From Paeniglutamicibacter kerguelensis (GTDB taxonomy: Bacteria > Actinomycetota > Actinomycetes > Actinomycetales > Micrococcaceae): a stretch of 64,000 nucleotides of DNA. The notes beneath the pieces were generated by a model, which saw only the letters and a list, made by a program, of their open reading frames with translations, was not told the origin of the DNA and did not search any database. Positions 1 to 64,000 of the stretch are shown piece after piece (within the stretch, counting starts at the first letter, position 1; every line of letters starts with the position of its first letter). Location of the stretch: positions 2,728,001 through 2,792,000 of the forward strand of contig NZ_JAGIOF010000001.1 in assembly GCF_017876535.1 (NCBI RefSeq). Direction: 5' to 3'. The position numbers and the translations under genes are program-made.

Positions 1-184
1 CGGTATCGATCAGGGCCGCCAGCCGGCTGCCCACGATGAGCCCGCTGTTCATGGCGAACCCGGGGCTGGTCAACCGCCAGCAGGCGTCGGGCAACGCCTC
101 CCATGCCAAGGGCGCGGCTTCCGCGTCCCCGGCGGGGTCGCCGTTTGAAGAGCGTTCCGGCATCGGCTCGGGAACACCAGGCAT
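1..184 (-). CDS. MBL-fold metallohydrolase, N-terminal fragment
   Basis: The first 61 codons of a gene that runs off the left edge on the minus strand. The ATG at 184 has a strong Shine-Dalgarno sequence (GAGGAGG, 6 nt spacing). The visible residues include FAMNSGLIVGSRLAALIDT, which fits the first two strands of metallo-beta-lactamase-fold hydrolases, where an MNxGLIVG segment is followed by an Asp-Thr-Gly turn. The metal-binding HxHxDH motif would lie outside the window, so substrate and activity cannot be judged. A small gene lies 44 nt upstream on the same strand and is probably co-transcribed. The family call rests on a short stretch only. Confidence 0.6.
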   Translation of the reverse strand, partial: MPGVPEPMPERSSNGDPAGDAEAAPLAWEALPDACWRLTSPGFAMNSGLIVGSRLAALIDT

Positions 185-228
185 TCAACGCCTCCTCAAG
201 CGGGTACCGGGGTACGTCAGGCGGGCGA

Positions 229-438
229 TCAGGTGACCGTGACCTTCACATGGCCAAAGGGAACAGTCTCGTCAACGTAGGCCTGCTCGGAGTGGCCGCC
301 CAGACCTCGCACATGGACTCCGTGCGTTCCCTCGGCCACCGATTCCCTCATCACCGGCAGCACCATCGCCGCGTGGTGTTCCTCGAGGCTTAGAAGGTAC
401 TCGACATAGCTTGCTGGCAAATCATTCATCTCGATCAT
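229..438 (-). CDS. small conserved-looking hypothetical protein (69 aa)
   Basis: I do not recognise this protein. It is acidic and His-rich, with no membrane segment or signal peptide, and ends in a Gly-His-Val-Lys-Val tail. Two starts compete: ATG 438, whose GAGG is only 2 nt away, and ATG 429, with the same GAGG 11 nt away (66 aa). Codon use looks like its neighbours. It sits 44 nt upstream of the MBL-fold gene on the same strand, which suggests a two-gene unit. It begins about 135 bp beyond the terminator of the dehydrogenase operon, so it should have its own promoter in that gap, though I cannot point to convincing -10/-35 boxes. Confidence 0.5.
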   Translation of the reverse strand: MIEMNDLPASYVEYLLSLEEHHAAMVLPVMRESVAEGTHGVHVRGLGGHSEQAYVDETVPFGHVKVTVT

Positions 439-573
439 GACCTCAGGATAAAGCCGCGAGCAACAACGGCATAGATGCCGACCCCTTGCATTTGCGCAGG
501 TGGCCCCCGTTCGGCGCCTCGGGCCCCGATGTTTCCCGGGGTTAGGTCGCCGGAGAGGGTTTGGCGGCAAACA

Positions 574-626
574 AAATCGGGCGTGCGCCCAATCCCCCTC
601 AAACGGATTGGGCGCACGCCCGATTT
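574..626 (-). terminator. terminator of the 2-oxoacid dehydrogenase operon
   Basis: A perfect 22-bp inverted repeat (574-595 and 605-626) with a 9-nt loop lies 12 nt past the E2 stop codon. Read on the minus strand the stem is followed by TTGTTTG. This fits a factor-independent terminator closing the E1alpha-E1beta-E2 operon. Confidence 0.85.
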
Positions 627-637
627 CTGCGTAACCC

Positions 638-2095
638 CTACAGGTCGGCCAGCGCCCCCGCGGGGTTCTCCATGGCATCGGCAACGAAGCGCAGGAAGCC
701 TGCCGCAACGCCGCCGTCGCAGACGCGGTGGTCGAAGGCCAGCGTCAGCTCGGTGACCTTGCGGACGGCAAGCTCCCCGTTGACGACCCACGGCTTGTCG
801 ATGATGCGGCCGACGCCCAGGATCGCGACCTCCGGGTAGTTGATGATGGCGGCCGAGCCGTCAACCCCGAAGACACCGTAGTTGTTCAGCGTGAAGGTGC
901 CGCTGGTCAGCTCGGCCACCGTGGCCTTGCCGGAGCGGGTGACCTCGGTGAGCCGCGCCAGCTCGGCATTGATGCCACGGGCGCTGAGCTGCTGGGCGTT
1001 GCGGATGGCCGGAACCATCAGCCCGCGGTCGGTCTGCGCGGCGATGCCGAGGTTGATCCCGTCGAACCCGACGATCTCCACGTCGCCCTGCGCATTTGTC
1101 TCGATGCGGCTGTTCAGCTCCGGGTACTTCTGCAGCCCGGCCACCACGAAGCGCGCAATGAACGCCAGCAGCCCGGGGGTGTTCTGCGGGTCCCTGGCCT
1201 TGAGCGAGCTTCGCATCTCCAGCAACGCCGTGGCGTCCACGTCGACCCAGACCGTGGCCTCGGGGATTTCGCTGCGCGAGCGCGCCATGGCCTGGGCAAT
1301 GGTCTTACGGACGCCAGTGATCGGGGTGCGCGAGGCAACCGCCAGGCCGGAGCGCGAGTCGAGCTCGCCGGTCTCCGCACTTGCTGCACGCGGCGCGACG
1401 ACTGCAGGCTGCGCAGCGGGCGCGGCAGCCGGAGCCGGTGCGGCAGCCGGAGCCGGTGCGGCGACAACCGCCGCCGCGACCGGGGCAGCGGATGCGGCCT
1501 CGACGTCGCTGCGCAAAATCAGCCCGCCGATCCCGGATCCCGCGAGCGTGGCAATGTCGATGCCGCGGTCCCTTGCCAGCTTGCGGACCAGCGGCGAGAT
1601 CACCAGCGGCGCACGCAGCGGCACCGAAACCGCCGCACGAACCTGTGCCTGTGCCGGGGCTGTTCCCACGGCCCCGCCGCGCGGACGGCGCTTGCGCGCC
1701 TTGGCGGCCAGCCCGTCGGGGGTGCCGTAGCCGATGAGCACGTTGCCGGATCCCTCGGCCTCGGGCTCGGCAACCCCCGCGCGTTCCTCCTCGCGGTAGG
1801 ACAATGCCACCTCGCGCACCGGCTGGGAGGCCGTTGCGGGCTCGGCTTCGCTGCCCTCCTCAAGCACGGAGATCAACGGGGTGTCGACCTGGATCATTTC
1901 GCCCGCGGCGCCGTGCAGCTGGTGCACGGTTCCGGCATACGGGCTTGGCACCTCCACCATCGACTTGGCGGTCTCGACCTCGGCAATCGGCTGGTCGATG
2001 ACCACGGTGTCGCCCACGGCAACCAGCCACTTCACCAGTTCCGCCTCGGCAAGGCCCTCGCCGAGGTCCGGCAACAGGAATGTCTTCACGCTCAT
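638..2095 (-). CDS. bkdC: 2-oxoacid dehydrogenase E2 (dihydrolipoamide acyltransferase)
   Basis: E2 core of a 2-oxoacid dehydrogenase complex, 485 aa, cytosolic. One lipoyl domain occupies residues 1-80, with the lipoylated Lys44 in ETAKSMVEV. An E1/E3 subunit-binding domain follows at about 165-205 (ISPLVRKLARDRGIDIATL), then an Ala/Pro linker at about 205-255 encoded by short direct repeats. The catalytic domain starts near 262 and carries the DHRVCDGG motif near 455. ATG 2095 is chosen because it overlaps the E1beta stop as ATGA and has GGAGG upstream. No E3 gene is nearby, so lipoamide dehydrogenase must come from elsewhere. Branched-chain acids are favoured by the Lrp neighbour, but pyruvate cannot be excluded. 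Confidence 0.9.
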   Translation of the reverse strand: MSVKTFLLPDLGEGLAEAELVKWLVAVGDTVVIDQPIAEVETAKSMVEVPSPYAGTVHQLHGAAGEMIQVDTPLISVLEEGSEAEPATASQPVREVALSYREEERAGVAEPEAEGSGNVLIGYGTPDGLAAKARKRRPRGGAVGTAPAQAQVRAAVSVPLRAPLVISPLVRKLARDRGIDIATLAGSGIGGLILRSDVEAASAAPVAAAVVAAPAPAAAPAPAAAPAAQPAVVAPRAASAETGELDSRSGLAVASRTPITGVRKTIAQAMARSRSEIPEATVWVDVDATALLEMRSSLKARDPQNTPGLLAFIARFVVAGLQKYPELNSRIETNAQGDVEIVGFDGINLGIAAQTDRGLMVPAIRNAQQLSARGINAELARLTEVTRSGKATVAELTSGTFTLNNYGVFGVDGSAAIINYPEVAILGVGRIIDKPWVVNGELAVRKVTELTLAFDHRVCDGGVAAGFLRFVADAMENPAGALADL

Positions 2096-3192
2096 GCCTT
2101 TTCCTCCCACTGCAATGCGTCAACGGTGTCAAGAATGCGGTCAACCGACGGCAGGAAATACTTTTCCAGCTTCGGGGCCGGGAACGGGGTGTCGAAGCCC
2201 GTCACGCGCAGCACTGGGGCCGCGAGCGAGTGGAAGCACCGCTCCTGGATCCGCGCCACGATCTCGCTGGACACGGAGGCAAAGCCCGGGGCCTCGGCGA
2301 TGACCACGGCGCGGCCGGTCTTGCGCACGGACTCGCAGATCGTCGCGTCGTCCAGCGGCACGATGGAGCGCACGTCGATGACCTCGAGGTTGCGGCCCTC
2401 CAAGGCGGCGGCCTCGGCCGCGGCAAGCGCCGTGGAAACCGAGGGGCCGTAGGCGATCAGCGTGGCGTCGGTGCCGGACCTGGCGATTGCCGCCCTGCCC
2501 TCGGTCGAGGGAACCAGGGCCGTCTCGTGCGAGAGGCGCAGGGCCTCGAGGTCGACATGTTCCTTGGTCCAGTAGAGCTTCTTCGGCTCCATGAAGACCA
2601 CCGGGTCCGGGGAATCGATGGCCTCGCGCAGCATCAGGTACGCGTCCTTGACCGTGGCCGGGGTGAAGACCTTCAGCCCGGGGGTGTGCGCGTAGTAGGC
2701 CTCGGAGGAATCGCAGTGGTGCTCGACGCCGCCGATGCCGCCGGCGTACGGGATGCGGATGACCATCGGCAGGGGCATCTTGCCCTTGGTGCGGTTGTGC
2801 ATCTTGGCCACGTGGGAGGCGATCTGCTCGAAGGCCGGGTAGGCGAAGGCGTCGAATTGCATCTCGATGACCGGGCGCATGCCGTTCATCGCCATGCCGA
2901 TGGCCATGCCGACGATGCCGGATTCGGCCAGCGGGGTGTCGAAGCAGCGGCTTGAGCCAAAGCGCTTGGTCAGCCCGTCGGTGATGCGGAAGACGCCGCC
3001 GAGCACTCCGACGTCCTCGCCGAACATCAGGACCGACGAGTCGGATTCCATGGCATCGGCCAGCGCGGTGTTCAGTGCCTTGGCAAAGGTGACGGACTGC
3101 AGGCCGGTGTCTGCGGCGCGGGCCGCCTGGGCGGCGGTTTCGGCGCTGACGTTGCCGTTGGCCTCGGATGAGGTGCTGATGGTCGGGCTCAC
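2092..3192 (-). CDS. bkdB: 2-oxoacid dehydrogenase E1 beta subunit
   Basis: Beta subunit of the heterotetrameric E1 component (366 aa), which pairs with the alpha subunit to decarboxylate 2-oxoacids and reductively acylate the E2 lipoyl group. It has the transketolase-like pyrimidine-binding fold with GEDVGVLGGVFRITDGL near residue 57 and a C-terminal transketolase domain. About 30 residues of polar N-terminal extension precede the conserved start of the fold. The start is a GTG overlapping the E1alpha stop as GTGA, with GGAGG 7 nt upstream. The 3' end overlaps the E2 start, so the three genes are translationally coupled in a fixed order. Confidence 0.9.
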   Translation of the reverse strand: MSPTISTSSEANGNVSAETAAQAARAADTGLQSVTFAKALNTALADAMESDSSVLMFGEDVGVLGGVFRITDGLTKRFGSSRCFDTPLAESGIVGMAIGMAMNGMRPVIEMQFDAFAYPAFEQIASHVAKMHNRTKGKMPLPMVIRIPYAGGIGGVEHHCDSSEAYYAHTPGLKVFTPATVKDAYLMLREAIDSPDPVVFMEPKKLYWTKEHVDLEALRLSHETALVPSTEGRAAIARSGTDATLIAYGPSVSTALAAAEAAALEGRNLEVIDVRSIVPLDDATICESVRKTGRAVVIAEAPGFASVSSEIVARIQERCFHSLAAPVLRVTGFDTPFPAPKLEKYFLPSVDRILDTVDALQWEEKA

Positions 3193-4358
3193 TTGGTGTC
3201 CTCCTCGCGGGCGAGTTCGTCGGCGAGCAGGTGGGCCTGCTCGGTCAGTTGCGTGGTGGGGGTCGAGAATACGTGGGCGAACAGCTCGGCCGGATCCGGG
3301 GTGTTTTCCGAATTCATGCCGTCGCGCAGGGTCTTGGCCACTGCTTCGGCGCTGGCCGTGATGCGTTCCTCGGCCTGCTCGGTGAGCAGCCCGGCATCGA
3401 CCAGGTAGCTGCGCATGCGGGTCAGCGGGTCCTTGGCGATCCAGGCCTGGACCTCGGCGTCTTCGCGGTAGCGCGTTGCGTCATCGGCGTTGGTGTGTGC
3501 CTGCATGCGGTAGGTGTGGGCCTCGACCAGCAGCGGACCGTTTCCTTCGCGGGCCAGGCGCACGGCACGGCCAAGCACGGAGAGCAGGGCAACCAGGTCG
3601 TTGCCGTCGACGCGCTCGCCCGCCATGCCGTAGCCGACGGCCTTGTGCGCCAGGGACGGGGCGACCGACTGCTGCGAGAGCGGGACGGAGATGGCGTACT
3701 GGTTGTTCTGCACGAAGAAGATCACCGGCAGGTTGAACACAGCCGCGAAGTTAAGTGCCTCGTGGAAGTCGCCCTCGCTGGTCGCGCCGTCGCCGCACAT
3801 TGCCAGGACTACGGTGTCCTCGCCGCGCAGCTTGGCCGCGTGTGCCACGCCGACAGCGTGCAGCAGCTGGGTGGTCAGCGGGGTGGCCTGGACCGAAACC
3901 TTGTACTGCTTGGGGTCGTAGCCGCTGTGCCAGTCACCGCGGAAGCTTGTCATGACCTCCATCGGTGCCACGCCCTTGGCCATGACTGCCACCGAGTCGC
4001 GATAGGTGGGGAACATCCAGTCGTCTTCGCCCAGACACAGGGCAGCCGCAACCTGGCAAGCTTCCTGTCCGTGGCTGGAGGGGTAAACGGCCATGCGGCC
4101 CTGGCGAACGAGTGCGGAGTTCTGGTCGTTGACACGTCGGCCGATCACCAGTTGCTCATAGGCGGCCAGCAGTGCGGCGGGGCTCGGCAGCGGGTAATCG
4201 TGGCCCGGCTCGGCACCCTGTTCACCCGACGGGTGGAGCTTGCCGTTTACATCGAGCATGTGGATCTCGGTTCGCGCCGGAAGCATGTAGTCCTCCGGGG
4301 TGATGCCGAATTTGCTGCTCACCTGCTCGATTGCTTCGCGCGATTCGTTGATGGTCAC
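3189..4358 (-). CDS. bkdA: 2-oxoacid dehydrogenase E1 alpha subunit
   Basis: Alpha subunit of E1 (389 aa), ThDP-dependent. The ThDP/Mg motif is clear: GDGATSEGDFHEALNF followed by the closing QNN about 30 residues after GDG. I choose the GTG at 4358 because AAAGG lies about 8 nt upstream and homologous sequence begins just after it. An open frame reaches ATG 4427 but would add 23 residues unlike the family. It is the first gene of the operon. Its 5' region (4359-4576) is shared with the divergent Lrp-type gene, the usual arrangement for BkdR-type control. Whether the substrate is branched-chain 2-oxoacids or pyruvate is inference. Confidence 0.88.
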   Translation of the reverse strand: MTINESREAIEQVSSKFGITPEDYMLPARTEIHMLDVNGKLHPSGEQGAEPGHDYPLPSPAALLAAYEQLVIGRRVNDQNSALVRQGRMAVYPSSHGQEACQVAAALCLGEDDWMFPTYRDSVAVMAKGVAPMEVMTSFRGDWHSGYDPKQYKVSVQATPLTTQLLHAVGVAHAAKLRGEDTVVLAMCGDGATSEGDFHEALNFAAVFNLPVIFFVQNNQYAISVPLSQQSVAPSLAHKAVGYGMAGERVDGNDLVALLSVLGRAVRLAREGNGPLLVEAHTYRMQAHTNADDATRYREDAEVQAWIAKDPLTRMRSYLVDAGLLTEQAEERITASAEAVAKTLRDGMNSENTPDPAELFAHVFSTPTTQLTEQAHLLADELAREEDTK

Positions 4359-4576
4359 GGTCCACGCCTTTCTGCCGTTTCGGAGGCATTCGTCCAAGCC
4401 TGGAGGCTTGACTCGATGCCAATTCATTACTCAATTATGTGTTTTGCTACTGAAACGTATCCAGTCTGTTGAGCAATTCTGGAAAACTGAGCATGAGATC
4501 GATAGTATTGTAGACAGATTGAAAATGTGACCGTCGCTACACGATGGTTTATAGACAAAGCGGATAGAGGCATTTG

Positions 4577-5026
4577 ATGGAGACTCCCCCGGTTCGACTC
4601 GACGACGTGGACCGCCGCATCCTCGAAGAGCTAACCCGCGACGGTCGGCAGTCCGTCACCACCGTCGCGCAGAAGGTCCACGTCTCGCGCGCCCACGCCT
4701 ATTCTCGTATCAATCGCCTCCAGGAAGAAGGGGTCATCACCCGCTACACCGCGGTGATCGATCCGCTGCGTGCGGGCCTGCGCGCCAGCGCCTATGTGAC
4801 CCTGAAATTGCGCCAGCATTCCTGGCGTGAACTGCGCGAACGCCTGGCCCTTATGCCGGAGGTGCACCACGTGGGACTGGTCGGCGGCAACTTCGATGTC
4901 ATCCTACTGGTCCGGGCCAGGGACAACGTCGACCTGCGCCGCGTCATCTTTGAACAGATCCAGGCCATGCCAGGAGTCTTGGACACCCAAACGTTCTTGA
5001 TCTTCGAAGATGTCGATACTCGCTAA
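4577..5026 (+). CDS. Lrp/AsnC-family regulator (BkdR-like)
   Basis: A 149-aa regulator with an N-terminal helix-turn-helix (about residues 8-55, including VSRAHAYSRINRLQEEGVI) and a C-terminal RAM ligand-binding domain (about 65-145) containing VGGNFDVILLVRA. ATG 4577 follows GAGG with 6 nt spacing; a TTG one codon earlier is less likely. It is transcribed away from the E1alpha gene across a 218-bp AT-richer gap, which fits a local activator of the dehydrogenase operon that senses branched-chain amino acids. The effector is inferred from the family. The MFS gene begins 70 bp downstream and may share its transcript. Confidence 0.85.
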   Translation: METPPVRLDDVDRRILEELTRDGRQSVTTVAQKVHVSRAHAYSRINRLQEEGVITRYTAVIDPLRAGLRASAYVTLKLRQHSWRELRERLALMPEVHHVGLVGGNFDVILLVRARDNVDLRRVIFEQIQAMPGVLDTQTFLIFEDVDTR

Positions 5027-5096
5027 ACGAATACACGAGCCATAGGCTATTCCCAATGACTCTTCCGGGGTCGTGAACCAACAGGGAGCGGCCAGC

Positions 5097-6398
5097 ATGG
5101 ATCGGCAGTCGGCGGAAGCGGAAACACAAGACGAATCCGCAAGGACGCCAAGTCTCCTGAGGCGGCGTCCCGGCTTCCCCATGTTGATGGTCTCCATTGC
5201 CTTTGGCGCCGTTGCCTCGGGCATCCTGAATGTCGCCAACGATTTGGTTGCCATTTATGCGCTCGACGCCGATGCAACTCAAATCGGTCTGCTGAACGCC
5301 TCGGAATCCATCGCGTTTCTATTCCTGGCCATTCCGGCCGGGATCCTGCTTGATCGCGTCAACAGGATCAAGACCATGATCTGGGCGCAAGCGATAGCGG
5401 GGATGGCAATCTTCTCAGTTCCCGTCTGTTGGGCACTGCAAGTGCTGAGTTACCCGCAATTGCTGGTTGTTTCATTCCTGGTGGGTGTCACCGGCATGTT
5501 CTGGGGCATGGGTGCAGGTTCTGCATTGCCCGGCATTGTTGGGGGCGACCTCATTTCAGTGGCTTTTGCGCGCAAGGAAACGGTGGATGCCTCTGCGGGG
5601 ATCATTTCCCCAGGCTTGGCAGGCGTCTTGGTTGCGCTCGTTTCCGCACCATTCACCCTGTTAGTGGCCGGAGCAGCAAATTTCATGGCGGCAGGGGCCT
5701 TGCTCTGGGGCTTCCGGAACAAATCCAACGTCGCCATCCAGTCCACGGAGCCCAAGGAACGCGTTTCCTTCAAGGCCTCTTTCAGTGAGGCGTTGCATTT
5801 CACTCTCAAGCACCCGATGATCCGTGCGCTCACGGCCTCGTCATCCATCACCAACATGGGTCTGGCGTTCGGTGCGGCGTTGGAGACCCTGTACTTCATC
5901 AAGGTATTGGGGTTCACGCCGCAGGTTGTCGGACTGGTCATTTCAACCATCGCCGTTGGTGGCCTTGTCGGTTCGCTAGTGGTTCCAGGAATGGTGGGCC
6001 GCCTGGGCGAGCGAAAGGTCCTGGCACTTTCCGTCCTGTGTCTGCCATTGGCGGTCACTCTCATCCCCTTGGCCGCCAGCGTCTCGCAGGCAGCCGTGTT
6101 CCTGATCATCACGAGTTCGGTGCTCTACAACGCGCTGATGGTTTCCTACAATGCAACTGTGTATGGCTTGCTCGCACGCTACACTCCCGAGGAATTGATG
6201 GGCCGTCAGCAAGGGTTCCGTCTGGTCTTCACGATGGGTCCGGTTCCGGTTTTGGGAATCGTTGGCGGTTTCTTGGGCGACCGGCTCGGCCTGCAGGCTG
6301 CCATGTGGATCTGGGTGGGAATCACCGCATGCGCAGCGCTTCCACTGGTCGCCGTCCTCAATAAATCCAGCCGGGAATCCGAGCCGGCAAACGATTAG
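5097..6398 (+). CDS. MFS efflux transporter
   Basis: A 433-aa integral membrane protein with about twelve hydrophobic segments starting near residue 30. The cytoplasmic loop 2-3 signature LLDRVNRIKTMIWAQ sits where MFS proteins carry their conserved basic motif. The overall pattern resembles the MFS_3 drug/siderophore exporter group rather than sugar importers. ATG 5097 has GGGAG 9 nt upstream; an in-frame GTG at 5073 is a poorer choice. It lies 70 bp after the Lrp-type gene on the same strand, which may control it. Substrate unknown; efflux of an amino acid or a drug-like compound is a guess. Confidence 0.8.
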   Translation: MDRQSAEAETQDESARTPSLLRRRPGFPMLMVSIAFGAVASGILNVANDLVAIYALDADATQIGLLNASESIAFLFLAIPAGILLDRVNRIKTMIWAQAIAGMAIFSVPVCWALQVLSYPQLLVVSFLVGVTGMFWGMGAGSALPGIVGGDLISVAFARKETVDASAGIISPGLAGVLVALVSAPFTLLVAGAANFMAAGALLWGFRNKSNVAIQSTEPKERVSFKASFSEALHFTLKHPMIRALTASSSITNMGLAFGAALETLYFIKVLGFTPQVVGLVISTIAVGGLVGSLVVPGMVGRLGERKVLALSVLCLPLAVTLIPLAASVSQAAVFLIITSSVLYNALMVSYNATVYGLLARYTPEELMGRQQGFRLVFTMGPVPVLGIVGGFLGDRLGLQAAMWIWVGITACAALPLVAVLNKSSRESEPAND

Positions 6399-6473
6399 TC
6401 CTCGGTCGGGCGGAGTGTGAAAACACCTCAGCCAGGCATGCTCCGAGGACATCGGCCCGAGCCGCCCAAAGAA

Positions 6474-6517
6474 AATGCGCCGCCGCTGCTGGCTATTGCC
6501 AGCAGCGGCGGCGCATT
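6474..6517. terminator. bidirectional terminator
   Basis: A perfect 20-bp inverted repeat with the tetraloop TATT sits between the converging MFS gene and the enoyl-CoA hydratase gene. It can end transcripts from both sides. Confidence 0.85.
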
Positions 6518-6537
6518 CCGTCACGACCGGAAGACAA

Positions 6538-7317
6538 CTAGCCCTTGAACACGGGCTTGCGCTTTTCCTGGAAGGCAAGGAATCCTTCGGCATAGTCCTC
6601 GGTTGCGCAGAGGTCGGCCTGCGCCTGGTTTTCATTGGCCATTGATTCCCACAGCCCCAGGCGTGCGTCGCGGATCTCGGCAACCAATTCCTTGGACGCC
6701 CTGAATGCCTCGGTGGCACCGCTGGCAACCTTGGCAACGATGGCTCGGGTGTTCTCCAGCAATTCGTCCGCGGGCATCGAACGCGAGAAGAGGCCCGAGC
6801 GCACTGCCTCCGCACCGCTGATCAGTTCGGCGGTGTAAATCATGTCCAGGGTTCGGTGGGAACCCAGGCGTTCGGTGAACAGCCAATGTCCGCCCGAATC
6901 GAGGGTGGCACCGAGATTGGCGAAGGGCGAGCCGATCTTCGCGTTGTCCGCAACGTAGACAACATCGGTGGCGATGGCCAGGCCGAGCCCGACGCCCAGG
7001 CACGCGCCCTGAACGGATGCGAACGTCGGCGCCGGGAACGAGGACATCTTGGCCAACAGCGGCTGGACCTTGCCGCCCAGGTAGCCGATCACGTCATCGT
7101 CGGCCGGGGTGACCCCGGAGATGTCGCGGCCGGCGCAGAATCCGCGGCCCTCCCCGCGCAACAGCAGGGCACGGACCTCTCCGGTTTCGACGCCCTCGAC
7201 GGCCTTGTCGTAGGCGGCCTCCAATTCGGCCAATGCCGCCTCGTCGAGCGCGTTCATCTTCTGCGGGGCGTTGAGCACAATTTCTGCCACGCCGCCGGAA
7301 ATGCTTAGTTCAATCAT
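6538..7317 (-). CDS. paaG: enoyl-CoA hydratase/isomerase (probable PaaG)
   Basis: A 259-aa crotonase-fold protein. Crotonase hallmarks are FCAGRDISG near residue 60 (CoA/oxyanion segment) and VQGACLGVGLGLAIATD near 103. As the last gene after paaE it is best placed to be PaaG, the isomerase that converts ring-1,2-epoxyphenylacetyl-CoA to oxepin-CoA. A second crotonase at 54.3-55.1 kb lies with paaH and paaJ and better fits PaaF. ATG 7317 has GAGGA 5 nt upstream. A 75-bp gap holding an imperfect hairpin separates it from paaE, so its expression level may differ from the epoxidase genes. Assigning G rather than F is from context. Confidence 0.8.
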   Translation of the reverse strand: MIELSISGGVAEIVLNAPQKMNALDEAALAELEAAYDKAVEGVETGEVRALLLRGEGRGFCAGRDISGVTPADDDVIGYLGGKVQPLLAKMSSFPAPTFASVQGACLGVGLGLAIATDVVYVADNAKIGSPFANLGATLDSGGHWLFTERLGSHRTLDMIYTAELISGAEAVRSGLFSRSMPADELLENTRAIVAKVASGATEAFRASKELVAEIRDARLGLWESMANENQAQADLCATEDYAEGFLAFQEKRKPVFKG

Positions 7318-7345
7318 CCGGTCCTCTTTTCCAGTCGGTACAGGA

Positions 7346-7379
7346 GAAGGACCCGCCCGCGTTCATGGGCAGATCCTTC
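7346..7379 (-). other. intercistronic hairpin between paaE and paaG
   Basis: An imperfect stem (GAAGGA paired with TCCTTC plus inner GC pairs) lies in the 75-bp gap between paaE and the hydratase gene. There is no long U-run, so it may be a partial terminator or an RNA-stabilising hairpin rather than an operon end. Confidence 0.4.
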
Positions 7380-7392
7380 CCCGAGAATATTC

Positions 7393-8562
7393 CTAGGCGT
7401 CGTAGTCGACCAGGACGCTGTCGCTGGTCGGGCGCGACTGGCAGGTCAGGACGTAGCCCTTCTCCACTTCGTCCGGTTCCAGCGCGTAGTTTTCGTCCAT
7501 TTCGACGGTACCGGTGACAACCTTGGCGCGGCAGGTGCCGCACACGCCGCCGGCGCAAGCAAACGGAACGTCAGGGCGGACGCGCAGCGCGGCGTTCAGG
7601 ATGGTTTCGCGGGCGCTGACCGGGCTCTTGACCTCGCCCTGCAGGCCGTCGAGCTTGAAGGAAATCTCGAAGTTCTTCCCGCCCTCGTCGGCAACCACCG
7701 GACGACCAATGTGCCCCTCGGGGCGGTTCGGCTCGCCGGTGGTGAACAGTTCGAAGCGGACCTTCTCGGCCGCAACGCCCTGGGCCGTCAGGTTGTCGCG
7801 CACCATCTGGACCAGTTCGAACGGGCCGCAGAGGAACCACTCGTCGATGGAGGACGTGCGGATCACCGTACTGAGCATGGTGTGCAGCTTCTCGGAGTCG
7901 ATGCGTCCTGAGAGTAGCGGGGAGATGCGCTGTTCACGGCTGAGCACGTGGTGCAGTGCAAAGCGTGCCGGGTACTTGTCCTTGAGGTCCGCCAGTTCCT
8001 CAAGGAACATAACGTCCATGGCTGCCTTGTTCGCGTAGATCAGGTCGAAGCGCGTGTTCTTGTTTGCGGCAAGCACTGTGCGGGCGATGGCCATGACCGG
8101 GGTGATGCCCGAACCTGCGGCGACTGCCACGAAGTTGTTCTCATTTTCCGTGTCGATGGATTCCGGGTCGTTCATCCCGGTCATCTTGTGCTTTGAAATG
8201 AAGGCACCGGCAGGGCTCATCACGTCGATGACATCGCCCTCAGCCAGCGATTCGTTGGCCCAGGTGGAGAAGATTCCACCGAGGTCACGCTTGATCGCAA
8301 CGCGGATCTCACCGCGTACCGGGGCCGCGCAGATCGAGTAGCTGCGGCGCAGCTCGAAGGGGTTGCCATCGGCGTCCGGAAGTTCCTTGCGCAGCGCAAC
8401 GTACTGGCCGGAAACGTAGTCGAACTGGTCGGCCAGGTCCTCGGGGACCTCGAAGGTGACCTCAATGGCGTCGGCGGTCAGCCGGCGCACCTCGGCGACG
8501 CGCAGGGAATGGAAGGTGGCCCGGCGTCGGGTCGTTTCGGGCGTGGCAGCGGTATCTGTCAT
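7393..8562 (-). CDS. paaE: phenylacetyl-CoA epoxidase reductase PaaE
   Basis: The 389-aa flavin/iron-sulfur reductase that passes electrons from NADPH to the PaaABC epoxidase. An N-terminal FAD-binding domain (about 15-125) contains RRSYSICAAP. The NAD(P)-binding domain (about 130-270) has the AAGSGITPVMAIA loop. A C-terminal plant-type [2Fe-2S] domain (about 295-389) carries the cysteines in CAGGVCGTC and the distal Cys of VLTCQS. The N-terminus is about 25 residues longer than E. coli PaaE. It starts with ATG overlapping the paaD stop by 4 nt, so the two are coupled. Confidence 0.95.
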   Translation of the reverse strand: MTDTAATPETTRRRATFHSLRVAEVRRLTADAIEVTFEVPEDLADQFDYVSGQYVALRKELPDADGNPFELRRSYSICAAPVRGEIRVAIKRDLGGIFSTWANESLAEGDVIDVMSPAGAFISKHKMTGMNDPESIDTENENNFVAVAAGSGITPVMAIARTVLAANKNTRFDLIYANKAAMDVMFLEELADLKDKYPARFALHHVLSREQRISPLLSGRIDSEKLHTMLSTVIRTSSIDEWFLCGPFELVQMVRDNLTAQGVAAEKVRFELFTTGEPNRPEGHIGRPVVADEGGKNFEISFKLDGLQGEVKSPVSARETILNAALRVRPDVPFACAGGVCGTCRAKVVTGTVEMDENYALEPDEVEKGYVLTCQSRPTSDSVLVDYDA

Positions 8563-9047
8563 GAGAGCACCTTGAAGTAATCAAATGGTTCCAGGCAATC
8601 CTTGCAGGAATAGAAGGCCTTGCAAGAGGTGGAACCGAAGCGGGAAAGTTCTTTGGTATTGAGCGAATGGCAGCGCGGGCATTTCACGGCCAGGCCGAGG
8701 GTCACCGGCCCGCGGTGGCCCTTGCCGGTGGGCGGGGCGATGCCGTATTCCTCGAGTTTGGCCTTGCCCGACTCGGTCATCCAGTCGGTGGTCCAGGCCG
8801 GTGAGAGCACCAGGTTCACCCTGACCTTCTCAAAGCCTTCCTCCCGGAAGGCAATGCCGAGGTCCTCGGTGATCGCGTCCATGGCCGGGCACCCCGAATA
8901 GGTGGGGGTGATGGTCACGTGAACCGTGCCCTCGGTGTCCTGTTGCACCGAGCGCAGAATCCCGAGGTCCTCGATGGTGAGAACGGGGATCTCGGGATCC
9001 GTGACCCGTGAGGCGATGTCGAGCAAGCGCTCGGTGGAAACAGACAC
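8559..9047 (-). CDS. paaD: PaaD, iron-sulfur assembly protein for the epoxidase
   Basis: A 162-aa protein of the MIP18/DUF59 family, needed to mature the phenylacetyl-CoA epoxidase system. The N-terminal DUF59 part includes DPEIPVLTIEDLGIL and YSGCPAMDAI. The C-terminal tail has a four-Cys cluster (CPRC, then SCKAFYSCKDC), typical of PaaD. The ATG lies 19 nt after the paaC stop. The gene is in its usual place between paaC and paaE. Confidence 0.93.
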   Translation of the reverse strand: MSVSTERLLDIASRVTDPEIPVLTIEDLGILRSVQQDTEGTVHVTITPTYSGCPAMDAITEDLGIAFREEGFEKVRVNLVLSPAWTTDWMTESGKAKLEEYGIAPPTGKGHRGPVTLGLAVKCPRCHSLNTKELSRFGSTSCKAFYSCKDCLEPFDYFKVLS

Positions 9048-9065
9048 GTTAGTCAGCCTCTTTCG

Positions 9066-9926
9066 TTACCAGGTGGCGCCGGGGTGCTTGCGCGCCAGCA
9101 CCTGCATTTCGGCCAGGATGAAGCCCATGTATTCGCTGGGCTGTCCCTGGCGGCCGAAGCTCATGGCCGAACCGGTCTTGGGAATTTCCAAGCCCGCATC
9201 GGCAAGCACGGCGGTGATTTCTTCGTCCCAGGCCGCACGCAGCGTGGACGGGCGGACGCCCGCGTCGCCGAGCACGTCGTAGAGCGGTTCGTCCTTGAAC
9301 ATCTCGTCAACGTACGGCCAGAGGATCTCCAGCGCGTGGCGCATCTTCTCGGCCGATTCCTCGGTGCCGAGGCCCAGGCGCAGCGTCCACTGGATGGCGT
9401 GGTCGCGGTGGTAGTCCACTTCCTTGACGGCCTTCGCGCAGATTGCCGCGATGGTTTCGTCCGAGGAATCCAGCAGTCGAGTGTAGAGCAGGTGCTGGAA
9501 GATCGAAACGATCAGCTGGCGCGCGATGGTCGTGCCGAAGTGGCCGTTTGGCTGCTGCACGATGTGCAGCGCGGTGAATTCCTCTTCCTCGCGGAAGTAG
9601 GCAAGGTCGTCCTCGGTCTTGTCCCAGGCCAGTGCGGCGTAGGAAAGGAAGGAACGGGCGTGGCCCAACTGGTCCAGGGCGATGTTGCCCAGGGCGATGT
9701 CTTCCTCGAGCTCGGGGCCGCGGGAGATCCAGTCGGAGAGCCGCTGCGCAAGGATCAGGGCGTCGTCGCCCAGGCGAAGGGCGTACTGCGCGACCTCTTC
9801 GCTCGGGGCGGTCTGCTGGATGGCAATGTCCTCCGGGCGCAGTGCGTTGCCCGGGGTGACCCGGGTCGCCGAGGCGCTCGCGTCGCCGAAGCTGTCCAGG
9901 GAGTGGTCGATGTCGTGTGCGCTCAC
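9066..9926 (-). CDS. paaC: phenylacetyl-CoA epoxidase subunit PaaC
   Basis: The structural subunit of the epoxidase (286 aa), ferritin-like but without a working diiron site; it forms the heterodimer core with PaaA. The all-helical pattern and segments such as ISRGPELEEDIALGNIALDQ and VDYHRDHAIQWTLRLG match the family. It begins with ATG overlapping the paaB stop as ATGA. About 35 N-terminal residues precede the conserved start, slightly longer than the E. coli protein. Confidence 0.93.
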   Translation of the reverse strand: MSAHDIDHSLDSFGDASASATRVTPGNALRPEDIAIQQTAPSEEVAQYALRLGDDALILAQRLSDWISRGPELEEDIALGNIALDQLGHARSFLSYAALAWDKTEDDLAYFREEEEFTALHIVQQPNGHFGTTIARQLIVSIFQHLLYTRLLDSSDETIAAICAKAVKEVDYHRDHAIQWTLRLGLGTEESAEKMRHALEILWPYVDEMFKDEPLYDVLGDAGVRPSTLRAAWDEEITAVLADAGLEIPKTGSAMSFGRQGQPSEYMGFILAEMQVLARKHPGATW

Positions 9927-10216
9927 AGGTGCTTCACGCCTTCGCTCTTGGTGTAGTAGGTTGCGTGGCGGTAGTCCTTGCCCTGCGGGGACTCAAAGAA
10001 CTGGCCCTTGGCGTCCGGGTCGGAGGCAATGATGTCGTTGGAGTTCACGATCCACAGGGACACGCCCTCGTTGCGGCGGGTGTACAAGTCGCGTGCGTTG
10101 CGAAGTGCCATTTCCGCATCCGGGGCATGCAAGGATCCGGCGTGCACGTGCGAGAGTCCGCGTGAGGAACGGACGAATACTTCCCAAAGCGGCCAGGCGC
10201 TGTTGTTTTCACTCAT
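9923..10216 (-). CDS. paaB: phenylacetyl-CoA epoxidase subunit PaaB
   Basis: A small 97-aa subunit that bridges PaaAC units in the multicomponent epoxidase. The characteristic N-terminal WEVFVRSSRGLSHVHAGSLH and the middle ALRNARDLYTRRNEG are visible. It lies 3 nt downstream of paaA and overlaps paaC by 4 nt, so translation of A, B and C is tightly linked. Confidence 0.95.
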   Translation of the reverse strand: MSENNSAWPLWEVFVRSSRGLSHVHAGSLHAPDAEMALRNARDLYTRRNEGVSLWIVNSNDIIASDPDAKGQFFESPQGKDYRHATYYTKSEGVKHL

Positions 10217-10219
10217 TGT

Positions 10220-11209
10220 TTAGGCAACCTCAGTCTTTCGAGCCATCTTTGCGGCGTAGGCCGCTGCTGCTTCACGAACCCATGCGCCTTCAGCGTGGGC
10301 CTGGCGGCGGCGTTCCAACCGCTGGGAGTTCACCGGACCGTTGCCGGCGATCACCGCCTTGAATTCTTCCCAGTCAAGTTCCTTGTGGATCCACTTGCCG
10401 GATTCCTCGTCGAAGTGCAATTCCGGATCGGGCAGGGTCAGTCCAAGGACCTTGACCTGCTCGGCGATCATGCCGACGAAGCGCTGGCGCAGTTCGTCAT
10501 TGGAATGGCGCTTGATGCGCCATTCCATCGACTGCTTGGAGTTCGGGGACTCGTCATCGGTCGGGCCGAACATCATCAGGGCCGGGGCGTAGAAGCGGTT
10601 GATGGCGTCCTGCGCCATCTTCTTCTGGGTCTCGGTGCCGTTGGCGAGCTCGAGCAGGATTTCGAAGCCCTGGCGCTGGTGGAAGGATTCTTCCTTGCAC
10701 ACGCGGACCATGGCCCGGCCGTACGGGCCGTAGGAGGCGCGGCACAGCGGGACCTGGTTGGCGATTGCTGCACCGTCCACAAGCCAACCAATGGCGCCCA
10801 TGTCTGCCCAGGAACGCGCCGGGTAGTTGAAGATCGAGGAGTACTTTGCGCGGCCGCTGAGCAACTGCTCGTTGAGCTCGTCGCGCGGGGTGCCGAGGGT
10901 TTCGGCCGCGGAGTAGAGGTACAGGCCGTGGCCCGCCTCGTCCTGCACCTTGGCCATCAGGATGGCCTTGCGCTTCAGCGACGGAGCGCGGGTGATCCAG
11001 TTTGCCTCGGGCTGCATTCCGATGATCTCGGAGTGCGCGTGCTGGGAAACCTGACGCGTGAGCGTCTTGCGGTACGCCTCAGGCATCCAGTCGCGTGGTT
11101 CGATGCGGGAATCTTCGGCGATGATCGCGTCGAAGCGATCCTTGCCTGCTTGCTCCTCAGGAGAAAGTACCGCGGATAGTTTTCCGCCGCTTTCATTCTG
11201 CGCAGCCAT
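10220..11209 (-). CDS. paaA: phenylacetyl-CoA epoxidase catalytic subunit PaaA
   Basis: The catalytic diiron monooxygenase subunit (329 aa), which forms the 1,2-epoxide of phenylacetyl-CoA. Diiron-ligand motifs are visible as [12 protein letters not shown] near residue 100 and [14 protein letters not shown] near 180. ATG 11209 is chosen because GAGG lies 8 nt upstream; an in-frame GTG at 11218 would put the start within the SD sequence. It is the first gene of paaABCDE-paaG. A PaaR-type palindrome lies 35-56 nt upstream of the start, so repression relieved by phenylacetyl-CoA is expected. Confidence 0.95.
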
Positions 11210-11243
11210 AGTGCTCACCTCACTGTGACAAAAAGATTTATTT

Positions 11244-11265
11244 ACTGACCGTTCGTTCAGGATAT
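11244..11265. promoter_or_regulatory. PaaR operator upstream of paaA
   Basis: An imperfect palindrome with core ACCGTTCGTTCAGG at 11248-11261, preceded by ACTG. The left half matches the half-site ACTNACCG reported for corynebacterial PaaR. The same element occurs before paaI-paaK, paaZ and paaJ in this window. Confidence 0.75.
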
Positions 11266-11412
11266 GCGGATCGTAACCTTTTCGTCAATCGGTTACGGGC
11301 CCGAAATCTCGATCCCTTCTCTGGGCAGGCTTGCCAGTTAGATATGCAAGCTAGTTGTGAAAACGCCTCCAGCCGGAAACGAAACAGGTTCCGACCCTAG
11401 TCAGCACACAAC

Positions 11413-11715
11413 ATGACCCAGCGGCTGACTCAGGGCAAGGCTAGGATGGCGTGCCCCGAAACCACCGAAACCGGACCGTCCTACGGGTACGCGATCATCG
11501 CGGCGCTGTAGAAGCCGGGCTCTGCATCGTCAAGGGTGGCACGCACGATCCGCTGTTGACGCGCTTGAAGCCGCGGGGCCGGTGAAGACCGAATGGCAGG
11601 CTGGATGCGGCGGCCCCGGTCGCAAATACTTTGCGTTCACCCGAGCGGGCAACCCGCCCTGGACGAACAGGGCAGCAGTGGTCCCGATTCGCCATGAACC
11701 GAGACCACTGGCGTT
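11413..11715 (+). pseudogene. PadR-family regulator, decayed
   Basis: A clear remnant of a PadR winged-helix repressor in pieces. From ATG 11413 the frame reads MTQRLTQ, then TGPSYGYAIIAAL, and stops at TAG. In the next frame follow AGLCIVKGGTHDPLLTRLK and a TGA, then in a third frame GPVKTEWQAGCGGPGRKY and FAFTRAG. A last piece reads LDEQGQQWSRF in yet another phase. These segments are the usual PadR order (helix 1, recognition region with YPLLTRLE, wing with GGPGRKYY). One in-frame stop and at least three frameshifts show it is dead. No partner membrane gene remains. It fills most of an otherwise empty 777-bp gap. Confidence 0.85.
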
Positions 11716-11995
11716 TGATCCGCACCTTGGCGCAGGCCGGTCACCGAGCTACCCGCAAGTACAAGACGTCAGATGTGTCGACAGATGACCTTGTGTGTCA
11801 AACGGGGCTGTTAGCTGCCCAACCGACCGGATAAACACGTCGCCGCGTGACTGCACATGCCGCTCCGTGACCGGCATCTGGCGCAAAAAGCGGGGCATCG
11901 GGAGGATGGATTCACTCCCCCACGGCAGTCCACCCCGGTGAACCTGCCCGCCAGACGGTCCGACCCCGTACCGGACCACCACGGAAAGCCCCCTC
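11716..11995 (+). other. leader region of metNIQ, no gene seen
   Basis: 280 bp between the PadR remnant and metN. It contains small GC-rich hairpins (for example ATGCCG/CGGCAT at about 11857-11877 and GGTCCG/CGGACC at about 11956-11977) but I could not match it to a SAM-I or SAM-IV riboswitch or to a McbR box. It probably holds the metNIQ promoter. Confidence 0.4.
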
Positions 11996-13042
11996 ATGAT
12001 CAGCCTCAAAAACCTCACAAAGGTCTATGGACACGGCGCCAACGCCGTCACCGTCCTCGACGGCCTTGACGTGGAGGTTGCAAGCGGCGAAATCCTTGCG
12101 GTTGTCGGCCCCTCGGGCGCCGGCAAAAGCACGCTCGCCCAATGCATCAACCTCTTGGAACGGCCAACCTCGGGGCAGGTCATCGTCAACGGCGAAGACC
12201 TCGCCGGACTGCCGGAGCACAAGCTCCGGGTGGCCCGCCGCCGCATCGGCACCGTCTTCCAGTCCGCCAGCTTGCTCTCCCGGCGCACTGCCGCCCAAAA
12301 CATCGCCCTGCCGCTCGAATACCTGGGCGTCACGCCCGCCGAAGCCAAATCGAGGGTGGCAGAGCTGCTCGATCGAGTCGGGCTTTCGCACCGCGCGGAC
12401 CACTACCCGTTCGAGCTTTCCGGCGGCCAGCTGCAGCGTGTGGGCATCGCCCGGGCGCTGGCGCTGCGCCCCTCGGTGTTGCTTTCCGACGAGGCGACCT
12501 CCGGCCTTGACCCGGAAACCACGCGGTCGGTGGTGGCGCTGTTGCGCCAATTGCGCGACGACCTTGACCTGGCGGTCGTCTTCATCACCCATGAAATGGA
12601 CACCGTCCTGCACGTCGCCGACTCGGCGGCGCGGCTGGACCACGGCCGGATCGCGGAGCAGGGTTCCCTGGTGGACCTGCTCACCGACCACGATTCCGCT
12701 TTGGGCCGGGCCCTGCAGCCGCACCTGTCCCCCGCCGAACCTGGCGCGGGTTCCCGGGCCTGGTACGTGACCTACGATTCGCGCACCGTCCCGGCCGACT
12801 GGCTGCAGCTGGTCTCGGCCGAGATCGGCGAGCCAGTCGCGCTGCTGGCAGCCACCATCCAGAGCATCGACGGAACCAGCACCGGCAACGCCACGGTGGG
12901 GCTGCGCGCCGAGGCCCGCCGGGTCCAGCGCGCCTTTGCCCGCCACGGCCTGCGCGCCACGCTGCGTCCCGAGTCCGGCCCGGGGATTCCCGCACCGTCC
13001 GGGGCCGACGCCAAGGAAGAGGGGCAGCTCCAATGGGCCTGA
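11996..13042 (+). CDS. metN: methionine ABC transporter ATP-binding protein MetN
   Basis: ATPase of a methionine importer, 348 aa. Walker A is GPSGAGKST near residue 39, the signature ELSGGQLQRVGIARALA near 140 and Walker B VLLSDEATSGLDPETT near 160, with the H-loop in FITHEMD. A C-terminal NIL/ACT-like domain (about 250-330) is the methionine sensor that inhibits transport when methionine is plentiful, which separates MetN from general amino acid ATPases. The SD (GGAAAG) is weak. metI follows with a 10-nt overlap and then metQ. Confidence 0.92.
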   Translation: MISLKNLTKVYGHGANAVTVLDGLDVEVASGEILAVVGPSGAGKSTLAQCINLLERPTSGQVIVNGEDLAGLPEHKLRVARRRIGTVFQSASLLSRRTAAQNIALPLEYLGVTPAEAKSRVAELLDRVGLSHRADHYPFELSGGQLQRVGIARALALRPSVLLSDEATSGLDPETTRSVVALLRQLRDDLDLAVVFITHEMDTVLHVADSAARLDHGRIAEQGSLVDLLTDHDSALGRALQPHLSPAEPGAGSRAWYVTYDSRTVPADWLQLVSAEIGEPVALLAATIQSIDGTSTGNATVGLRAEARRVQRAFARHGLRATLRPESGPGIPAPSGADAKEEGQLQWA

Positions 13043-13749
13043 TGGTTTCCTCCGCGGTGCATGTCCGCGCCCTGTCCGACACCCCCGTTCCGGAGCTGCC
13101 GGCGCTGCTGCTCCCGGCGCTGGGCGAGACCCTGGCGATGGTCGGGATCGTCATGGCGATCGTGGTGGCAATCGGCACCCCGATCGCCGTCGCCCTGCAC
13201 AACATGGCGCCGGGTGGGCTCTTCGAGCACCGTGGCGTCTACGGGGTGCTGAGCTGGATCGTCAACATCGGCCGGTCCCTCCCGTTCCTGGTGCTGATGG
13301 CCGCGATCGTCCCGTTCACCCGGTTCGTCACGGGCACGAACATCGGCATTGCCGCGGCCATCGTCCCCATGTCGCTGGCGGGCATCCCGTTCTTCGCCCG
13401 GCTCGTGGAGAACTGCCTGCGCGATGTGCCCCGCTCGGTCACCCAGGCGGCACGGGCCTCCGGTGGCTCTCCCCTGCAGATCATCCGCACCGCGCAACTC
13501 GGCGAGGCGGTTCCCGCGATCCTCGGCGGGCTGACCATCAACACCATCGCGATGATCGAGTACTCGGCCATCGCCGGGACCATCGGCGCCGGCGGCATCG
13601 GCTACGTTGCGGTGACCTACGGCTACCAGCGATTCGACCAGACGGTCATGCTGGCCACCGTGCTGCTACTGATCCTCATGGTCACCGTCGTCCAGCTGGT
13701 TGGCGATGCCCTGGTGCGGGCGGCAACCCCGCACCTGCGCCGCCGCTAG
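13033..13749 (+). CDS. metI: methionine ABC transporter permease MetI
   Basis: A 238-aa inner-membrane permease with about five hydrophobic helices. The EAA-loop motif that contacts MetN lies around residues 138-157 (VTQAARASGGSPLQIIRTAQ), and IEYSAIAGTIGAGGIGYVAV follows, as in MetI proteins. ATG 13033 has GAGGGG 8 nt upstream. It overlaps the end of metN by 10 nt, so translation is coupled. Confidence 0.92.
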   Translation: MGLMVSSAVHVRALSDTPVPELPALLLPALGETLAMVGIVMAIVVAIGTPIAVALHNMAPGGLFEHRGVYGVLSWIVNIGRSLPFLVLMAAIVPFTRFVTGTNIGIAAAIVPMSLAGIPFFARLVENCLRDVPRSVTQAARASGGSPLQIIRTAQLGEAVPAILGGLTINTIAMIEYSAIAGTIGAGGIGYVAVTYGYQRFDQTVMLATVLLLILMVTVVQLVGDALVRAATPHLRRR

Positions 13750-13836
13750 CAAACAACACTTTTCATCCACGCACACCAAGCCGGAACGTCTCCCCCGTTC
13801 CAGGCACCACCCCCCCACACCGGAAAGAGAACTCCC

Positions 13837-14751
13837 ATGACCACCACGGACACCAAAACCACAAGCGAGCCCGAGTCCCACGGATTCACCATCCAGAAGA
13901 AAAAGAAGTGGCCCTGGGCCGTCGGCGCGCTGGCAGTAGTCGCCGCGGTCGCCGCAACCGTGGCCATCAATGCGGGTTCCGGAGACAAGTCGCCGAACAA
14001 CGTCGCGGGCGCCACCCTGACGGTTGTCACGGCCGAAGGCAACCATGCCGAACAGGCGTTGGTGAACTTCGTCGCCGAAAACGTGGCGCCCAAGTACGGC
14101 ATCAAGGTCGCATTCAAGGGCCTTGCCGATTCGACGACGCTGAACCGCGCGGTGTCCACCGGCGAGGTTGCGGGAACCATCTACCAGCACAAGCTTTGGC
14201 TGTCCCAGGTGCTGGAGGCCAACCCGGACTTCAAGCTCAACGCGGCAACCCCCGTCTTCCGCTGGGGCTTCGGGATCTGGAGCCAGAAGTACAAGTCGGT
14301 GGATGAGATTCCCGACGGGGCCACCATTTCCCTCTACTCCGACCCGGCCAACGAGGCCCAGGGGCTTTGGCTCCTGGAGCGCGCCGGGCTGCTCAAGCTT
14401 GCCGACGGGGTCAACAAGTGGGAAGCAACGCAGAAGGACATCGTGGAGAACCCCAAGGGGATCAAGATCAAGTTGCTTGACTTCGCGGCACAGTCCCGCG
14501 CGCTGCCGGACCTGGATGCGGCCGTCGGCTACACCGAGTACTACGTCTCGGCCAAGATCCCGCTCGAGCAGCAGATCTTTGCCCCGGCGGCGCCCGACGA
14601 GTTTGCCGGGCAGCTGACCATCGGCACCGAGTACCAGGACACCGAAAACGTGAAGAACCTGGTCAAGGCGTTCCAGGATCCCGCCGTGCAGGAATTCCTG
14701 CGCACCGATCCGTCGGTCAAGGACCTACTGGTCCCCATCGACGCCAAGTAG
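13837..14751 (+). CDS. metQ: methionine-binding protein MetQ (NlpA family), membrane-anchored
   Basis: Substrate-binding protein of the MetNIQ importer, 304 aa. An NlpA-type domain spans about 60-304 and includes VTAEGNHAEQALVNF and GTIYQHKLWLSQ. The N-terminus is unusual: about 28 polar residues ending in KKKKWPW, then one hydrophobic helix (about 29-46) and no lipobox cysteine. It is therefore predicted to be held by an uncleaved N-in signal anchor rather than by a lipid, unlike most NlpA proteins in Gram-positive bacteria. The gene is 87 bp downstream of metI in the same operon and is followed by a strong terminator. Confidence 0.88.
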   Translation: MTTTDTKTTSEPESHGFTIQKKKKWPWAVGALAVVAAVAATVAINAGSGDKSPNNVAGATLTVVTAEGNHAEQALVNFVAENVAPKYGIKVAFKGLADSTTLNRAVSTGEVAGTIYQHKLWLSQVLEANPDFKLNAATPVFRWGFGIWSQKYKSVDEIPDGATISLYSDPANEAQGLWLLERAGLLKLADGVNKWEATQKDIVENPKGIKIKLLDFAAQSRALPDLDAAVGYTEYYVSAKIPLEQQIFAPAAPDEFAGQLTIGTEYQDTENVKNLVKAFQDPAVQEFLRTDPSVKDLLVPIDAK

Positions 14752-14779
14752 CATCCGGCCTTACGGGCCCAAAAAGCAA

Positions 14780-14826
14780 AACCCCCGTGGTTGCACCGAA
14801 GAGATCTCGGTGCAGCCACGGGGGTT
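14780..14826. terminator. bidirectional terminator after metQ
   Basis: A 20-bp stem with one wobble pair (14780-14799 and 14807-14826) and a 7-nt loop lies between the converging metQ and doxX genes. Confidence 0.85.
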
Positions 14827-14841
14827 CGCCCGTTTGGCGGC

Positions 14842-15288
14842 TTAGGCGTGAAGCGTGGACTTTGCCCGGGAGCGTCCAAGGATGAAACGATCAACGGCAA
14901 TCCGCCCGGGGCCCATCAGTGCGATGGCAGCGGCTCCGGCGGCAAGGGCCAGCACCAGCTCGAATCCGCCGTTCTCGACGAAGACACCCGCCGGGGCGTG
15001 CACCAGGACCAGCGCACCGAGCATGTTCAGCGCCAGCAGCGCCGCAAAGACGCGGGTCAGCACGCCCAGCATCAAGGCAATGCCGCCGACCAGTTCAAGC
15101 GTGGCCACGACCGGGGCCACCAGTTCAGCCGCCGGAACGCCCATTTGGCCAAAGGCCGCCGTCGTTCCGTCCAGGGTGAACTGGACGTATTTTTGCCATC
15201 CGTGCGCGGCGAACAGGAATCCGACCACCACCCGCAGTAGCGTCTGGGTGGCGGTTGTCAGTGCGGGGTTTTTCGAAAAAGCATTCAT
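14842..15288 (-). CDS. DoxX-family membrane protein
   Basis: A 148-aa protein with four hydrophobic helices and the DoxX-like start LLRVVVGFLFAAHGWQKY, followed by a GVPAAELVAPVVATLELVGG loop-helix. ATG 15288 is chosen (AAGGA 8 nt upstream) because the longer open frame has an N-terminus unlike the family. DoxX proteins are small quinone-linked or redox-associated membrane subunits whose function in actinobacteria is mostly unknown. It is a single gene between a terminator and its own promoter region. Confidence 0.85.
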   Translation of the reverse strand: MNAFSKNPALTTATQTLLRVVVGFLFAAHGWQKYVQFTLDGTTAAFGQMGVPAAELVAPVVATLELVGGIALMLGVLTRVFAALLALNMLGALVLVHAPAGVFVENGGFELVLALAAGAAAIALMGPGRIAVDRFILGRSRAKSTLHA

Positions 15289-15555
15289 CGGTAGTGTCCT
15301 TGGGGGTTTCTGGTGGTCGCAGCCTCCACCGGTGGCGGATGGCGCGGCGGCCCGGGTTCGGCCGGTCCGCTGTTTCTGGTTCAAGCTTTCCATTAAATTA
15401 GTTGAAGATTCAAGTGTTGTGAGATTTGCCTCGACGAATGTGACGCCACGTTGCCAGGGCACCGTGCCGGTACGGCAGGCCGGAGATAGTCGTTCGCTAA
15501 CGTTTTGGGCGAAACGCCCCGCCTGTTGAGGATCTTTGGAGGTTCGACCGGCAAC

Positions 15556-16374
15556 ATGGGAACCATGAGCTCACGCCTTGCCGCCCTTCGCATCGCAACC
15601 GCTGCCGCCCTGGCACTTTCCCTGGCCGGTTGTTCGGCCCCGTTGAGCGAAAAATGGGTGCGATATTCGTTCGCCCAGGCCCCCGAGGACTCCGGACAGG
15701 CAACCGCGACGCCTCCGGCCACGGCATCGTCGGTGGAGCCCCAAGCGGAGCGGACTCCGCCGAACTGCAGCAAGGTCAAATGCGTGGCATTGACCTTCGA
15801 CGACGGACCCGGCAAGTACACCCCTGAGCTGTTGTCCCTGCTGGACCAGTACGACGCCAAGGCGACGTTCTTCCTGATTGGAGGCAACGTCAAGAAGCAC
15901 CCGCAGATCGTGCGCGACGAGGTCGCCAAGGGCCACGAAATCGGTAACCACACCTGGTCGCACGAGGACCTGACGAAGGTCTCGGTTGCCGCGGCCAAGC
16001 GAGACATGCAAAAGACCGATGATGCCATCAAGGAGGCCGCGGGTGTCGACCCGACTTTGGTCCGGCCGCCGTTTGGTTCGCTTCCGGCATCGCTGAAAAA
16101 GAATCTCTCCGTGCCCATCGCGCTGTGGGACGTGGACACGCTCGATTGGCAAACGCGCAACACCAAGTCCACGATCAAGACCGCGGAGAAGATCGTTCCC
16201 GGATCCATCGTCCTGATGCATGACATCCACAAGTCGACCGTCGATGCCATGCCCACGATCCTCAAGGACCTGAGCACCAAGGGCTACCACTTCGTGACGG
16301 TCACCGAACTCATTGGCAGCCCGAAGCCGGGCATCGGTTACGGCTCGGGCCAACACCCCACGGCCAAGGACTGA
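15556..16374 (+). CDS. lipoprotein polysaccharide deacetylase (NodB domain)
   Basis: A 272-aa secreted lipoprotein. The signal peptide ends in the lipobox LSLAGC, so the protein is tethered outside the membrane. The NodB/carbohydrate esterase 4 domain (about 75-250) shows TFDDGPG (catalytic base and metal Asp), HTWSH (metal-binding His pair), RPPFGSLP and the late motif VLMHD. It probably removes acetyl groups from peptidoglycan or another wall glycan. ATG 15556 follows GGAGG by 12 nt; ATG 15565 is an alternative. A Ser/Thr/Pro-rich linker of about 30 residues joins lipid anchor and enzyme. Confidence 0.9.
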   Translation: MGTMSSRLAALRIATAAALALSLAGCSAPLSEKWVRYSFAQAPEDSGQATATPPATASSVEPQAERTPPNCSKVKCVALTFDDGPGKYTPELLSLLDQYDAKATFFLIGGNVKKHPQIVRDEVAKGHEIGNHTWSHEDLTKVSVAAAKRDMQKTDDAIKEAAGVDPTLVRPPFGSLPASLKKNLSVPIALWDVDTLDWQTRNTKSTIKTAEKIVPGSIVLMHDIHKSTVDAMPTILKDLSTKGYHFVTVTELIGSPKPGIGYGSGQHPTAKD

Positions 16375-16505
16375 ACCAAGGCCGCACACGTGCTGCCGTT
16401 CCCAGGGACATGCACCGCTGCTTCTTCAACCACGGTGGCTTGCAACCGGTGAAATGACTCGGTGGTTGGATCATGCCTTGCGTTGGTTCACCTGCAATCG
16501 TGGAA

Positions 16506-16539
16506 GCGCGCCGCGCCTCGAGTTCGAAGCACGGCGCGC
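16506..16539. terminator. hairpin between converging deacetylase and ABC operon
   Basis: GCGCGCCG and CGGCGCGC pair across an 18-nt loop 20 nt past the stop of the ABC ATPase gene. There is no clear U-run, so terminator activity is likely but not certain. Confidence 0.45.
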
Positions 16540-16558
16540 CCTCCCCTCCCGGCGTCCC

Positions 16559-17317
16559 TTAGAGGACCTTGGAGAGGAATTCCTTAGTGCGTGCCTGTTG
16601 CGGATTGCCGAAGAGGTCGGCAGGCTTGCCCGACTCGCAGACCACTCCGTCCGCCATGAACACCACCCGGTCGCCGATTTCCTTGGCGAAGCCCATCTCG
16701 TGGGTCACCAGGACCATGGTCATGCCTTCGGCCGCCAAATCGCGGATCACCTGAAGCACCTCGCCGACCATTTCCGGGTCAAGTGCACTGGTGGCTTCGT
16801 CAAAGAGCATGATGCCGGGGTTCATCGCCAGGGCCCGGGCAATGGCGACACGCTGCTTTTGCCCGCCCGACAAGGAAGCAGGCCGGGCGTTGGCCTTTTC
16901 CTGGAGCCCCACACGCGCAAGGAGCTTGAGGGCCTGCGCCTTGGCTTCGTCCTTCGTCGCCTTCTTGAGTTCCACGGGTGCCAGCATGATGTTTTCCATC
17001 ACCGACATGTGCGGGAACAGGTTGAAGTGCTGGAACACCATTCCCACGTGGCGGCGGACCTCGTTGATATCCACCTTCGGGTCGGTGACATCGAAGCCGT
17101 CCACGATAACGTGTCCATCGGAGATTTCCTCGAGCTTGTTCAAGCAACGAAGAAGGGTGGATTTGCCCGAACCCGAAGGTCCGATGACGCATACAACTTC
17201 GCCTTCGCGGATCTCCACGTCGATGCCCTTGAGCACCTCGTTGGTGCCGAATGACTTGCGCAGTCCCTTGACCGTGATTTTGGCGTTCTTCTGTGTTTCA
17301 GCCGTTGCTTCACTCAC
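16559..17317 (-). CDS. polar amino acid ABC transporter ATPase (GlnQ-like)
   Basis: A 252-aa ATPase of the polar amino acid uptake family. Walker [10 protein letters not shown] is near residue 48, the signature [18 protein letters not shown] near 148 and Walker [19 protein letters not shown] near 170, with VTHEMGFA as the H-loop. It overlaps the upstream binding protein-permease gene by 4 nt, so the two make one operon and one transporter. The probable substrate is glutamine, glutamate or another polar amino acid; the sequence does not tell which. Confidence 0.92.
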
Positions 17318-18783
17318 TTGTTGAACTTCCTGTCTGCGTAGTTGGCCAGCTTGGTCAGGGCCATGATTGCAACAAAGTAGATGGCACCCACGATGAACAG
17401 CGTTTCGGTGACGCGGAAGTTTGCCGCGTAGATCTGCTGGCCTTGGTAGAGCAATTCCGCGAAGCCGATCGCCAAGAGCAGCGAGGAATCCTTAAGCATG
17501 ATGATCAGCTGGTTGATCAATGAAGGGGTCATGATCTTGAACGCCTGCGGGACCACCACCTTCTGCATGGACTTTCCGTATCCCAGTCCCAGTGAACGGC
17601 TCGCTTCGAGCTGGCCGGGATCAACTGTTTGAATGGCCCCACGCACAATCTCGGCAATGTATGCGCCACCATTCAGGGAAAGTGTCAGCACGCCGGCCAC
17701 CCAGATGTTCACGGGCTGTCCGATCAACTGCGCCAGGCCGAAGTAGAAGAAGAACGCCCAGACCAGGATCGGGGTGCCGCGGAAGATGTTCACGAACGTG
17801 GTGGCAATCCCGCGCAGCACGATGTTGCGCGAGATCTTCATGAAGCCTGCAATCAACCCCAGAGCCATGGCAACGACGAAGGAAATGCCCGTCACCACCA
17901 TGGTGTTGGCCAGGCCCTTCATCAACGCCGGGAAAGACCTGACCACCAGGTCCCCGAAACCGGTGGGGACCGCTGCGGCGGGGGCGGCAAGGTACTTGTC
18001 CAGGATCTTGTCATAGCTGCCGTCGGCCTTCAGCTTGGCCAACCCGTCGTTGAATGCCGCCAGCAGCGCCGTGTTTTGGCCCTTGTTGACGGCGAATCCG
18101 TAGGAGCCGCCCGGGACCTTTTCCGTGACCGTCTTGAGTCCGTTGTTTTGGGCAATGCCGTAAGCGAGCACCGGATAGTCGTCGAACACCGCGACGGCGT
18201 TGCCGGACTTCACCGACTCGTACATGGTTGCCGACTGGTCAAGGGACGTGACAGTGAACCCGTATTGGTCCGCTATCGACTTGGCATAGGTTTCGCCCTC
18301 GGATCCGGTCTTGGCAACCACGGTCTTTCCTGCCAGGTCCTCATAGCCCTTGATGTCGTTGTCCGTTGCGGCGACGGCCATTTGGATGCCCGATTCGAAG
18401 TAGGGGTCCGAGAAGTCGTAGACCTGTTTCCGTTCATCGGTGATCGACATGCCCGCAATGACGCCGTCGACTTGGTTTGAACTCAGTGCCTGCAGGGCCG
18501 CGTTGAATCCCAGGGAACGGATCTCGACATCGAACCCCTCCGTTTCGGCAATGGCCCGGATCAGGTCCATGTCGATGCCGGTCAGTTCGCCGCCCTCGCG
18601 GAATTCAAAGGGGGCAAAGGTGGTGTCGGTGCCAATGACGAAGGTCTTGCCCTCGACCCCGTCGTCCGTGGTCTGGGCCCATGCTGTGCCGGCACCGCTG
18701 AGCAACAAAAGCATTCCCAACGCGGTAGCAAGCACGGCCCTGAATCGGGCTCCGGGACCGCCTCTCCTGTGTGGTGTTTTCAC
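17314..18783 (-). CDS. fused amino acid-binding protein and ABC permease
   Basis: A 489-aa fusion. After a signal sequence (about 1-36, ending AWA) comes a family 3 solute-binding domain (about 45-270, with [20 protein letters not shown] and [15 protein letters not shown]). An Ala/Pro hinge and a permease domain (about 285-489) with the EAA motif around [20 protein letters not shown] follow. This fused layout is known in Gram-positive bacteria and fixes binding protein and permease at 1:1. It starts with GTG 18783, with GGGAG about 12 nt upstream. It forms a transporter with the downstream ATPase. Confidence 0.92.
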
Positions 18784-18978
18784 GTGTTGTTCACTCTCCC
18801 GTCAATGGATGCATCCACCGTGGTGCGATGGACGTAACACGGGTCAAAGCATAGGTGCAACAGGTTCCCGAAAACACTGCTGGGGGTCCAATTTCGCCGA
18901 TCTTCTCCCAGTCTTTACCAGCCACGGGCCGGAGGGATGCTGCGGGTCGGGTTTCCGCCGTTCGTTTCCGGACGGTGC

Positions 18979-20433
18979 CTAGTTGGCGAGGCCCAAGACC
19001 TTCGGCAACGCAAAATCTTCCTGACGCACAAAGCGCAGTCCGCCGGGCCCGCGAAGAGCACTGGCGCCACGCTCGTCGAATTCGAAGCGGACGGATTCCC
19101 GGTACCCGCCAAAGCCGTTGGGGTCCGCGGATTTCAGGGTGCACTCATCGACGAATTCCAACGGCGCTGCGGTCTTGGGGTCAACGGCCGCCCCTGGTTC
19201 GAGCAGGAACAGCTTGCCGCCCAATTCCACGACGTCCTGCAAACCCCACAGGGCTGCAAAGCGGCCTGTGAACCGAGCCAGCGTGTCCGGTCCGATGCCC
19301 TTGTAGGACTCGGGTGTTTTCTGCTCGGCGAGCGCGGCCAGGGCAAAGAGCTTTTCTCCCCAGGCGGTTGCCGCACCGTCCACCGCGTTGCTGAGCACGC
19401 TGAGCACCACACCGGTTTCGGGGACAACCCATGAACGCGTGATGTGCCCGGGGTACCCGCCGCTGTGGCCGAAGGTGTCGCGGTCCTGGACCTTTTGCAG
19501 GATGAGCCCGAGGCCGTAGCCGCGGCCGGCAACGCCCGAGTCTTCCACCTTGCGTTGCATGAGGCGTTTGGATTCGTCGCTGATCACGCTAGGTGCGGCG
19601 CCAACCAGATGGGAAGCGAAATAGGCGACCATGTCGCTTGCCGTGGAGTAGAAGCCCGTTGCCGCGGCCAGCGCACCGGTGTGGATGTGCTCGATTTCGG
19701 TCCGGGCGTCCAATGCGTGGTCCCTGCCCGCCAACACCAGGGGCCCGTAGCCCGCGGCGAGTTCCCGCGCGCGTCCGTCAAGGTCGACACCCGTGTTCTC
19801 CAACTCCAGCGGGGCAAGGATGCGTTGGTTGACGAATTCGGCATAGTCTTGCCCGCTCGCCGCCTCGATGACCAGGCCCAGCAACCCGTAGCCGATGTTC
19901 GTGTACTTGAAGTGTTCGTTGCGTTCGAGCACCTTGGCAGATCTGGCGATCTCCAGCAGTTCCGTCTCCGGAGGGAAGGGCCGTCCGAGTGCCCAGAAAT
20001 CCGCGTCTTCGCTGTCCCGGATGATTCCGCCGGAGTGCGAGAGCAGCTCCCCGACCCGGACCCCGGAAACGTCGCTGTCGGCCAAGGCCGGCAACAGGTC
20101 GCCGAGCCTGTCTTCGAGGGACAGGACCCCGTCCTCGCACAGGAGCATGGCGGCGGTGGCGGTGAAGGTCTTCGAATGCGAGGCGACCCTGAACAGGTGG
20201 TCGTTGGTCAGCCTGGCGTGCTGGCCCAGGTGCGCGTATCCGCCGCTGAAGGCCCCGAGCATTTCACCGTCAACGCCCACCGCGCATTGGAAGCCGGGTT
20301 GCCTGGACACGGCACGGTCGATCTCGAGGAAGCTTGGCGCATACCGCAGCACGGACTCCCAGACGGCAATGGCGGGATTGGCCGCAGGATCGGTCTGGCC
20401 GGGATTGCCCGTGGGCTGTTGCGCTTTGCTCAT
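18979..20433 (-). CDS. serine hydrolase of the beta-lactamase/class C family
   Basis: A 484-aa S12-type hydrolase. The nucleophile motif SxxK appears as SHSK near residue 88, the YxN motif as YTN near 180, and a third HSGG motif in FGHSGGYPGHI. There is no signal peptide, so it is probably cytosolic. The C-terminal about 130 residues form an extra domain found in some esterase/peptidase members. ATG 20433 has AGGA 8 nt upstream; the open frame continues far upstream but without family resemblance. True beta-lactamase activity is unlikely without export; an esterase or D-amino-peptidase role is more probable. Confidence 0.85.
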   Translation of the reverse strand: MSKAQQPTGNPGQTDPAANPAIAVWESVLRYAPSFLEIDRAVSRQPGFQCAVGVDGEMLGAFSGGYAHLGQHARLTNDHLFRVASHSKTFTATAAMLLCEDGVLSLEDRLGDLLPALADSDVSGVRVGELLSHSGGIIRDSEDADFWALGRPFPPETELLEIARSAKVLERNEHFKYTNIGYGLLGLVIEAASGQDYAEFVNQRILAPLELENTGVDLDGRARELAAGYGPLVLAGRDHALDARTEIEHIHTGALAAATGFYSTASDMVAYFASHLVGAAPSVISDESKRLMQRKVEDSGVAGRGYGLGLILQKVQDRDTFGHSGGYPGHITRSWVVPETGVVLSVLSNAVDGAATAWGEKLFALAALAEQKTPESYKGIGPDTLARFTGRFAALWGLQDVVELGGKLFLLEPGAAVDPKTAAPLEFVDECTLKSADPNGFGGYRESVRFEFDERGASALRGPGGLRFVRQEDFALPKVLGLAN

Positions 20434-20520
20434 GAAGCCATCCTGCCATGTCGGATAACGATTCGGACCGACAACCGGTGCGACCTTCCCGGCCAGGGGT
20501 GAACTGCGTAGTCTCAGGTC

Positions 20521-20838
20521 ATGAGCGATTCCCAGACCACGGCACTGGATGCCGCGCCAACCGTTCCCGCAATGTCTTCGACGCCGAGGAATCCCTACGC
20601 CATCGCATTGTGGGGCTTGACCGGTGCCACGCTCTTGACTGCACTCATCCTGCAGAAGCTGGGACCCTCGAGGGCGATGCTCGACGACGGCCTCGGCAAC
20701 GGCTCGAGCTTGATGTTCGATGCCACGACGCTGCTGCACTACAACATCGCGGCATTCGTGTTCCTGGTTCTCGGCGTGGTTTGCCTGCTGGCCACCTTGC
20801 TCTTCCATGCCAGCCGTTGGAGGCCCGCCGCTTCCTGA
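20521..20838 (+). CDS. small membrane protein, unknown (105 aa)
   Basis: I do not recognise the family. It has a polar N-terminus (about 1-24), two hydrophobic helices (about 27-46 and 75-95) joined by a loop of about 28 residues rich in Gly and Asp, and a short basic C-terminus. It is divergent from the serine hydrolase gene, with 87 bp between the starts. It lies about 100 bp upstream of the oligopeptidase gene on the same strand. Confidence 0.65.
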   Translation: MSDSQTTALDAAPTVPAMSSTPRNPYAIALWGLTGATLLTALILQKLGPSRAMLDDGLGNGSSLMFDATTLLHYNIAAFVFLVLGVVCLLATLLFHASRWRPAAS

Positions 20839-20940
20839 TTCCCGCACGCGGCCATGCCTTGCGGGCCCGAGCCGGGCCCCATTTGTACGCGGTGGGCGTA
20901 GCTACGCACGGACGGGCCGTGCTTCGGATTGAATAGGAGC

Positions 20941-23103
20941 ATGAGCCACGCCGAGCAGACGCCCCAGCCACCGGTGACCGCCAAGGTCCCCGTCACCCGC
21001 ACACACCACGCGGACACCTTCATTGACGACTACGAATGGTTGCGTGAGAAGGACAGCCCCGAGGTCCTGGAACACCTGCGCGCCGAAAACGCATACGCGG
21101 AAGCCGTCACGGCCAACCAGGAATCCCTGCGCGAGGCGATCTTCCAGGAAATCAAGGAACGAACCGTGGAAACCGACCTGTCGGTGCCCGCCCGCAAGCG
21201 CGGATGGTGGTACTTCACCCGAACCGCCGAAGGTTCCCAGTACTCGATCCACTGCCGCGTGGCGGCAAGCGACACCGGCGACATCGCCGCCGACTGGACT
21301 CCCCCGGCCATCGAGGCCGGCGTGGAAATCGAGGGCGAACAGGTGTTGCTCGACGGAAACCTCGAGGCCGAAGGCAAGCCCTTCTTCTCACTGGGCGGCC
21401 TGAGCGTCAGCGAAGACGGAAACCTGCTGGCCTACGCCCAGGACAACGCCGGGGACGAGCGCTTCACCCTGCGCGTCAAGGACCTGGCTACCGGCGAGCT
21501 GCTGCCCGATGTCATCGAGAACGTCTTCTACGGCCTGAACTTCTCCCCCGACGGCACCCGCCTGTTCTACACCGTCGTGGACGAGTCATGGCGCCCGCAC
21601 CAGATCAAGGCCCACACCCTGGGAACCGACCCGGAAACGGATGTTGTCATCCTCCAGGAGGAGGATCCGGGCATGTGGCTCGGATTCGACCTGTCGGCGG
21701 ATCGCACCGAACTGATGATCTCGATCGGCAACTCCGAGTACTCGGAGACCCTCGCCCTGGACCTGACCGACGAGAAAGCCGTCCCGGTCATGCTCCTGTC
21801 GCGCGAACACCGGATCCTGCACTCGATGGACCCGATCACCCTTGAGGGCGAGCGCGCCTACGTGGTCACCCACGACCGCGGCGCCCTGAACAACATGGTC
21901 TCGCTACTTCCCGCCAACCAGGTCGGTGCTCCCTACGAACAGCAGGAATGGGCAACCATCCTCGAGCACCGGGACACCGTCAAGGTCGAGGGAACCGCGG
22001 CGACCGCAAGCCACCTGCTCATTGCCGTCCGCAAGGACACCACCGAACGCGTGCAGATCCTGCCGTTGACGGGCCTTGGCACCGCGGCCCAGCAGCCGGC
22101 CGTGGAACCCGCCTTCGACGAGGAGCTCTACACCGCCTCGCTGGCCCACGCCGAACTCGAGGCGCCGATGATCCGGCTGTCCTACACCTCGGACTTCACC
22201 CCGTCCCGCGTCTACGACTACACGCTGGCCGACGGCACGCTGACCCTCCGCAAGCAGACCCAGGTCAACAACTACGATTCCTCCGAGTACCTGGCCACCC
22301 GCGAATGGGCCACCGCGGCGGACGGAACCAAGGTCCCGCTGACCATCCTGCGCCGGGCCGGCATCACCAACGAATCCCCCAACCCGGTCATCGTCTACGG
22401 CTACGGCAGCTACGAGGCCTCGATGGACCCGGGCTTCGGCATCCCCCGCTTGTCCCTGCTTGACCGCGGCGTGGTTTTTGTCATCGCCCACGTGCGCGGC
22501 GGCGGCGAGCTGGGCCGCCAGTGGTACCTGGACGGCAAGAAGCTGACCAAGAAGAACACCTTCACCGACTTCGTCGATGCCACCAAGTACCTGCTGGACA
22601 CCGGATGGGCCGACCCGTCCCGCGTGGTGGCCCTCGGAGGCTCCGCCGGCGGCCTGCTCATGGGCGCCGTCGCGAACCTTGCCCCGCAGCTCTACACGGG
22701 CATCATCGCCCAGGTGCCGTTCGTCGACGCGCTGACCTCCATCCTGGATCCCGAGCTGCCGCTCTCGGCCCTGGAGTGGGAGGAATGGGGCAACCCCATC
22801 GAGGACGCGGAGGTTTACGCGTACATGAAGTCCTACACCCCGTATGAAAACGTCGCGGCCCTGCCCTACCCGAAGATTGCCGCGGTCACCTCGCTGAACG
22901 ACACCCGCGTGCTCTATGTCGAGCCGGCAAAGTGGGTCGCGAAGCTACGTGAGGAAACCACCGGCGGCGAGCCGATCATCATGAAGATCGAAATGGACGG
23001 CGGACACGGCGGTGCCTCGGGCCGCTACGAGGGCTGGAAGACCCGCGCCTGGGACTACGCCTTCGCCCTGGACACCCTGGGCCTGAACCCGGCGGGGGCA
23101 TGA
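20941..23103 (+). CDS. ptrB: oligopeptidase B (S9 prolyl oligopeptidase family)
   Basis: A 720-aa cytosolic serine peptidase that cuts short peptides after basic residues. An N-terminal beta-propeller (about 75-410) is followed by an alpha/beta-hydrolase domain (about 440-715). The nucleophile motif GGSAGG has Ser near residue 568; the Asp lies in SLNDTRVLYVEPAKW and the His in GGHGG near the end. ATG 20941 is set by AGGAG 6 nt upstream; an in-frame TTG at 20929 precedes the SD. The last codons overlap the GNAT-GrpB gene as ATGA. Confidence 0.93.
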   Translation: MSHAEQTPQPPVTAKVPVTRTHHADTFIDDYEWLREKDSPEVLEHLRAENAYAEAVTANQESLREAIFQEIKERTVETDLSVPARKRGWWYFTRTAEGSQYSIHCRVAASDTGDIAADWTPPAIEAGVEIEGEQVLLDGNLEAEGKPFFSLGGLSVSEDGNLLAYAQDNAGDERFTLRVKDLATGELLPDVIENVFYGLNFSPDGTRLFYTVVDESWRPHQIKAHTLGTDPETDVVILQEEDPGMWLGFDLSADRTELMISIGNSEYSETLALDLTDEKAVPVMLLSREHRILHSMDPITLEGERAYVVTHDRGALNNMVSLLPANQVGAPYEQQEWATILEHRDTVKVEGTAATASHLLIAVRKDTTERVQILPLTGLGTAAQQPAVEPAFDEELYTASLAHAELEAPMIRLSYTSDFTPSRVYDYTLADGTLTLRKQTQVNNYDSSEYLATREWATAADGTKVPLTILRRAGITNESPNPVIVYGYGSYEASMDPGFGIPRLSLLDRGVVFVIAHVRGGGELGRQWYLDGKKLTKKNTFTDFVDATKYLLDTGWADPSRVVALGGSAGGLLMGAVANLAPQLYTGIIAQVPFVDALTSILDPELPLSALEWEEWGNPIEDAEVYAYMKSYTPYENVAALPYPKIAAVTSLNDTRVLYVEPAKWVAKLREETTGGEPIIMKIEMDGGHGGASGRYEGWKTRAWDYAFALDTLGLNPAGA

Positions 23104-24125
23104 CCACACCCGAAATAATTGGCACGTCCGGCGCGGGGTTCGCCACGAACCCCGCGTTCCGGGCACTGCTCACCGATGCCAGCGACGCCACCGGCGCGGA
23201 CCTCGACGCCCTGCTCGGGCAGATCGCCGACATGGAGCTGCTGGTGGTGCCCGGCCCGCAGGGAGATCCGCAGGCCCTGGTCGTCTACCGGCGGCTCGAT
23301 GCCTACGCGGTTGAAATCGAGTACCTGGCGGTCGCCCCGGCCGTGCGCCGCCAAGGCGTGGCAAGGGCACTGGTGAACCGGGTGCAGGCACTCGAGGCGG
23401 CCATGGTCGTGGCGCGCACTGATGACGACGCCATCGGGTTCTACCGCGATTCCGGCTTCCAATGCAGCGCCTCGGCCACCGACCCGCGCTGGCCTGACAG
23501 GCAGCGCTACATCTGCGTGCTGCCCCACGTGCCGCTGGTGCGGAACCCGGAAACCGATTCATCTTCCGTGGAATGGGTCAATGGGTCCCCCGCACCCGTG
23601 CAGGTCGCCGTCGTCGAGCCCCGGGAGTCCTGGACTGACGACTTCGCCGCGCTCGCCGGGCGCATCAGGTCGGCCCTGGGCCCCAAGGCCGTGTCGGTGG
23701 AGCATCTCGGTTCCACGTCGGTGCCGGGCCTGCTCGCCAAGCCCGTCATCGACGTGGTGCTGGCGGTTGACGACCCCGCGGCCGAGGCCGACTATGTTCC
23801 GGACCTTGAGGCTGCCGGGTTTGCCCTGCGGCTTCGTGAACCGCGCTGGTATGCCCATCGGCTCCTGGTCGCGGCGGAAGGCAACGGGCTACCGGCGGTG
23901 AACCTCCATGTCTTTGCCCCGGGCTGCCCGGAGACCTCGCGCATGCGCGCCTACAGGGATTGGCTGCGTCGGCATCCCGCCGACCGTGAGGCGTACGCGC
24001 GCATCAAGCGCTCGGCCGCGCACGAGGTCAACGCGCGCGGCGGCGGTATGGGTCTGGTCATGGATTACAACGCGGTCAAGGAACCGTTCATCCGGGACCT
24101 TTACGCCAAGATCTACGCGGACTGA
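23100..24125 (+). CDS. GNAT acetyltransferase fused to a GrpB/UPF0157 domain
   Basis: A 341-aa two-domain protein. Residues about 30-130 form a GNAT fold, with EIEYLAVAPAVRRQGVARALV as strand 4 and the acetyl-CoA loop, and AIGFYRDSGFQ as the later motif. Residues about 165-335 are a GrpB domain (nucleotidyltransferase-like UPF0157), with SVEHLGSTSVPGLLAKPVID and the C-terminal RDWLRRHPADREAYARIK. GrpB proteins usually stand alone or fused to CoaE. Translation is coupled to oligopeptidase B by an ATGA overlap, suggesting linked peptide or amino acid metabolism. The function of the pair is unknown. Confidence 0.85.
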   Translation: MTTPEIIGTSGAGFATNPAFRALLTDASDATGADLDALLGQIADMELLVVPGPQGDPQALVVYRRLDAYAVEIEYLAVAPAVRRQGVARALVNRVQALEAAMVVARTDDDAIGFYRDSGFQCSASATDPRWPDRQRYICVLPHVPLVRNPETDSSSVEWVNGSPAPVQVAVVEPRESWTDDFAALAGRIRSALGPKAVSVEHLGSTSVPGLLAKPVIDVVLAVDDPAAEADYVPDLEAAGFALRLREPRWYAHRLLVAAEGNGLPAVNLHVFAPGCPETSRMRAYRDWLRRHPADREAYARIKRSAAHEVNARGGGMGLVMDYNAVKEPFIRDLYAKIYAD

Positions 24126-24141
24126 TCGAACCGGCCGTGCT

Positions 24142-24167
24142 GAAGCCCCGGATTGTTCCGGGGCTTC
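24142..24167 (+). terminator. hairpin terminator after the ptrB operon
   Basis: GAAGCCCCGG and CCGGGGCTTC form a 10-bp stem with a 6-nt loop 16 nt after the GNAT-GrpB stop. The U-run is weak. Confidence 0.65.
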
Positions 24168-24277
24168 CGGGTCGTTCCCAAGGTTTTGCCCCATCCGGCG
24201 CAGTAGCCCAAGCACTTGGTCATGGTTCATGTCGAGCCGGGGTGACCAACTCGCTTGCGGCCCGGACACAAAAATGT

Positions 24278-24309
24278 TGTGTCTTCGGAGTAAAACCCCC
24301 GAAGACACA
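24278..24309. terminator. hairpin terminator downstream of the SPW gene
   Basis: An 11-bp stem (TGTGTCTTCGG paired with CCGAAGACACA) around a 10-nt loop. It lies 44 nt past the stop of the minus-strand SPW-type gene, and A/T-rich flanks allow function on either strand. Confidence 0.65.
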
Positions 24310-24353
24310 TCATGGTTCTTCGATAAGCCTGGCTGGCCCAACAGCCCGGGGCC

Positions 24354-24713
24354 CTAGCCGCCTTGGTGCTGCACTTCGTGCGAGGCTTTGACACTTGGCT
24401 TCATGGCCAGGATGGTGGCGATGAATGCGACGCCACCGGCGATCCAGCAAGTCATGGCCGGTACATTGACCCCGACAAAACTTCCAAGTCCCGGCAAGAG
24501 GATGGCTATCAAAGCCGCCAGCAATTGTCCGGCCTCGATGCCGTAAAGATTCGGCCCGGCCAGATTGATCACCCCGACAATTACCAGCAAGGCACCCGAA
24601 GTAATCATCAGCGGAATGGAATTTCCAATTGCCTCGCTCCACAACGGGGTCAGCGCAATGGCCAAGCCTGCGACAACCACCGTCCAGTCTTCCCAACGAT
24701 GCCATTTACGCAT
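24354..24713 (-). CDS. SPW-repeat-like membrane protein
   Basis: A 119-aa protein with four hydrophobic helices. It opens with a WHRWEDWTVVVAGLAIALTPLW segment of the kind seen in the SPW repeat family, whose members have short two-helix repeats beginning Ser-Pro-Trp; here the motif is degenerate (Thr-Pro-Leu-Trp). Function unknown in the family. It is a single gene between a downstream hairpin and a 329-bp upstream gap. Confidence 0.6.
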   Translation of the reverse strand: MRKWHRWEDWTVVVAGLAIALTPLWSEAIGNSIPLMITSGALLVIVGVINLAGPNLYGIEAGQLLAALIAILLPGLGSFVGVNVPAMTCWIAGGVAFIATILAMKPSVKASHEVQHQGG

Positions 24714-25004
24714 CAGCCCTCAACTCCTCAATAATCCAGAAGGTCCTCCACTCTTGAGTTTGCCCCTGGATCCGGTGGAGCTGGAAGGGGCTTTCGTCCC
24801 AAGCACATTCAATCTGCCGGCAAGAAATCGCTCCGACGCCTTCCGAGAATCCCGGCCCCACCGAAAAGTCCACGTGAGGCACCTACGCTCGCGTCCGCGG
24901 AGGTCTGGACACATCGTTCCGTTCGGAGCATTTTCGTACCCGGTAGAGCGAAAAATGACGGTGATTCGAAGCTCGCGTCTTGACTTATCTCACATTTCAG
25001 GATT
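24714..25004. other. intergenic region upstream of paaI, no gene seen
   Basis: No open frame here has a start and a recognisable product. The region must hold the promoters of the SPW-like gene (leftwards) and of paaI-paaK (rightwards). The PaaR operator lies at its right end. Confidence 0.5.
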
Positions 25005-25026
25005 ACCTAATGATCGTTCGGTAAAT
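25005..25026. promoter_or_regulatory. PaaR operator upstream of paaI-paaK
   Basis: An imperfect palindrome with core AATGATCGTTCGGT at 25009-25022, 17 nt before the paaI start. Here the right half fits the PaaR half-site best (CGGT followed by AAAT). Its place between promoter and RBS suits repression. Confidence 0.7.
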
Positions 25027-25042
25027 AACTGAAGGGACCTTC

Positions 25043-25483
25043 ATGAGCGACATCGACGTCGACGCACCACTAATGCATCCCATCCTGAAGAACGACTATG
25101 CCACCCAATGGATGGGCATCGAAGTGACAAAGGTCGCCGACGGTCATGCGACCATCACCATGAAGCTCCGCCAGGAAATGCTCAACGGTTTCGGGATCGC
25201 CCACGGCGGGATGATCTTCGCCTTCGCCGATACGGCTTTCGCCCTGTCCTGCAACCCGCACACCGGTTCCGAAGACTCCATCACGGTGGCCGCCGGGGTG
25301 GACATCAACTTCCTCAAGCCCGGCATTCCCGGACGCCTGCTCACGGCCGTTGCGAACCGCCGCCAGCAGTCCGGCCGCAGCGGCATCTACGACATCCAGG
25401 TCTTCCAGTCGGTTCCCGGCGCGGAGGATGAGATCCTGGCAGAATTCCGCGGCCGTTCGCGCACCATTCCCAAGCGCGCCTAG
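25043..25483 (+). CDS. paaI: phenylacetate-pathway thioesterase PaaI
   Basis: A 146-aa hotdog-fold thioesterase. The NGFGIAHGGMIFAFADTAFA segment holds the conserved Asn, the HGG turn and the catalytic Asp of PaaI proteins. In the pathway it hydrolyses ring-hydroxylated or dead-end CoA thioesters to set CoA free when the epoxide accumulates. AAGGG precedes the ATG by 5-6 nt. It lies 48 bp before paaK, in one operon under the PaaR operator. Confidence 0.92.
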   Translation: MSDIDVDAPLMHPILKNDYATQWMGIEVTKVADGHATITMKLRQEMLNGFGIAHGGMIFAFADTAFALSCNPHTGSEDSITVAAGVDINFLKPGIPGRLLTAVANRRQQSGRSGIYDIQVFQSVPGAEDEILAEFRGRSRTIPKRA

Positions 25484-25531
25484 TTCCCCAGCTTTACTTC
25501 TCCCGCACACACAGCACGATAGGCCCAAGAA

Positions 25532-26851
25532 ATGACCCAGACCTCCACCCGGATCGAGCTTCCAAATCCGTTGGATCCGGAAGAAACCATGAGCCGCGAC
25601 CAGATCGAATCGATCCAGCTCGCCCGTCTCCAAGACACCTTGGCCTACGCCTATGACCGTGTGCCGCTGTACAAGGAAAAGTACGACGCCGCGGGTGTCC
25701 ACCCGACGGACCTGAAGGAACTTTCCGACCTCTCCAAATTCCCCTTCACCGAGAAGGAAGACCTGCGCAAGACCTACCCGTTCGGCATGTTCGCCGTACC
25801 GCAGCACGAGGTCGCCCGCATCCACGCGTCCTCCGGCACCACCGGCCGCGCCACGGTCGTCGGCTACACCCAGTCAGATCTTGACGACTGGGCCAAGCTC
25901 GGCGCCCGCTGCCTGCGCCTCTCCGGCGTGAAGCCGGGCTGGAAGGTCCACAACGCCTACGGTTACGGCCTGTTCACCGGAGGCCTCGGCGCACACGCCG
26001 CGGCCGAGCGCCTGGGCACCACCGTGATCCCGATGTCCGGCGGACAGACCGAGAAGCAGATCACCCTGATCCAGGACTTCGAGCCCGACGCCATCCTGTG
26101 CACCCCGACCTACCTGCTGACCATCGGCGATGCCATGCAGCGTCAGGGCCTGGACCCGCGCAAGACCTCGCTGAAGACGGCTGTCCTGGGCGCCGAGCCG
26201 TGGACCGAGGAAATGCGCCACGAGCTCGAGGTCATGTTCGACATCGACGCCTGCGACATCTACGGCTTGTCCGAAGTCATGGGCCCGGGCGTTGCCGGCG
26301 AGTCCAATGTAACCAAGGACGGAAGCCACATCTGGGAAGACCACTTCCGTCCGGAGATCGTCGACGCCTTTGACGAGACCCAGGTCCTGCGGGACGGAGA
26401 GCACGGCGAACTGGTGTTCACCTCGCTGACCAAGCAGGCCCTGCCGATCATCCGTTACCGCACGCACGACCTGACCCGACTGCTGCCGGGCACCGCCCGC
26501 GAGGGCCACCGCCGCATGGGCCGCATCACCGGCCGCAGCGACGACATGATCATCTTGCGCGGCGTCAACCTGTTCCCGTCCCAGATCGAAGAGCTGGCGC
26601 TCAAGGTTCCGGGGCTCTCCCCGCACTTCCAGCTGGAGATCACCCGTCCGGGCCGAATGGACCAGCTGGCGGTTCGCATCGAGCGCCGCGAGGACTGCAC
26701 CAGCGACCGCGCCGATGCCGCGGCCAAGGAACTGGCCAAGCTCATCAAGATCCATGTCGGCTCCTCCTGCGAGATCGACGTCATGGATCCTGGAACCCTT
26801 GCCCGTTCCTCGGGCAAGCTCCGGCGCATCTACGACATGCGCAACAAGTAA
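25532..26851 (+). CDS. paaK: phenylacetate-CoA ligase PaaK
   Basis: A 439-aa AMP-forming ligase that makes phenylacetyl-CoA from phenylacetate, ATP and CoA, the entry step and the source of the PaaR inducer. The ATP-binding motif is SSGTTGRATVVGYTQSDL near residue 93; further adenylate-forming motifs are YGLSEVMGPG near 245 and GRITGRSDDMIILRGVNLFP near 330. The C-terminal domain ends GKLRRIYDMRNK. Length and layout match actinobacterial PaaK. A terminator follows before paaR. Confidence 0.96.
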   Translation: MTQTSTRIELPNPLDPEETMSRDQIESIQLARLQDTLAYAYDRVPLYKEKYDAAGVHPTDLKELSDLSKFPFTEKEDLRKTYPFGMFAVPQHEVARIHASSGTTGRATVVGYTQSDLDDWAKLGARCLRLSGVKPGWKVHNAYGYGLFTGGLGAHAAAERLGTTVIPMSGGQTEKQITLIQDFEPDAILCTPTYLLTIGDAMQRQGLDPRKTSLKTAVLGAEPWTEEMRHELEVMFDIDACDIYGLSEVMGPGVAGESNVTKDGSHIWEDHFRPEIVDAFDETQVLRDGEHGELVFTSLTKQALPIIRYRTHDLTRLLPGTAREGHRRMGRITGRSDDMIILRGVNLFPSQIEELALKVPGLSPHFQLEITRPGRMDQLAVRIERREDCTSDRADAAAKELAKLIKIHVGSSCEIDVMDPGTLARSSGKLRRIYDMRNK

Positions 26852-26862
26852 GTCCTGCATCT

Positions 26863-26903
26863 GTGTTGGGGCGGGAATCCGGAAGCGGTTCCCGCCCCAA
26901 CAC
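26863..26903 (+). terminator. terminator between paaK and paaR
   Basis: A perfect 15-bp stem (26863-26877 and 26889-26903) with an 11-nt loop, followed by GTTTCCCC. It separates paaK from the regulator gene. Confidence 0.8.
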
Positions 26904-26953
26904 GTTTCCCCGGACGCCCCGCCGAATCTCACTTCGTGAAAGAATGACTGACC

Positions 26954-27571
26954 ATGACCACCAGTGCAATGAAGCCCCCGGCAAGCAAGCGGGGACGTCC
27001 CGGCTACGACCAGGAGTCTGTGCTTTCGATTGCCGTAGAGGTCTTCAACAAACACGGCTACGACGCCACGTCGATGGGCAAGCTCGCCGAAAACCTCGGC
27101 ATCAGCAAATCGGCGATCTACCACCATGTGCCTTCCAAGGGCGACCTGTTGCGTCTGGCCCTCGACGAGGCCCTGGTGCCGCTGGAAGCCATTGCCCAAG
27201 ACGATCGCGCCACCGTGGGAACCGCCGAGGAACGCCTGAAGTTCTTCCTGCGTTCCACCATCCGGGTGCTGGTCAAGCGCCAGCAATACGTCACCCTGTT
27301 GCTGCGCCTGCGCGGCAACACGGAGATCGAGCGCGATGCTCTTGATCGACGGCGAGCGGTCGACCGCAGGGTCTCGGACCTGGTCATCGAGGCCCAGCGA
27401 GAGGGCTCGCTGCGCAGCGACATCGACCCGCGCACCACCACCCGTTTGCTCTTCGGCACCATCAACTCGCTGGTCGAGTGGTTCCGCGAGGACGGCAACG
27501 TCACCGCCGAACAGGTCGAAGAACACGCGATCACCATGATGTTTGAGGGTTTGCACAAGAGCGACCGATAG
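26954..27571 (+). CDS. paaR: TetR-family regulator PaaR
   Basis: A 205-aa TetR repressor. The N-terminal helix-turn-helix (about 18-63) includes GYDATSMGKLAENLGISKSA and IYHHVPSKGDLL. The helical C-terminal part should bind phenylacetyl-CoA, as known for PaaR of actinobacteria and Thermus. Its position after paaK and the four related palindromes in front of all paa units in this window support the name. The Shine-Dalgarno sequence is weak (GAAAGAATG region). A terminator separates it from paaK, so it likely has its own promoter in the 102-bp gap; I see no PaaR palindrome there, so self-repression is not evident. Confidence 0.88.
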   Translation: MTTSAMKPPASKRGRPGYDQESVLSIAVEVFNKHGYDATSMGKLAENLGISKSAIYHHVPSKGDLLRLALDEALVPLEAIAQDDRATVGTAEERLKFFLRSTIRVLVKRQQYVTLLLRLRGNTEIERDALDRRRAVDRRVSDLVIEAQREGSLRSDIDPRTTTRLLFGTINSLVEWFREDGNVTAEQVEEHAITMMFEGLHKSDR

Positions 27572-27660
27572 GCGCTTGTTCCACGTTTCACGCTACGATC
27601 AGTAGTTGAGGCTCTCGCACCGTCTCACTCCCAAATCTTTGTGAATAGGCAGTATTTTTC

Positions 27661-28362
27661 GTGGACGAACTTTTCTACAACCTCTTCTCCCAAGCACCGG
27701 GCACCGATTCCGGCACCCAGGTATCGCTCTTCGCGGTTTCCGCGCTGCTGAGCTGCATCGCCATGGTGCTGCTGGCCCGCCGCAACGACTTGGGCTGGTG
27801 GGCGCAAATCCTGGCTGTTTTCGCCGGGCCCACGGTGGTTGCCCTGCAGTATGAAATTTCAATGCTCTTCTACGCGGTCCCGGCCATGTTGGCCGCCGCG
27901 TTCGGCCTGTGGCGCTTCTCCAAGTTCGAGATGGCGGGCCGTTTTGGCCGCAAGGTGATCCGCCGCGAATTCTCGGTGAAGTCGCTGCTCATCGGTCTGT
28001 TGATGTTGCTGGCCTTCGGCACCCTGCGCCTGGGACGGATGCTCACCACGGGCTTCATTTTCAGCGACGGAAACACGGCAGTGCTTGTTTCCCTGCTCGC
28101 CGAAGCCGCACTCGTGGTGGCGCTGATCGGCATCGCCTGCGGTTACCGTTGGGCCTGGCTTGCGGCCAGCGCGTCGGGCATCGCCTACGTCGCGGTTCTT
28201 TTCGGCAGCAACCCCGCCCTGGCGCTGTTGGGCGTCACGGTCTTCCAGGTCCTTGCAGGTCTCTATGGATGGTTCGTCTGGCGCGACCTTCCCACCGCGA
28301 AGTCGATCGCGGCCGACGCCGAATCAGGCTCTGAGTACCCTCCGAGCCCCTACGCCGCGTAG
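27661..28362 (+). CDS. PnuC-like membrane transporter
   Basis: A 233-aa polytopic membrane protein with about seven hydrophobic helices and a GTG start. The ending VFQVLAGLYGWFVWRD resembles the last helix of PnuC-type vitamin transporters, which import nicotinamide riboside or thiamine by facilitated diffusion, and the length agrees. No NAD or thiamine riboswitch could be recognised in the 89-bp upstream gap. The SD is weak (ATAGGC 11-12 nt from GTG). The assignment rests on the helix pattern and one motif, so it could instead be a small unknown membrane family. Confidence 0.55.
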   Translation: MDELFYNLFSQAPGTDSGTQVSLFAVSALLSCIAMVLLARRNDLGWWAQILAVFAGPTVVALQYEISMLFYAVPAMLAAAFGLWRFSKFEMAGRFGRKVIRREFSVKSLLIGLLMLLAFGTLRLGRMLTTGFIFSDGNTAVLVSLLAEAALVVALIGIACGYRWAWLAASASGIAYVAVLFGSNPALALLGVTVFQVLAGLYGWFVWRDLPTAKSIAADAESGSEYPPSPYAA

Positions 28363-28387
28363 GTGGCAAGAACAGCCAAGATTTGAG

Positions 28388-28422
28388 AAGGGCCTGGAAC
28401 ATCAGCGATGTTCCAGGCCCTT
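28388..28422. terminator. bidirectional terminator
   Basis: A perfect 16-bp stem with a 3-nt loop (28388-28403 and 28407-28422) between the converging PnuC-like and acetyltransferase genes. Confidence 0.85.
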
Positions 28423-28426
28423 CCGC

Positions 28427-29008
28427 TTAATTTCCGACGCGTAGCGGAACGAGGCGAGGTGAAGGATCATCGCGCAGCCGCGCGAACGTCCGTACGTCGA
28501 AGCGGACAGGCCTACCGTACTCATCGAGGTACTTCAGCTTTCCGCGTTCTGTCCCCTCTGCGACGAATCCCGCTTTCACAGCAACTCGTCCCGACCCGGG
28601 ATTGTTGACCCGATGAGCCAGTTCCAGCCGGTATAGCCCCAATTCGTGGAAACAATGCTCGGCCAGCCCCGCGGTTGCCGCTGAGGCCAGGCCACGCCCG
28701 CGCGCGTGCGGGCTGACCCAGTACGACACCCATGCGGTTTCGTGCCGCTTGTCGATCGCTGTGGCCATGACGTTGCCGACGGCCAGGCCACCCATATCGA
28801 TCGCGAAGGCGACGCCTGGTGTCGCCAAAGGGTCCAGCCAGGGCGACACCCACCGCAGGGCGGCTTCGATGGTGCCTACCGGTTCGCCTGCCTGGCCAGC
28901 CATGTCTTCGCTGTCGAATGCCGCCAAGATGGCTTCCACGTCGGTTTCCGAATCCGTCCACGGACGCAGGTAGGCCGGGTCGGCGTCAGGTAGGTGAAGC
29001 GCTGTCAT
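28427..29008 (-). CDS. GNAT acetyltransferase (RimJ/RimL type)
   Basis: A 193-aa acetyltransferase. The acetyl-CoA-binding segment is WVSYWVSPHARGRGLASAAT near residue 93, followed by GLYRLELAHRVNNPGSGRVA and the KAGFVAEGTERGKL strand, the typical order for ribosomal-protein or small-molecule GNATs of the RimJ/RimL group. Substrate unknown. The start lies after GGTTGGATC, a modest SD. It is a single gene. Confidence 0.85.
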   Translation of the reverse strand: MTALHLPDADPAYLRPWTDSETDVEAILAAFDSEDMAGQAGEPVGTIEAALRWVSPWLDPLATPGVAFAIDMGGLAVGNVMATAIDKRHETAWVSYWVSPHARGRGLASAATAGLAEHCFHELGLYRLELAHRVNNPGSGRVAVKAGFVAEGTERGKLKYLDEYGRPVRFDVRTFARLRDDPSPRLVPLRVGN

Positions 29009-29277
29009 GATCCAACCCTATCTGTAGGGATTTTCCCCGGACCCGTCGATCCGGCTGTAGGCACCGTCACGACAAGGAACCGTGATAGCAAAAACAAGTC
29101 ATAGTGATCAACGCCCTATTGTGACGGGCGCATTTCGTACCATACTTAGGGCAGTCAGCAAGCATCATGTACATTTGCTGAAAATTGAGCTTTCATTCGA
29201 TCCGCGCGGCACAACGACGTGCCCGCCATGCAACATATGTCCCCGGCACTCGCGGCGACAGCAAGGAGCAATGACCA

Positions 29278-30954
29278 ATGAGCACCGAAACACTGCAGGA
29301 ACACGTGCAGACCCCGACGCCGACCAAGAAATCGGCGGGCCACGTCATCGTCGACACCCTGGTTGCCCACGGTGTGGAACGCACCTATGTCATTCCGGGT
29401 GAGAGCTACCTCGATGTCCTCGACGGACTCCACAACTCCCCGATTGAAACAATCGTTTGCCGCCACGAAGGCGGGGCAGCCTACATGGCTGAAGCCGACG
29501 GCAAGATGCACCCGCGCCCCGGCATCGCCATGGTCACCCGCGGCCCGGGTGCCGCCAACGCACACGTCGGCCTGCATACCGCCTGGCAGGACTCGACCCC
29601 CATGGTGCTGTTCGTGGGATTGATCCCGTTCGCCCACCGCGACCGCGAGGCTTTCCAGGAATTCGACATCAAGGGCTGGTTCGACACCGGAGCCAAGCGC
29701 GTCATGGTCCTGGACCACCCCGAGCGTGCCTCGGAGATCGTTGCCGAGGCAATGTTTGCAGCCATGAGCGGACGCCCGGGTCCGGTGGTCGTCGGCCTGC
29801 CCGAGGACATCATCCGCGAGATGGTCGAACCCACCCTGCACCCGATCATTCCCGTCGCCGCGGGCGGGATGACCGTCACCGACTGGAAGCAGCTCAAGTC
29901 AGCCCTCGAGGTATCCACCAAGCCGCTCTTCGTCGTGGGCGGCAACGACTGGACCGCAGTGGGTGCCGCAACCCTGACCAAATGGCTGGAAGACCACCAA
30001 ATCGCGGCGGCCGTTGAATGGCGTTGCGAAGGCACCGTCCCGTTCAGCTCCCCGTCCTACGTTGGCCCGATCGGCTACGGTCGCCCCAAGCCAACCTACG
30101 ACCTGCTGGAGGAAACCGACCTGCTGGTCTTCGTCGGAACCGTCCCCGGTGACGTCATCACCGACGGTTTTGTGGTTCGCCAGGACTGGAGCAAGAAGAA
30201 CTTCCTGGTCACCATCGACCCGTCGCTGCGTGGACGTTCGGGCGCGGTTTCCCACCAGATAGTTTCCAAGCCCGACGTGTTCGTCCGCGACCTTGTCATG
30301 ATGGACTTGGATGTAAAGCCGGAATGGCAGGCATTCACCGATCGCATGCGCGCCGAACAGGTAAAATTCTCGGCGCTGCCCCCGGCCACGCCGTCCGCCG
30401 GGCCGGCCAGGATGGACACGCTCATGGCCAACCTGGTCAAGGACCTGCCAACCGACGCGATGATCACCCTCGGCGCCGGCGAGCACACCAACTGGGCGCA
30501 CCGCTACTTCCCCACCGAGGAATACGCCTCGATGATTTCGGCCCGCAACGGTTCGATGGGCTACTCGGTTCCCTCGGCCATCGCGGCTTCGCTGAACTTC
30601 CCGGGCCGACGAGTCGTCACCATTGCCGGTGACGGGGAGTTCCTGATGAACGGGCAGGAACTTGCAACGGCCGCACAGTACGGCGCCACCCCCTTGGTGA
30701 TCGTCATGGACAACCAGGAATACGGCACCATCCGCACCCACCAGGAACGCCACTACCCGGAACGCGTTTCCGGCACCCAGCTCAAGAACCCCGATTTCGC
30801 CCTGATGGCCCAGGCCTTCGGCGGGTTCGGGGTCCGGGTTGAAAACGATGCAGACATTCCCTCGGCGCTCGAGGCGGCGCTGAAGGCCATCGACAAGGAC
30901 GGCCAGTTTGCACTCGTCCACCTGATCGTGGAGCAGCGCGTCAAGGCCTACTGA
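29278..30954 (+). CDS. ThDP-dependent enzyme, acetolactate synthase-like
   Basis: A 558-aa enzyme with the three-domain acetohydroxyacid synthase fold. The pyrimidine domain has the catalytic Glu in VIPGESYLDVLDGL near residue 43, and TRGPGAANAHVGL near 88. The pyrophosphate domain has GDGEFLMNGQELATAAQYG near 447, ending in MDNQEYGT, so the usual NN pair is DN. No regulatory small subunit gene (ilvN) is next to it, so it is probably not the biosynthetic enzyme. Decarboxylase or catabolic carboligase activity is possible, but the sequence does not settle the substrate. AAGGAG lies 9 nt before ATG 29278. Confidence 0.85.
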   Translation: MSTETLQEHVQTPTPTKKSAGHVIVDTLVAHGVERTYVIPGESYLDVLDGLHNSPIETIVCRHEGGAAYMAEADGKMHPRPGIAMVTRGPGAANAHVGLHTAWQDSTPMVLFVGLIPFAHRDREAFQEFDIKGWFDTGAKRVMVLDHPERASEIVAEAMFAAMSGRPGPVVVGLPEDIIREMVEPTLHPIIPVAAGGMTVTDWKQLKSALEVSTKPLFVVGGNDWTAVGAATLTKWLEDHQIAAAVEWRCEGTVPFSSPSYVGPIGYGRPKPTYDLLEETDLLVFVGTVPGDVITDGFVVRQDWSKKNFLVTIDPSLRGRSGAVSHQIVSKPDVFVRDLVMMDLDVKPEWQAFTDRMRAEQVKFSALPPATPSAGPARMDTLMANLVKDLPTDAMITLGAGEHTNWAHRYFPTEEYASMISARNGSMGYSVPSAIAASLNFPGRRVVTIAGDGEFLMNGQELATAAQYGATPLVIVMDNQEYGTIRTHQERHYPERVSGTQLKNPDFALMAQAFGGFGVRVENDADIPSALEAALKAIDKDGQFALVHLIVEQRVKAY

Positions 30955-31043
30955 TTCGCTTCGACCGCCCGCTCGGCCAGCAGGTCCGCCCATTGCACGT
31001 ACCCGCTGGCCGAGGGGGTGGACCCAAACTTCGGCAGGGATCC
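30948..31043 (-). pseudogene. C-terminal remnant of an SGNH/GDSL hydrolase
   Basis: The minus strand reads a block ending with STPSASGYVQWADLLAERAV and a stop at 30948. This matches the end of SGNH hydrolases, where the catalytic His block is followed by an Ala-x-Gly-Tyr-x-x-Trp-Ala helix. Nothing upstream on this strand continues the protein, so only the tail remains. It overlaps the 3' end of the ThDP gene by 7 nt. Confidence 0.45.
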
Positions 31044-31180
31044 GTCTTGGCCGTTCCCCCTTTCTTGTATTAACCGATGGTCACACATGCCGCTGGCGTG
31101 GTGGTTGTGCCAAGCCACCCGCAAATTCACGGTGGCGGGTTCTCATCTTCGTCTCATCAACTTCGGCCATACTGATTGCT

Positions 31181-31519
31181 ATGGGATTCGGTACGATACG
31201 TCAGGTTGCCCTCTGGGCAGTGGTTTTGTCTGCCCTCGGCATTGGCGTGTATGTACTGGCCCAGGGCGTTTCGGCTCCCCCTCCGGTCAATCTCGGTCCG
31301 GGAATCACCATCCAGCAGAGCGACATCCCCAGCCGGTCGCGCCCGATTGCACCTGCAAATTCCGAGGCGTCCGGCACCCCCGCAACCCCAAGTTCAGCTT
31401 CGCCGGCACCAACCACTGTCATCCCCAGCAAATCGGCACCGGTCAAGCCGCTTCCCCCGTCAAAGGCCGACGACGATGATGACGACGACAACGACGACGA
31501 CGTTGACCTTGACGACTAG
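31181..31519 (+). CDS. membrane-anchored peptide with poly-Asp tail
   Basis: A 112-aa protein I cannot assign to a family. An N-terminal hydrophobic anchor (about 8-29) is followed by a Pro/Ser/Ala-rich stretch (about 31-95) and a C-terminal run of about seventeen residues that are almost all Asp (96-112). It would sit outside the membrane with an acidic tail suited to bind divalent cations or cationic peptides. No good SD precedes ATG 31181; CATACT seven nt upstream could be a -10 box for a leaderless mRNA. Its 3' end overlaps the sensor kinase gene in another frame, so it probably belongs functionally to that two-component system. Confidence 0.65.
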   Translation: MGFGTIRQVALWAVVLSALGIGVYVLAQGVSAPPPVNLGPGITIQQSDIPSRSRPIAPANSEASGTPATPSSASPAPTTVIPSKSAPVKPLPPSKADDDDDDDNDDDVDLDD

Positions 31520-33014
31520 CCACGCGGGGTCGATCCCGCCAGTAACCGATGGGGTTGCACGCCCCCGGCCCAAGGTTTCGCGACGGGGCTGGTCGGTGCG
31601 TTCGCGCGTCCTGGCCGGCATGCTGGGACTCATCACCATCGCGTTCATTGTCACCGGCAGCGTGGTGTATCTATTGCAGCTCTCCAGCATGGACGACCGC
31701 ATCGACGACTCGCTCCAACGCAGCGTCGAGGAGTTCCGGGTGCTGGCTGCACGCCATGCGGACCCTACGGTTTTCCCCGAACCGGTAACGGCCGAGGTCC
31801 TCCTCTACACCGCCATGCAGCAGACCTTGCCGGCCAACCACGAGGGCATGCTGAGCATCGTCAACGAAAAGGTGCGGTGGACCGCCCCCGAGGTCGTCGA
31901 CCTCAGGCTGGAAAACGATCCGGAATTTGTTGCGTGGGCCGCGGGCAGCACCTCGCTCACGGACGTGGTCGTGCAGTCGGTGGCCACCGCAAAGACAACT
32001 TATCGGGCGGTTTCGGTGCCCGTCTCCCTGGGCGATCAAGCTGGCCCCGCGCACCTCATCTTCGCCTACGACTACACGGCGGAAAAACGCGCACTGAACC
32101 AGGGTTTCCTCATGTACCTGTTGGTGGGGCTCGTCGTCTTGCTGACCGCCGGAGTCGCGGGCTGGTTGCTGGTGGGCCGCATCCTGCGCCCCATCACCTT
32201 GCTTCGGGACACGGCGCGGCAAATCTCCGAATCCGACCTTTCCCAACGCATAGAGGTTGTCGGGCGGGACGATCTGGCCGAACTGACAGTCACCGTCAAC
32301 GCCATGCTGGACCGCTTGGAAAACGCCATGACATCGCAGCGCCAATTGTTGGATGACGTTGGCCACGAGCTGCGGACACCGGTCACCATCATTCAGGGAC
32401 ACCTGGAGCTGATGGACCCGTTGGATCCCGACGACGTCGATCAGTCACGCGACATAGCGCTGGCCGAACTGGACCGGATGTCGTTCTTGATCAACGACCT
32501 GGTGACCCTGGCTAAGTCGAATCGAATCGACTTTGTTCAACCTGTCGCCACGAATGTTGGAACGCTATTGGACGACCTCCTGGACAAGGCGCATCCGTTG
32601 GGTGATCGGTCCTGGAAAATCGGCCATCGAAACGAGGCCGTTGCGGTCCTGGATCCCCATCGAATCACCCAGGCCATGCTGCAGCTGTGTTCAAACGCCG
32701 TAAAATTCTCGGCGCCCGGAAGCACCATCACGCTGGGAACCAACATCAATGGGTCGCCCGACGGGAAGAAGACGCTACGGTTTTGGGTGCGTGACGAAGG
32801 CATCGGAATCGCACCGGAGGACCAAGAAAGAATCTTCGAGCGATTCGGCAGGGGCCACAATTCAAAACGCACCGAAGGCTCCGGACTGGGTTTGAACATC
32901 GTGGCGGCGATCGCCGCCGCACACCATGGATCCGTGGACGTAAGTTCGGATCCGGGCATCGGTTCCACCTTCGTCGTGGAAATCCCCCTACGCGCAACAG
33001 GAGAAGCACATTAG
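31476..33014 (+). CDS. sensor histidine kinase
   Basis: A 512-aa membrane sensor kinase. TM1 lies at about 48-70 and TM2 at about 208-232; between them is an extracytoplasmic domain of about 135 residues. A HAMP domain follows, then the phosphoacceptor His in DDVGHELRTPVTII, the N box CSNAVKFSAPGS, and G boxes DEGIGI and GSGLGLNIV. The start is uncertain. ATG 31476 (AAAGG about 7 nt upstream) lies inside the poly-Asp codons of the previous gene and yields a Thr-rich N-terminus; no better in-frame start precedes TM1. The stop TAG overlaps the response regulator start. Confidence 0.88.
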   Translation: MMTTTTTTTLTLTTSHAGSIPPVTDGVARPRPKVSRRGWSVRSRVLAGMLGLITIAFIVTGSVVYLLQLSSMDDRIDDSLQRSVEEFRVLAARHADPTVFPEPVTAEVLLYTAMQQTLPANHEGMLSIVNEKVRWTAPEVVDLRLENDPEFVAWAAGSTSLTDVVVQSVATAKTTYRAVSVPVSLGDQAGPAHLIFAYDYTAEKRALNQGFLMYLLVGLVVLLTAGVAGWLLVGRILRPITLLRDTARQISESDLSQRIEVVGRDDLAELTVTVNAMLDRLENAMTSQRQLLDDVGHELRTPVTIIQGHLELMDPLDPDDVDQSRDIALAELDRMSFLINDLVTLAKSNRIDFVQPVATNVGTLLDDLLDKAHPLGDRSWKIGHRNEAVAVLDPHRITQAMLQLCSNAVKFSAPGSTITLGTNINGSPDGKKTLRFWVRDEGIGIAPEDQERIFERFGRGHNSKRTEGSGLGLNIVAAIAAAHHGSVDVSSDPGIGSTFVVEIPLRATGEAH

Positions 33015-33690
33015 CCGCATTCTGATCATCGAGGACGAGGAGCGCATCAGTTCCTTCGTTGCCAAGGGCCTGAAGTCGTCGGGATTCCAGCCGACCATCG
33101 CCGATACCGGTCTGCAGGGAGGGTACCTTGCACAAACCGGGGACTTTGAGCTGATCATCCTTGATCTGGGCCTCCCGGACGAGGACGGCTTCTCGGTGCT
33201 CAAACGAATCCGAAACACGGGCGTCGATACCCCTGTCATCATCCTGACGGCGCGCTCAAGCATTGACGACACAGTTGCCGGGTTGGAAGGCGGGGCCGAT
33301 GACTACATGGCAAAGCCATTCAGGTTCGAAGAACTGCTCGCGAGGGTGCGGTTGCGCCTCCGGCCCCAGGCCAACGGGGCAGACACGCGTGTCCTGCGCG
33401 TTGGCTCCCTGGAACTGGACCTGGGCAGCCGCCGGACCAGGCTGGCGGGTCGCGAGATCGACCTGTCCACGCGCGAATTTGCCCTGGCCGAAGCCTTCAT
33501 GCGCAACGCGGGACAGGTGCTGAGCCGCGAGCAGCTGCTCTCACGGGTCTGGGGCTACGATTTCGACCCCGGCTCCAACGTCGTTGACGTCTACGTCCGT
33601 TACCTGCGCAACAAGCTCGGGGCCGAGTGGTTCACGACCGTTCGCGGCATGGGATACCGATTGGACGATCCATCGGGTGGCCCAGCTTAG
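33010..33690 (+). CDS. OmpR-family response regulator, apparent AUU start
   Basis: A 226-aa response regulator. The receiver begins SRILIIEDEERI, with phosphoacceptor Asp52 in LIILDLGLPDEDG, Thr in ILTARSS and Lys in MAKPF. The winged-helix domain (about 130-222) ends RGMGYRL. The canonical receiver start lies upstream of the first in-frame ATG (33196, mid-receiver). The only place consistent with the family is ATT 33010, with AGGAG 6 nt upstream, overlapping the kinase stop as ATTAG. No ATG, GTG or TTG exists in frame near it. It is thus probably translated from AUU by coupling to the kinase, and it ends in a 4-nt convergent overlap with the ASCH gene. Confidence 0.85.
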   Translation: MSRILIIEDEERISSFVAKGLKSSGFQPTIADTGLQGGYLAQTGDFELIILDLGLPDEDGFSVLKRIRNTGVDTPVIILTARSSIDDTVAGLEGGADDYMAKPFRFEELLARVRLRLRPQANGADTRVLRVGSLELDLGSRRTRLAGREIDLSTREFALAEAFMRNAGQVLSREQLLSRVWGYDFDPGSNVVDVYVRYLRNKLGAEWFTTVRGMGYRLDDPSGGPA

Positions 33691-34199
33691 GCGTCGGCGA
33701 GTTCCGGCGGCCAAACCACCCGAAAGCGTTCAAACACGATCTCGTCGCTTTCCTGCCACACGGCACCGCGTGCCGCACAACCACGCTGCCAGTACTTCCG
33801 GTGTTCGGTGCGCCAGCTCTCCAGGGACCTGTCGTCCTCGCCCTCGTCCCAGGCAAAGGCCACGTCCGCACTGTCAAAGCCGCCCAAGCGCAATTCAACG
33901 CTGCGCAGGATGACCCGCGGGATCCCTGCGCCGTCACAGGCGATCCAGTGCGACCCGACACGGGGAATGGCTTCGCCGCGTGCCGCGAATTCCGCGGCCA
34001 ACTCCGAGGTTGCCCGCTTCTGGCCGTGGGTGACTTCCCGCAGGAGGAGGTCAGCCAAGGCCGCCGAATCGCCAAAATGCTCGACCGTGTATTCGGGGCA
34101 CAAATTCACCGCTTCAGGATGACTGTCCGAATACTGGGACCACATCATCCGTGCCGCTTCATGGTCCACTGGCAACGCCGAGATTCCCTCTATGTTCAC
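33687..34199 (-). CDS. ASCH-domain protein
   Basis: A 170-aa ASCH-domain protein (a PUA-like RNA- or nucleotide-binding fold). Family features are EHFGDSAALADLLLREVTHG, then KRATSEL, the strand VGSHWIACDGAGIPRVIL and the C-terminal DEGEDDRSLESWRTEHRKYW. Related proteins include pyrimidine-modified nucleoside amidohydrolases and RNA-linked regulators; activity here is unknown. It converges on the response regulator gene with a 4-nt overlap and has its own promoter on the far side. Confidence 0.82.
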   Translation of the reverse strand: MNIEGISALPVDHEAARMMWSQYSDSHPEAVNLCPEYTVEHFGDSAALADLLLREVTHGQKRATSELAAEFAARGEAIPRVGSHWIACDGAGIPRVILRSVELRLGGFDSADVAFAWDEGEDDRSLESWRTEHRKYWQRGCAARGAVWQESDEIVFERFRVVWPPELADA

Positions 34200-34251
34200 C
34201 CGGCCATTCTCGCATAGGGACTGTGCACTCTAAATGCGTCTTGACATGGCA

Positions 34252-34282
34252 GATCCCCGGCTCTTGGGGAAAGCCGGGGATC
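34252..34282 (-). terminator. terminator of the triplet-repeat protein gene
   Basis: An 11-bp stem (34252-34262 and 34272-34282) 14 nt past the stop of the repeat protein gene. Confidence 0.7.
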
Positions 34283-34296
34283 CTTTCGCGCCGCGA

Positions 34297-34623
34297 CTAC
34301 TTGGTCGAGTCCGCCGAGGGGGCCGACGGAGCAGACTGTGGGCTTACCGCGGAAACCGGGGATACGGGAGATTGCGGAGACACCGGCGAAACAGCAGATT
34401 TCGCCGAGACGGCCGACTTGGCCGAAACCGCCGACTGGGCGGAGACCGCATCCGTGCCCGCTGTCGCTGCCGCAGCACCCACGGCGAGGTGTTGCTGACC
34501 CACCGCTTGCATTGCAGGTTGTTCCGCGACGGAAACGGACGGCTGGGCCATCGCTACGCCCGCGCCAAGCGATACGATTCCCAATGCTCCGGTGACGGAC
34601 CACAACATACGAGACTTCTTCAT
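34297..34623 (-). CDS. secreted protein with sixteen [A/P]-x-Ser triplets
   Basis: A 108-aa protein of no family I recognise. A signal peptide (1-26, ending AMA) is followed by about 30 residues of low complexity. From residue 59 to 106 comes an uninterrupted array of sixteen tripeptides: first position always Ala or Pro, third always Ser, second Val, Gln, Lys, Pro or Asp. The protein ends Thr-Lys. GGAG lies 9 nt before the ATG. A rod-like, possibly polyproline or glycosylated wall-spanning stalk is conceivable. It is a single-gene unit with its own terminator. Confidence 0.75.
   Translation of the reverse strand: MKKSRMLWSVTGALGIVSLGAGVAMAQPSVSVAEQPAMQAVGQQHLAVGAAAATAGTDAVSAQSAVSAKSAVSAKSAVSPVSPQSPVSPVSAVSPQSAPSAPSADSTK
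34306..34449 (-). repeat. 9-bp-period coding repeat, 16 units
   Basis: Codons 59-106 of the secreted protein form sixteen [A/P]-x-Ser units. At DNA level the third positions vary (TCC, TCG, TCT, AGC and AGT all encode Ser), so the amino acid pattern is kept while the DNA repeat has drifted. That points to selection on the protein. Confidence 0.8.
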
Positions 34624-34749
34624 GATGTTCTTCTCCTTGGATACGACTGGCCTTCTGGCTTGCTTCCAGCATGACCCGTCATCGTGAGGCCAAAAGGAGA
34701 GGAAGATGAGAGTGCTCTCATGTTCGGATTTTCCGGCGCCGCACCGGGC

Positions 34750-35955
34750 TCAGGGGGCCCTGAGGAGCAGCCTCTCCACCAGCTCGAGCCTCTCCAGGGC
34801 GCCTCGGCGCCACTGGGGGTCTTGTTCGTCGCGGGCTCCGGCCACCAACGACAGGACAACACAGGCGGCGCGGGCAAACAGCCCGTCAGCGCCGACGCCC
34901 CTGGATTCCAGTTCCCTGGCAAATGCCGCAGCATAGGTTTCGAAGTACTCCGGCACCCGGTCGTATCGATCGTCCAGGGACGGCAGGACAAGAAGGTGCC
35001 CGAGAAAACAGGCCAGGTCATCGACGAGGTAACCGGGACCGGCCGAATCTATGTCCAGCAACCCGGTGACGCGTCCGTGTTCAACGAAAATATTCGCCTC
35101 ATAGAAGTCACCGTGACTGGGCACCAGGTAGCCACGATCGGAGCTCTCCAAAATCCTGCCCAAGCGTTGCACCAGTCCTCCAATCCTTTGAGCTTCTTCC
35201 GGCAACGTGGTCAGGGCGGCATGCCCGTACCACCCCAACCTGTCGGACCAGGCCGGCCGCGCCGGGACATCCATGAGTCCGGAGGGAAGCGCATCCAGCA
35301 ACTCCAGGACCGCCTCGGGCCGCAACGGAATGGCATCGCCGTGCATGAGGTCTTCGGCCATGGAAACGCCCTGGACCTTTTCAAAAGCCAAGACATCCTT
35401 CAGCGGCGGTCCCAACGGCTTCGGCACGGATATTCCAGCCTCGCCCAACAGTTCGTGCTTTCGGAAAAGCGTGTCGCCGTCCTTGCGCAGCACCTTGAGG
35501 AAGACTTCCCGGTCGTCGTCAAAAGTGGCCCTGAGGACCGCACGGCGCAATGGCCTGTAAGCCAGGGTCCGCAGGTCTACAAGGTTCCTTCCGTTACCCC
35601 AATGCAGCTGCACGGATTCCGGCGTCGTGGCCAGGGCGAGCCCCGGAAGCCGCGGGTCAGCCGGATGAAGCCACACCTCGATCCGTCCCTTGGGACTGGA
35701 CAGCGTCACTACCCCGTCGGGAACCGGCTCGAGGTTTTCCGCCGTTGCCCCCAGGTACAGGACTGCATCATCCGTCGAGGCTTCGAAGACCCCCGAAACG
35801 CCCGCGCCCGGGCGGTGGTGCAGCTCGACGACGGTGACCCTCGCGTCATCCAGACCGAGCGGGCGCACCAATTCGACGAGCATTCCGGCAAACTCAGCGG
35901 ATCCGAAGAAATCCAGCTGCTCGCGTTCGCTCCACCGGTTTTTGATTTCAGTCAT
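34750..35955 (-). CDS. aminoglycoside phosphotransferase-fold kinase
   Basis: A 401-aa protein with a C-terminal APH/choline kinase fold (about 130-385). The catalytic loop is VPSHGDFYEANIFVEHG near residue 285 and the metal-binding segment LLDIDSAGPG near 307. The N-terminal about 110 residues form an extra beta-rich domain. The fold covers drug kinases and many small-molecule kinases; nothing specific points to antibiotic resistance. I use ATG 35955, though its SD is weak; an in-frame GTG at 36018 would add 21 unlikely residues. Confidence 0.8.
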   Translation of the reverse strand: MTEIKNRWSEREQLDFFGSAEFAGMLVELVRPLGLDDARVTVVELHHRPGAGVSGVFEASTDDAVLYLGATAENLEPVPDGVVTLSSPKGRIEVWLHPADPRLPGLALATTPESVQLHWGNGRNLVDLRTLAYRPLRRAVLRATFDDDREVFLKVLRKDGDTLFRKHELLGEAGISVPKPLGPPLKDVLAFEKVQGVSMAEDLMHGDAIPLRPEAVLELLDALPSGLMDVPARPAWSDRLGWYGHAALTTLPEEAQRIGGLVQRLGRILESSDRGYLVPSHGDFYEANIFVEHGRVTGLLDIDSAGPGYLVDDLACFLGHLLVLPSLDDRYDRVPEYFETYAAAFARELESRGVGADGLFARAACVVLSLVAGARDEQDPQWRRGALERLELVERLLLRAP

Positions 35956-36082
35956 GTTTGAACGAACTGCCTTAGCTTCCGAGGATGGGTCCGAGCTCCT
36001 TGCACGATACCCTCTCACACCGGGAACCGCATCACCGCAAATAATCGGCAGATGACCTGAGAAGCAACAGCATCTTCAAACG

Positions 36083-36130
36083 CCAACGGCGCTGGCCTGA
36101 GTGCCGAAGCAGCCGGGCCAACGCCGTTGG
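36083..36130 (-). terminator. terminator of paaZ
   Basis: CCAACGGCG pairs with CGCCGTTGG (outer stem) and inner GGCC blocks extend the hairpin, 20 nt past the paaZ stop. Confidence 0.7.
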
Positions 36131-36149
36131 AATTGCAGGAAAGGGAGTG

Positions 36150-38276
36150 TCAGGCCCAGTTTGCGTAGGTGGTGTTTTCCTTTTCAACCAGGGTCAGCAC
36201 GTCGTAGGTTGCCACGATCTCGCCGGCCTGGTTGTTGATGACCGCGTCCCAGGCGACCTCTCCGTATTCGTCGGTGACGCGCGGGGTGATCTTCTTGGCG
36301 GTCAGGGTGACGCGGATCGAGTCGCCGGCCGGAACCGGGGTGATGAAGCGCAGGTTCTCCAGGCCGTAGTTGGCCAGCACGGGGCCAGGTGCGGGCTGGA
36401 CGAAGAGTCCGGCGGCCCAGGACACGAGCAGGTAGCCGTGCGCGACGATGCCCGGGAAGAACGGGTTCGCCTCCGCCGCGGCCGCATCGGTGTGGGCGTA
36501 GAAGGTGTCGCCGGTTTCCTTGGCGAATGCGGTGATCTCCTCCAGCGTCACCTCGCGCAGCGGCGAGGCAAATGCATCACCGATGCGAAGCTCGGCCAGC
36601 GACTTGCGGAACGGGTGGATGGCGCCCTCGACGGCACCGAATTCCTCGGCACCGGCGATCACGCGGTCGGCGCCGGTGTGCCAGATGCCGGTGACCGCGG
36701 TGAGCATGTTCGGCGAACCCTGGATGGCGGTGCGCTGCATGTGGTGCTTGACCGAACGGATGCCGCCGAGTTCCTCACCGCCGCCTGCGCGGCCCGGGCC
36801 ACCGTGGACCAGGTGCGGAACCGGGGATCCGTGGCCGGTCGAGGAGCGGGCGGTTTCGCGGTTGAGCATGTGCACGCGGCCGTGGTGCGAGGCGATGCCG
36901 ACGCTGAGCGTGCGGGCGGTCTCCGGGTCGTTGGTGCAAACCGTGGCGACCAGCGAGCCGGAGCCCATGGCCGCCAAGCGGATGGCGTCGTCAAGGTCGG
37001 TGTAGCCGATTACGGAACTGACCGGGCCGAAGGCCTCGAGGCTGTGTACCGCCTCGTTGTTCACGTCGTCCCAGGTCAGCAGCAGTGGCGACATGAAGGC
37101 GCCGGCGTCGACATGCTTCTGTTCGCCCTCGGCGGTGCGGACCACCGGTGCGTCCAGGGTGCCGTAGGCGATTTCGCCGCCGGCGGCAACCATGGCCTCG
37201 ACAGCCGCACGCACGTCGCGCAATTGCTCCAGGGACGCAAGCGCGCCCATGGTGACGCCCTCTGCGCGGGGGTCGCCGATGACAACGCGCTGTTCGATGC
37301 GCTCGCCCACCGCCTTGACAACGTCATCGACGAGGGCGGCGGGCACGATGGTGCGGCGGATGGCGGTGCACTTCTGTCCCGCCTTGACCGTCATCTCGGT
37401 GACAACGGACTTGACGAAGGCGTCGAACTCGGGGGTGCCGGCGACCGCGTCGGGGCCGAGGATCGCGGCGTTGAGGGAGTCGGTTTCGGCGGTGAAGCGC
37501 ACTCCCCCGTCGATGACGTTGGTGTGGGCCTTCAGCGAGGATGCGGTGGACGCCGAACCGGTGAAGGAAAGCATGTCTCGGTAGTCAAGCACGTCCAGCA
37601 GGGTGCGTGCGGAACCGGAAATCAGCTGGATGGAACCCTCGGGCAGGATTCCGGATTCGACCATCAGGCGGACCATGCCCTCGGCGACGTACCCGGTGGG
37701 GGTGGCCGGCTTGGCGATGGTCGGCACGCCGGCGATGAAGGCCGGCGCGAACTTCTCAAGCATGCCCCAGACGGGGAAGTTGAACGCGTTGATCTGGGCG
37801 GCAACGCCCGGGATGCGGGTGTAGATATGCTCGCCGGCGAAGGAACCGTCGCGGGAGAGGACCTCCATGGGCCCGTCGAGGATGACGTTGGAGTTCGGCA
37901 GTTCGCGCCGGCCCTTGGAGGAGAAGGTGAACAGCACGCCGATGCCGCCGTCGATGTCCACCATGGAGTCGATCTTGGTGGCACCGGTGCGGAAGGACAT
38001 CTCGTAGAGTTCTTCGCGGCGGCCGTTGAGGAACTGCGCAAGTTCCTTCAGCTTCAGGGCGCGCTCGTGCAGGGTCAGCTTGCCCAGCTCGCGCTGGCCG
38101 ACGGTGCGGGCGTAGTCGACCATTGCGGCCAAATCCAGGCCGTTGGAATCAACCGTGGCCAGCTGTTCGCCGGTGTTTGCGTCGAGCACGGGGGTGCCGG
38201 CGGCCGGATCGGACGGAGTCCACCAGGCGTTTTGGACGAAGCTGGGAACAAGTGGAGCCATGGGAGTTGTCGTCAT
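36150..38276 (-). CDS. paaZ: PaaZ, oxepin-CoA hydrolase / semialdehyde dehydrogenase
   Basis: A 708-aa bifunctional enzyme. The N-terminal aldehyde dehydrogenase (about 1-520) has the catalytic Cys in VKAGQKCTAIRR and the glycine stretch LSFTGSASTASSL. The C-terminal MaoC-type hydratase (about 545-708) has FAKETGDTFYAHTD and FPGIVAHGYLLVSW. It opens the oxepin ring and oxidises the resulting aldehyde to 3-oxo-5,6-dehydrosuberyl-CoA. ATG 38276 has AAGGA 8 nt upstream. The PaaR palindrome begins 13 nt upstream of the start, immediately behind the SD, with a TAATACT box beside it. It stands alone, far from the other paa units. Confidence 0.95.
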   Translation of the reverse strand: MTTTPMAPLVPSFVQNAWWTPSDPAAGTPVLDANTGEQLATVDSNGLDLAAMVDYARTVGQRELGKLTLHERALKLKELAQFLNGRREELYEMSFRTGATKIDSMVDIDGGIGVLFTFSSKGRRELPNSNVILDGPMEVLSRDGSFAGEHIYTRIPGVAAQINAFNFPVWGMLEKFAPAFIAGVPTIAKPATPTGYVAEGMVRLMVESGILPEGSIQLISGSARTLLDVLDYRDMLSFTGSASTASSLKAHTNVIDGGVRFTAETDSLNAAILGPDAVAGTPEFDAFVKSVVTEMTVKAGQKCTAIRRTIVPAALVDDVVKAVGERIEQRVVIGDPRAEGVTMGALASLEQLRDVRAAVEAMVAAGGEIAYGTLDAPVVRTAEGEQKHVDAGAFMSPLLLTWDDVNNEAVHSLEAFGPVSSVIGYTDLDDAIRLAAMGSGSLVATVCTNDPETARTLSVGIASHHGRVHMLNRETARSSTGHGSPVPHLVHGGPGRAGGGEELGGIRSVKHHMQRTAIQGSPNMLTAVTGIWHTGADRVIAGAEEFGAVEGAIHPFRKSLAELRIGDAFASPLREVTLEEITAFAKETGDTFYAHTDAAAAEANPFFPGIVAHGYLLVSWAAGLFVQPAPGPVLANYGLENLRFITPVPAGDSIRVTLTAKKITPRVTDEYGEVAWDAVINNQAGEIVATYDVLTLVEKENTTYANWA

Positions 38277-38288
38277 CGACGAATCCTT

Positions 38289-38310
38289 CCTGAACGATCG
38301 GTCAGTATTA
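38289..38310. promoter_or_regulatory. PaaR operator in the paaZ promoter
   Basis: A palindrome with plus-strand core AACGATCGGTCAGT at 38293-38306. Read on the minus strand it is ACTGACCGATCGTTCAGG, almost identical to the paaA operator (one difference in 18). It overlaps a possible -10 (TAATACT) and abuts the RBS, so bound PaaR would block initiation. Confidence 0.78.
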
Positions 38311-38388
38311 GCAACCACAGTACAGTATGGTGCAGGACACCACGAGCCTTGGGTGCCCACATGACATGAAAATCAGGAGATCCCCACG

Positions 38389-38829
38389 ATGAGCGAACAG
38401 CGCCCGACAGCCCCGGCCCCGGAAACCTCAAAGGACGGCGTCTGGCAGATCGCCCTGGGCGAGCTCGACGAAAAGATGGGCGTCAAGATCATCGAGGAAT
38501 CGGTGGAAAAGGTAGTCGCGACGATGCCGGTGGAGGGAAACCGGCAGTCCTTCGGCCTGCTGCACGGCGGTGCCTCGTTGGCCGTCGGAGAGGCCGTTGG
38601 CTCTTGGGCCGCGGTCAAGCATGCCTCGACCATGGGCAAGTCCGCGGTGGGCGTCGACGTTTCGGCCACCCACCACAAGGGTGCCCGCGAAGGAATCATC
38701 ACCATCACCGCGACCCCGATCAGCCTGGGCCGCCGCATGGCCAGCCACCAGGTTGTCATCGAAAACGAGGCCGGGCAGCGCCTGTGCACCATGCGCATCA
38801 CCAACCTGATCATCGACGTGAAGAAGTAG
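38389..38829 (+). CDS. hotdog-fold acyl-CoA thioesterase
   Basis: A 146-aa hotdog thioesterase of the PaaI/EntH/MenI group. The key helix is SFGLLHGGASLAVGEAVGSW, where the Glu replaces the Asp seen in PaaI. This fits the catalytic Glu type (YdiI/MenI, EntH, Arthrobacter 4-hydroxybenzoyl-CoA thioesterase). It could hydrolyse dihydroxynaphthoyl-CoA for menaquinone synthesis (menBEA lie 20 kb away) or aromatic CoA esters. It is divergent from paaZ, with 112 bp between starts that hold the PaaR operator, so co-regulation by PaaR is possible. AGGAG precedes the ATG by 9 nt. Confidence 0.85.
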   Translation: MSEQRPTAPAPETSKDGVWQIALGELDEKMGVKIIEESVEKVVATMPVEGNRQSFGLLHGGASLAVGEAVGSWAAVKHASTMGKSAVGVDVSATHHKGAREGIITITATPISLGRRMASHQVVIENEAGQRLCTMRITNLIIDVKK

Positions 38830-38840
38830 GGGGCTCCCGC

Positions 38841-39503
38841 TTAGTCGTCTGCGTGCTGTTGCGCTTCTTTGCGCATCATCAGATAGGCCTGCGGGGTTGA
38901 TTCCATGGGCCCTGGCTGGCGAACCGTACTCGAGTGTCTGGCAAATCCGGCAGCTTCCAGCAGCGAGGCGATGTACTCGGGATCCAACCGATGAGCGGTG
39001 AACGAAACTTCGTGGCCGTACGCGCGCGAGACCTTCACGCTCTCGTTCCCGGACTGGAATGCCAGCAGCGCAAATCCCCCGGGCCTCAGCACCCGATGCA
39101 TTTCGGCAAATATCTGCGGCAGCACCTCCATCGGCGCATGGATGATCGAGTACCAGGCCAGCACCCCCGCGCACGATTCGTCGGCCATGTCGAGGTCTTC
39201 CAGGGAACCGACATCGAAGCTGAGCCCCGGGTTTTCCCGGCGTGCGATTTCGATCATTTTCGGTGACAGGTCCATGCCGCGGACATCCAGCCCGCGCTCG
39301 CTCAGGTAGCGCGCAATTCGCCCGGTGCCACAGCCGAGGTCGGCAACGGGAGACCCATCAGTGCCAACGAGCTCGGCAAACAGCCCGAGCAGGGCGCGGT
39401 CGAACGGATTGGCGTCCAGTTCGGTGCGCAGCAATCGCTCATAGCCAGGGGCGACGAGGTCATACGCCGCTTGCGTCTCGGCCTTCCAGTCGATCATTTC
39501 CAT
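38841..39503 (-). CDS. class I SAM-dependent methyltransferase
   Basis: A 220-aa methyltransferase with motif I VADLGCGTGRIARYL near residue 52, motif II acidic LDVRGMDLSP, and the post-II LAWYSIIHA segment. Methyltransf_11/25 type; substrate unknown. ATG 39503 is chosen (AGGA 8 nt upstream), since the longer frame to 39566 adds residues unlike the family. It converges on the thioesterase gene with an 11-bp gap. Confidence 0.85.
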   Translation of the reverse strand: MEMIDWKAETQAAYDLVAPGYERLLRTELDANPFDRALLGLFAELVGTDGSPVADLGCGTGRIARYLSERGLDVRGMDLSPKMIEIARRENPGLSFDVGSLEDLDMADESCAGVLAWYSIIHAPMEVLPQIFAEMHRVLRPGGFALLAFQSGNESVKVSRAYGHEVSFTAHRLDPEYIASLLEAAGFARHSSTVRQPGPMESTPQAYLMMRKEAQQHADD

Positions 39504-39598
39504 GGAGCCGATCCTAGGCCATTCGCGCGCCGAACAGCCGGCTTCACCGCCCATGGTGTCCGGCAAATCCCTGATCCTGCATGCTCATAGCCGATGCC

Positions 39599-39838
39599 CT
39601 AGCCGCGTGGAACATAGCTGAGTAGCTCTCCGACCTCGCAGTCCAGCGCCTTGCAAATCGCCTGAAGGGTTGAGAACCGCATGGCCTTGGCATGATTGTT
39701 CTTCAACACGGAAAGGTTCACCACGCTGATGTTCACCAACTCGCTCAGCTCCGCCAAGGTCATGGATCGCTTGTCGAGCAGTGCACCCAGATGACACTGA
39801 ATCTCCGAAGGCTCCTCGGAATCCTCGAGACCACAAGA
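39599..39838 (-). pseudogene. Cro/C1-type HTH regulator without a start codon
   Basis: The minus strand holds an intact YozG-like helix-turn-helix sequence, from EPSEIQCHLGALLDKRSMTL through ISVVNLSVLKNNHAKAMRFS to EVGELLSYVPRG and a TAG stop. Between the preceding in-frame TGA (39839-39841) and this block there is no ATG, GTG or TTG; the first ATG falls inside the DNA-binding helices. The start seems lost, so the gene is probably dead or, less likely, uses an unusual start. In related genomes such a regulator follows a membrane protein gene, here also decayed. Confidence 0.7.
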
Positions 39839-40579
39839 TCAGGCCGGCCGTGTCTTTTTGCATCTGAAGCCCGCGCTTGAAGATCTGCGCGGTGGAAAAC
39901 AACCCTAGCCCGGCCCAGAGTGGCCAGAAGTTCAGATAGTTCTCGAGGTAGACGGGCGTCGGGATGCCAACGATATCTCGTAAGTCATCCCTTTCTGTCA
40001 CATCTGTTCTGAATTGGGAAGCATCAAACCCCAGGACCTGCACCGAAGCCTGCATGCCGGCAATCGATTCGGTCACCTGCCACCCCATGCCACACACCAC
40101 TGTCACCGCAGCGGTGACCATGAACCACTTGACCAGCACCGGGCGGAACGTCGTCTTGCTGATGTATCCGTTGCACATGCTGATGACCGCCGCACCAATG
40201 AAGATCGCCGCGATCCCCTGCAACAACGCCGCGGTCCCGAGCAACCATCGAGTGCTGGCCGCCAGACCTTGGACTTCCACGAGGGCCTGGGTGAAACCGC
40301 CCGAAATCACCTAGGCGGTGGTTCCCTGCACACTGGCGCCCGGCGGAATTGACGGCCAGAATTCCTCGGCAGGCATCTTGACCTGCAGGCTCGGCGCCAC
40401 GAGGGTCTCTACGAACCGATAGACCATCGATGCGCCCGCAATGACCACCTAGGCCACGGCGATACCCGAGTCAGGGCAACCTCCCGCCCCCTCGTTTTCT
40501 TGTCAAAGAGGGGTGCGGCCAGCAATGCCGTCAAGAAAGCCATCAGCAGCACGACAATCGGCACAATAATTCCCACCAT
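39839..40579 (-). pseudogene. membrane protein gene with two in-frame TAGs and a frameshift
   Basis: From ATG 40579 the frame reads MVGIIVPIVVLLMAFL and loses register near residue 40. The next frame continues GIAVA, TAG, VVIAGASMVYRFVETLV, then FWPSIPPGASVQGTTA, a second TAG, and VISGGFTQALVEVQGL. It runs on through LLQGIAAIFIGAAV and FWPLWAGLGLFSTAQIF to QKDTAGLI. The parts form a protein of about 240 aa with four helices that usually precedes a small HTH gene. Both TAGs lie in CCTAGG. A frameshift plus two stops make decay the simplest reading; the original stop is also lost, so the last frame runs into the HTH region. Confidence 0.75.
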
Positions 40580-40697
40580 GGCGCGGCCTCCGTTTTGCCC
40601 ATATCGTAGAGCCGCTCGATTTGAGGGCAGCGACTTCAACATGATGTTTATCGTTATGTTCCTCTACGTCGCCACGCCTCAGCCTTCTCCACTAGAG

Positions 40698-40717
40698 TGA
40701 TTGACAATGACCAATCA
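40698..40717. promoter_or_regulatory. inverted repeat upstream of the RIO kinase
   Basis: TGATTG and CAATCA are separated by 8 nt in an AT-richer stretch about 55 nt before the short upstream ORF. It may be an operator; the regulator is unknown. Confidence 0.35.
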
Positions 40718-40771
40718 TTCGTGGTCTTCTTGAACCCAACGCAGGCCGTAACAACGAAGGAGGGGAACCCG

Positions 40772-40849
40772 ATGAGTGTCCCAATGAACAACCCAGCGAC
40801 AGATATCCCTTCCCTCGGAAGTTACTACCCTCATGAAGAATTACTCTGA
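40772..40849 (+). CDS. 25-aa upstream ORF coupled to the RIO kinase
   Basis: ATG 40772 has the best Shine-Dalgarno sequence in this area (GGAGGGG, 5-6 nt spacing). It encodes 25 residues including PMNNPATDIPSLGSYYPHEE, then stops at 40849, inside the kinase gene: a 17-nt overlap. The kinase start at 40833 has only a distant GGAAG. Ribosomes probably load here and re-initiate or couple into the kinase. It could be a leader peptide or simply a translational loader. Confidence 0.5.
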   Translation: MSVPMNNPATDIPSLGSYYPHEELL

Positions 40850-41720
40850 AACCAGCTTTCTGGAATCTTTTGAATCATCGATCTCCCGCTCACGTGCGGC
40901 ACAAGCCGACCGAAGCGACAACTGGAACGTCCTTGACGATCAGCTGACAGACAACCAACGGTGGTCAACCTGGCCATCCGTTGAGAAGCTCATGCGCGGT
41001 CCCAAGCCATACCCGGAGTTCGTCATAGAAGACGCCGCGGCCATTGATACCGAGCTCGGCGTCCTCAAGACCGGCAAAGAGGCCGACGTGTTCCTCATTG
41101 AACGCGCCACCGATTCCCAAAGCGCACTTCTGGCAGCCAAGCGCTACAGGTCTCCGGACCAACGAATGTTCCATCGATCCTCCACCTACACGGAGGGGCG
41201 CAGCGTTCGGCGCTCACGCGATGCCCGTGCGCTGAAAAACGGCAGCAATTACGGAAGACTCGTCGAGGCCTCCCGTTGGGCGAACTCGGAATGGCAGTAC
41301 CTTCTGCTGTGCTACGAAGCCGGGGCACCCGTGCCCTATCCGGTCCAGATCATGGGCACTGAAATCCTCATGGAGTTCATCGAGGACCCCGAATCGGCCG
41401 GGGGCGCAGCCCCGCGGCTGCAACAGGTCCACCCCGGTCCCGAACGCCTGCAGGGCTATTGGGACCAGCTCGTGAATGCCATGAAGGTCTTTGCCTCGTT
41501 GGGATTCGCCCACGGCGACCTGTCGCCATACAACGTGCTCGCGGCCGGCGACCGCCTGGTCGTCATCGACCTTCCGCAATTCGTGGACTTGTCGGGCAAC
41601 GAGCAAGGAATCGAGCTGCTTCAACGTGACTGCCGGAACATGTGCAACTGGTTTGTTGCGCGCGGATTGGCAGTCGACAGCGAGGAACTTCTCGCCGAAC
41701 TCATCGCCGCTGCCTGGTAG
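40833..41720 (+). CDS. RIO-type serine/threonine kinase
   Basis: A 295-aa RIO1-like atypical kinase. The RIO signature GVLKTGKEADVFLI (nucleotide-binding loop) is near residue 75, the catalytic loop GFAHGDLSPYNVLA near 225, and the metal-binding IDLPQFVD near 247, where RIO proteins have a short D-x-P/S-Q motif. A long N-terminal part of about 50 polar residues is extra. Bacterial RIO kinases are poorly understood. Upstream are a coupled short ORF and an inverted repeat; downstream is a strong terminator, so it is a stand-alone gene. Confidence 0.85.
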   Translation: MKNYSETSFLESFESSISRSRAAQADRSDNWNVLDDQLTDNQRWSTWPSVEKLMRGPKPYPEFVIEDAAAIDTELGVLKTGKEADVFLIERATDSQSALLAAKRYRSPDQRMFHRSSTYTEGRSVRRSRDARALKNGSNYGRLVEASRWANSEWQYLLLCYEAGAPVPYPVQIMGTEILMEFIEDPESAGGAAPRLQQVHPGPERLQGYWDQLVNAMKVFASLGFAHGDLSPYNVLAAGDRLVVIDLPQFVDLSGNEQGIELLQRDCRNMCNWFVARGLAVDSEELLAELIAAAW

Positions 41721-41733
41721 GACAGGGATGCAC

Positions 41734-41769
41734 CCCGGCCCGGATCAGCCAACAACGCTCCGGGCCGGG
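41734..41769 (+). terminator. terminator of the RIO kinase gene
   Basis: CCCGGCCCGGA and TCCGGGCCGGG form an 11-bp stem 13 nt past the stop codon. Confidence 0.75.
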
Positions 41770-41969
41770 CCGCATCAATCACTGATTTGATGCCCTTGCC
41801 GCACTGGTATCCATCCGCGGTCAGGCCTAGAGTGTGCCCATCCAATGTGCCGGGCCGCACTTCCAAAACTCGCATACCCGCCCTCATCCAATTCGCGCGC
41901 GGCCACGCGGCCACCAGCTGGCCGTCACTCTTGCAGTTCCTTGAGCAATTCTTCGGGAAGGACGCACGC

Positions 41970-42398
41970 ATGCGTACCGCATACAAAATCATTGCCCACC
42001 TCATTTCCCTGGCCGTCGTCGTTCAGGCGGCAGTGGTGGCCTGGTCCATGTTCGAGGCAATCTCACTCCTCTCGCGCGGAATCATGCTTGATGGACCTCC
42101 ATTCGCTGCCATGCTGCACGGAAACATCGGGATGTACGTGGTTCCGGTGCTGGCAATTGCACTGGTTGTCATAGCCCTGTTCGCCCATGCCGGCTTGAAA
42201 TGGGCGCTTTTGACGTTGTTGGCAGTGGTGGTTCAGATCGGGCTGGCATTTGCGGCCTTCGGCGCACCCTGGGTCGGCATGCTGCATGGCATCAACGCCT
42301 TTGCCATCCTGGCGTTGGCCGAGGTCGCGGCATATTCCGTGGCGCACGCCCCGGTCAGAGTGCCTGCCCGGCGGAACGTTGCCCGCCCGGCAATGTAG
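41970..42398 (+). CDS. four-helix membrane protein (DUF6220-like)
   Basis: A 142-aa protein with four hydrophobic helices (about 8-30, 47-68, 72-92 and 97-120). The HGNIGMY segment after helix 1 and the GMLHGINAFAILALAE segment in helix 4 give the heme-protein-like His spacing seen in small DUF6220-type proteins; function unknown. ATG 41970 has GAAGGA 8 nt upstream. Its last 44 bp overlap the 3' end of the convergent ABC-F gene. Confidence 0.65.
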   Translation: MRTAYKIIAHLISLAVVVQAAVVAWSMFEAISLLSRGIMLDGPPFAAMLHGNIGMYVVPVLAIALVVIALFAHAGLKWALLTLLAVVVQIGLAFAAFGAPWVGMLHGINAFAILALAEVAAYSVAHAPVRVPARRNVARPAM

Positions 42399-44043
42399 CG
42401 GCCCGCAGCATCTCCCATTCACGATCGGTGGCCAGCGCCGCGAGGAAATCCTCGTCGTGGCTGGCCACAATCATGGCACCGCCAAATGACTCGAGCGCCG
42501 AGAGCAGCTGCTCCACGGTGGGCATGTCCAGGCTGTTGGTTGGTTCATCAAGCAAGAGGAGCTGCGGTGCGGGGCTCGCCAACAGTATTTGGGCCAACGC
42601 CACCCGGAACCTTTCACCGCCGGAAAGCCGGGACACCGGCTCGTCCACCCTGCTTCCGCGGAAATGAAACGCCGCCAGTTGCTCGCGCAACGCTTCCGGC
42701 GGCACACTGGGAGCCGCACCGCGCAGATTCTCCAGCATGCTCAGATCCTCATTGAGACCCACCCAGCCATCGGCGTCTCCGGCGTCCAGACGCTGCCGCA
42801 GGAAGCCCACCGGCACCCCGGCCCTAGCCGCCAGCTGGCCGAGCAGCGTGGATTTCCCGACCCCGTTTCCGCCTGTCAGTGCGATGCGTTCGGGACCGCG
42901 GACATGAACCACCCCGTCGTCGGCACATTGCTCACCGAACTCAAGAAGCGTCCCGCGGCCGATCTCGGCGACGGGAATTTCCACGACCGTGCGGCCGGCA
43001 GGGACCCGGGTTTCGGGCAGGTCGATGCCAATGCGGAACTCCACGGGAAGGGAGTCCCTTGCCGCATTGAACTCCGCGGCGGCGGAAGCTTCGCTGTCCT
43101 TCATGATTCCTCTGCTCTTGGCAGCGGTCTGTTCGGCCTTGTTCTTGAGCGTGTTTGCCAAGATCTTCGGCATCGACCCGGCGGCCTTCTGCCCTTGCTT
43201 GGAGCGCCTGGCGATTTTTGTCTCGGCCTCACGCCGTTGGCGCTTTTCGGTGGCCAGTTTGCGACGGGCATCACTGAGTCTCCGTTGGGCGCTCTCGCGA
43301 TCGTGGCCCATGCTCTCCTCACGTGACTGCCAATCCCCGAATCGAACCAGATCCATTTTCTCGGCCCTGAGCGCGCGCACGTTGACCGGGCGCAGCTCGG
43401 CCAACGAATCGACCAGGCGCAGCAGGGTCTGGTCGTGCGTTGTCACCAGCACCGTCCCGGGAGAGCGTTCCAACACTCCGTAGAGGCGGTGCCGCGCGGA
43501 CCTGTCCAGGTTGTTGGTCGGCTCGTCCAACAGCATGATTCCGCTGCCGCGCAGCTCGACCCCGGCGAGCGCAACCGCCATGGTTTCGCCGCCCGACAGC
43601 GTGGCAATGTCACGCCCCAGGAACTCTGGATCGACGGTGGTGTTCAGGTAGCCCTGCAGGATTGCGGCGCTGCGTTCGGGCAGGTCCCAGGCGTCGCCAA
43701 TGATCTCCATGTCGTGTTCGAGATCGGCAGACGTTGCCTCAAGCACCCTACCCAATGCGGCCAGAGTTTTCTCGATGCCCATGAGTTCGGCGACCGTCTT
43801 GCCCGTATGGAGCACGACGTTTTGGGCCAGGTAGCTCGGTTGCGACGAGGCAAGGATGCTTCCTGCCGTCGGCTTCAGTTCGCCGGCGATCAAACGCAAG
43901 AGCGTTGATTTGCCGGAGCCGTTGGGGCCGATGAGCCCGGTGGTCCCCCGGGAAAAGGTGGTGGAAAGGCCATCGAAGACCGTGCCCCCTGAGGGCCAGG
44001 AAAAGCTGAGGCGGTCCAAGACGACGGGATTAACGTTTTGCAT
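42355..44043 (-). CDS. ABC-F family ATPase
   Basis: A 562-aa protein with two ABC domains and no membrane part. Domain 1 has GPNGSGKST near residue 40, LSGGE near 148 and MLLDEPTNNLD near 170. The basic linker (about 240-325) carries many Lys/Arg. Domain 2 has LTGGNGVGKST near 395, RLSGGERFRVALAQILL near 485 and LLLDEPTNSLD near 512. ABC-F proteins act on the ribosome, either as translation factors or to displace antibiotics; the short interdomain linker does not decide which. The SD is weak. A possible leader peptide lies 35 nt upstream, as found for resistance ABC-F genes. Confidence 0.9.
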   Translation of the reverse strand: MQNVNPVVLDRLSFSWPSGGTVFDGLSTTFSRGTTGLIGPNGSGKSTLLRLIAGELKPTAGSILASSQPSYLAQNVVLHTGKTVAELMGIEKTLAALGRVLEATSADLEHDMEIIGDAWDLPERSAAILQGYLNTTVDPEFLGRDIATLSGGETMAVALAGVELRGSGIMLLDEPTNNLDRSARHRLYGVLERSPGTVLVTTHDQTLLRLVDSLAELRPVNVRALRAEKMDLVRFGDWQSREESMGHDRESAQRRLSDARRKLATEKRQRREAETKIARRSKQGQKAAGSMPKILANTLKNKAEQTAAKSRGIMKDSEASAAAEFNAARDSLPVEFRIGIDLPETRVPAGRTVVEIPVAEIGRGTLLEFGEQCADDGVVHVRGPERIALTGGNGVGKSTLLGQLAARAGVPVGFLRQRLDAGDADGWVGLNEDLSMLENLRGAAPSVPPEALREQLAAFHFRGSRVDEPVSRLSGGERFRVALAQILLASPAPQLLLLDEPTNSLDMPTVEQLLSALESFGGAMIVASHDEDFLAALATDREWEMLRAATLPGGQRSAGQAL

Positions 44044-44078
44044 GGGGTGTTCTCGAATCGACGAAGGAAGCGCCGAAA

Positions 44079-44120
44079 CTACTGCATGCCGCCAACAACC
44101 TGCTGGTTGGTACGAGTCAT
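44079..44120 (-). CDS. possible 13-aa leader peptide of the ABC-F gene
   Basis: ATG 44120 with AAGGAA 3-4 nt upstream encodes MTRTNQQVVGGMQ, ending 35 nt before the ABC-F start. The CCAAC/GTTGG arms in its codons could fold. Leader peptides of this kind mediate ribosome-stalling control of some antibiotic-resistance ABC-F genes. Evidence is limited to position and SD. Confidence 0.3.
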   Translation of the reverse strand: MTRTNQQVVGGMQ

Positions 44121-44254
44121 GAGTTCCTTGGCGCGATTAGGCGAAGGCAAGAACAAGCAACACGTCGTGATCCTCACGTCGACAATGGGACTCTTCCATC
44201 CTGACGCCTCACGTCAGCGGCTGTCAAACGGCCCTGGCACCCCGGGGCAGGGTG

Positions 44255-45280
44255 TCATCCGGAGGAAGCGGCGATCAGCGCGGCCTCCTCGTCAGGGCTG
44301 AGTCCCGATTTCAGCGTTGCCACGTCACCGGCAGGCGTGGCACGGACGATGTCAGTGAAGATTTCCAGCAGTGCCCGGCGGCGCAGCCCCATGGCCAGGG
44401 AACGGGCGTCGGACCGCCGTGTGAAACCCGCGTGCTCCGGGCCGGGCGGAAGCACCAACGGAAGCGACTTCGGCCCCGCCCAAACATTGACGTTGTCCGC
44501 TTCAAGCTTGGTGAGGTCGTAGTGAACAACGGAAGGTGTTGCTTCAACTCCGGTCCGGGGATGCAGTTCTCCCCCACCCGCAGCTTGGGCCATGTGCAGT
44601 GCTTCGGCCAGGGTCGTTTGCTCGCCCACCGCGTTGACGTGTCCGTGCCGGCCGGCAAGGCCCGCGTCGAGGATGAACGCGGCAAGGTCCCGGACATCGA
44701 TGATCTGCACGCTGAGCGTGTTCCCCGGATCGCCCGGCACCAGCACCGGGCGCCGCTCCTCGGAAAACCGCAGCGGCCAATAGGTGCTGCGCCCGCTCGG
44801 ATCCCCGGGACCCCCGATCAGGCCAGACCGGACCACCAAGGCCCGGCCACCGCGGGCTTCCATGGTGACGTGCTCGCCATAGGATTTGGCGCGGCCGTAG
44901 TCGTAGTCGTCTGCAGGGGTTTCGGGAGGCAGCGGTTCGAGCACTGCTGCGTCCTCATCCGCGCCGGGTATGGATTGGTCGGCATACACCGAGCAGGAGG
45001 ACACATTGACCCAATGCGCGGCGGTGTCGGCCAACGCCTCCACGGCGCCGCGGGCCTGCCCAGGATCGCGGGTCAGCTCGATGACCAGGTCCCAGCGGAT
45101 GGCGCGGGCCGCTTCGTATGCGCCGGGAAGCGTTCGGTCGGCGATGATGGGCTGGACACCGGCCGCGAATTCGTGGCTGCCTCGGGCCAACGCATGGACT
45201 TCGTGGCCGCGCGCCAGCGCCTGTTCGCACAGTGTCCGTCCAAGCCAAGCGGTGCCGCCGAGTATGAGGATCTTCGTCAT
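44255..45280 (-). CDS. NAD-dependent epimerase/reductase (extended SDR)
   Basis: A 341-aa SDR-fold protein. The N-terminal Rossmann motif ILILGGTAWLGRTLCEQ is followed by HVHALARGS-type strands and by the catalytic-region SSCSVYADQS; the Tyr-x-x-x-Lys appears as YGRAKSYGE. It resembles epimerase/dehydratase-like reductases of secondary or sugar metabolism; substrate unknown. The ATG is fixed by homology (MTKILILGG), but its GGAGG directly abuts the ATG, too close for normal initiation, so an upstream AAGG may serve instead. Confidence 0.8.
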   Translation of the reverse strand: MTKILILGGTAWLGRTLCEQALARGHEVHALARGSHEFAAGVQPIIADRTLPGAYEAARAIRWDLVIELTRDPGQARGAVEALADTAAHWVNVSSCSVYADQSIPGADEDAAVLEPLPPETPADDYDYGRAKSYGEHVTMEARGGRALVVRSGLIGGPGDPSGRSTYWPLRFSEERRPVLVPGDPGNTLSVQIIDVRDLAAFILDAGLAGRHGHVNAVGEQTTLAEALHMAQAAGGGELHPRTGVEATPSVVHYDLTKLEADNVNVWAGPKSLPLVLPPGPEHAGFTRRSDARSLAMGLRRRALLEIFTDIVRATPAGDVATLKSGLSPDEEAALIAASSG

Positions 45281-45409
45281 CCTCCGATCACACCTTGGCT
45301 CAAGCCAACCTGACAAGGGGCTTTCACCATGAGCTGAGTCCCAGAAAACAGGGCGGACACGTTCCTTGAACTGCCGCACACTTCACGGCGGTCTCTGTAG
45401 ACTCTGGCC

Positions 45410-46018
45410 ATGAAACGGTTCTTGGGTACCACCATCGCCTGCCTGACGCTCTCATTGGCGGTTTCCGGATGCGTGCAGCTCGAGACGCAGCAACCTCCAG
45501 TCTCGCAGGGCCCCGCAACGCAGCCGCCGACACCAGCCGCCACCCCCACGGAAAGTGCGCCCGCTGTTGAGCCTGACTCCGCCAAAGGATTGCAGGAAAG
45601 AATCGCGAAGCTCTCCAAGGGCGCTGCTTCGCGAGAAATACAGGACGGCCGGCACCCCTTCGACAACGCGGTGCCGGGCACCGAACGCACGGTGCTTGCC
45701 AATGTCGCTTCCGGGGAGCACATCGTGGCGCTTCCCGAAAAAGTCGGCGGCGATACCCTGCTTGTCGCCATCCAGTGCCTTCCTGGCTCGAGCGCCGACG
45801 GCCCTATTCACACCATTTTTACGGGCCCCGATTCGGCAGGGGAATCCGGCAGCGGCAGCGTACCCACTTGCCATGCCGGGTCGTATTTTGCGTTCAGCTC
45901 CGGTTTCAACCCCGATTCGCAGCCCACGCGCCTGAACATCAGCGCTCCCGCAGGAACCAAGTATGAGTACTCTGTGGTGACTTTCACCGCTGCCCCGGGA
46001 CCCTCCGAGAAGGGTTAG
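45410..46018 (+). CDS. lipoprotein, unknown function
   Basis: A 202-aa predicted lipoprotein. The signal peptide ends in LAVSGC, giving a lipid anchor at Cys21. A Pro/Thr/Gln-rich linker (about 25-55) leads to a globular domain (about 60-195) with two Cys that may form a disulfide. I do not recognise the domain; the beta-rich pattern suggests a binding module. It is divergent from the epimerase gene and its end overlaps the convergent acetyltransferase gene by 4 nt. Confidence 0.75.
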   Translation: MKRFLGTTIACLTLSLAVSGCVQLETQQPPVSQGPATQPPTPAATPTESAPAVEPDSAKGLQERIAKLSKGAASREIQDGRHPFDNAVPGTERTVLANVASGEHIVALPEKVGGDTLLVAIQCLPGSSADGPIHTIFTGPDSAGESGSGSVPTCHAGSYFAFSSGFNPDSQPTRLNISAPAGTKYEYSVVTFTAAPGPSEKG

Positions 46019-46629
46019 CCAACAGTGCCGGTGCCACGCGCATGCTTGGCCAGCCGGTGTTCGAGCCCCGAGCGCACCTGCTGCCACTCCGAGGCAATGA
46101 TCGAGTAGACACATGTATCGCGCAGCGACCCGTTGGCCATGCGCGTGTGCGAGCGCAGCACCCCGTCCAGCTTCGCACCCAGGCGCTCGATGGCGGCCCG
46201 TGATTGCGCGTTCATCCAGTGCGTGCGGAATTCAACGGCCGGGCATCCGAGCACCTCAAAGGCGTGGGTCAGCAGCAGGAGCTTTGCATCCGCATTGGTT
46301 CCCGTGCCGCTTGCAGAAGCCCGGTTCCAGGTGGAGCCGATCTCAACGCGCGGCAGGGAGGCATCGATGGCCATGTAGGTGGTCATGCCCAGCACCAGTC
46401 CATCGGAATTGCGGCGGCTCACGAACGGCAGCATGGAACCCGCCGCTTGCTCCGCCAGCCTGCATTCGATTTCCGCCCGCATCTGCTCCGGATGAGGCAC
46501 CACCGTGTACCAAAGGTTCCACACCTCGCCGTCTCGAACCGCGTCGACCAATTCGTCATGGTGTTCAGGGGTCAGCGGCTCAAGGGTGACAAGGCTCCCC
46601 CGCAGGGTGGCCGGCTCAATCAACGTCAT
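46015..46629 (-). CDS. GNAT acetyltransferase (RimJ/RimL-like)
   Basis: A 204-aa acetyltransferase. The N-terminal LVTLEPLTPEHHDELVDAV is typical of the RimJ/RimL group; the acetyl-CoA strand appears as VEIGSTWNRASASGTGTNAD and the later helix as NAQSRAAIERLGAKLDG. Similar proteins modify amino groups of proteins or small molecules; the target is unknown. It lies 10 nt downstream of the phosphatase gene on the same strand, probably in one operon. Confidence 0.85.
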   Translation of the reverse strand: MTLIEPATLRGSLVTLEPLTPEHHDELVDAVRDGEVWNLWYTVVPHPEQMRAEIECRLAEQAAGSMLPFVSRRNSDGLVLGMTTYMAIDASLPRVEIGSTWNRASASGTGTNADAKLLLLTHAFEVLGCPAVEFRTHWMNAQSRAAIERLGAKLDGVLRSHTRMANGSLRDTCVYSIIASEWQQVRSGLEHRLAKHARGTGTVG

Positions 46630-46638
46630 GTTTTCAGC

Positions 46639-47403
46639 CTAAGGCCTGGTGCCGTCGCGTTTTTTCGACGACACCCTGGTGCCGGGCGGGAAATCCGGAG
46701 GCAGGGGCTGGGTCAGCTTCCCGATGATGGAGTCGATCTCCGCTTGGGTCAGCCCGTGCGCCAGCAGGAACGCTTCGACGTCCAGTGAACCCACGAATTC
46801 ATCCAACGCCGCGACGCGTTCGGCAAGGTGCTCCGCGAGCTTCTGCTCTTCGATGTGCGATTCGTAGGGGTGCTTGACCGGGCTGACCCTGTGCCATTCG
46901 TTGATGCCCCGCAAGGCCGCCTCGTACTGGGATTCCAGCAGGTCCTGCCGCCCCGCCAGCTGCAGCAGCATCGAGACCACCAGTCCGGTGCGGTCCCGGC
47001 CCGCCGAGCAGTGCAAAACGATGCCGCCCTCCGCGGCGGCTATCCGGCGGAAGATCTCGGCGATCCTGTCCGGGAAGTACTCAACGTTCGCCGGGTACAG
47101 CCGCGGGTGGTTCATGTACGGGACGGCGACCTGTTCAAACTCCGGGTGGCCCGGTTCCTCGGTCGGTGCATTGATGATGGCGATCCCCGCCCGCACCGCC
47201 TCATCGATCGTGGGGTCGGTGGGGCGGCGGTTCCGTTCGGTGGGGTTGCGCAGGTCGATGACCGTGCGCACGCCGTCGGCGTAGGCCTGTTCCCACCCCG
47301 CGGTGGTCAGCCATTCACTGCGCCCCATCCGATAGATCCGGCCCAGCACGTGGCGTGCGTTGACGGCCCCCTCCCAATGCGGCTGCCCGCTGGAATCCAA
47401 CAA
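46639..47403 (-). CDS. protein-tyrosine phosphatase (PtpB-like)
   Basis: A 254-aa phosphatase with the P-loop VLHCSAGRDRTGLVVSMLL near residue 130: nucleophile Cys and the Arg of Cys-x5-Arg, with the extra Asp/Lys-type pattern of PtpB/Siw14-like enzymes, which can also act on phosphoinositides. The C-terminal segment LAHGLTQAEIDSIIGKL is typical. The start is uncertain: TTG 47403 has GGGCGG upstream and no ATG or GTG precedes the conserved EGAVNARHVLG block. It follows the monooxygenase gene by 14 nt. Confidence 0.8.
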   Translation of the reverse strand: MLDSSGQPHWEGAVNARHVLGRIYRMGRSEWLTTAGWEQAYADGVRTVIDLRNPTERNRRPTDPTIDEAVRAGIAIINAPTEEPGHPEFEQVAVPYMNHPRLYPANVEYFPDRIAEIFRRIAAAEGGIVLHCSAGRDRTGLVVSMLLQLAGRQDLLESQYEAALRGINEWHRVSPVKHPYESHIEEQKLAEHLAERVAALDEFVGSLDVEAFLLAHGLTQAEIDSIIGKLTQPLPPDFPPGTRVSSKKRDGTRP

Positions 47404-47417
47404 GTCGAACCGCCGCC

Positions 47418-47771
47418 CTAGGCCTGGGCTGCCTGGTAGGTCTCGATGCGGATGTGGCGTTCGATTCCCGTCGCCGAACGCACGTCCTCGTTCTTGGGCT
47501 TTTCCGCGGGGGCGGCATCTGCGGCGGCGGGACGCGTGTGCGAGGCGCGGAAGGCCTCCGAATTTTTCCATGCCTCGAAGTCGGATTCGGCCTCGAATTC
47601 CATGGTGACCTTGTACGGGGTTCCTTCTTCCGCCGGACGGTCAAGGGTGGCGCGGGAGAGCCCCGCGACCTTGGACAGGTTGTTTCGCATGTTGCCGATG
47701 AAGCGCTCCTCGAATGCGGCGGCGCGTTCTGCCGGAACATCGATCCGGTTGGTGACGATGTACATGTTCAT
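47418..47771 (-). CDS. antibiotic-biosynthesis/heme monooxygenase-fold protein
   Basis: A 117-aa protein of the ABM fold. MYIVTNRIDVPAERAAAFEE at the start and KVTMEFEAESDFEAWKNSEA in the middle are typical of heme-degrading HmoB/IsdG-like or other ABM enzymes. The ending HTRPAAADAAPAEKPKNEDV is low in complexity. ATG 47771 and ATG 47765 are both possible; the second has the better SD spacing (AAGGG, 8 nt). It is the first gene of a probable operon with the phosphatase and acetyltransferase, divergent from the siderophore operon. A heme-iron role is suggested by that place, not shown. Confidence 0.75.
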   Translation of the reverse strand: MNMYIVTNRIDVPAERAAAFEERFIGNMRNNLSKVAGLSRATLDRPAEEGTPYKVTMEFEAESDFEAWKNSEAFRASHTRPAAADAAPAEKPKNEDVRSATGIERHIRIETYQAAQA

Positions 47772-48066
47772 GCCCTTCTTCGGGTGGCGATCGGTGCCCC
47801 TTGGCTCCGTGCTCTGCCTCCCACGGTACCCATGACCCTCCCGGAATCTGCAAGTGCATGGCCGTGGTGACGCACAAGATGAAGAGACCGAGGCCGGGAC
47901 GGAAATTTTGCGAATTGTGAAGCACCGGGTTTCGCCCCCGGCCGGCCTTACGGGCACGAGCCCTCCGGAGGGACGCCCACCCCCGTCCGACATGGATTTT
48001 TTTGTTGTTCATTTAACTGAATTTGCATTAAGGGCCACGGTCGTGCGCTTAATGTCTCGGCACGAG
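47772..48066. other. intergenic region between monooxygenase and siderophore operon
   Basis: No gene is supported here. CATTAAG (48026-48032) and CTTAATG (48048-48054) form a 7-bp inverted repeat with a 15-nt spacer just upstream of the iron box; this may be a second operator. An AT-rich stretch at 47997-48030 is the likely promoter area. Confidence 0.45.
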
Positions 48067-48085
48067 TTAGGTAAGCATAACCTTT
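48067..48085. promoter_or_regulatory. DtxR/IdeR iron box before the siderophore operon
   Basis: TTAGGTAAGCATAACCTTT at 48067-48085 matches the 19-bp DtxR/IdeR/DmdR palindrome (TTAGGTTAG-type half-sites) at about 14 positions. It ends 41 nt before the first gene start. Iron-loaded repressor should shut off the operon. Confidence 0.85.
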
Positions 48086-48126
48086 GCCTGTCAGCTTGTG
48101 GTTTTTCCCAACATCGAAGGAGCCCC

Positions 48127-49656
48127 ATGACGCCCCAACGTCCCCTGGCGCAAACCCTGTCCTCCCCCGCATATGCCTCCGACGGCGCCGCGGCAAGGCA
48201 TCTGCTCGGCGCCGAATCCGCCGAACGCATGGCCGAAGAATTCGGTGCCGCCGCACGCATGGCAGCCCGTTCGATCGCCGGGGCCGCCGGCCCCACCACG
48301 GGTCCCGGCCCCGCAGCGCTGCGGGCCCGGCTCGACGCGGTGGACCTGCGCACCCCGCTGGGCAGCACCGAAGCCGCCCTGGAGGAAGCGACGGAACTGT
48401 ACCTGCGCGATGCGGTCTACTTCCACCACCCGCGCTACGCCGCGCACCTGAACTGCCCCGTGGCAGTGCCCGCCGTTGTCGCCGAGGCGCTCGTCACCAC
48501 CGTCAACACCTCGATGGACACCTGGGACCAGAGCGCCGGCGCCACGCTCATCGAACAACGGCTCATCGACTGGGCAGCTGACCTGGCGGAACTCGGCCCG
48601 GAGGCCGACGGCGTCTTCACCAGCGGCGGAACGGCCTCCAACATGCAGGCCATGCTGCTGGCCCGCAACGCCGCGGTCGCCGGCGCGCCGGGCAGCCTGC
48701 CCGAGCGGCTTGCCGGGCTGCGCATCTATGCCTCGGCCGACAGCCACTTCAGCATCTCCACCTCCGCCTCGTTGCTCGGCATGGGGGCCGACGCAGTGGT
48801 GGCAATTCCCGTGGACTCGATGCACCGGATGGACGCGACCGCCCTGGAGCGCGCGCTTGCAGACGACCGGGCCGCCGGGCTGCGCGCCCTGGCCATCGTC
48901 GCCACCGCGGGTACCACCGACTTCGGCGCCATCGACCCGCTGCCGGCTCTTGGGGCGCTGGCGGCCGCCTACGGCGCTTGGTTCCACGTCGATGCCGCCT
49001 ACGGCTGCGGGCTGCTCGCCTCGCCGCGGCACCGCGGCATGCTTTCCGGCATCGAAAACGCCAACTCGGTGACCGTCGACTTCCACAAGTCCTTCTTCCA
49101 GCCCATCGGATCCAGCGCGATCCTGGTCCGCGACAAGTCCTCCCTGGGCCTGGTCTCGCACCATGCCGAATACCTGAACCCGGCGGCCGAGGCCGGCCGC
49201 GTGCCCAACCAGGTCGACAAGTCGCTGGCGACCACGCGCCGCTTCGATGCGCTGAAGCTCTGGGTGACGCTGCGCTCCATCGGCGGGCAGGCCATCGGGG
49301 AAATGTTCGACTCCGTGATGGAGTTGGCCGCCGAGGCGGGAGACATGGTCCAGGACCACCCCGAACTCGAGCTCGCCGCTCCGGTGCAGCTGAGCACCGT
49401 GGTCTTCCGCTACGTCCCGGCCGGCCGGGACGGCGACGGTGCCGTGGAATCGCTGGCCAATGTGATCCGCAAGGCCCTGTATGAATCCGGCGAGGCCATG
49501 GTTGCCGCCACCACCGTCAACGGGGTGCGCCACCTGAAGCTAACCCTGCTCAACCCGCAAACCGCGCCGCGGGACGTGGCCGAGATCCTTGACGCCGTCG
49601 TGGCCCACGGCCGCCGGCTCTCCGGCGAGCGCGCAGCAAGCGAGGTCAACGCATGA
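48127..49656 (+). CDS. desA: lysine decarboxylase DesA (PLP-dependent)
   Basis: A 509-aa group II PLP decarboxylase. It has the cofactor-stacking His region VDAAYGCGLLASPRHRG and the PLP Lys in TVDFHKSFFQPIGSS near residue 320. In desferrioxamine-type pathways this enzyme turns lysine into cadaverine; ornithine or diaminobutyrate decarboxylases look alike, so the exact amine is inferred. AAGGAG precedes ATG 48127 by 5-6 nt. Its stop overlaps the monooxygenase start as ATGA. The iron box just upstream sets its control. Confidence 0.9.
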   Translation: MTPQRPLAQTLSSPAYASDGAAARHLLGAESAERMAEEFGAAARMAARSIAGAAGPTTGPGPAALRARLDAVDLRTPLGSTEAALEEATELYLRDAVYFHHPRYAAHLNCPVAVPAVVAEALVTTVNTSMDTWDQSAGATLIEQRLIDWAADLAELGPEADGVFTSGGTASNMQAMLLARNAAVAGAPGSLPERLAGLRIYASADSHFSISTSASLLGMGADAVVAIPVDSMHRMDATALERALADDRAAGLRALAIVATAGTTDFGAIDPLPALGALAAAYGAWFHVDAAYGCGLLASPRHRGMLSGIENANSVTVDFHKSFFQPIGSSAILVRDKSSLGLVSHHAEYLNPAAEAGRVPNQVDKSLATTRRFDALKLWVTLRSIGGQAIGEMFDSVMELAAEAGDMVQDHPELELAAPVQLSTVVFRYVPAGRDGDGAVESLANVIRKALYESGEAMVAATTVNGVRHLKLTLLNPQTAPRDVAEILDAVVAHGRRLSGERAASEVNA

Positions 49657-51008
49657 GCATCAAGAACCTGAACCACGAACCGGTCTGGGACGCAGTGGGC
49701 ATCGGCGCCGGCCCCTTCAACCTCGGCTTCGCGGCGCTGGCCAGCTCCGTGCAGGACCTGCGGGTGCTGGTGCTCGAGAGCGCCGACGAGCTGGCCTGGC
49801 ACCCGGGCATGATGCTGGACGGCGCCCACCTGCAGGTCCCGTTCATGGCCGACCTGGTCACCATGGCCGACCCGACCAACCCGCTGTCCTTCCTGAACCA
49901 CCTGAAGGAAACCGGACGCATCTACCCGTTCTACATCAGGGAGAACTTCTACCCGCTGCGCGAGGAGTACAACAACTACCTGCGCTGGGCCGCGGCCAAG
50001 CTGCCCTCGGTCCGGTTCGGGCACCACGTCGCCGCCGCCCGGCACGTGGACGGGGTCTACGAACTCGACGTGCACACGTCCGAGGGGGCGCACACCGTGC
50101 GCACCCGCAAGCTGGTGCTGGGCACCGGCACCGTGCCGTACGTGCCCGCCTCCGTGCCCGAGCAACTGCTGGCCAGCGGCCAGGTGGTGCACAGCAGCGG
50201 CTACCGGGAAGCCAGCGAACGCGTTGCCGCCTCCGGCCGCATCGCGGTGGTCGGCAGCGGCCAGAGCGCCGCGGAAATCTTCGCCGACCTGCTGGGCCGG
50301 CTGCCGGCCGACGGGCAGCTGGAGTGGGTCACCCGCTCCGCGCGCTTCTTCCCGCTGGAATACACCAAGCTGACCCTGGAGATGACAAGCCCGGAGTACA
50401 TCGACCACTTCCACGGGCTGCCGCAGGGCACCCGGGACCGGCTTTCGGCGAGCCAGAAGGGGCTCTACAAGGGCATCAACGCGGATCTGATCGACGAGAT
50501 CCACGAGATGCTCTACCGGCGGTCCGTGTCCGGCCACCGGCCCGTCACGCTGCGCGCGGCCACCGCGCTGGAATCCGTCTCAACCTGCGACGGCTCCCTG
50601 GGCCTGGGGCTGCGCAACCAGGACGACGGCGGGGCCTTCACCACGCACGCCGACTCCCTGGTGCTGGCCACCGGCTACGGCTACCGGGAACCGGCTTTCC
50701 TGGCCGGCATCGACCAGCGCCTGAACCGGCTGCCCGACGGCCGGCTGGACGTGGACCGCGACTACGCGATCACCCCCGAGGGCGACGTGCTGGTGCAGAA
50801 CGCCGAATTGCACACCCACGGGTTCACGGCCCCCGACCTGGGCATGGGCGCCTACCGCAACTCGGTGATCATCAACCGGCTGCTCGGCCGGGCGCACTAC
50901 CGGGTCGAGACCCGAATCGGTTTCCAGCACTTCGGCAGCCCCGCCACGGGCGCCAATCCCGCCCACTCCCCCGAGATTGAACTCCACCCCGAAGGAGCCC
51001 ACGCATGA
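49653..51008 (+). CDS. desB: cadaverine/lysine N-monooxygenase DesB
   Basis: A 451-aa flavin-dependent N-hydroxylase of the IucD/SidA/PvdA family. The FAD motif is VGIGAGPFNLGFAAL near residue 16, the NADPH motif VVGSGQSAAEIFADL near 205, and the late substrate motif LATGYGYREP near 345. It puts a hydroxyl on the terminal amine of cadaverine to form the hydroxamate precursor. It is coupled by ATGA overlaps to both neighbours. Confidence 0.93.
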   Translation: MSIKNLNHEPVWDAVGIGAGPFNLGFAALASSVQDLRVLVLESADELAWHPGMMLDGAHLQVPFMADLVTMADPTNPLSFLNHLKETGRIYPFYIRENFYPLREEYNNYLRWAAAKLPSVRFGHHVAAARHVDGVYELDVHTSEGAHTVRTRKLVLGTGTVPYVPASVPEQLLASGQVVHSSGYREASERVAASGRIAVVGSGQSAAEIFADLLGRLPADGQLEWVTRSARFFPLEYTKLTLEMTSPEYIDHFHGLPQGTRDRLSASQKGLYKGINADLIDEIHEMLYRRSVSGHRPVTLRAATALESVSTCDGSLGLGLRNQDDGGAFTTHADSLVLATGYGYREPAFLAGIDQRLNRLPDGRLDVDRDYAITPEGDVLVQNAELHTHGFTAPDLGMGAYRNSVIINRLLGRAHYRVETRIGFQHFGSPATGANPAHSPEIELHPEGAHA

Positions 51009-53401
51009 TCACCACCTTCGAGCCGGCCATCGCGCCTGCCGCCACCGACATTTCCTTCCGCCGCTTCGACCCCGCCGCCGACGCCGAGCTGCTGCACGGC
51101 TGGGTGAACACCGAGCGCGCCCGCTACTGGGGCATGAACGGCACGTCCGTGGAGCAGGTGCGCGCCGCCTACGCGGCCCTGGACGCGGACCCGCACCACC
51201 ACGTGCTGCTCGGGCTGCTGCCCGCAACCGCGCCCGGCCGGGAGCCGGAGGCCGTGATGCTGCTGGAGCATTACACCCCGGAGCATTCGGTGCTTGCCGG
51301 GGCCTACACCCACCGGCACGGGGACGCCGGCCTGCACCTGCTGCTTGCCGGCCCCGGCAACGGCCCGGCGCGGCCCGGGTTCAGCGCCGCGGCCATGGAG
51401 GCGGCCATCGCCCACCTCTTCGCCGACCCGGCGGTGCTGCGCATCGTCGTGGAGCCGGACGCGGGCAACACCGCCATCCACTCGCTGAACTCCCGGCTGG
51501 GCTTCTGCCCCGCCGGGCGCGTCGAGCTGCCGGCGGGCCCGGACACCCCGGCCAAGACCGCGCTGCTGTCCTTCTGCACCCGTGCCGACTTCGCGGCCGC
51601 CACTTACGGGCCCTCCACCGCCACCGCGCACCTGTCCCCCGCCCGCTGGGACACCGCCAACCGCCACGTGCTGGCCAAGGCCATCGCCGAGTTCACCCAC
51701 GAGCGGCTACTGGCCCCGGTTCCGGGGAACGGGACCTGGTCGTTGTCGGTCGGGGACCTCGAATACCGATTTGCCGCCACCGTGCACCAGCTGGAGCACT
51801 GGGTGGTGGACCCCGCCTCCCTGGAGGTGAACCGTGCCGGCGTGTCCGTCGCACCGGATGCGGCGGGCTTCGTGCTGGCCTTCCGTCAGGAACTCGGCCT
51901 CTCCGAGGCGCAGCTGCCGGTGTACCTGGAGGAAATCGGCAGCACCCTGGCCGGGCACTGCTACAAGCAGCTGCACTCCACCGCGAGTGCCGCGGAACTT
52001 GCGGCCGGGACCGGGGACGCCGTGGCCGACTTCCAGCGCACCGAGGCCGCGATGACCGAGGGGCACCCGTGCTTCGTGGCCAACAACGGCCGGCTCGGCC
52101 TGGGCGCCGGGGACTACCTGGACTACGCCCCGGAAACCGGCTCGGCGATCGAACTCCAGTGGCTTGCCGCCCACAACTCGCGGGCCCGCTTCACCGCCCT
52201 GTACGGGATCAACGCCGCGGGGCTGCTGCGCGAGGAACTCGGCGAGGCGCAAATGGACCTGCTGAATGCCCGGCTCGCCGCCGCCTGCGCCGCCAGCGGG
52301 CTGGATCCGGAGGAGTTCGTGTTCATCCCGGTGCACCCGTGGCAGTGGGACAACAAGCTGGCCGTCAGCTTCGCGCCCGACGTCGCCACGGGCCACCTGG
52401 TGCACCTGGGCGCGGGCGCCGACCTGTACCAGCCGCAGCAGTCGATCCGCACCTTCTTCAACCGCAGCAACCCGGAGCGCCACTACGTCAAGACCGCGCT
52501 CTCGGTGCTGAACATGGGCTTCATGCGCGGGCTCTCGGCCGCCTACATGGAGGGCACCCCGGCCATCAACGCGTGGCTCACCTCGGTGTTCGACGCCGAT
52601 GCCGAGCTGCAGGCCCGCGGGACCCGGCTGCTGCGCGAGGTCGCGGCCGTCGGCTACACCAACTCGCTGTTCAACGCCGCAGGCCAGAACGCGCCGCAGC
52701 GCAAGATGCTGGCGGCACTCTGGCGCGAGTCCCCGGCCTCGCGCATCGAGGACGGGCAGGCCCTGGCCACCATGGCCTCGCTGCTGCACATCGATGCCGC
52801 CGGCGCCTCGCTGGCCGCCGCGCACGTCCGGCGCTCGGGCCTGGCGCCGGCCGAGTGGCTGGCCCGCTACTTCGACGCCTACCTGGTGCCGCTGGTGCAC
52901 TGCCTGTGCCGCTACGACCTGGTGTTCATGCCCCACGGGGAAAACGTCATCATGGTCTTCGAGGACTCGGTGCCGGTGCGCGTGCTGCATAAGGACCTGG
53001 CCGAGGAGGTCGCGGTGTTCGGGGACCGGCAGCCGCTGCCCGCCGAGGTCGAGCGGATCCGCATCACGGCGCCCGACTCCGAACGCCGGCTGGCGATCTT
53101 CACCGACGTCGTCGACTGCTTCCTGCGCTTCCTGGCTCCGGCACTGGCCCGCGAGGGCGTGTGCGGCGAGGATGAGTTCTGGGCCATCGCCGTGCAGCGC
53201 CTGCTCGCCTACCGGGAACGCAACCCGGAGCAGGCGGCGGCCTTCGACGCCCTGGAGCTCTTCGCCCCGGACTTCGAGCTATCCTGCCTGAACCGGCTGC
53301 AGCTGCGCAACAACCAGCAGATGCTGGACCTGGCCGACCAGTCCGGCGGGCTGATCTACGCCGGCACGCTGGCCAACCCGCTGGCGGGGCACGGGGCGTA
53401 G
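51005..53401 (+). CDS. fused hydroxylamine acyltransferase and NIS siderophore synthetase (DesC-DesD)
   Basis: A 798-aa fusion. Residues about 10-195 form a GNAT/RhbD-type acyltransferase (ISFRRFDPAADAELLHGWVN at the start, the SRLGFCPAGRVELP strand at the end) that would acylate N-hydroxycadaverine with succinyl- or acetyl-CoA. Residues about 210-795 are an IucA/IucC NIS synthetase (HSTASAAELAAG, FIPVHPWQWDNK, VKTALSVLNMGFMRG, FMPHGENVIMV), which joins the hydroxamates with ATP. In Streptomyces these are separate genes (desC, desD). The ATGA start overlap couples it to DesB; a strong terminator follows. The product is inferred as a desferrioxamine-like compound. Confidence 0.88.
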   Translation: MITTFEPAIAPAATDISFRRFDPAADAELLHGWVNTERARYWGMNGTSVEQVRAAYAALDADPHHHVLLGLLPATAPGREPEAVMLLEHYTPEHSVLAGAYTHRHGDAGLHLLLAGPGNGPARPGFSAAAMEAAIAHLFADPAVLRIVVEPDAGNTAIHSLNSRLGFCPAGRVELPAGPDTPAKTALLSFCTRADFAAATYGPSTATAHLSPARWDTANRHVLAKAIAEFTHERLLAPVPGNGTWSLSVGDLEYRFAATVHQLEHWVVDPASLEVNRAGVSVAPDAAGFVLAFRQELGLSEAQLPVYLEEIGSTLAGHCYKQLHSTASAAELAAGTGDAVADFQRTEAAMTEGHPCFVANNGRLGLGAGDYLDYAPETGSAIELQWLAAHNSRARFTALYGINAAGLLREELGEAQMDLLNARLAAACAASGLDPEEFVFIPVHPWQWDNKLAVSFAPDVATGHLVHLGAGADLYQPQQSIRTFFNRSNPERHYVKTALSVLNMGFMRGLSAAYMEGTPAINAWLTSVFDADAELQARGTRLLREVAAVGYTNSLFNAAGQNAPQRKMLAALWRESPASRIEDGQALATMASLLHIDAAGASLAAAHVRRSGLAPAEWLARYFDAYLVPLVHCLCRYDLVFMPHGENVIMVFEDSVPVRVLHKDLAEEVAVFGDRQPLPAEVERIRITAPDSERRLAIFTDVVDCFLRFLAPALAREGVCGEDEFWAIAVQRLLAYRERNPEQAAAFDALELFAPDFELSCLNRLQLRNNQQMLDLADQSGGLIYAGTLANPLAGHGA

Positions 53402-53413
53402 GCCCGAGACGCA

Positions 53414-53455
53414 ACGGGGGCCGGATCGCAGCCATGGCTGCGATCCGGCCCCCGT
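53414..53455. terminator. bidirectional terminator after the siderophore operon
   Basis: A perfect 20-bp stem with a 2-nt loop (53414-53433 and 53436-53455) between the siderophore operon and the convergent paaH. Confidence 0.85.
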
Positions 53456-53471
53456 CTTGGATGCGGTGGCC

Positions 53472-54335
53472 TTAGCTCCAGTCGTAGAAGCCCTTGCCGG
53501 TCTTGCGGCCCAGGTGGCCCGCCTCGACCAGGTCGCGCAGGATCTGCGGCGGAGCGAAGCGGTCGCCCAGGGTCTCGTGCAGGTATTCTGCAATGCCCAG
53601 GCGCACGTCGAGACCCACGATGTCGGTGGTCTTCAACGGGCCGGTCGGGTGCTTGTAGCCGAGCACCATGGCGTTGTCGATGTCCTCGGCGCTTGCGACG
53701 CCCTCTTCGACCATGCGCATGGCTTCCAGCGCGATGGCAACGCCCAGTCGCGAGGAGGCGAAGCCGGGGGCGTCGTTGACCACGACGGCGGTCTTGCCCA
53801 GCCCGGCGACCCAGCCGCGGGCGCGCTCGATCAGCTCCGTGGCGCTCTGCTTGGCGATGACAACCTCGATGAGGGTGGAGGCCGGCACCGGGTTGAAGAA
53901 GTGCAGGCCCAGGAAGTTCTCCGGGCGCTGCAGCTCTGCGGCCAGGCCGCTCATGGACAGCGAGGAGGTGTTCGAGGCCAGGATCGCGTCCGCGGCAAGG
54001 TGCTCTTCGACGTTCTTGAGCGAGGAGACCTTCAGGTCCCAGATTTCCGGGACGGCCTCGACGACGAGCTCGCGGTCGGCGAAGGCCGCGTAGTCCACCG
54101 AAACGTCGAACCGGGTGAGCATCTCGCCCAGGTTCCCGTCGACCGAGCCGCGCTCGATTGACTTGGCGGCTGCGGACTCGACGCGTTCGCGGGCGCCCTG
54201 TGCGGAAGCCTCGTCGCGCTCGACGACGACCACGTCGCAGCCATTGACCAAAAAGGCGTGGGCAATGCCGGCGCCCATGCGGCCGCCGCCGAGGACGCCG
54301 ACCTTGGCCGGGAGGGCCGGGGAAACTTCACTCAT
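53472..54335 (-). CDS. paaH: 3-hydroxyacyl-CoA dehydrogenase PaaH
   Basis: A 287-aa NAD-dependent dehydrogenase. The Rossmann motif VGVLGGGRMGAGIAHAF is near residue 12, the catalytic region ASNTSSLSMSGLA near 120 and LGLHFFNPVPASTLIEVV near 140. The C-terminal domain has GYKHPTGPLKTTDIVGLDV. In the pathway it oxidises 3-hydroxyadipyl-CoA to 3-oxoadipyl-CoA. It starts one base into the paaF stop (TAATG), so the two are coupled. It is the last gene of paaJ-paaF-paaH. Confidence 0.93.
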   Translation of the reverse strand: MSEVSPALPAKVGVLGGGRMGAGIAHAFLVNGCDVVVVERDEASAQGARERVESAAAKSIERGSVDGNLGEMLTRFDVSVDYAAFADRELVVEAVPEIWDLKVSSLKNVEEHLAADAILASNTSSLSMSGLAAELQRPENFLGLHFFNPVPASTLIEVVIAKQSATELIERARGWVAGLGKTAVVVNDAPGFASSRLGVAIALEAMRMVEEGVASAEDIDNAMVLGYKHPTGPLKTTDIVGLDVRLGIAEYLHETLGDRFAPPQILRDLVEAGHLGRKTGKGFYDWS

Positions 54336-55120
54336 TACTTTTTCTTCCTGTCTAAGAAGGCCTGCATGCGGTCGAATTTTGCCTGGGATTCAAAGAGCAT
54401 TCCCTGCGCGAGGGTGTCGATGACCGGGTGCGCCTCACGCGGGGTGTGGAACACGGACTTGGTGATCCGCACGGCCAGGGGGTCCTGGTTCCCGATACGG
54501 TCGGCCAACGCCGAGGCGGCGGCGAGCAGGTCCTTGCCCTCGACCAGCTCGGTGATGAGCCCGACGCGCAGGGCCTCCTCGCCCTTGAGCACCTTGCCCG
54601 CGAGCAGGATCTCCTTGGCGACGGGCTCGCCCACGAGTTCCTTCAGGCGCCAGGTGGCACCTGCGGCCGCCATGATGCCGAGGCCGGTTTCCGGGTTGCC
54701 CATGCGCAGCTCCGGGGTGCCGATGCGGAAGTCCGCGGCGTAGGCCAGCTCGGCGCCGCCGCCCAGGGCGAAGCCATCGAGGGCCGCGATAACCGGCATC
54801 GGCAGCTTGGCGATGCGGTCAAAGATGCCCGAGTTGATGCCGGCCAAGGCATCGTCGCGGCGGCGCTCGCGCAGCTGGGCGATGTCGGCGCCGGAGGCGA
54901 AGACTCCCTTGGCGCCGGTTTCCGGATCGGCCGGGGTGCCGGAAAGCACCATGATCTTCGGAGTGCGCTCAAGGTAGGCGCACACCGCATGCAGCTCGTC
55001 GACCATCAACTGGTCGATGGCGTTCCTGACCTCGGGGCGGTCCAGCTGCACCAGCAGCCGGTCCACGGACTCGGAGACCTTCAGGGTCTGGAAGCCCGCG
55101 GTGTCCAGGTTCTCCCCCAC
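54335..55120 (-). CDS. paaF: enoyl-CoA hydratase PaaF
   Basis: A 261-aa crotonase. FASGADIAQLRER near residue 78 and LDGFALGGGAELAYAADFRI near 110 form the oxyanion hole and CoA site; the hydratase Glu lies in NPETGLGIM. It should hydrate 2,3-dehydroadipyl-CoA. GTG 55120 is chosen because GAGGGCG lies about 9 nt upstream and it follows the thiolase stop by 2 nt; the open frame continues upstream only as a shadow of the thiolase gene. PaaF versus PaaG relative to the 6.5-kb paralogue is decided by gene order. Confidence 0.88.
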   Translation of the reverse strand: MGENLDTAGFQTLKVSESVDRLLVQLDRPEVRNAIDQLMVDELHAVCAYLERTPKIMVLSGTPADPETGAKGVFASGADIAQLRERRRDDALAGINSGIFDRIAKLPMPVIAALDGFALGGGAELAYAADFRIGTPELRMGNPETGLGIMAAAGATWRLKELVGEPVAKEILLAGKVLKGEEALRVGLITELVEGKDLLAAASALADRIGNQDPLAVRITKSVFHTPREAHPVIDTLAQGMLFESQAKFDRMQAFLDRKKK

Positions 55121-55122
55121 GC

Positions 55123-56343
55123 CTAGACGCCCTCGATGAGCAGGGCGGAACCCTGGCCCACGCCGACGCACATGGTCGCGAGGCCCAGCTTGGAACCGTT
55201 CTTCGCCTCGCGTTCCAGGCGGCCCAGCAGGGTGATGACAATGCGGGCGCCGGAGGAGCCAAGCGGGTGGCCGAGCGCGATGGCTCCGCCGTCGTTGTTC
55301 ACGATCTCCGGGTCGATGCCCAGTTCGCGCATGGACGCCAGCGACTGGGAGGCGAAGGCCTCGTTCAGTTCGACGGCGGCCAGGTCCTCGATCTTGCGGC
55401 CGGAGCGCTCCATGACCTTGCGTGTTGCCGGAACCGGACCCACGCCCATGATTTCCGGGGCCAGGCCGGCGGAGGCGCCGTCGATGATGCGGGCGCGCGG
55501 AACCAGTCCGTACTTCTTGATGGCTGCCTCGGAGGCAACGATGATCGCCGAGGCGCCGTCGTTGAGGGTCGAGGCGTTTCCGGCGGTGACCACGGTGCCG
55601 CCCTTGACCACGGGGCGCAGCGCGGATAGCACCTCGAAGGTCGTGCCGGGGCGCGGGCCCTCGTCGGTGTCGACGATGGTTTCGCCCTTGCGGGTCTTGA
55701 CGACAACCGGGACGATTTCGTCCTTGAAACGGCCGGCCTCGATGGCGGCGATGGCACGCTCGTGGGAGCGCACGGCGAAGGCATCGCAGTCCTCGCGGCT
55801 GGTGCCGAAGACGCGGGCGACTTCCTCGGCCGTTTCCGGCATGGAGAAGGTGGCCTTGCCCTCGCGGGAAAGCTCGCCGGAGAGGAACTCGGGGTTCGGG
55901 AAGCGCCAGCCGATCGAGGTGTCGTAGCTGGCCCCTGGCTTGCCGAAGGCCTTGTCCGGCTTTTCCATGACCCACGGGGCGCGGCTCATGGACTCGACGC
56001 CGCCGGCGACGACGATGTCGGCGGCACCCGCCTTGATCATGTGGCTGGCCATGGTGATGGCGCTCATGCCGGAGGCGCAGAGTCGGTTGACGGTGATGCC
56101 CGGGACGGTGTCCTCGAAGCCCGCCAGCAGCCAGCCCATGCGGGCGACGTTGCGGTTTTCCTCGCCGGCGCCGTTGGCGTTTCCGAAGATCACCTCGTCG
56201 ACGTCGGCCGGATCGATTCCGGCGCGCTCGACGGCGGCCCGAATGGTGAGCGCCGCCAGGTCATCGGGTCGGACACTGCTCAACGCTCCGCCGTATCGTC
56301 CAACCGGTGTGCGGGCTCCGCCCACCAAGAAAGCCTCGGTCAT
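55123..56343 (-). CDS. paaJ: 3-oxoadipyl-CoA thiolase PaaJ
   Basis: A 406-aa thiolase. The acyl-accepting Cys is in VNRLCASGMSAI near residue 90, the His in NEAFASQSLA and GGAIALGHPLGSSGAR, and the C-terminal Cys in MCVGVGQGSALL. It cleaves 3-oxoadipyl-CoA and 3-oxo-5,6-dehydrosuberyl-CoA in the phenylacetate route; the same enzyme type (PcaF) serves the beta-ketoadipate route, so a dual role is possible. ATG 56343 has AGGAG 6 nt upstream. It leads the operon with paaF and paaH, and the PaaR palindrome lies about 120 nt upstream. Confidence 0.92.
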   Translation of the reverse strand: MTEAFLVGGARTPVGRYGGALSSVRPDDLAALTIRAAVERAGIDPADVDEVIFGNANGAGEENRNVARMGWLLAGFEDTVPGITVNRLCASGMSAITMASHMIKAGAADIVVAGGVESMSRAPWVMEKPDKAFGKPGASYDTSIGWRFPNPEFLSGELSREGKATFSMPETAEEVARVFGTSREDCDAFAVRSHERAIAAIEAGRFKDEIVPVVVKTRKGETIVDTDEGPRPGTTFEVLSALRPVVKGGTVVTAGNASTLNDGASAIIVASEAAIKKYGLVPRARIIDGASAGLAPEIMGVGPVPATRKVMERSGRKIEDLAAVELNEAFASQSLASMRELGIDPEIVNNDGGAIALGHPLGSSGARIVITLLGRLEREAKNGSKLGLATMCVGVGQGSALLIEGV

Positions 56344-56462
56344 CACAACTCCTTTGTCATTCGAAACTCGCCATGCCCCATTCCCGCCGCTAGCGATGGG
56401 AGGGCGATGGCGGGCCGTTCTTTGTCCCCGGCCGCGGGTCTTGGACAGACCGCACGTTATTT

Positions 56463-56484
56463 ACCGACCATTCGTTCACTAATA
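56463..56484. promoter_or_regulatory. PaaR operator upstream of paaJ-paaF-paaH
   Basis: An imperfect palindrome with core ACCATTCGTTCACT at 56467-56480, preceded by TTTACCG. It is the weakest of the four sites but shares TTCGTTCA with the paaA operator. The rest of the 331-bp gap (56344-56674) has no gene, only this site and the permease terminator. Confidence 0.6.
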
Positions 56485-56571
56485 CAATCCCACCCCGAAG
56501 TGATCGGGGTCAACCTCCGCGCCACATTCACCCGGACGGGCTTCACGGGAGCACCCCGAAGCTTAAAAGAG

Positions 56572-56630
56572 AATCGGCGGGGCCGGCGCGGAAGGTGTCC
56601 CTATGACACTTCCACCCAACCCCGCCGATT
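56572..56630 (-). terminator. terminator of the amino acid permease gene
   Basis: AATCGGCGGGG and CCCCGCCGATT (11 bp) enclose a second smaller hairpin (GGAAGGTGTC/GACACTTCC). On the minus strand the stem is followed by CTCTTTTAAGC. Confidence 0.7.
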
Positions 56631-56674
56631 TTCAACCCTCAAAAAGGTATCGGGGGTACAAAGAAACCGGTGTA

Positions 56675-58126
56675 CTAGGCGTACAACTCGCTCTTGGGCT
56701 TGTTGTTGCGCACCTTGCGCCAGCCGATCCACAGGGCGACGGCAATCAGCGGGATGCACCCGATGGTGTAGAGGCCAAGGTGGAACACCTCGCCGTCCTT
56801 GCCCGTGATGGTGTCAAAGCCGATCAGCACGGTGATGATCGCCAGGGACACAAGTCCCGCCCAGCTGGTGTACGGCGAGCCCGGCATCAACAGCGAGGAG
56901 GCCTTGCCACGCTTCTTGCGCAGCATCAGCTGGCAGGCGAAGATCGATGCCCAGGTGAACAGCACGCCGATGGACGCGGTGTTCAGCGCCAGGTCGAATG
57001 CGTAGGTTCCACCGAGCCACACGTTGAGGATGATGCCGATGAAGTAGACGCCGGAGATGGCCCAGATACCCGCGTACGGAACGTAGCGCTTGTTCATCTT
57101 GGTCAGCCACTGCGGGGCGTGGCCATTGTTTGCCATCGCGCGGAAGATGCGGCCGATCGAGTACAGGCCCGAGTTGCAGGAGCTCAGTGCCGCGGTGATC
57201 ACGACGAAGTTCATGACGCTGCCGATCCAGCCCCAGCCCAGCTGGTCGAAGACTGTGACAAACGGGCTGACGCCCGCCTGGTACTCGTTCCACGGAACGA
57301 TCATGGCCAGCAGGGACACCGAGCCGACGTAGAAGACAACGATGCGGATGACCACGGCGCGGATTGCGGCGGGAACTTCCTTGGCCGGGTTTTCCATTTC
57401 ACCGGCGGTGATGCCGACCAGCTCGATGGCGTTGTAGGCAAAGATGACGGCGTTGAGCACCAAGATGGAGATCAGGAAGCCGCGCGGGAACATGCCGCCT
57501 TCGCTGGCGAAGAGGTTGCTCACCGAGGCGTGTCCGTCGCCTACCTGCGCGTTCGTGACCACCAGGTAGGCGCCAATGCACAGGAACGACACGATGGCAG
57601 CGACCTTGAGGAACGAGGCCCAGAATTCGAACTCGGCAAAGGCCTTGGCGCTGAAGAGGTTCACGGCCACGAGCAGCCCCAGGGCGCAGAGCGCGGAGGC
57701 CTCCACCGGAACGCCGGGGAAGAAGTACTGGAAGTACAGGCCGATGGCGATGAGCTCGGCGATGCCGGTCATGGCCCAGTTCAGGACGTACATCCAACCG
57801 GAAAGGTAGGCGCCCTTGGCGCCGAAGAGCTCACCGGCATAGGAAACGAAGGAACCCGAGGACTGGCGGTACATGATCAATTCGCCCAGCGCACGCATCA
57901 GGAAATATGCGATGACACCGGCAATGGCATAGGAGAAGATCAATGCGGGACCGGTGGAAGCCAGGCGCCCGCCGGCACCCATGAACAGGCCGACCCCGAT
58001 GGCACCACCCATCGCGATCATCTGGACGTGGCGACGCGTCAGGGTCTTCTTGTAACCCTCGGACGTGACACCAGCTTCGCTGGTCGAAACTTGATGCTGA
58101 TGCTCTAGAACGTTGTGGGGTTCCAA
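56675..58126 (-). CDS. amino acid permease (APC family)
   Basis: A 483-aa transporter with twelve hydrophobic helices of the AAT/GABA-permease type. After a 25-residue polar N-terminus comes RRHVQMIAMGGAIGVGLFMG, the consensus first helix of these H+ symporters. Later segments include ELVGITAGEMENPAKEVPAA and ALSSCNSGLYSIGRI. Candidates are GABA, asparagine or aromatic amino acids; phenylalanine would fit the nearby phenylacetate genes but that is speculation. The start is TTG 58126, with GGAG 7 nt upstream; no ATG fits. Confidence 0.88.
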   Translation of the reverse strand: MEPHNVLEHQHQVSTSEAGVTSEGYKKTLTRRHVQMIAMGGAIGVGLFMGAGGRLASTGPALIFSYAIAGVIAYFLMRALGELIMYRQSSGSFVSYAGELFGAKGAYLSGWMYVLNWAMTGIAELIAIGLYFQYFFPGVPVEASALCALGLLVAVNLFSAKAFAEFEFWASFLKVAAIVSFLCIGAYLVVTNAQVGDGHASVSNLFASEGGMFPRGFLISILVLNAVIFAYNAIELVGITAGEMENPAKEVPAAIRAVVIRIVVFYVGSVSLLAMIVPWNEYQAGVSPFVTVFDQLGWGWIGSVMNFVVITAALSSCNSGLYSIGRIFRAMANNGHAPQWLTKMNKRYVPYAGIWAISGVYFIGIILNVWLGGTYAFDLALNTASIGVLFTWASIFACQLMLRKKRGKASSLLMPGSPYTSWAGLVSLAIITVLIGFDTITGKDGEVFHLGLYTIGCIPLIAVALWIGWRKVRNNKPKSELYA

Positions 58127-58140
58127 CGCGTGACTCCTTC

Positions 58141-58154
58141 AGTAAAGCTTTACT
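58141..58154. promoter_or_regulatory. 14-bp perfect palindrome in the permease leader
   Basis: AGTAAAGCTTTACT lies just behind the Shine-Dalgarno sequence of the permease gene. A dimeric repressor bound here would block the permease; the regulator is unknown. Confidence 0.45.
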
Positions 58155-58489
58155 CTCGCGCTGGGTAAGGCGGGAGGTGCCCGCCAAAACCCGCCCGGGG
58201 TGGCCCGTGACACATACAGTGGACGCAAGCGGTAAACCTACCCCATTCGTGGCCGTTAATACACTTGGGATGTGCCACGGACCACAGGATTCCGACGTGA
58301 TGCACACCACGTGCAATTGCACAAATCGCGTAGTGAAGCCCGGCTTTCCGCGGATTATCCGGTCCAAAAAACTTTTCCAAAAATTGTTGAACAGTTTCTG
58401 GATCCTGGCGACCTCCGGACGTAGATATGCCTCGCCTCCCGCACCCGGTTTTCGCGCCGCCGCCGGGTGAGCGGCTAGCATTCATAACT
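58155..58489. other. divergent promoter region between permease and menB
   Basis: No gene is supported. It contains the perfect 12-bp palindrome GTGCAATTGCAC (58311-58322) and a TAGCAT box about 10 nt before the menB GTG. Confidence 0.4.
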
Positions 58490-59455
<966 letters not shown>

Positions 59456-59476
59456 GGCCAAGGACTCCAGCCACCC

Positions 59477-60604
59477 ATGAATCCCGATTCCGCGCTCGTT
59501 GCCCTTTCGGCTTCCCTCAATGGGGAAGGCCCCGCCGTGGAGATCCTTCCCGGCACCACGAACAACGAATACCTGGTGAGCCTCGTGGCCGAGGCGGACG
59601 TGGAGGGCCTGGAGGAAATCGCGGCCGTGGTGCGCACCTCGGGCTCCACCGGCACGCCCAAGCGCACGGCACTGTCGGTCGAGGCTCTTGCTTCCTCCTC
59701 CATGGCCACCGCCGAGTACTTGGGCTTTGAGGGCCAATGGCTGCTCGCCCTGCCCCTGCACTACGTGGCGGGGCTGTCCGTCCTCAGCCGGAGCCTGTAT
59801 GCCGGAACGCGTCCCTGGGCCATGGACCTGGACCGGAGCTTCGACGCCGCCGGGTTCAACGAGGCTGCATCGGCGCTGACCGACCGCAAGCGCCTCGTGT
59901 CACTGGTGCCCACCCAGCTGCAGCGCCTGCTCACCGACCCCGACGGCGAAACCCTGTCCACGCTCAAGCGCTTCGATGCGATCCTGCTCGGCGGGGCGCG
60001 CGCCCCGCGGTCGGTTCTCGAGGCGGCTGCCAGGCATTCCCTGAACATCCACCTCACCTACGGATCCAGCGAAACCAGCGGCGGCTGCGTATACGACGCC
60101 AAGCCCCTTCCCGGGGTCGAGGTGAAAGCCGTCGACGGACGGATCTGGCTCGGCGGCCCGACCATCGCTTCGGGCTACCTCGGCGATCCGGAACTGACAG
60201 CGAAGCACTTCAGCGTCGACGGCGAGGGAACCCGCTGGTATCGCACCGATGACCTGGGCGGCTACGAGGACGGGGTCCTCACGGTGGGCGGCCGGGCGGA
60301 TGACGTCATCGTCACCGGCGGCGTCAAGGTCTCCGCGTCCAGGATCCAGCAGGTCATCGAGTCGCTTCCGGGTGTTGGCTCGGTCATGGTCCTGCCCGTC
60401 GCCCACGAGCAGTGGGGCCAGCAGGTCGGCGCCGCGCTCAGCGGAACCGCCGACCCGGAATCGGTGCGTGAGGCGGTGCGTTCGGCCCTTGGCGCCGCTG
60501 CGGTGCCGCGCCGCATCCTGCAGCTTCCGGCCCTGCCGCTGCTGCCCAACGGCAAGTTCGACCGCATGGCCCTGGGCGCACTGCTGGCCGCCGCCCCGGA
60601 ATAG
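59477..60604 (+). CDS. menE: O-succinylbenzoate-CoA ligase MenE
   Basis: A 375-aa acyl-adenylate ligase that makes O-succinylbenzoyl-CoA, the MenB substrate. The P-loop is VVRTSGSTGTPKRTALS near residue 57, with LTYGSSETSGGCVYDA near 192 and WYRTDDLGGYEDGVLTVGGR near 255. The C-terminal Lys lies in LLPNGKFDRMAL. It is short compared with Firmicute MenE, as usual for actinobacteria. Position between menB and menA supports the name over other AMP-binding enzymes. Confidence 0.9.
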   Translation: MNPDSALVALSASLNGEGPAVEILPGTTNNEYLVSLVAEADVEGLEEIAAVVRTSGSTGTPKRTALSVEALASSSMATAEYLGFEGQWLLALPLHYVAGLSVLSRSLYAGTRPWAMDLDRSFDAAGFNEAASALTDRKRLVSLVPTQLQRLLTDPDGETLSTLKRFDAILLGGARAPRSVLEAAARHSLNIHLTYGSSETSGGCVYDAKPLPGVEVKAVDGRIWLGGPTIASGYLGDPELTAKHFSVDGEGTRWYRTDDLGGYEDGVLTVGGRADDVIVTGGVKVSASRIQQVIESLPGVGSVMVLPVAHEQWGQQVGAALSGTADPESVREAVRSALGAAAVPRRILQLPALPLLPNGKFDRMALGALLAAAPE

Positions 60605-60721
60605 CCCGTACCCCGCGACATTCCCGTCCATCCAGCCGCCGGTTCAGGTAGATTTCGCCCTCATCACTGATCAGGGGAGAATGGAGGCTGATCTTAGACG
60701 GAAGTATCGAGAGGACTAACA

Positions 60722-61609
60722 GTGGCAACGCTCTCCCAATGGGTCGCCGGTGCACGACTTCGCACGCTGCCCATCGTGATTGCCCCGGTTGTTATCGGCA
60801 CGGCGGCGGCAGTGGACATCACCGGAGAGCTTGCCTGGTTCGAGGCGATCCTGGCACTCATCGTGGGTCTTTTGCTCCAGGTCGGAGTGAATTACTCCAA
60901 CGACTACTCGGATGGAATCCGGGGCACCGACGACGTTCGCGTCGGCCCGCTTCGGTTGACCGGCTCGGGGCTCGCCGAGCCGAAAGACGTGCGGAACGCG
61001 GCGTTCGGCTGCTTCGGTGCGGCGGCCCTGGTTGGCGCATTCCTGGTGATTTTCACCGGTTCGTGGCCGTTGCTGCTGGTCGGTGCCGCGGCCGTCGTCG
61101 CGGCCTGGGGCTACACCGGCGGCAAGAACCCCTACGGGTACCGCGGGCTGGGCGAGGTGTTCGTTTTCATCTTCTTCGGCCTGGTGGCAACGCTCGGCAC
61201 CACCTACACCCAGGCCGGCATGCTGTCGCTGCTGTCGCTTTTGGGTGCAATCGGCACCGGCCTGATTGCCACGGCCCTGCTGATGGCCAACAACGTGCGC
61301 GACATTCCCACGGACCGCGAAGTCGGCAAGATGACCCTCGCCGTGCGCCTGGGAGACACCACCGCGCGCATCAGCTACGTGATGATGCTTGCCGTTGCCA
61401 TCCTGCTGCCGGTGACGATGATCGGCACCCGCCCGTGGATGTGGCTGGTGCTGCTCACCGTGTTGCCCAGCCTGATGCCCTGCTGGATCATGCTGCGCAA
61501 GCACGAACCCGGCGCATTGATCCCGGTGTTGAAGCAGACCGGCATCATCAACCTTGTCTACGCCGCGCTGTTCACCGCCGCGATCGTCATGGACAAGGCC
61601 CTGGCCTAA
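60722..61609 (+). CDS. menA: 1,4-dihydroxy-2-naphthoate polyprenyltransferase MenA
   Basis: A 295-aa UbiA-type membrane prenyltransferase with about eight or nine helices. The first Asp-rich motif is NYSNDYSDGIRGTDD near residue 59 and the second NNVRDIPTDREVGKM near 189, both magnesium-diphosphate sites. It attaches the isoprenoid tail to dihydroxynaphthoate to give demethylmenaquinone. The start is GTG 60722 with GAGGA 7 nt upstream. It is 117 bp after menE, likely in the same operon or with its own promoter, and a terminator follows. Confidence 0.94.
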   Translation: MATLSQWVAGARLRTLPIVIAPVVIGTAAAVDITGELAWFEAILALIVGLLLQVGVNYSNDYSDGIRGTDDVRVGPLRLTGSGLAEPKDVRNAAFGCFGAAALVGAFLVIFTGSWPLLLVGAAAVVAAWGYTGGKNPYGYRGLGEVFVFIFFGLVATLGTTYTQAGMLSLLSLLGAIGTGLIATALLMANNVRDIPTDREVGKMTLAVRLGDTTARISYVMMLAVAILLPVTMIGTRPWMWLVLLTVLPSLMPCWIMLRKHEPGALIPVLKQTGIINLVYAALFTAAIVMDKALA

Positions 61610-61623
61610 CACACCCTGCACAG

Positions 61624-61666
61624 ATGCGGCGGGGGCGGCTTCCGATTCGGAGTGGCCCCGCCGCAT
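61624..61666 (+). terminator. terminator of the men genes
   Basis: An 11-bp stem (ATGCGGCGGGG / CCCCGCCGCAT) followed directly by TTTTTG, 15 nt past the menA stop. Confidence 0.85.
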
Positions 61667-61895
61667 TTTTGTGTCACCCACGGTCCGGTTGCGACGATCG
61701 CAAGGGCAAATTCCCCATGGAAGCGCAACCCCGATGGATCCGATGCAACAGTGTCAGGAAATTCTTGGCCGACGGGATGGGCACCTGCCGGCCACGGGAC
61801 AACCGGACGTCGGTTAAGGACACGTAGGGCCGCATGTCCGCCCGCGTTGAAGCGGAACATTGTCTACGGCCCCGGACCCCGAAAGGGGTGGAAAG

Positions 61896-62165
61896 CTACT
61901 TGTCGCCGTCCAGGAAGCGGTCTTCGGCTTCCTCGTCGGACAGCTGCCGCTTGGACTTCTTGGGGCCATTTGCCGCGAACATTTTCTGCACGTCGGCGTT
62001 GGCGGCGAGCCGCAACTTGTTGAAGAACAAGTAGCTGACGGCGAAGGCAACGACGAGCGCGATCAGGCCCGCGATGTAGGCGGACCAGCCCAGAAGGAAT
62101 ACCAGCGGGAGGAAAACAACGAAGAAAAGGGCCAACCGGATCACGGTGTACTTTAAGAACTGCAC
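61896..62165 (-). CDS. DUF4229 small membrane protein
   Basis: An 89-aa protein with two hydrophobic helices (about 8-27 and 30-48), followed by a basic/acidic cytosolic tail including KRQLSDEEAEDRFLDGDK. The pattern MQFLKYTVIRLALF at the start is the usual form of the actinobacterial DUF4229 family, often found beside menaquinone or cytochrome genes. Function unknown. It is divergent from the PLD-N gene. Confidence 0.8.
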   Translation of the reverse strand: MQFLKYTVIRLALFFVVFLPLVFLLGWSAYIAGLIALVVAFAVSYLFFNKLRLAANADVQKMFAANGPKKSKRQLSDEEAEDRFLDGDK

Positions 62166-62217
62166 GCCTCCAGTCTATCCGCAGCCCGATCCCAGATATT
62201 TTCACTAGACTATGTAT

Positions 62218-62634
62218 ATGGTCAGGAACATAATTTTTGCCGCATTGGTCGCACTAGCTGTCACCATCTACGCTTTGATCGAATGTGTTCGCACACGTCC
62301 GAGCGATGTCCGTTCCCTGCCCAAGGTCGGATGGGTCGCCGCCATTATCTTGCTGCCACTCATCGGTGCCGGGCTCTGGTTCTGGCTCGGACGCCCCGTC
62401 ACGGGCGGGCAGCGCCAGGCCCCGGGAACGCGCCCGGCCACCGGCGCCCCCGACGACGACGAGGCCTTCTTGCGCAACCTGGAAACGCAGCGCCGCAACA
62501 AGGCCCGCGACGAGGAACTGCGCCGCAAGGAGGCCGAGCTCAAGGAACGCGAGCGCAAGGCGGCCGAGGAAAACCACAAGAAGCCCGAAGAGGGCGGCAA
62601 TCAGTCCGAAGACAAACCGCACCACACCCCGTAG
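62218..62634 (+). CDS. PLDc_N-domain membrane protein
   Basis: A 138-aa protein (MVRN start). Two helices (about 3-20 and 38-57) make up a phospholipase D-nuclease N-terminal (PLDc_N) module with ALIECVRTRPSDVRSLPKVGW between them; no PLD catalytic HKD motif exists. A long charged tail (about 80-135) rich in Glu, Arg and Lys may form a coiled coil. ATG 62218 is preferred over ATG 62212: there is no SD, and a TAGACT box at 62206-62211 sits where a leaderless transcript would begin at 62218. A strong terminator follows. Confidence 0.75.
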   Translation: MVRNIIFAALVALAVTIYALIECVRTRPSDVRSLPKVGWVAAIILLPLIGAGLWFWLGRPVTGGQRQAPGTRPATGAPDDDEAFLRNLETQRRNKARDEELRRKEAELKERERKAAEENHKKPEEGGNQSEDKPHHTP

Positions 62635-62650
62635 TCCAAGAACCGATTCG

Positions 62651-62692
62651 AAGGTTGGGCAGGCCCGGATTTTTCCGGGCCTGCCCAACCTT
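62651..62692 (+). terminator. strong terminator between PLDc_N gene and rtcB
   Basis: A perfect 18-bp stem (62651-62668 and 62675-62692) with a 6-nt loop and a U-run on the plus strand. It sits 16 nt past the PLDc_N stop and next to the convergent rtcB stop. Confidence 0.9.
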
Positions 62693-62697
62693 TTTGT

Positions 62698-63864
62698 CTA
62701 GTCGCCCTTGACGTTGATGATCTGGCGCAGCTTGTGCCGCACGCTCACCAAGTCGCCAGCGTCCTCCATGACCTGGTCAATGGGCTTGTAGGCACCCGGG
62801 ATCTCGTCGATGAACGCATCGGTGTCACGGTACTCGATCCCCGCCATGGCCTCGCGCAGCTGCTCGATGCTGAAGGTCTTGCGGGCCGCCGTCCGGGAGT
62901 ACTCGCGTCCGGCGCCGTGCGGCGAGGAATCAAGTGACACGGGGTTGCCCTTGCCGACCACCACATACGATGCGGTGCCCATGGAGCCAGGGATCAAGCC
63001 GTGGTCGCCCTCCCGGGCCCGGATGGCGCCCTTGCGGGAAAGCCAGACAGACTTCCCGAAATGCGTTTCCTTCTCCGTGAAGTTGTGGTGGCAGTTGATG
63101 CGTTCGAGTTCCTCGACCGGTCCCCCGACCCAGTTGGTGAACTGGCGGATCACGCGGTCCATCATTTCTTCCCGGTTCAGCAGGGCGAAGTGCTGGGCCC
63201 AGCGCAGTTCGCGGATGTACGCGTTGAATTCGTCGGTCCCCTCCACCAGGTAGGCGAGGTCCGGATCCGGCAGCTCGATCCAGTACTTCTTGGCGACCTG
63301 CTGTGCGACCTTGATGTGCTTGGTCGCAATCTTGTTGCCGATGCCGCGCGAGCCGGAGTGCAGGAACAGCCAGACCGAGTCCTCCTCGTCCAGCGACACC
63401 TCGATGAAGTGGTTGCCCGAGCCCAGGGAGCCAAGCTGGTGTGCCCAGTGCCCCGCGTAGCTTGCCGGGTCGAAACCGGCCTTCACGGCCAGTTCCTTGA
63501 GTTCCTCGATCCGGGGAACCGCAGTTGCAACGATCTTGCTGTTGTACTTCCCGGCCGAGAGCGGGATGGCGCGTTCGATCTCTTCACGAAGCGGCTTGCG
63601 ATCCTTCGGCAGGTCCGCGGCCTTGTACTGGGTCTTCACTGCGATCATGCCGCACCCGATGTCCACGCCCACCGCCGCGGGGATGATGGCCCCAAGCGTC
63701 GGGATCACCGACCCGACGGTAGCACCCTTGCCAAGGTGCGCATCCGGCATCAGCGCCAGGTGCGGGAAGATGAACGGCATCTTCGAGGTGGTGATTGCCT
63801 GCTCCCGGGTCTTTTCATCCAGGATGGACGCCCAGTTCTTGAGCCGGCTGTTGATGGTCTCCAC
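62698..63864 (-). CDS. rtcB: RtcB RNA ligase
   Basis: A 388-aa RtcB-type ligase, which joins RNA 2',3'-cyclic phosphate (or 3'-phosphate) and 5'-OH ends with GTP and Mn. Metal/active-site segments are PAAVGVDIGCGMIAV near residue 65, HQLGSLGSGNHFIEV near 145, LFLHSGSRGIGN near 168 and INCHHNFTEKE near 255. The GMP-accepting His is in LDSSPHGAGREYSRTAARK near 320. It is of the shorter bacterial form. GTG 63864 is the start (AGAAAGAG upstream). RNA repair or tRNA maintenance is the likely role. Confidence 0.92.
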   Translation of the reverse strand: METINSRLKNWASILDEKTREQAITTSKMPFIFPHLALMPDAHLGKGATVGSVIPTLGAIIPAAVGVDIGCGMIAVKTQYKAADLPKDRKPLREEIERAIPLSAGKYNSKIVATAVPRIEELKELAVKAGFDPASYAGHWAHQLGSLGSGNHFIEVSLDEEDSVWLFLHSGSRGIGNKIATKHIKVAQQVAKKYWIELPDPDLAYLVEGTDEFNAYIRELRWAQHFALLNREEMMDRVIRQFTNWVGGPVEELERINCHHNFTEKETHFGKSVWLSRKGAIRAREGDHGLIPGSMGTASYVVVGKGNPVSLDSSPHGAGREYSRTAARKTFSIEQLREAMAGIEYRDTDAFIDEIPGAYKPIDQVMEDAGDLVSVRHKLRQIINVKGD

Positions 63865-63949
63865 GATTTCTCTTTCTGTGATGTGGTCCTCGCCGCGCGG
63901 TCCGCGGAAAGGCTGAAAGATTCGGGGAAACGATCGGATCCAAAAAAGT

Positions 63950-63979
63950 AACCCCGAACCGGTGTGCGGTTGCGGGGTT
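63950..63979 (-). terminator. terminator of a gene beyond the right edge
   Basis: On the minus strand AACCCCG and CGGGGTT arms form an imperfect stem of about 12 bp, followed by ACTTTTTT. It would end a minus-strand transcript that begins to the right of the window. Confidence 0.65.
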
Positions 63980-64000
63980 TGGAGTCCTACTGGCGTGCAG

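Follow-up and report, generated by a model that had tools for sequence, protein, structure and literature searches.

We identified a response regulator gene in Paeniglutamicibacter kerguelensis that likely begins at an AUU codon, placed inside an ATTAG motif from which the upstream sensor kinase gene also takes its stop. The gene lies in the window, the stretch of 64,000 nucleotides that was analysed, and positions below are those of the window. The features concerned are as follows.

31181..31519, + strand: small ORF, upstream gene of this cluster, with a hydrophobic stretch at its N-terminus and an Asp-rich tail that overlaps the 5' part of the kinase frame
31464..33014, + strand: sensor histidine kinase (HAMP, HisKA, HATPase_c) with its TAG stop at 33012-33014; its own start is uncertain
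32999..33003, + strand: Shine-Dalgarno (SD) sequence AGGAG, 6 nt before ATT; best anti-SD duplex -7.4 kcal/mol
33010..33012, + strand: ATT, the putative AUU start codon of the response regulator, assigned from position, frame, relatives and SD
33010..33014, + strand: ATTAG, a 5-nt stop-start overlap in which the ATT start and the TAG stop have T 33012 in common
33010..33690, + strand: response regulator of the OmpR type (Response_reg and Trans_reg_C), 226 aa counting the fMet at ATT
33196..33198, + strand: GTG (Val63), the first in-frame canonical start of the regulator; starting there loses Asp52

The kinase start was taken as 31464, and the database entry P0122 begins 44 codons later. Neither Pfam nor NCBIfam matched the small ORF at 31181-31519. 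In the kinase frame its GAT/GAC run encodes a Met/Thr-rich stretch, and similar small ORFs occur upstream of the kinase in the genomes G011, G006 and G001 (L166-L168).

Position of the regulator start

The regulator frame reads SRILIIEDEERI from 33013, immediately 3' of the ATT, with an AGC codon directly after it. An earlier note on this DNA, made from the sequence, had proposed a start at ATT 33010, just ahead of the receiver and with Asp52 in its usual place, and this is borne out by the reading and by alignment. With Met1 at ATT, the receiver pocket residues Glu8/Asp9, Asp52, Thr80 and Lys102 fall at the expected positions, Asp52 being the expected phospho-acceptor. The protein matched PF00072 and PF00486 above cut-off, indicating a receiver plus a winged-helix output of the OmpR/PhoB type. 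Among the NCBIfam matches listed (25 of 90 families) no model reached its cut-off, the best being TIGR01387 (215 bits versus a cut-off of 279.2), and these 25 of 90 families gave no name for the target system of the kinase-regulator pair.

The same note had described AGGAG 6 nt upstream of ATT and no in-frame ATG, GTG or TTG nearby, and both statements hold: the SD is separated from ATT by a 6-nt spacer, the 22 open codons upstream of ATT include none of the three, and the next canonical start is the GTG at 33196, residue 63. The first in-frame ATG, which the note had said would delete half the receiver, is at 33307, and a canonical start would in any case cost Asp52. The conserved regulator protein is without a usable canonical start and has a strong, well-spaced SD, both of them traits expected of starts that are checked by IF3. 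RNA folding round the start was uninformative across 13 orthologues (-1.6 to -6.1 kcal/mol).

Start codons in related genomes

We aligned 87 actinobacterial loci (L001-L074, L103 and L154-L165), a start-codon count that left out the distant loci L075-L102 and L104-L110, several of which have other N-termini. ATG, GTG or TTG stands exactly at the ATT position in 82 of the 87 (with 80 distinct flanks, a few being duplicates), the exceptions being the window, G011, the partial alignment L046, and the distant L072 and L073 (51-52% identity). Without these last two, the alignment of relatives that had been proposed as a check gives a canonical start at this position in 82 of 85 orthologues at 58% identity or above, and ATT in the window and G011. 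The nearest named database proteins are from Paeniglutamicibacter, not from Arthrobacter in the strict sense, and 13 of 15 genomes of the genus carry the regulator gene, with ATT in two (the window and G011), ATG in ten and TTG in one. The other two, G004 (88% complete) and G012 (99%), gave no regulator match at the threshold used.

The nearest genome compared, G011, keeps the ATT at 93% regulator protein identity and with different flanks. It reads ATG-GAG-AAG-ACC-ATT-AGC, with an in-frame ATG 12 nt (four codons) before ATT, and its regulator is annotated from that upstream ATG (P0003); the window has CAG at that place. The G011 ATT was therefore dropped as direct proof of AUU use, and is evidence solely for the T and the overlap. 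This upstream ATG overlaps the GGAG that would serve the G011 ATT. The regulator of P. antarcticus is likewise annotated two codons up, as MTISRIL, and the ATT of these two genomes need not be a start codon. Their upstream starts could be genuine replacements or a matter of annotation, as is the GTG in the SD of sigR (PMC5472188). The closest protein relative, P0002 (95%, NPDC091659), is known from its protein alone and has Met annotated exactly at the ATT position; an ATG codon there would mean a change of state between close relatives.

A start at some other non-canonical codon, such as CTG 33022 (codon 5) or one upstream of ATT, seems unlikely to us. CTG is present at the 33022 position in all 13 genus orthologues, but it lies 18 nt from AGGAG, and initiation there would leave the first receiver strand without its Ser-Arg-Ile. 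The upstream ATG of G011 speaks for a start further up, but the window has CAG in its place.

Kinase stop, overlap and reading phase

The phase in which the kinase frame crosses the regulator start codon is the same in all 13 genus orthologues. The kinases of the 11 ATG/TTG orthologues read GAG there and end 23 nt into the regulator, whereas those of the window and G011 end at TAG, giving the short, 5-nt stop-start overlap that characterises termination-reinitiation pairs, albeit of the -5 type and not of the common -4 or -1 types. The claim that ATTAG also supplies the kinase TAG, and that ATG would lengthen the kinase, proved correct: changing ATT to ATG in the window turns TAG into GAG, and the kinase would gain 45 residues because the later TGA that closes the 23-nt run-on, still present in G011, has been lost.

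The phase itself restricts which start codons can overlap a stop. An overlapping stop must either begin at the third base of the start codon or end at its second base; canonical starts end in G and have T as second base, so no overlapping stop is possible in this phase, while AUU ends in T and the kinase stop can begin at its third base. This placing of the stop on the start is a new point, which the ATT state has and the ATG clade does not. The cost would be a weak start, probably one checked by IF3. The phase gives a better-founded reason for the AUU codon than the argument from dose does.

The same geometry brings up +1 frameshifting at CAU-UAG, yielding a kinase-regulator fusion, as the regulator does lie in the kinase +1 frame with a stop at the junction. 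We regard this as highly improbable: tRNA-His would need to shift its pairing from CAU to AUU at the expense of two mismatches, the SD spacing is unlike that of the prfB site, and in the 11 ATG/TTG relatives the two genes overlap but stay separate.

Recurrence of the T state

The last kinase codons overlie the regulator start, so that the kinase C-terminus reveals the third base of the start codon. Seven of 18 genus-level kinase cluster representatives (P0122-P0128 of P0122-P0139) end in GEAH, GEDH, GEDH, GEEN, GEDH, GEDH and GDDH respectively, which requires T at base 3, and P0129-P0139 continue through the overlap; a deeper kinase, P0141 (GQDH), looks like the T state too. ATT was read as DNA in two of the 13 genus orthologues, the window (P0122) and G011 (near match P0127), and for P0123-P0126, P0128 and P0141 the start codon is deduced from the kinase protein, with ACT formally possible.

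These data make a sequencing error at 33012 a very remote explanation. A single base separates ATG from ATT, but the same ATT occurs in G011 with different flanks, and the kinases of six further representatives stop at this point too. The P0122 kinase cluster comprises four contigs, the longest of 4,874,124 bases versus 4,182,687 for that of the window, a matter of cluster membership and not of sequence identity.

On the kinase tree the window forms a group with P0123-P0126 (98/93), which G011/P0127 joins next (95/96), and the start state changes at least twice; support for the nine T-state genus rows as a single clade is only 73/61. The regulator tree was built with 34 hand-picked database rows, and 16 of its 42 inner branches are unresolved. 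Its genus-level part holds 14 database rows outside a 27-row ATG/TTG clade, of which four are annotated from internal starts (P0036, P0051, P0075 and P0242), nine carry N-terminal extensions (P0003-P0008, P0011, P0018 and P0027) and only P0002 is given as MSRIL, and none of the 27 rows is annotated from an internal start. A fifth internal-start row, P0243, groups with the Arthrobacter outgroup, in which both starts read as DNA are ATG, so N-terminal truncation by itself is no proof of a missing start. The internal-start relatives P0036, P0051, P0075, P0242 and P0243 are of 192, 196, 183, 144 and 173 aa, and perhaps include further cases lacking a canonical start. The internal and extended annotations would fit a start that is invisible to gene callers, and short contigs may explain part of them. 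All genus comparisons rest on few independent events.

Selection on the N-terminus

Between the window and G011, codons 2-62 show dN 0.030 and dS 0.876 (4 non-synonymous and 23 synonymous differences), a regime shared by the remainder of the regulator gene (dN 0.040, dS 0.828). Against the 11 ATG/TTG orthologues, dN over these codons is 0.037 to 0.119, with dS of at least 0.80 (three comparisons saturated). Such strong purifying selection argues against a start at residue 63, and against gene decay with loss of the start codon. Decay would account for the absent canonical start, but we consider it very unlikely given the low dN in both comparisons and the T-state kinases of the seven genus-level representatives.

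The proposed AUU start inside ATTAG is well supported by its position, its SD, the lack of alternatives, the purifying selection on the N-terminus and the recurring T. Position, phase arithmetic, recurrence and selection are direct readings of the data, and from them we infer initiation at the AUU itself.

infC and Shine-Dalgarno strength in the genus

For infC, the gene of IF3, E. coli has an ATT start and Streptomyces an ATC start (PMC5472188). Across the 15 genus genomes (L111-L125) the infC start, assigned by homology, is ATT in seven and ATC in eight, with AGGAG-N6 before it in all 15. The window's infC reads CAGGAG-CTACAC-ATC-AGC and its regulator CAGGAG-AAGCAC-ATT-AGC.

The SD energies of the ATT orthologues are -7.4 (window) and -6.4 kcal/mol (L002, G011), compared with -9.0 for the TTG orthologue and -1.7 to -6.6 for the ten with ATG; L007 and L009 (ATG, with an identical flank) reach -6.6, as strong as L002. 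The kinase residue encoded over the SD is Gly in 7/7 T-state, 2/2 TTG-type and 0/9 ATG-type entries among P0122-P0139, the start types being deduced from protein except where DNA was read. The SD energies would fit compensation for a weak start codon, although few of the events are independent. A link of this kind between SD and start codon is reported for GUG and UUG, in some phyla but not all and not for coupled switches, and one of 61,358 reconstructed AUG starts switched to AUU (PMC5622118).

Other candidate starts in the genome

Among 28 receiver-domain matches in the genome, 27 have an upstream in-frame canonical start (48 codons upstream for L145), and only this regulator does not. The patterns GGAG-N5-8-ATTAG and AGGAG-N5-7-ATTGA gave 16 matches, 15 of which were examined (all but L179). 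The regulator site is the only one of the 15 that falls between two long ORFs (504 and 226 codons) without an upstream canonical start; L184 also lacks such a start, but has merely 66 and 60 open codons. The patterns were not clearly enriched in the genome (12 versus 17 control matches, and 4 versus 1), and no second convincing AUU overlap was found among the 15 of 16 matches examined. A motif common to five ATTAG matches is presumably 16S rRNA.

Proposed mechanism

Translation would begin at AUU 33010 with an initiator methionine and yield a regulator of 226 residues, the ribosomes arriving along two routes. Some would bind directly at AGGAG-N6-AUU, as on infC, and others, ending at the kinase UAG, would re-initiate at the AUU with which that stop has one base in common. 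The AUU would be retained since, in this phase, such a start also ends the kinase on the spot, and the stronger SD and tight coupling would partly offset the weak codon, the outcome being a low, kinase-linked amount of regulator that is sensitive to IF3. We consider this account as a whole probable, and the AUU start taken by itself more so; coupling, low yield and IF3 sensitivity are the parts of it that we infer.

The suggestion in the earlier note that IF3 could hold the regulator far below the kinase is plausible by analogy with infC, sigR and further examples in the literature, but the effect of the overlapping stop may instead be to strengthen coupling and so offset the weak codon. Short overlaps or distances are reported as a requirement for coupling, -4 and -1 being commonest and -8 next in H. 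volcanii (PMC10666635). In S. aureus in RPMI, non-canonical starts, the AUU of cvfC1 included, reached about 10% of the AUG level (PMC13009471). In E. coli, raised IF3 inhibits non-canonical starts and also cuts re-initiation at an SD-less AUG nearly threefold (PMC2268962). By extension, a re-initiated AUU could be doubly IF3-sensitive, or the AGGAG may protect it.

An appreciable possibility, if one we place somewhat below even, is that AUU serves as the start without any regulatory role, a weak codon that is tolerated and persists through drift or just for the T that ends the kinase. This reading is compatible with the AUU start and excludes just its role. The T is needed for the kinase stop in the window, which is without the run-on TGA, and other lineages have ATG at or just before the ATT position. 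The ATT is, however, common to G011 despite high synonymous divergence (dS 0.83-0.88), the SD of the window is stronger than that of most ATG orthologues, and infC and the non-canonical sigR start are both targets of IF3 (PMC5472188). We hold more tentatively to a broader reading, in which AUU is favoured as a third stop-start overlap (AUUAG, AUUAA or AUUGA) where canonical starts cannot form one, and couples the regulator tightly to the kinase at an IF3-dependent dose. The AUU would then be old in the genus and, in some lineages, partly replaced by nearby ATGs, and the species of the window would be locked into it by loss of the kinase run-on stop.

Comparison with known systems

The genus infC signal, AGGAG-N6-AT(T/C)-AGC, nearly matches that of the regulator, both having AUU or AUC behind a good SD; unlike the regulator, an unrelated protein encoded within a gene overlap, infC regulates itself (PMC5472188). 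The GTC start of Streptomyces coelicolor sigR is repressed by IF3, and resembles the present case in being a non-canonical start behind a strong SD, on an actinobacterial regulator belonging to a two-protein switch in which balance matters; its misannotation to an upstream codon is a further likeness (PMC5472188). It differs in having GTC in place of AUU, in carrying the weak start on the first gene of the pair, and in that the IF3 effect was measured, whereas our regulator is known from sequence (PMC5472188).

Yersinia pestis RcsD-Hpt is likewise a phosphorelay protein begun at AUU with a ribosome-binding site, and AUG raised RcsD-Hpt function, but its start is internal to a frameshifted gene and the portion of the source available to us mentions no stop-start overlap (PMC10191623). 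S. aureus cvfC1 (AUU) and ccpN (AUA) similarly have non-canonical starts with an extended SD, at about 10% of the AUG reporter in RPMI, but cvfC1 is the first gene of its operon and hence without such an overlap (PMC13009471). In the -4 (ATGA/GTGA) and -1 (TAATG etc.) overlaps, stop and start also have bases in common, which supports coupling, but these have canonical starts and another phase, and a 5-nt overlap of the ATTAG type is impossible with a start that ends in G (PMC10666635).

Our literature search, conducted mostly outside subscription journals, found no AUU-start response regulator and no AUU stop-start overlap. Few genes with an established AUU start are known, among them infC, pcnB, RcsD-Hpt and cvfC1. 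Here the putative AUU start is on a transcription regulator, its T recurs in the clade, and there is a simple structural reason for it, in that a T-ending start can overlap a stop in this phase and a canonical one cannot. The overlap rule would provide a testable guide to more such starts, possibly missed by gene callers, and, if true, the dose of a two-component system would be tied to IF3.
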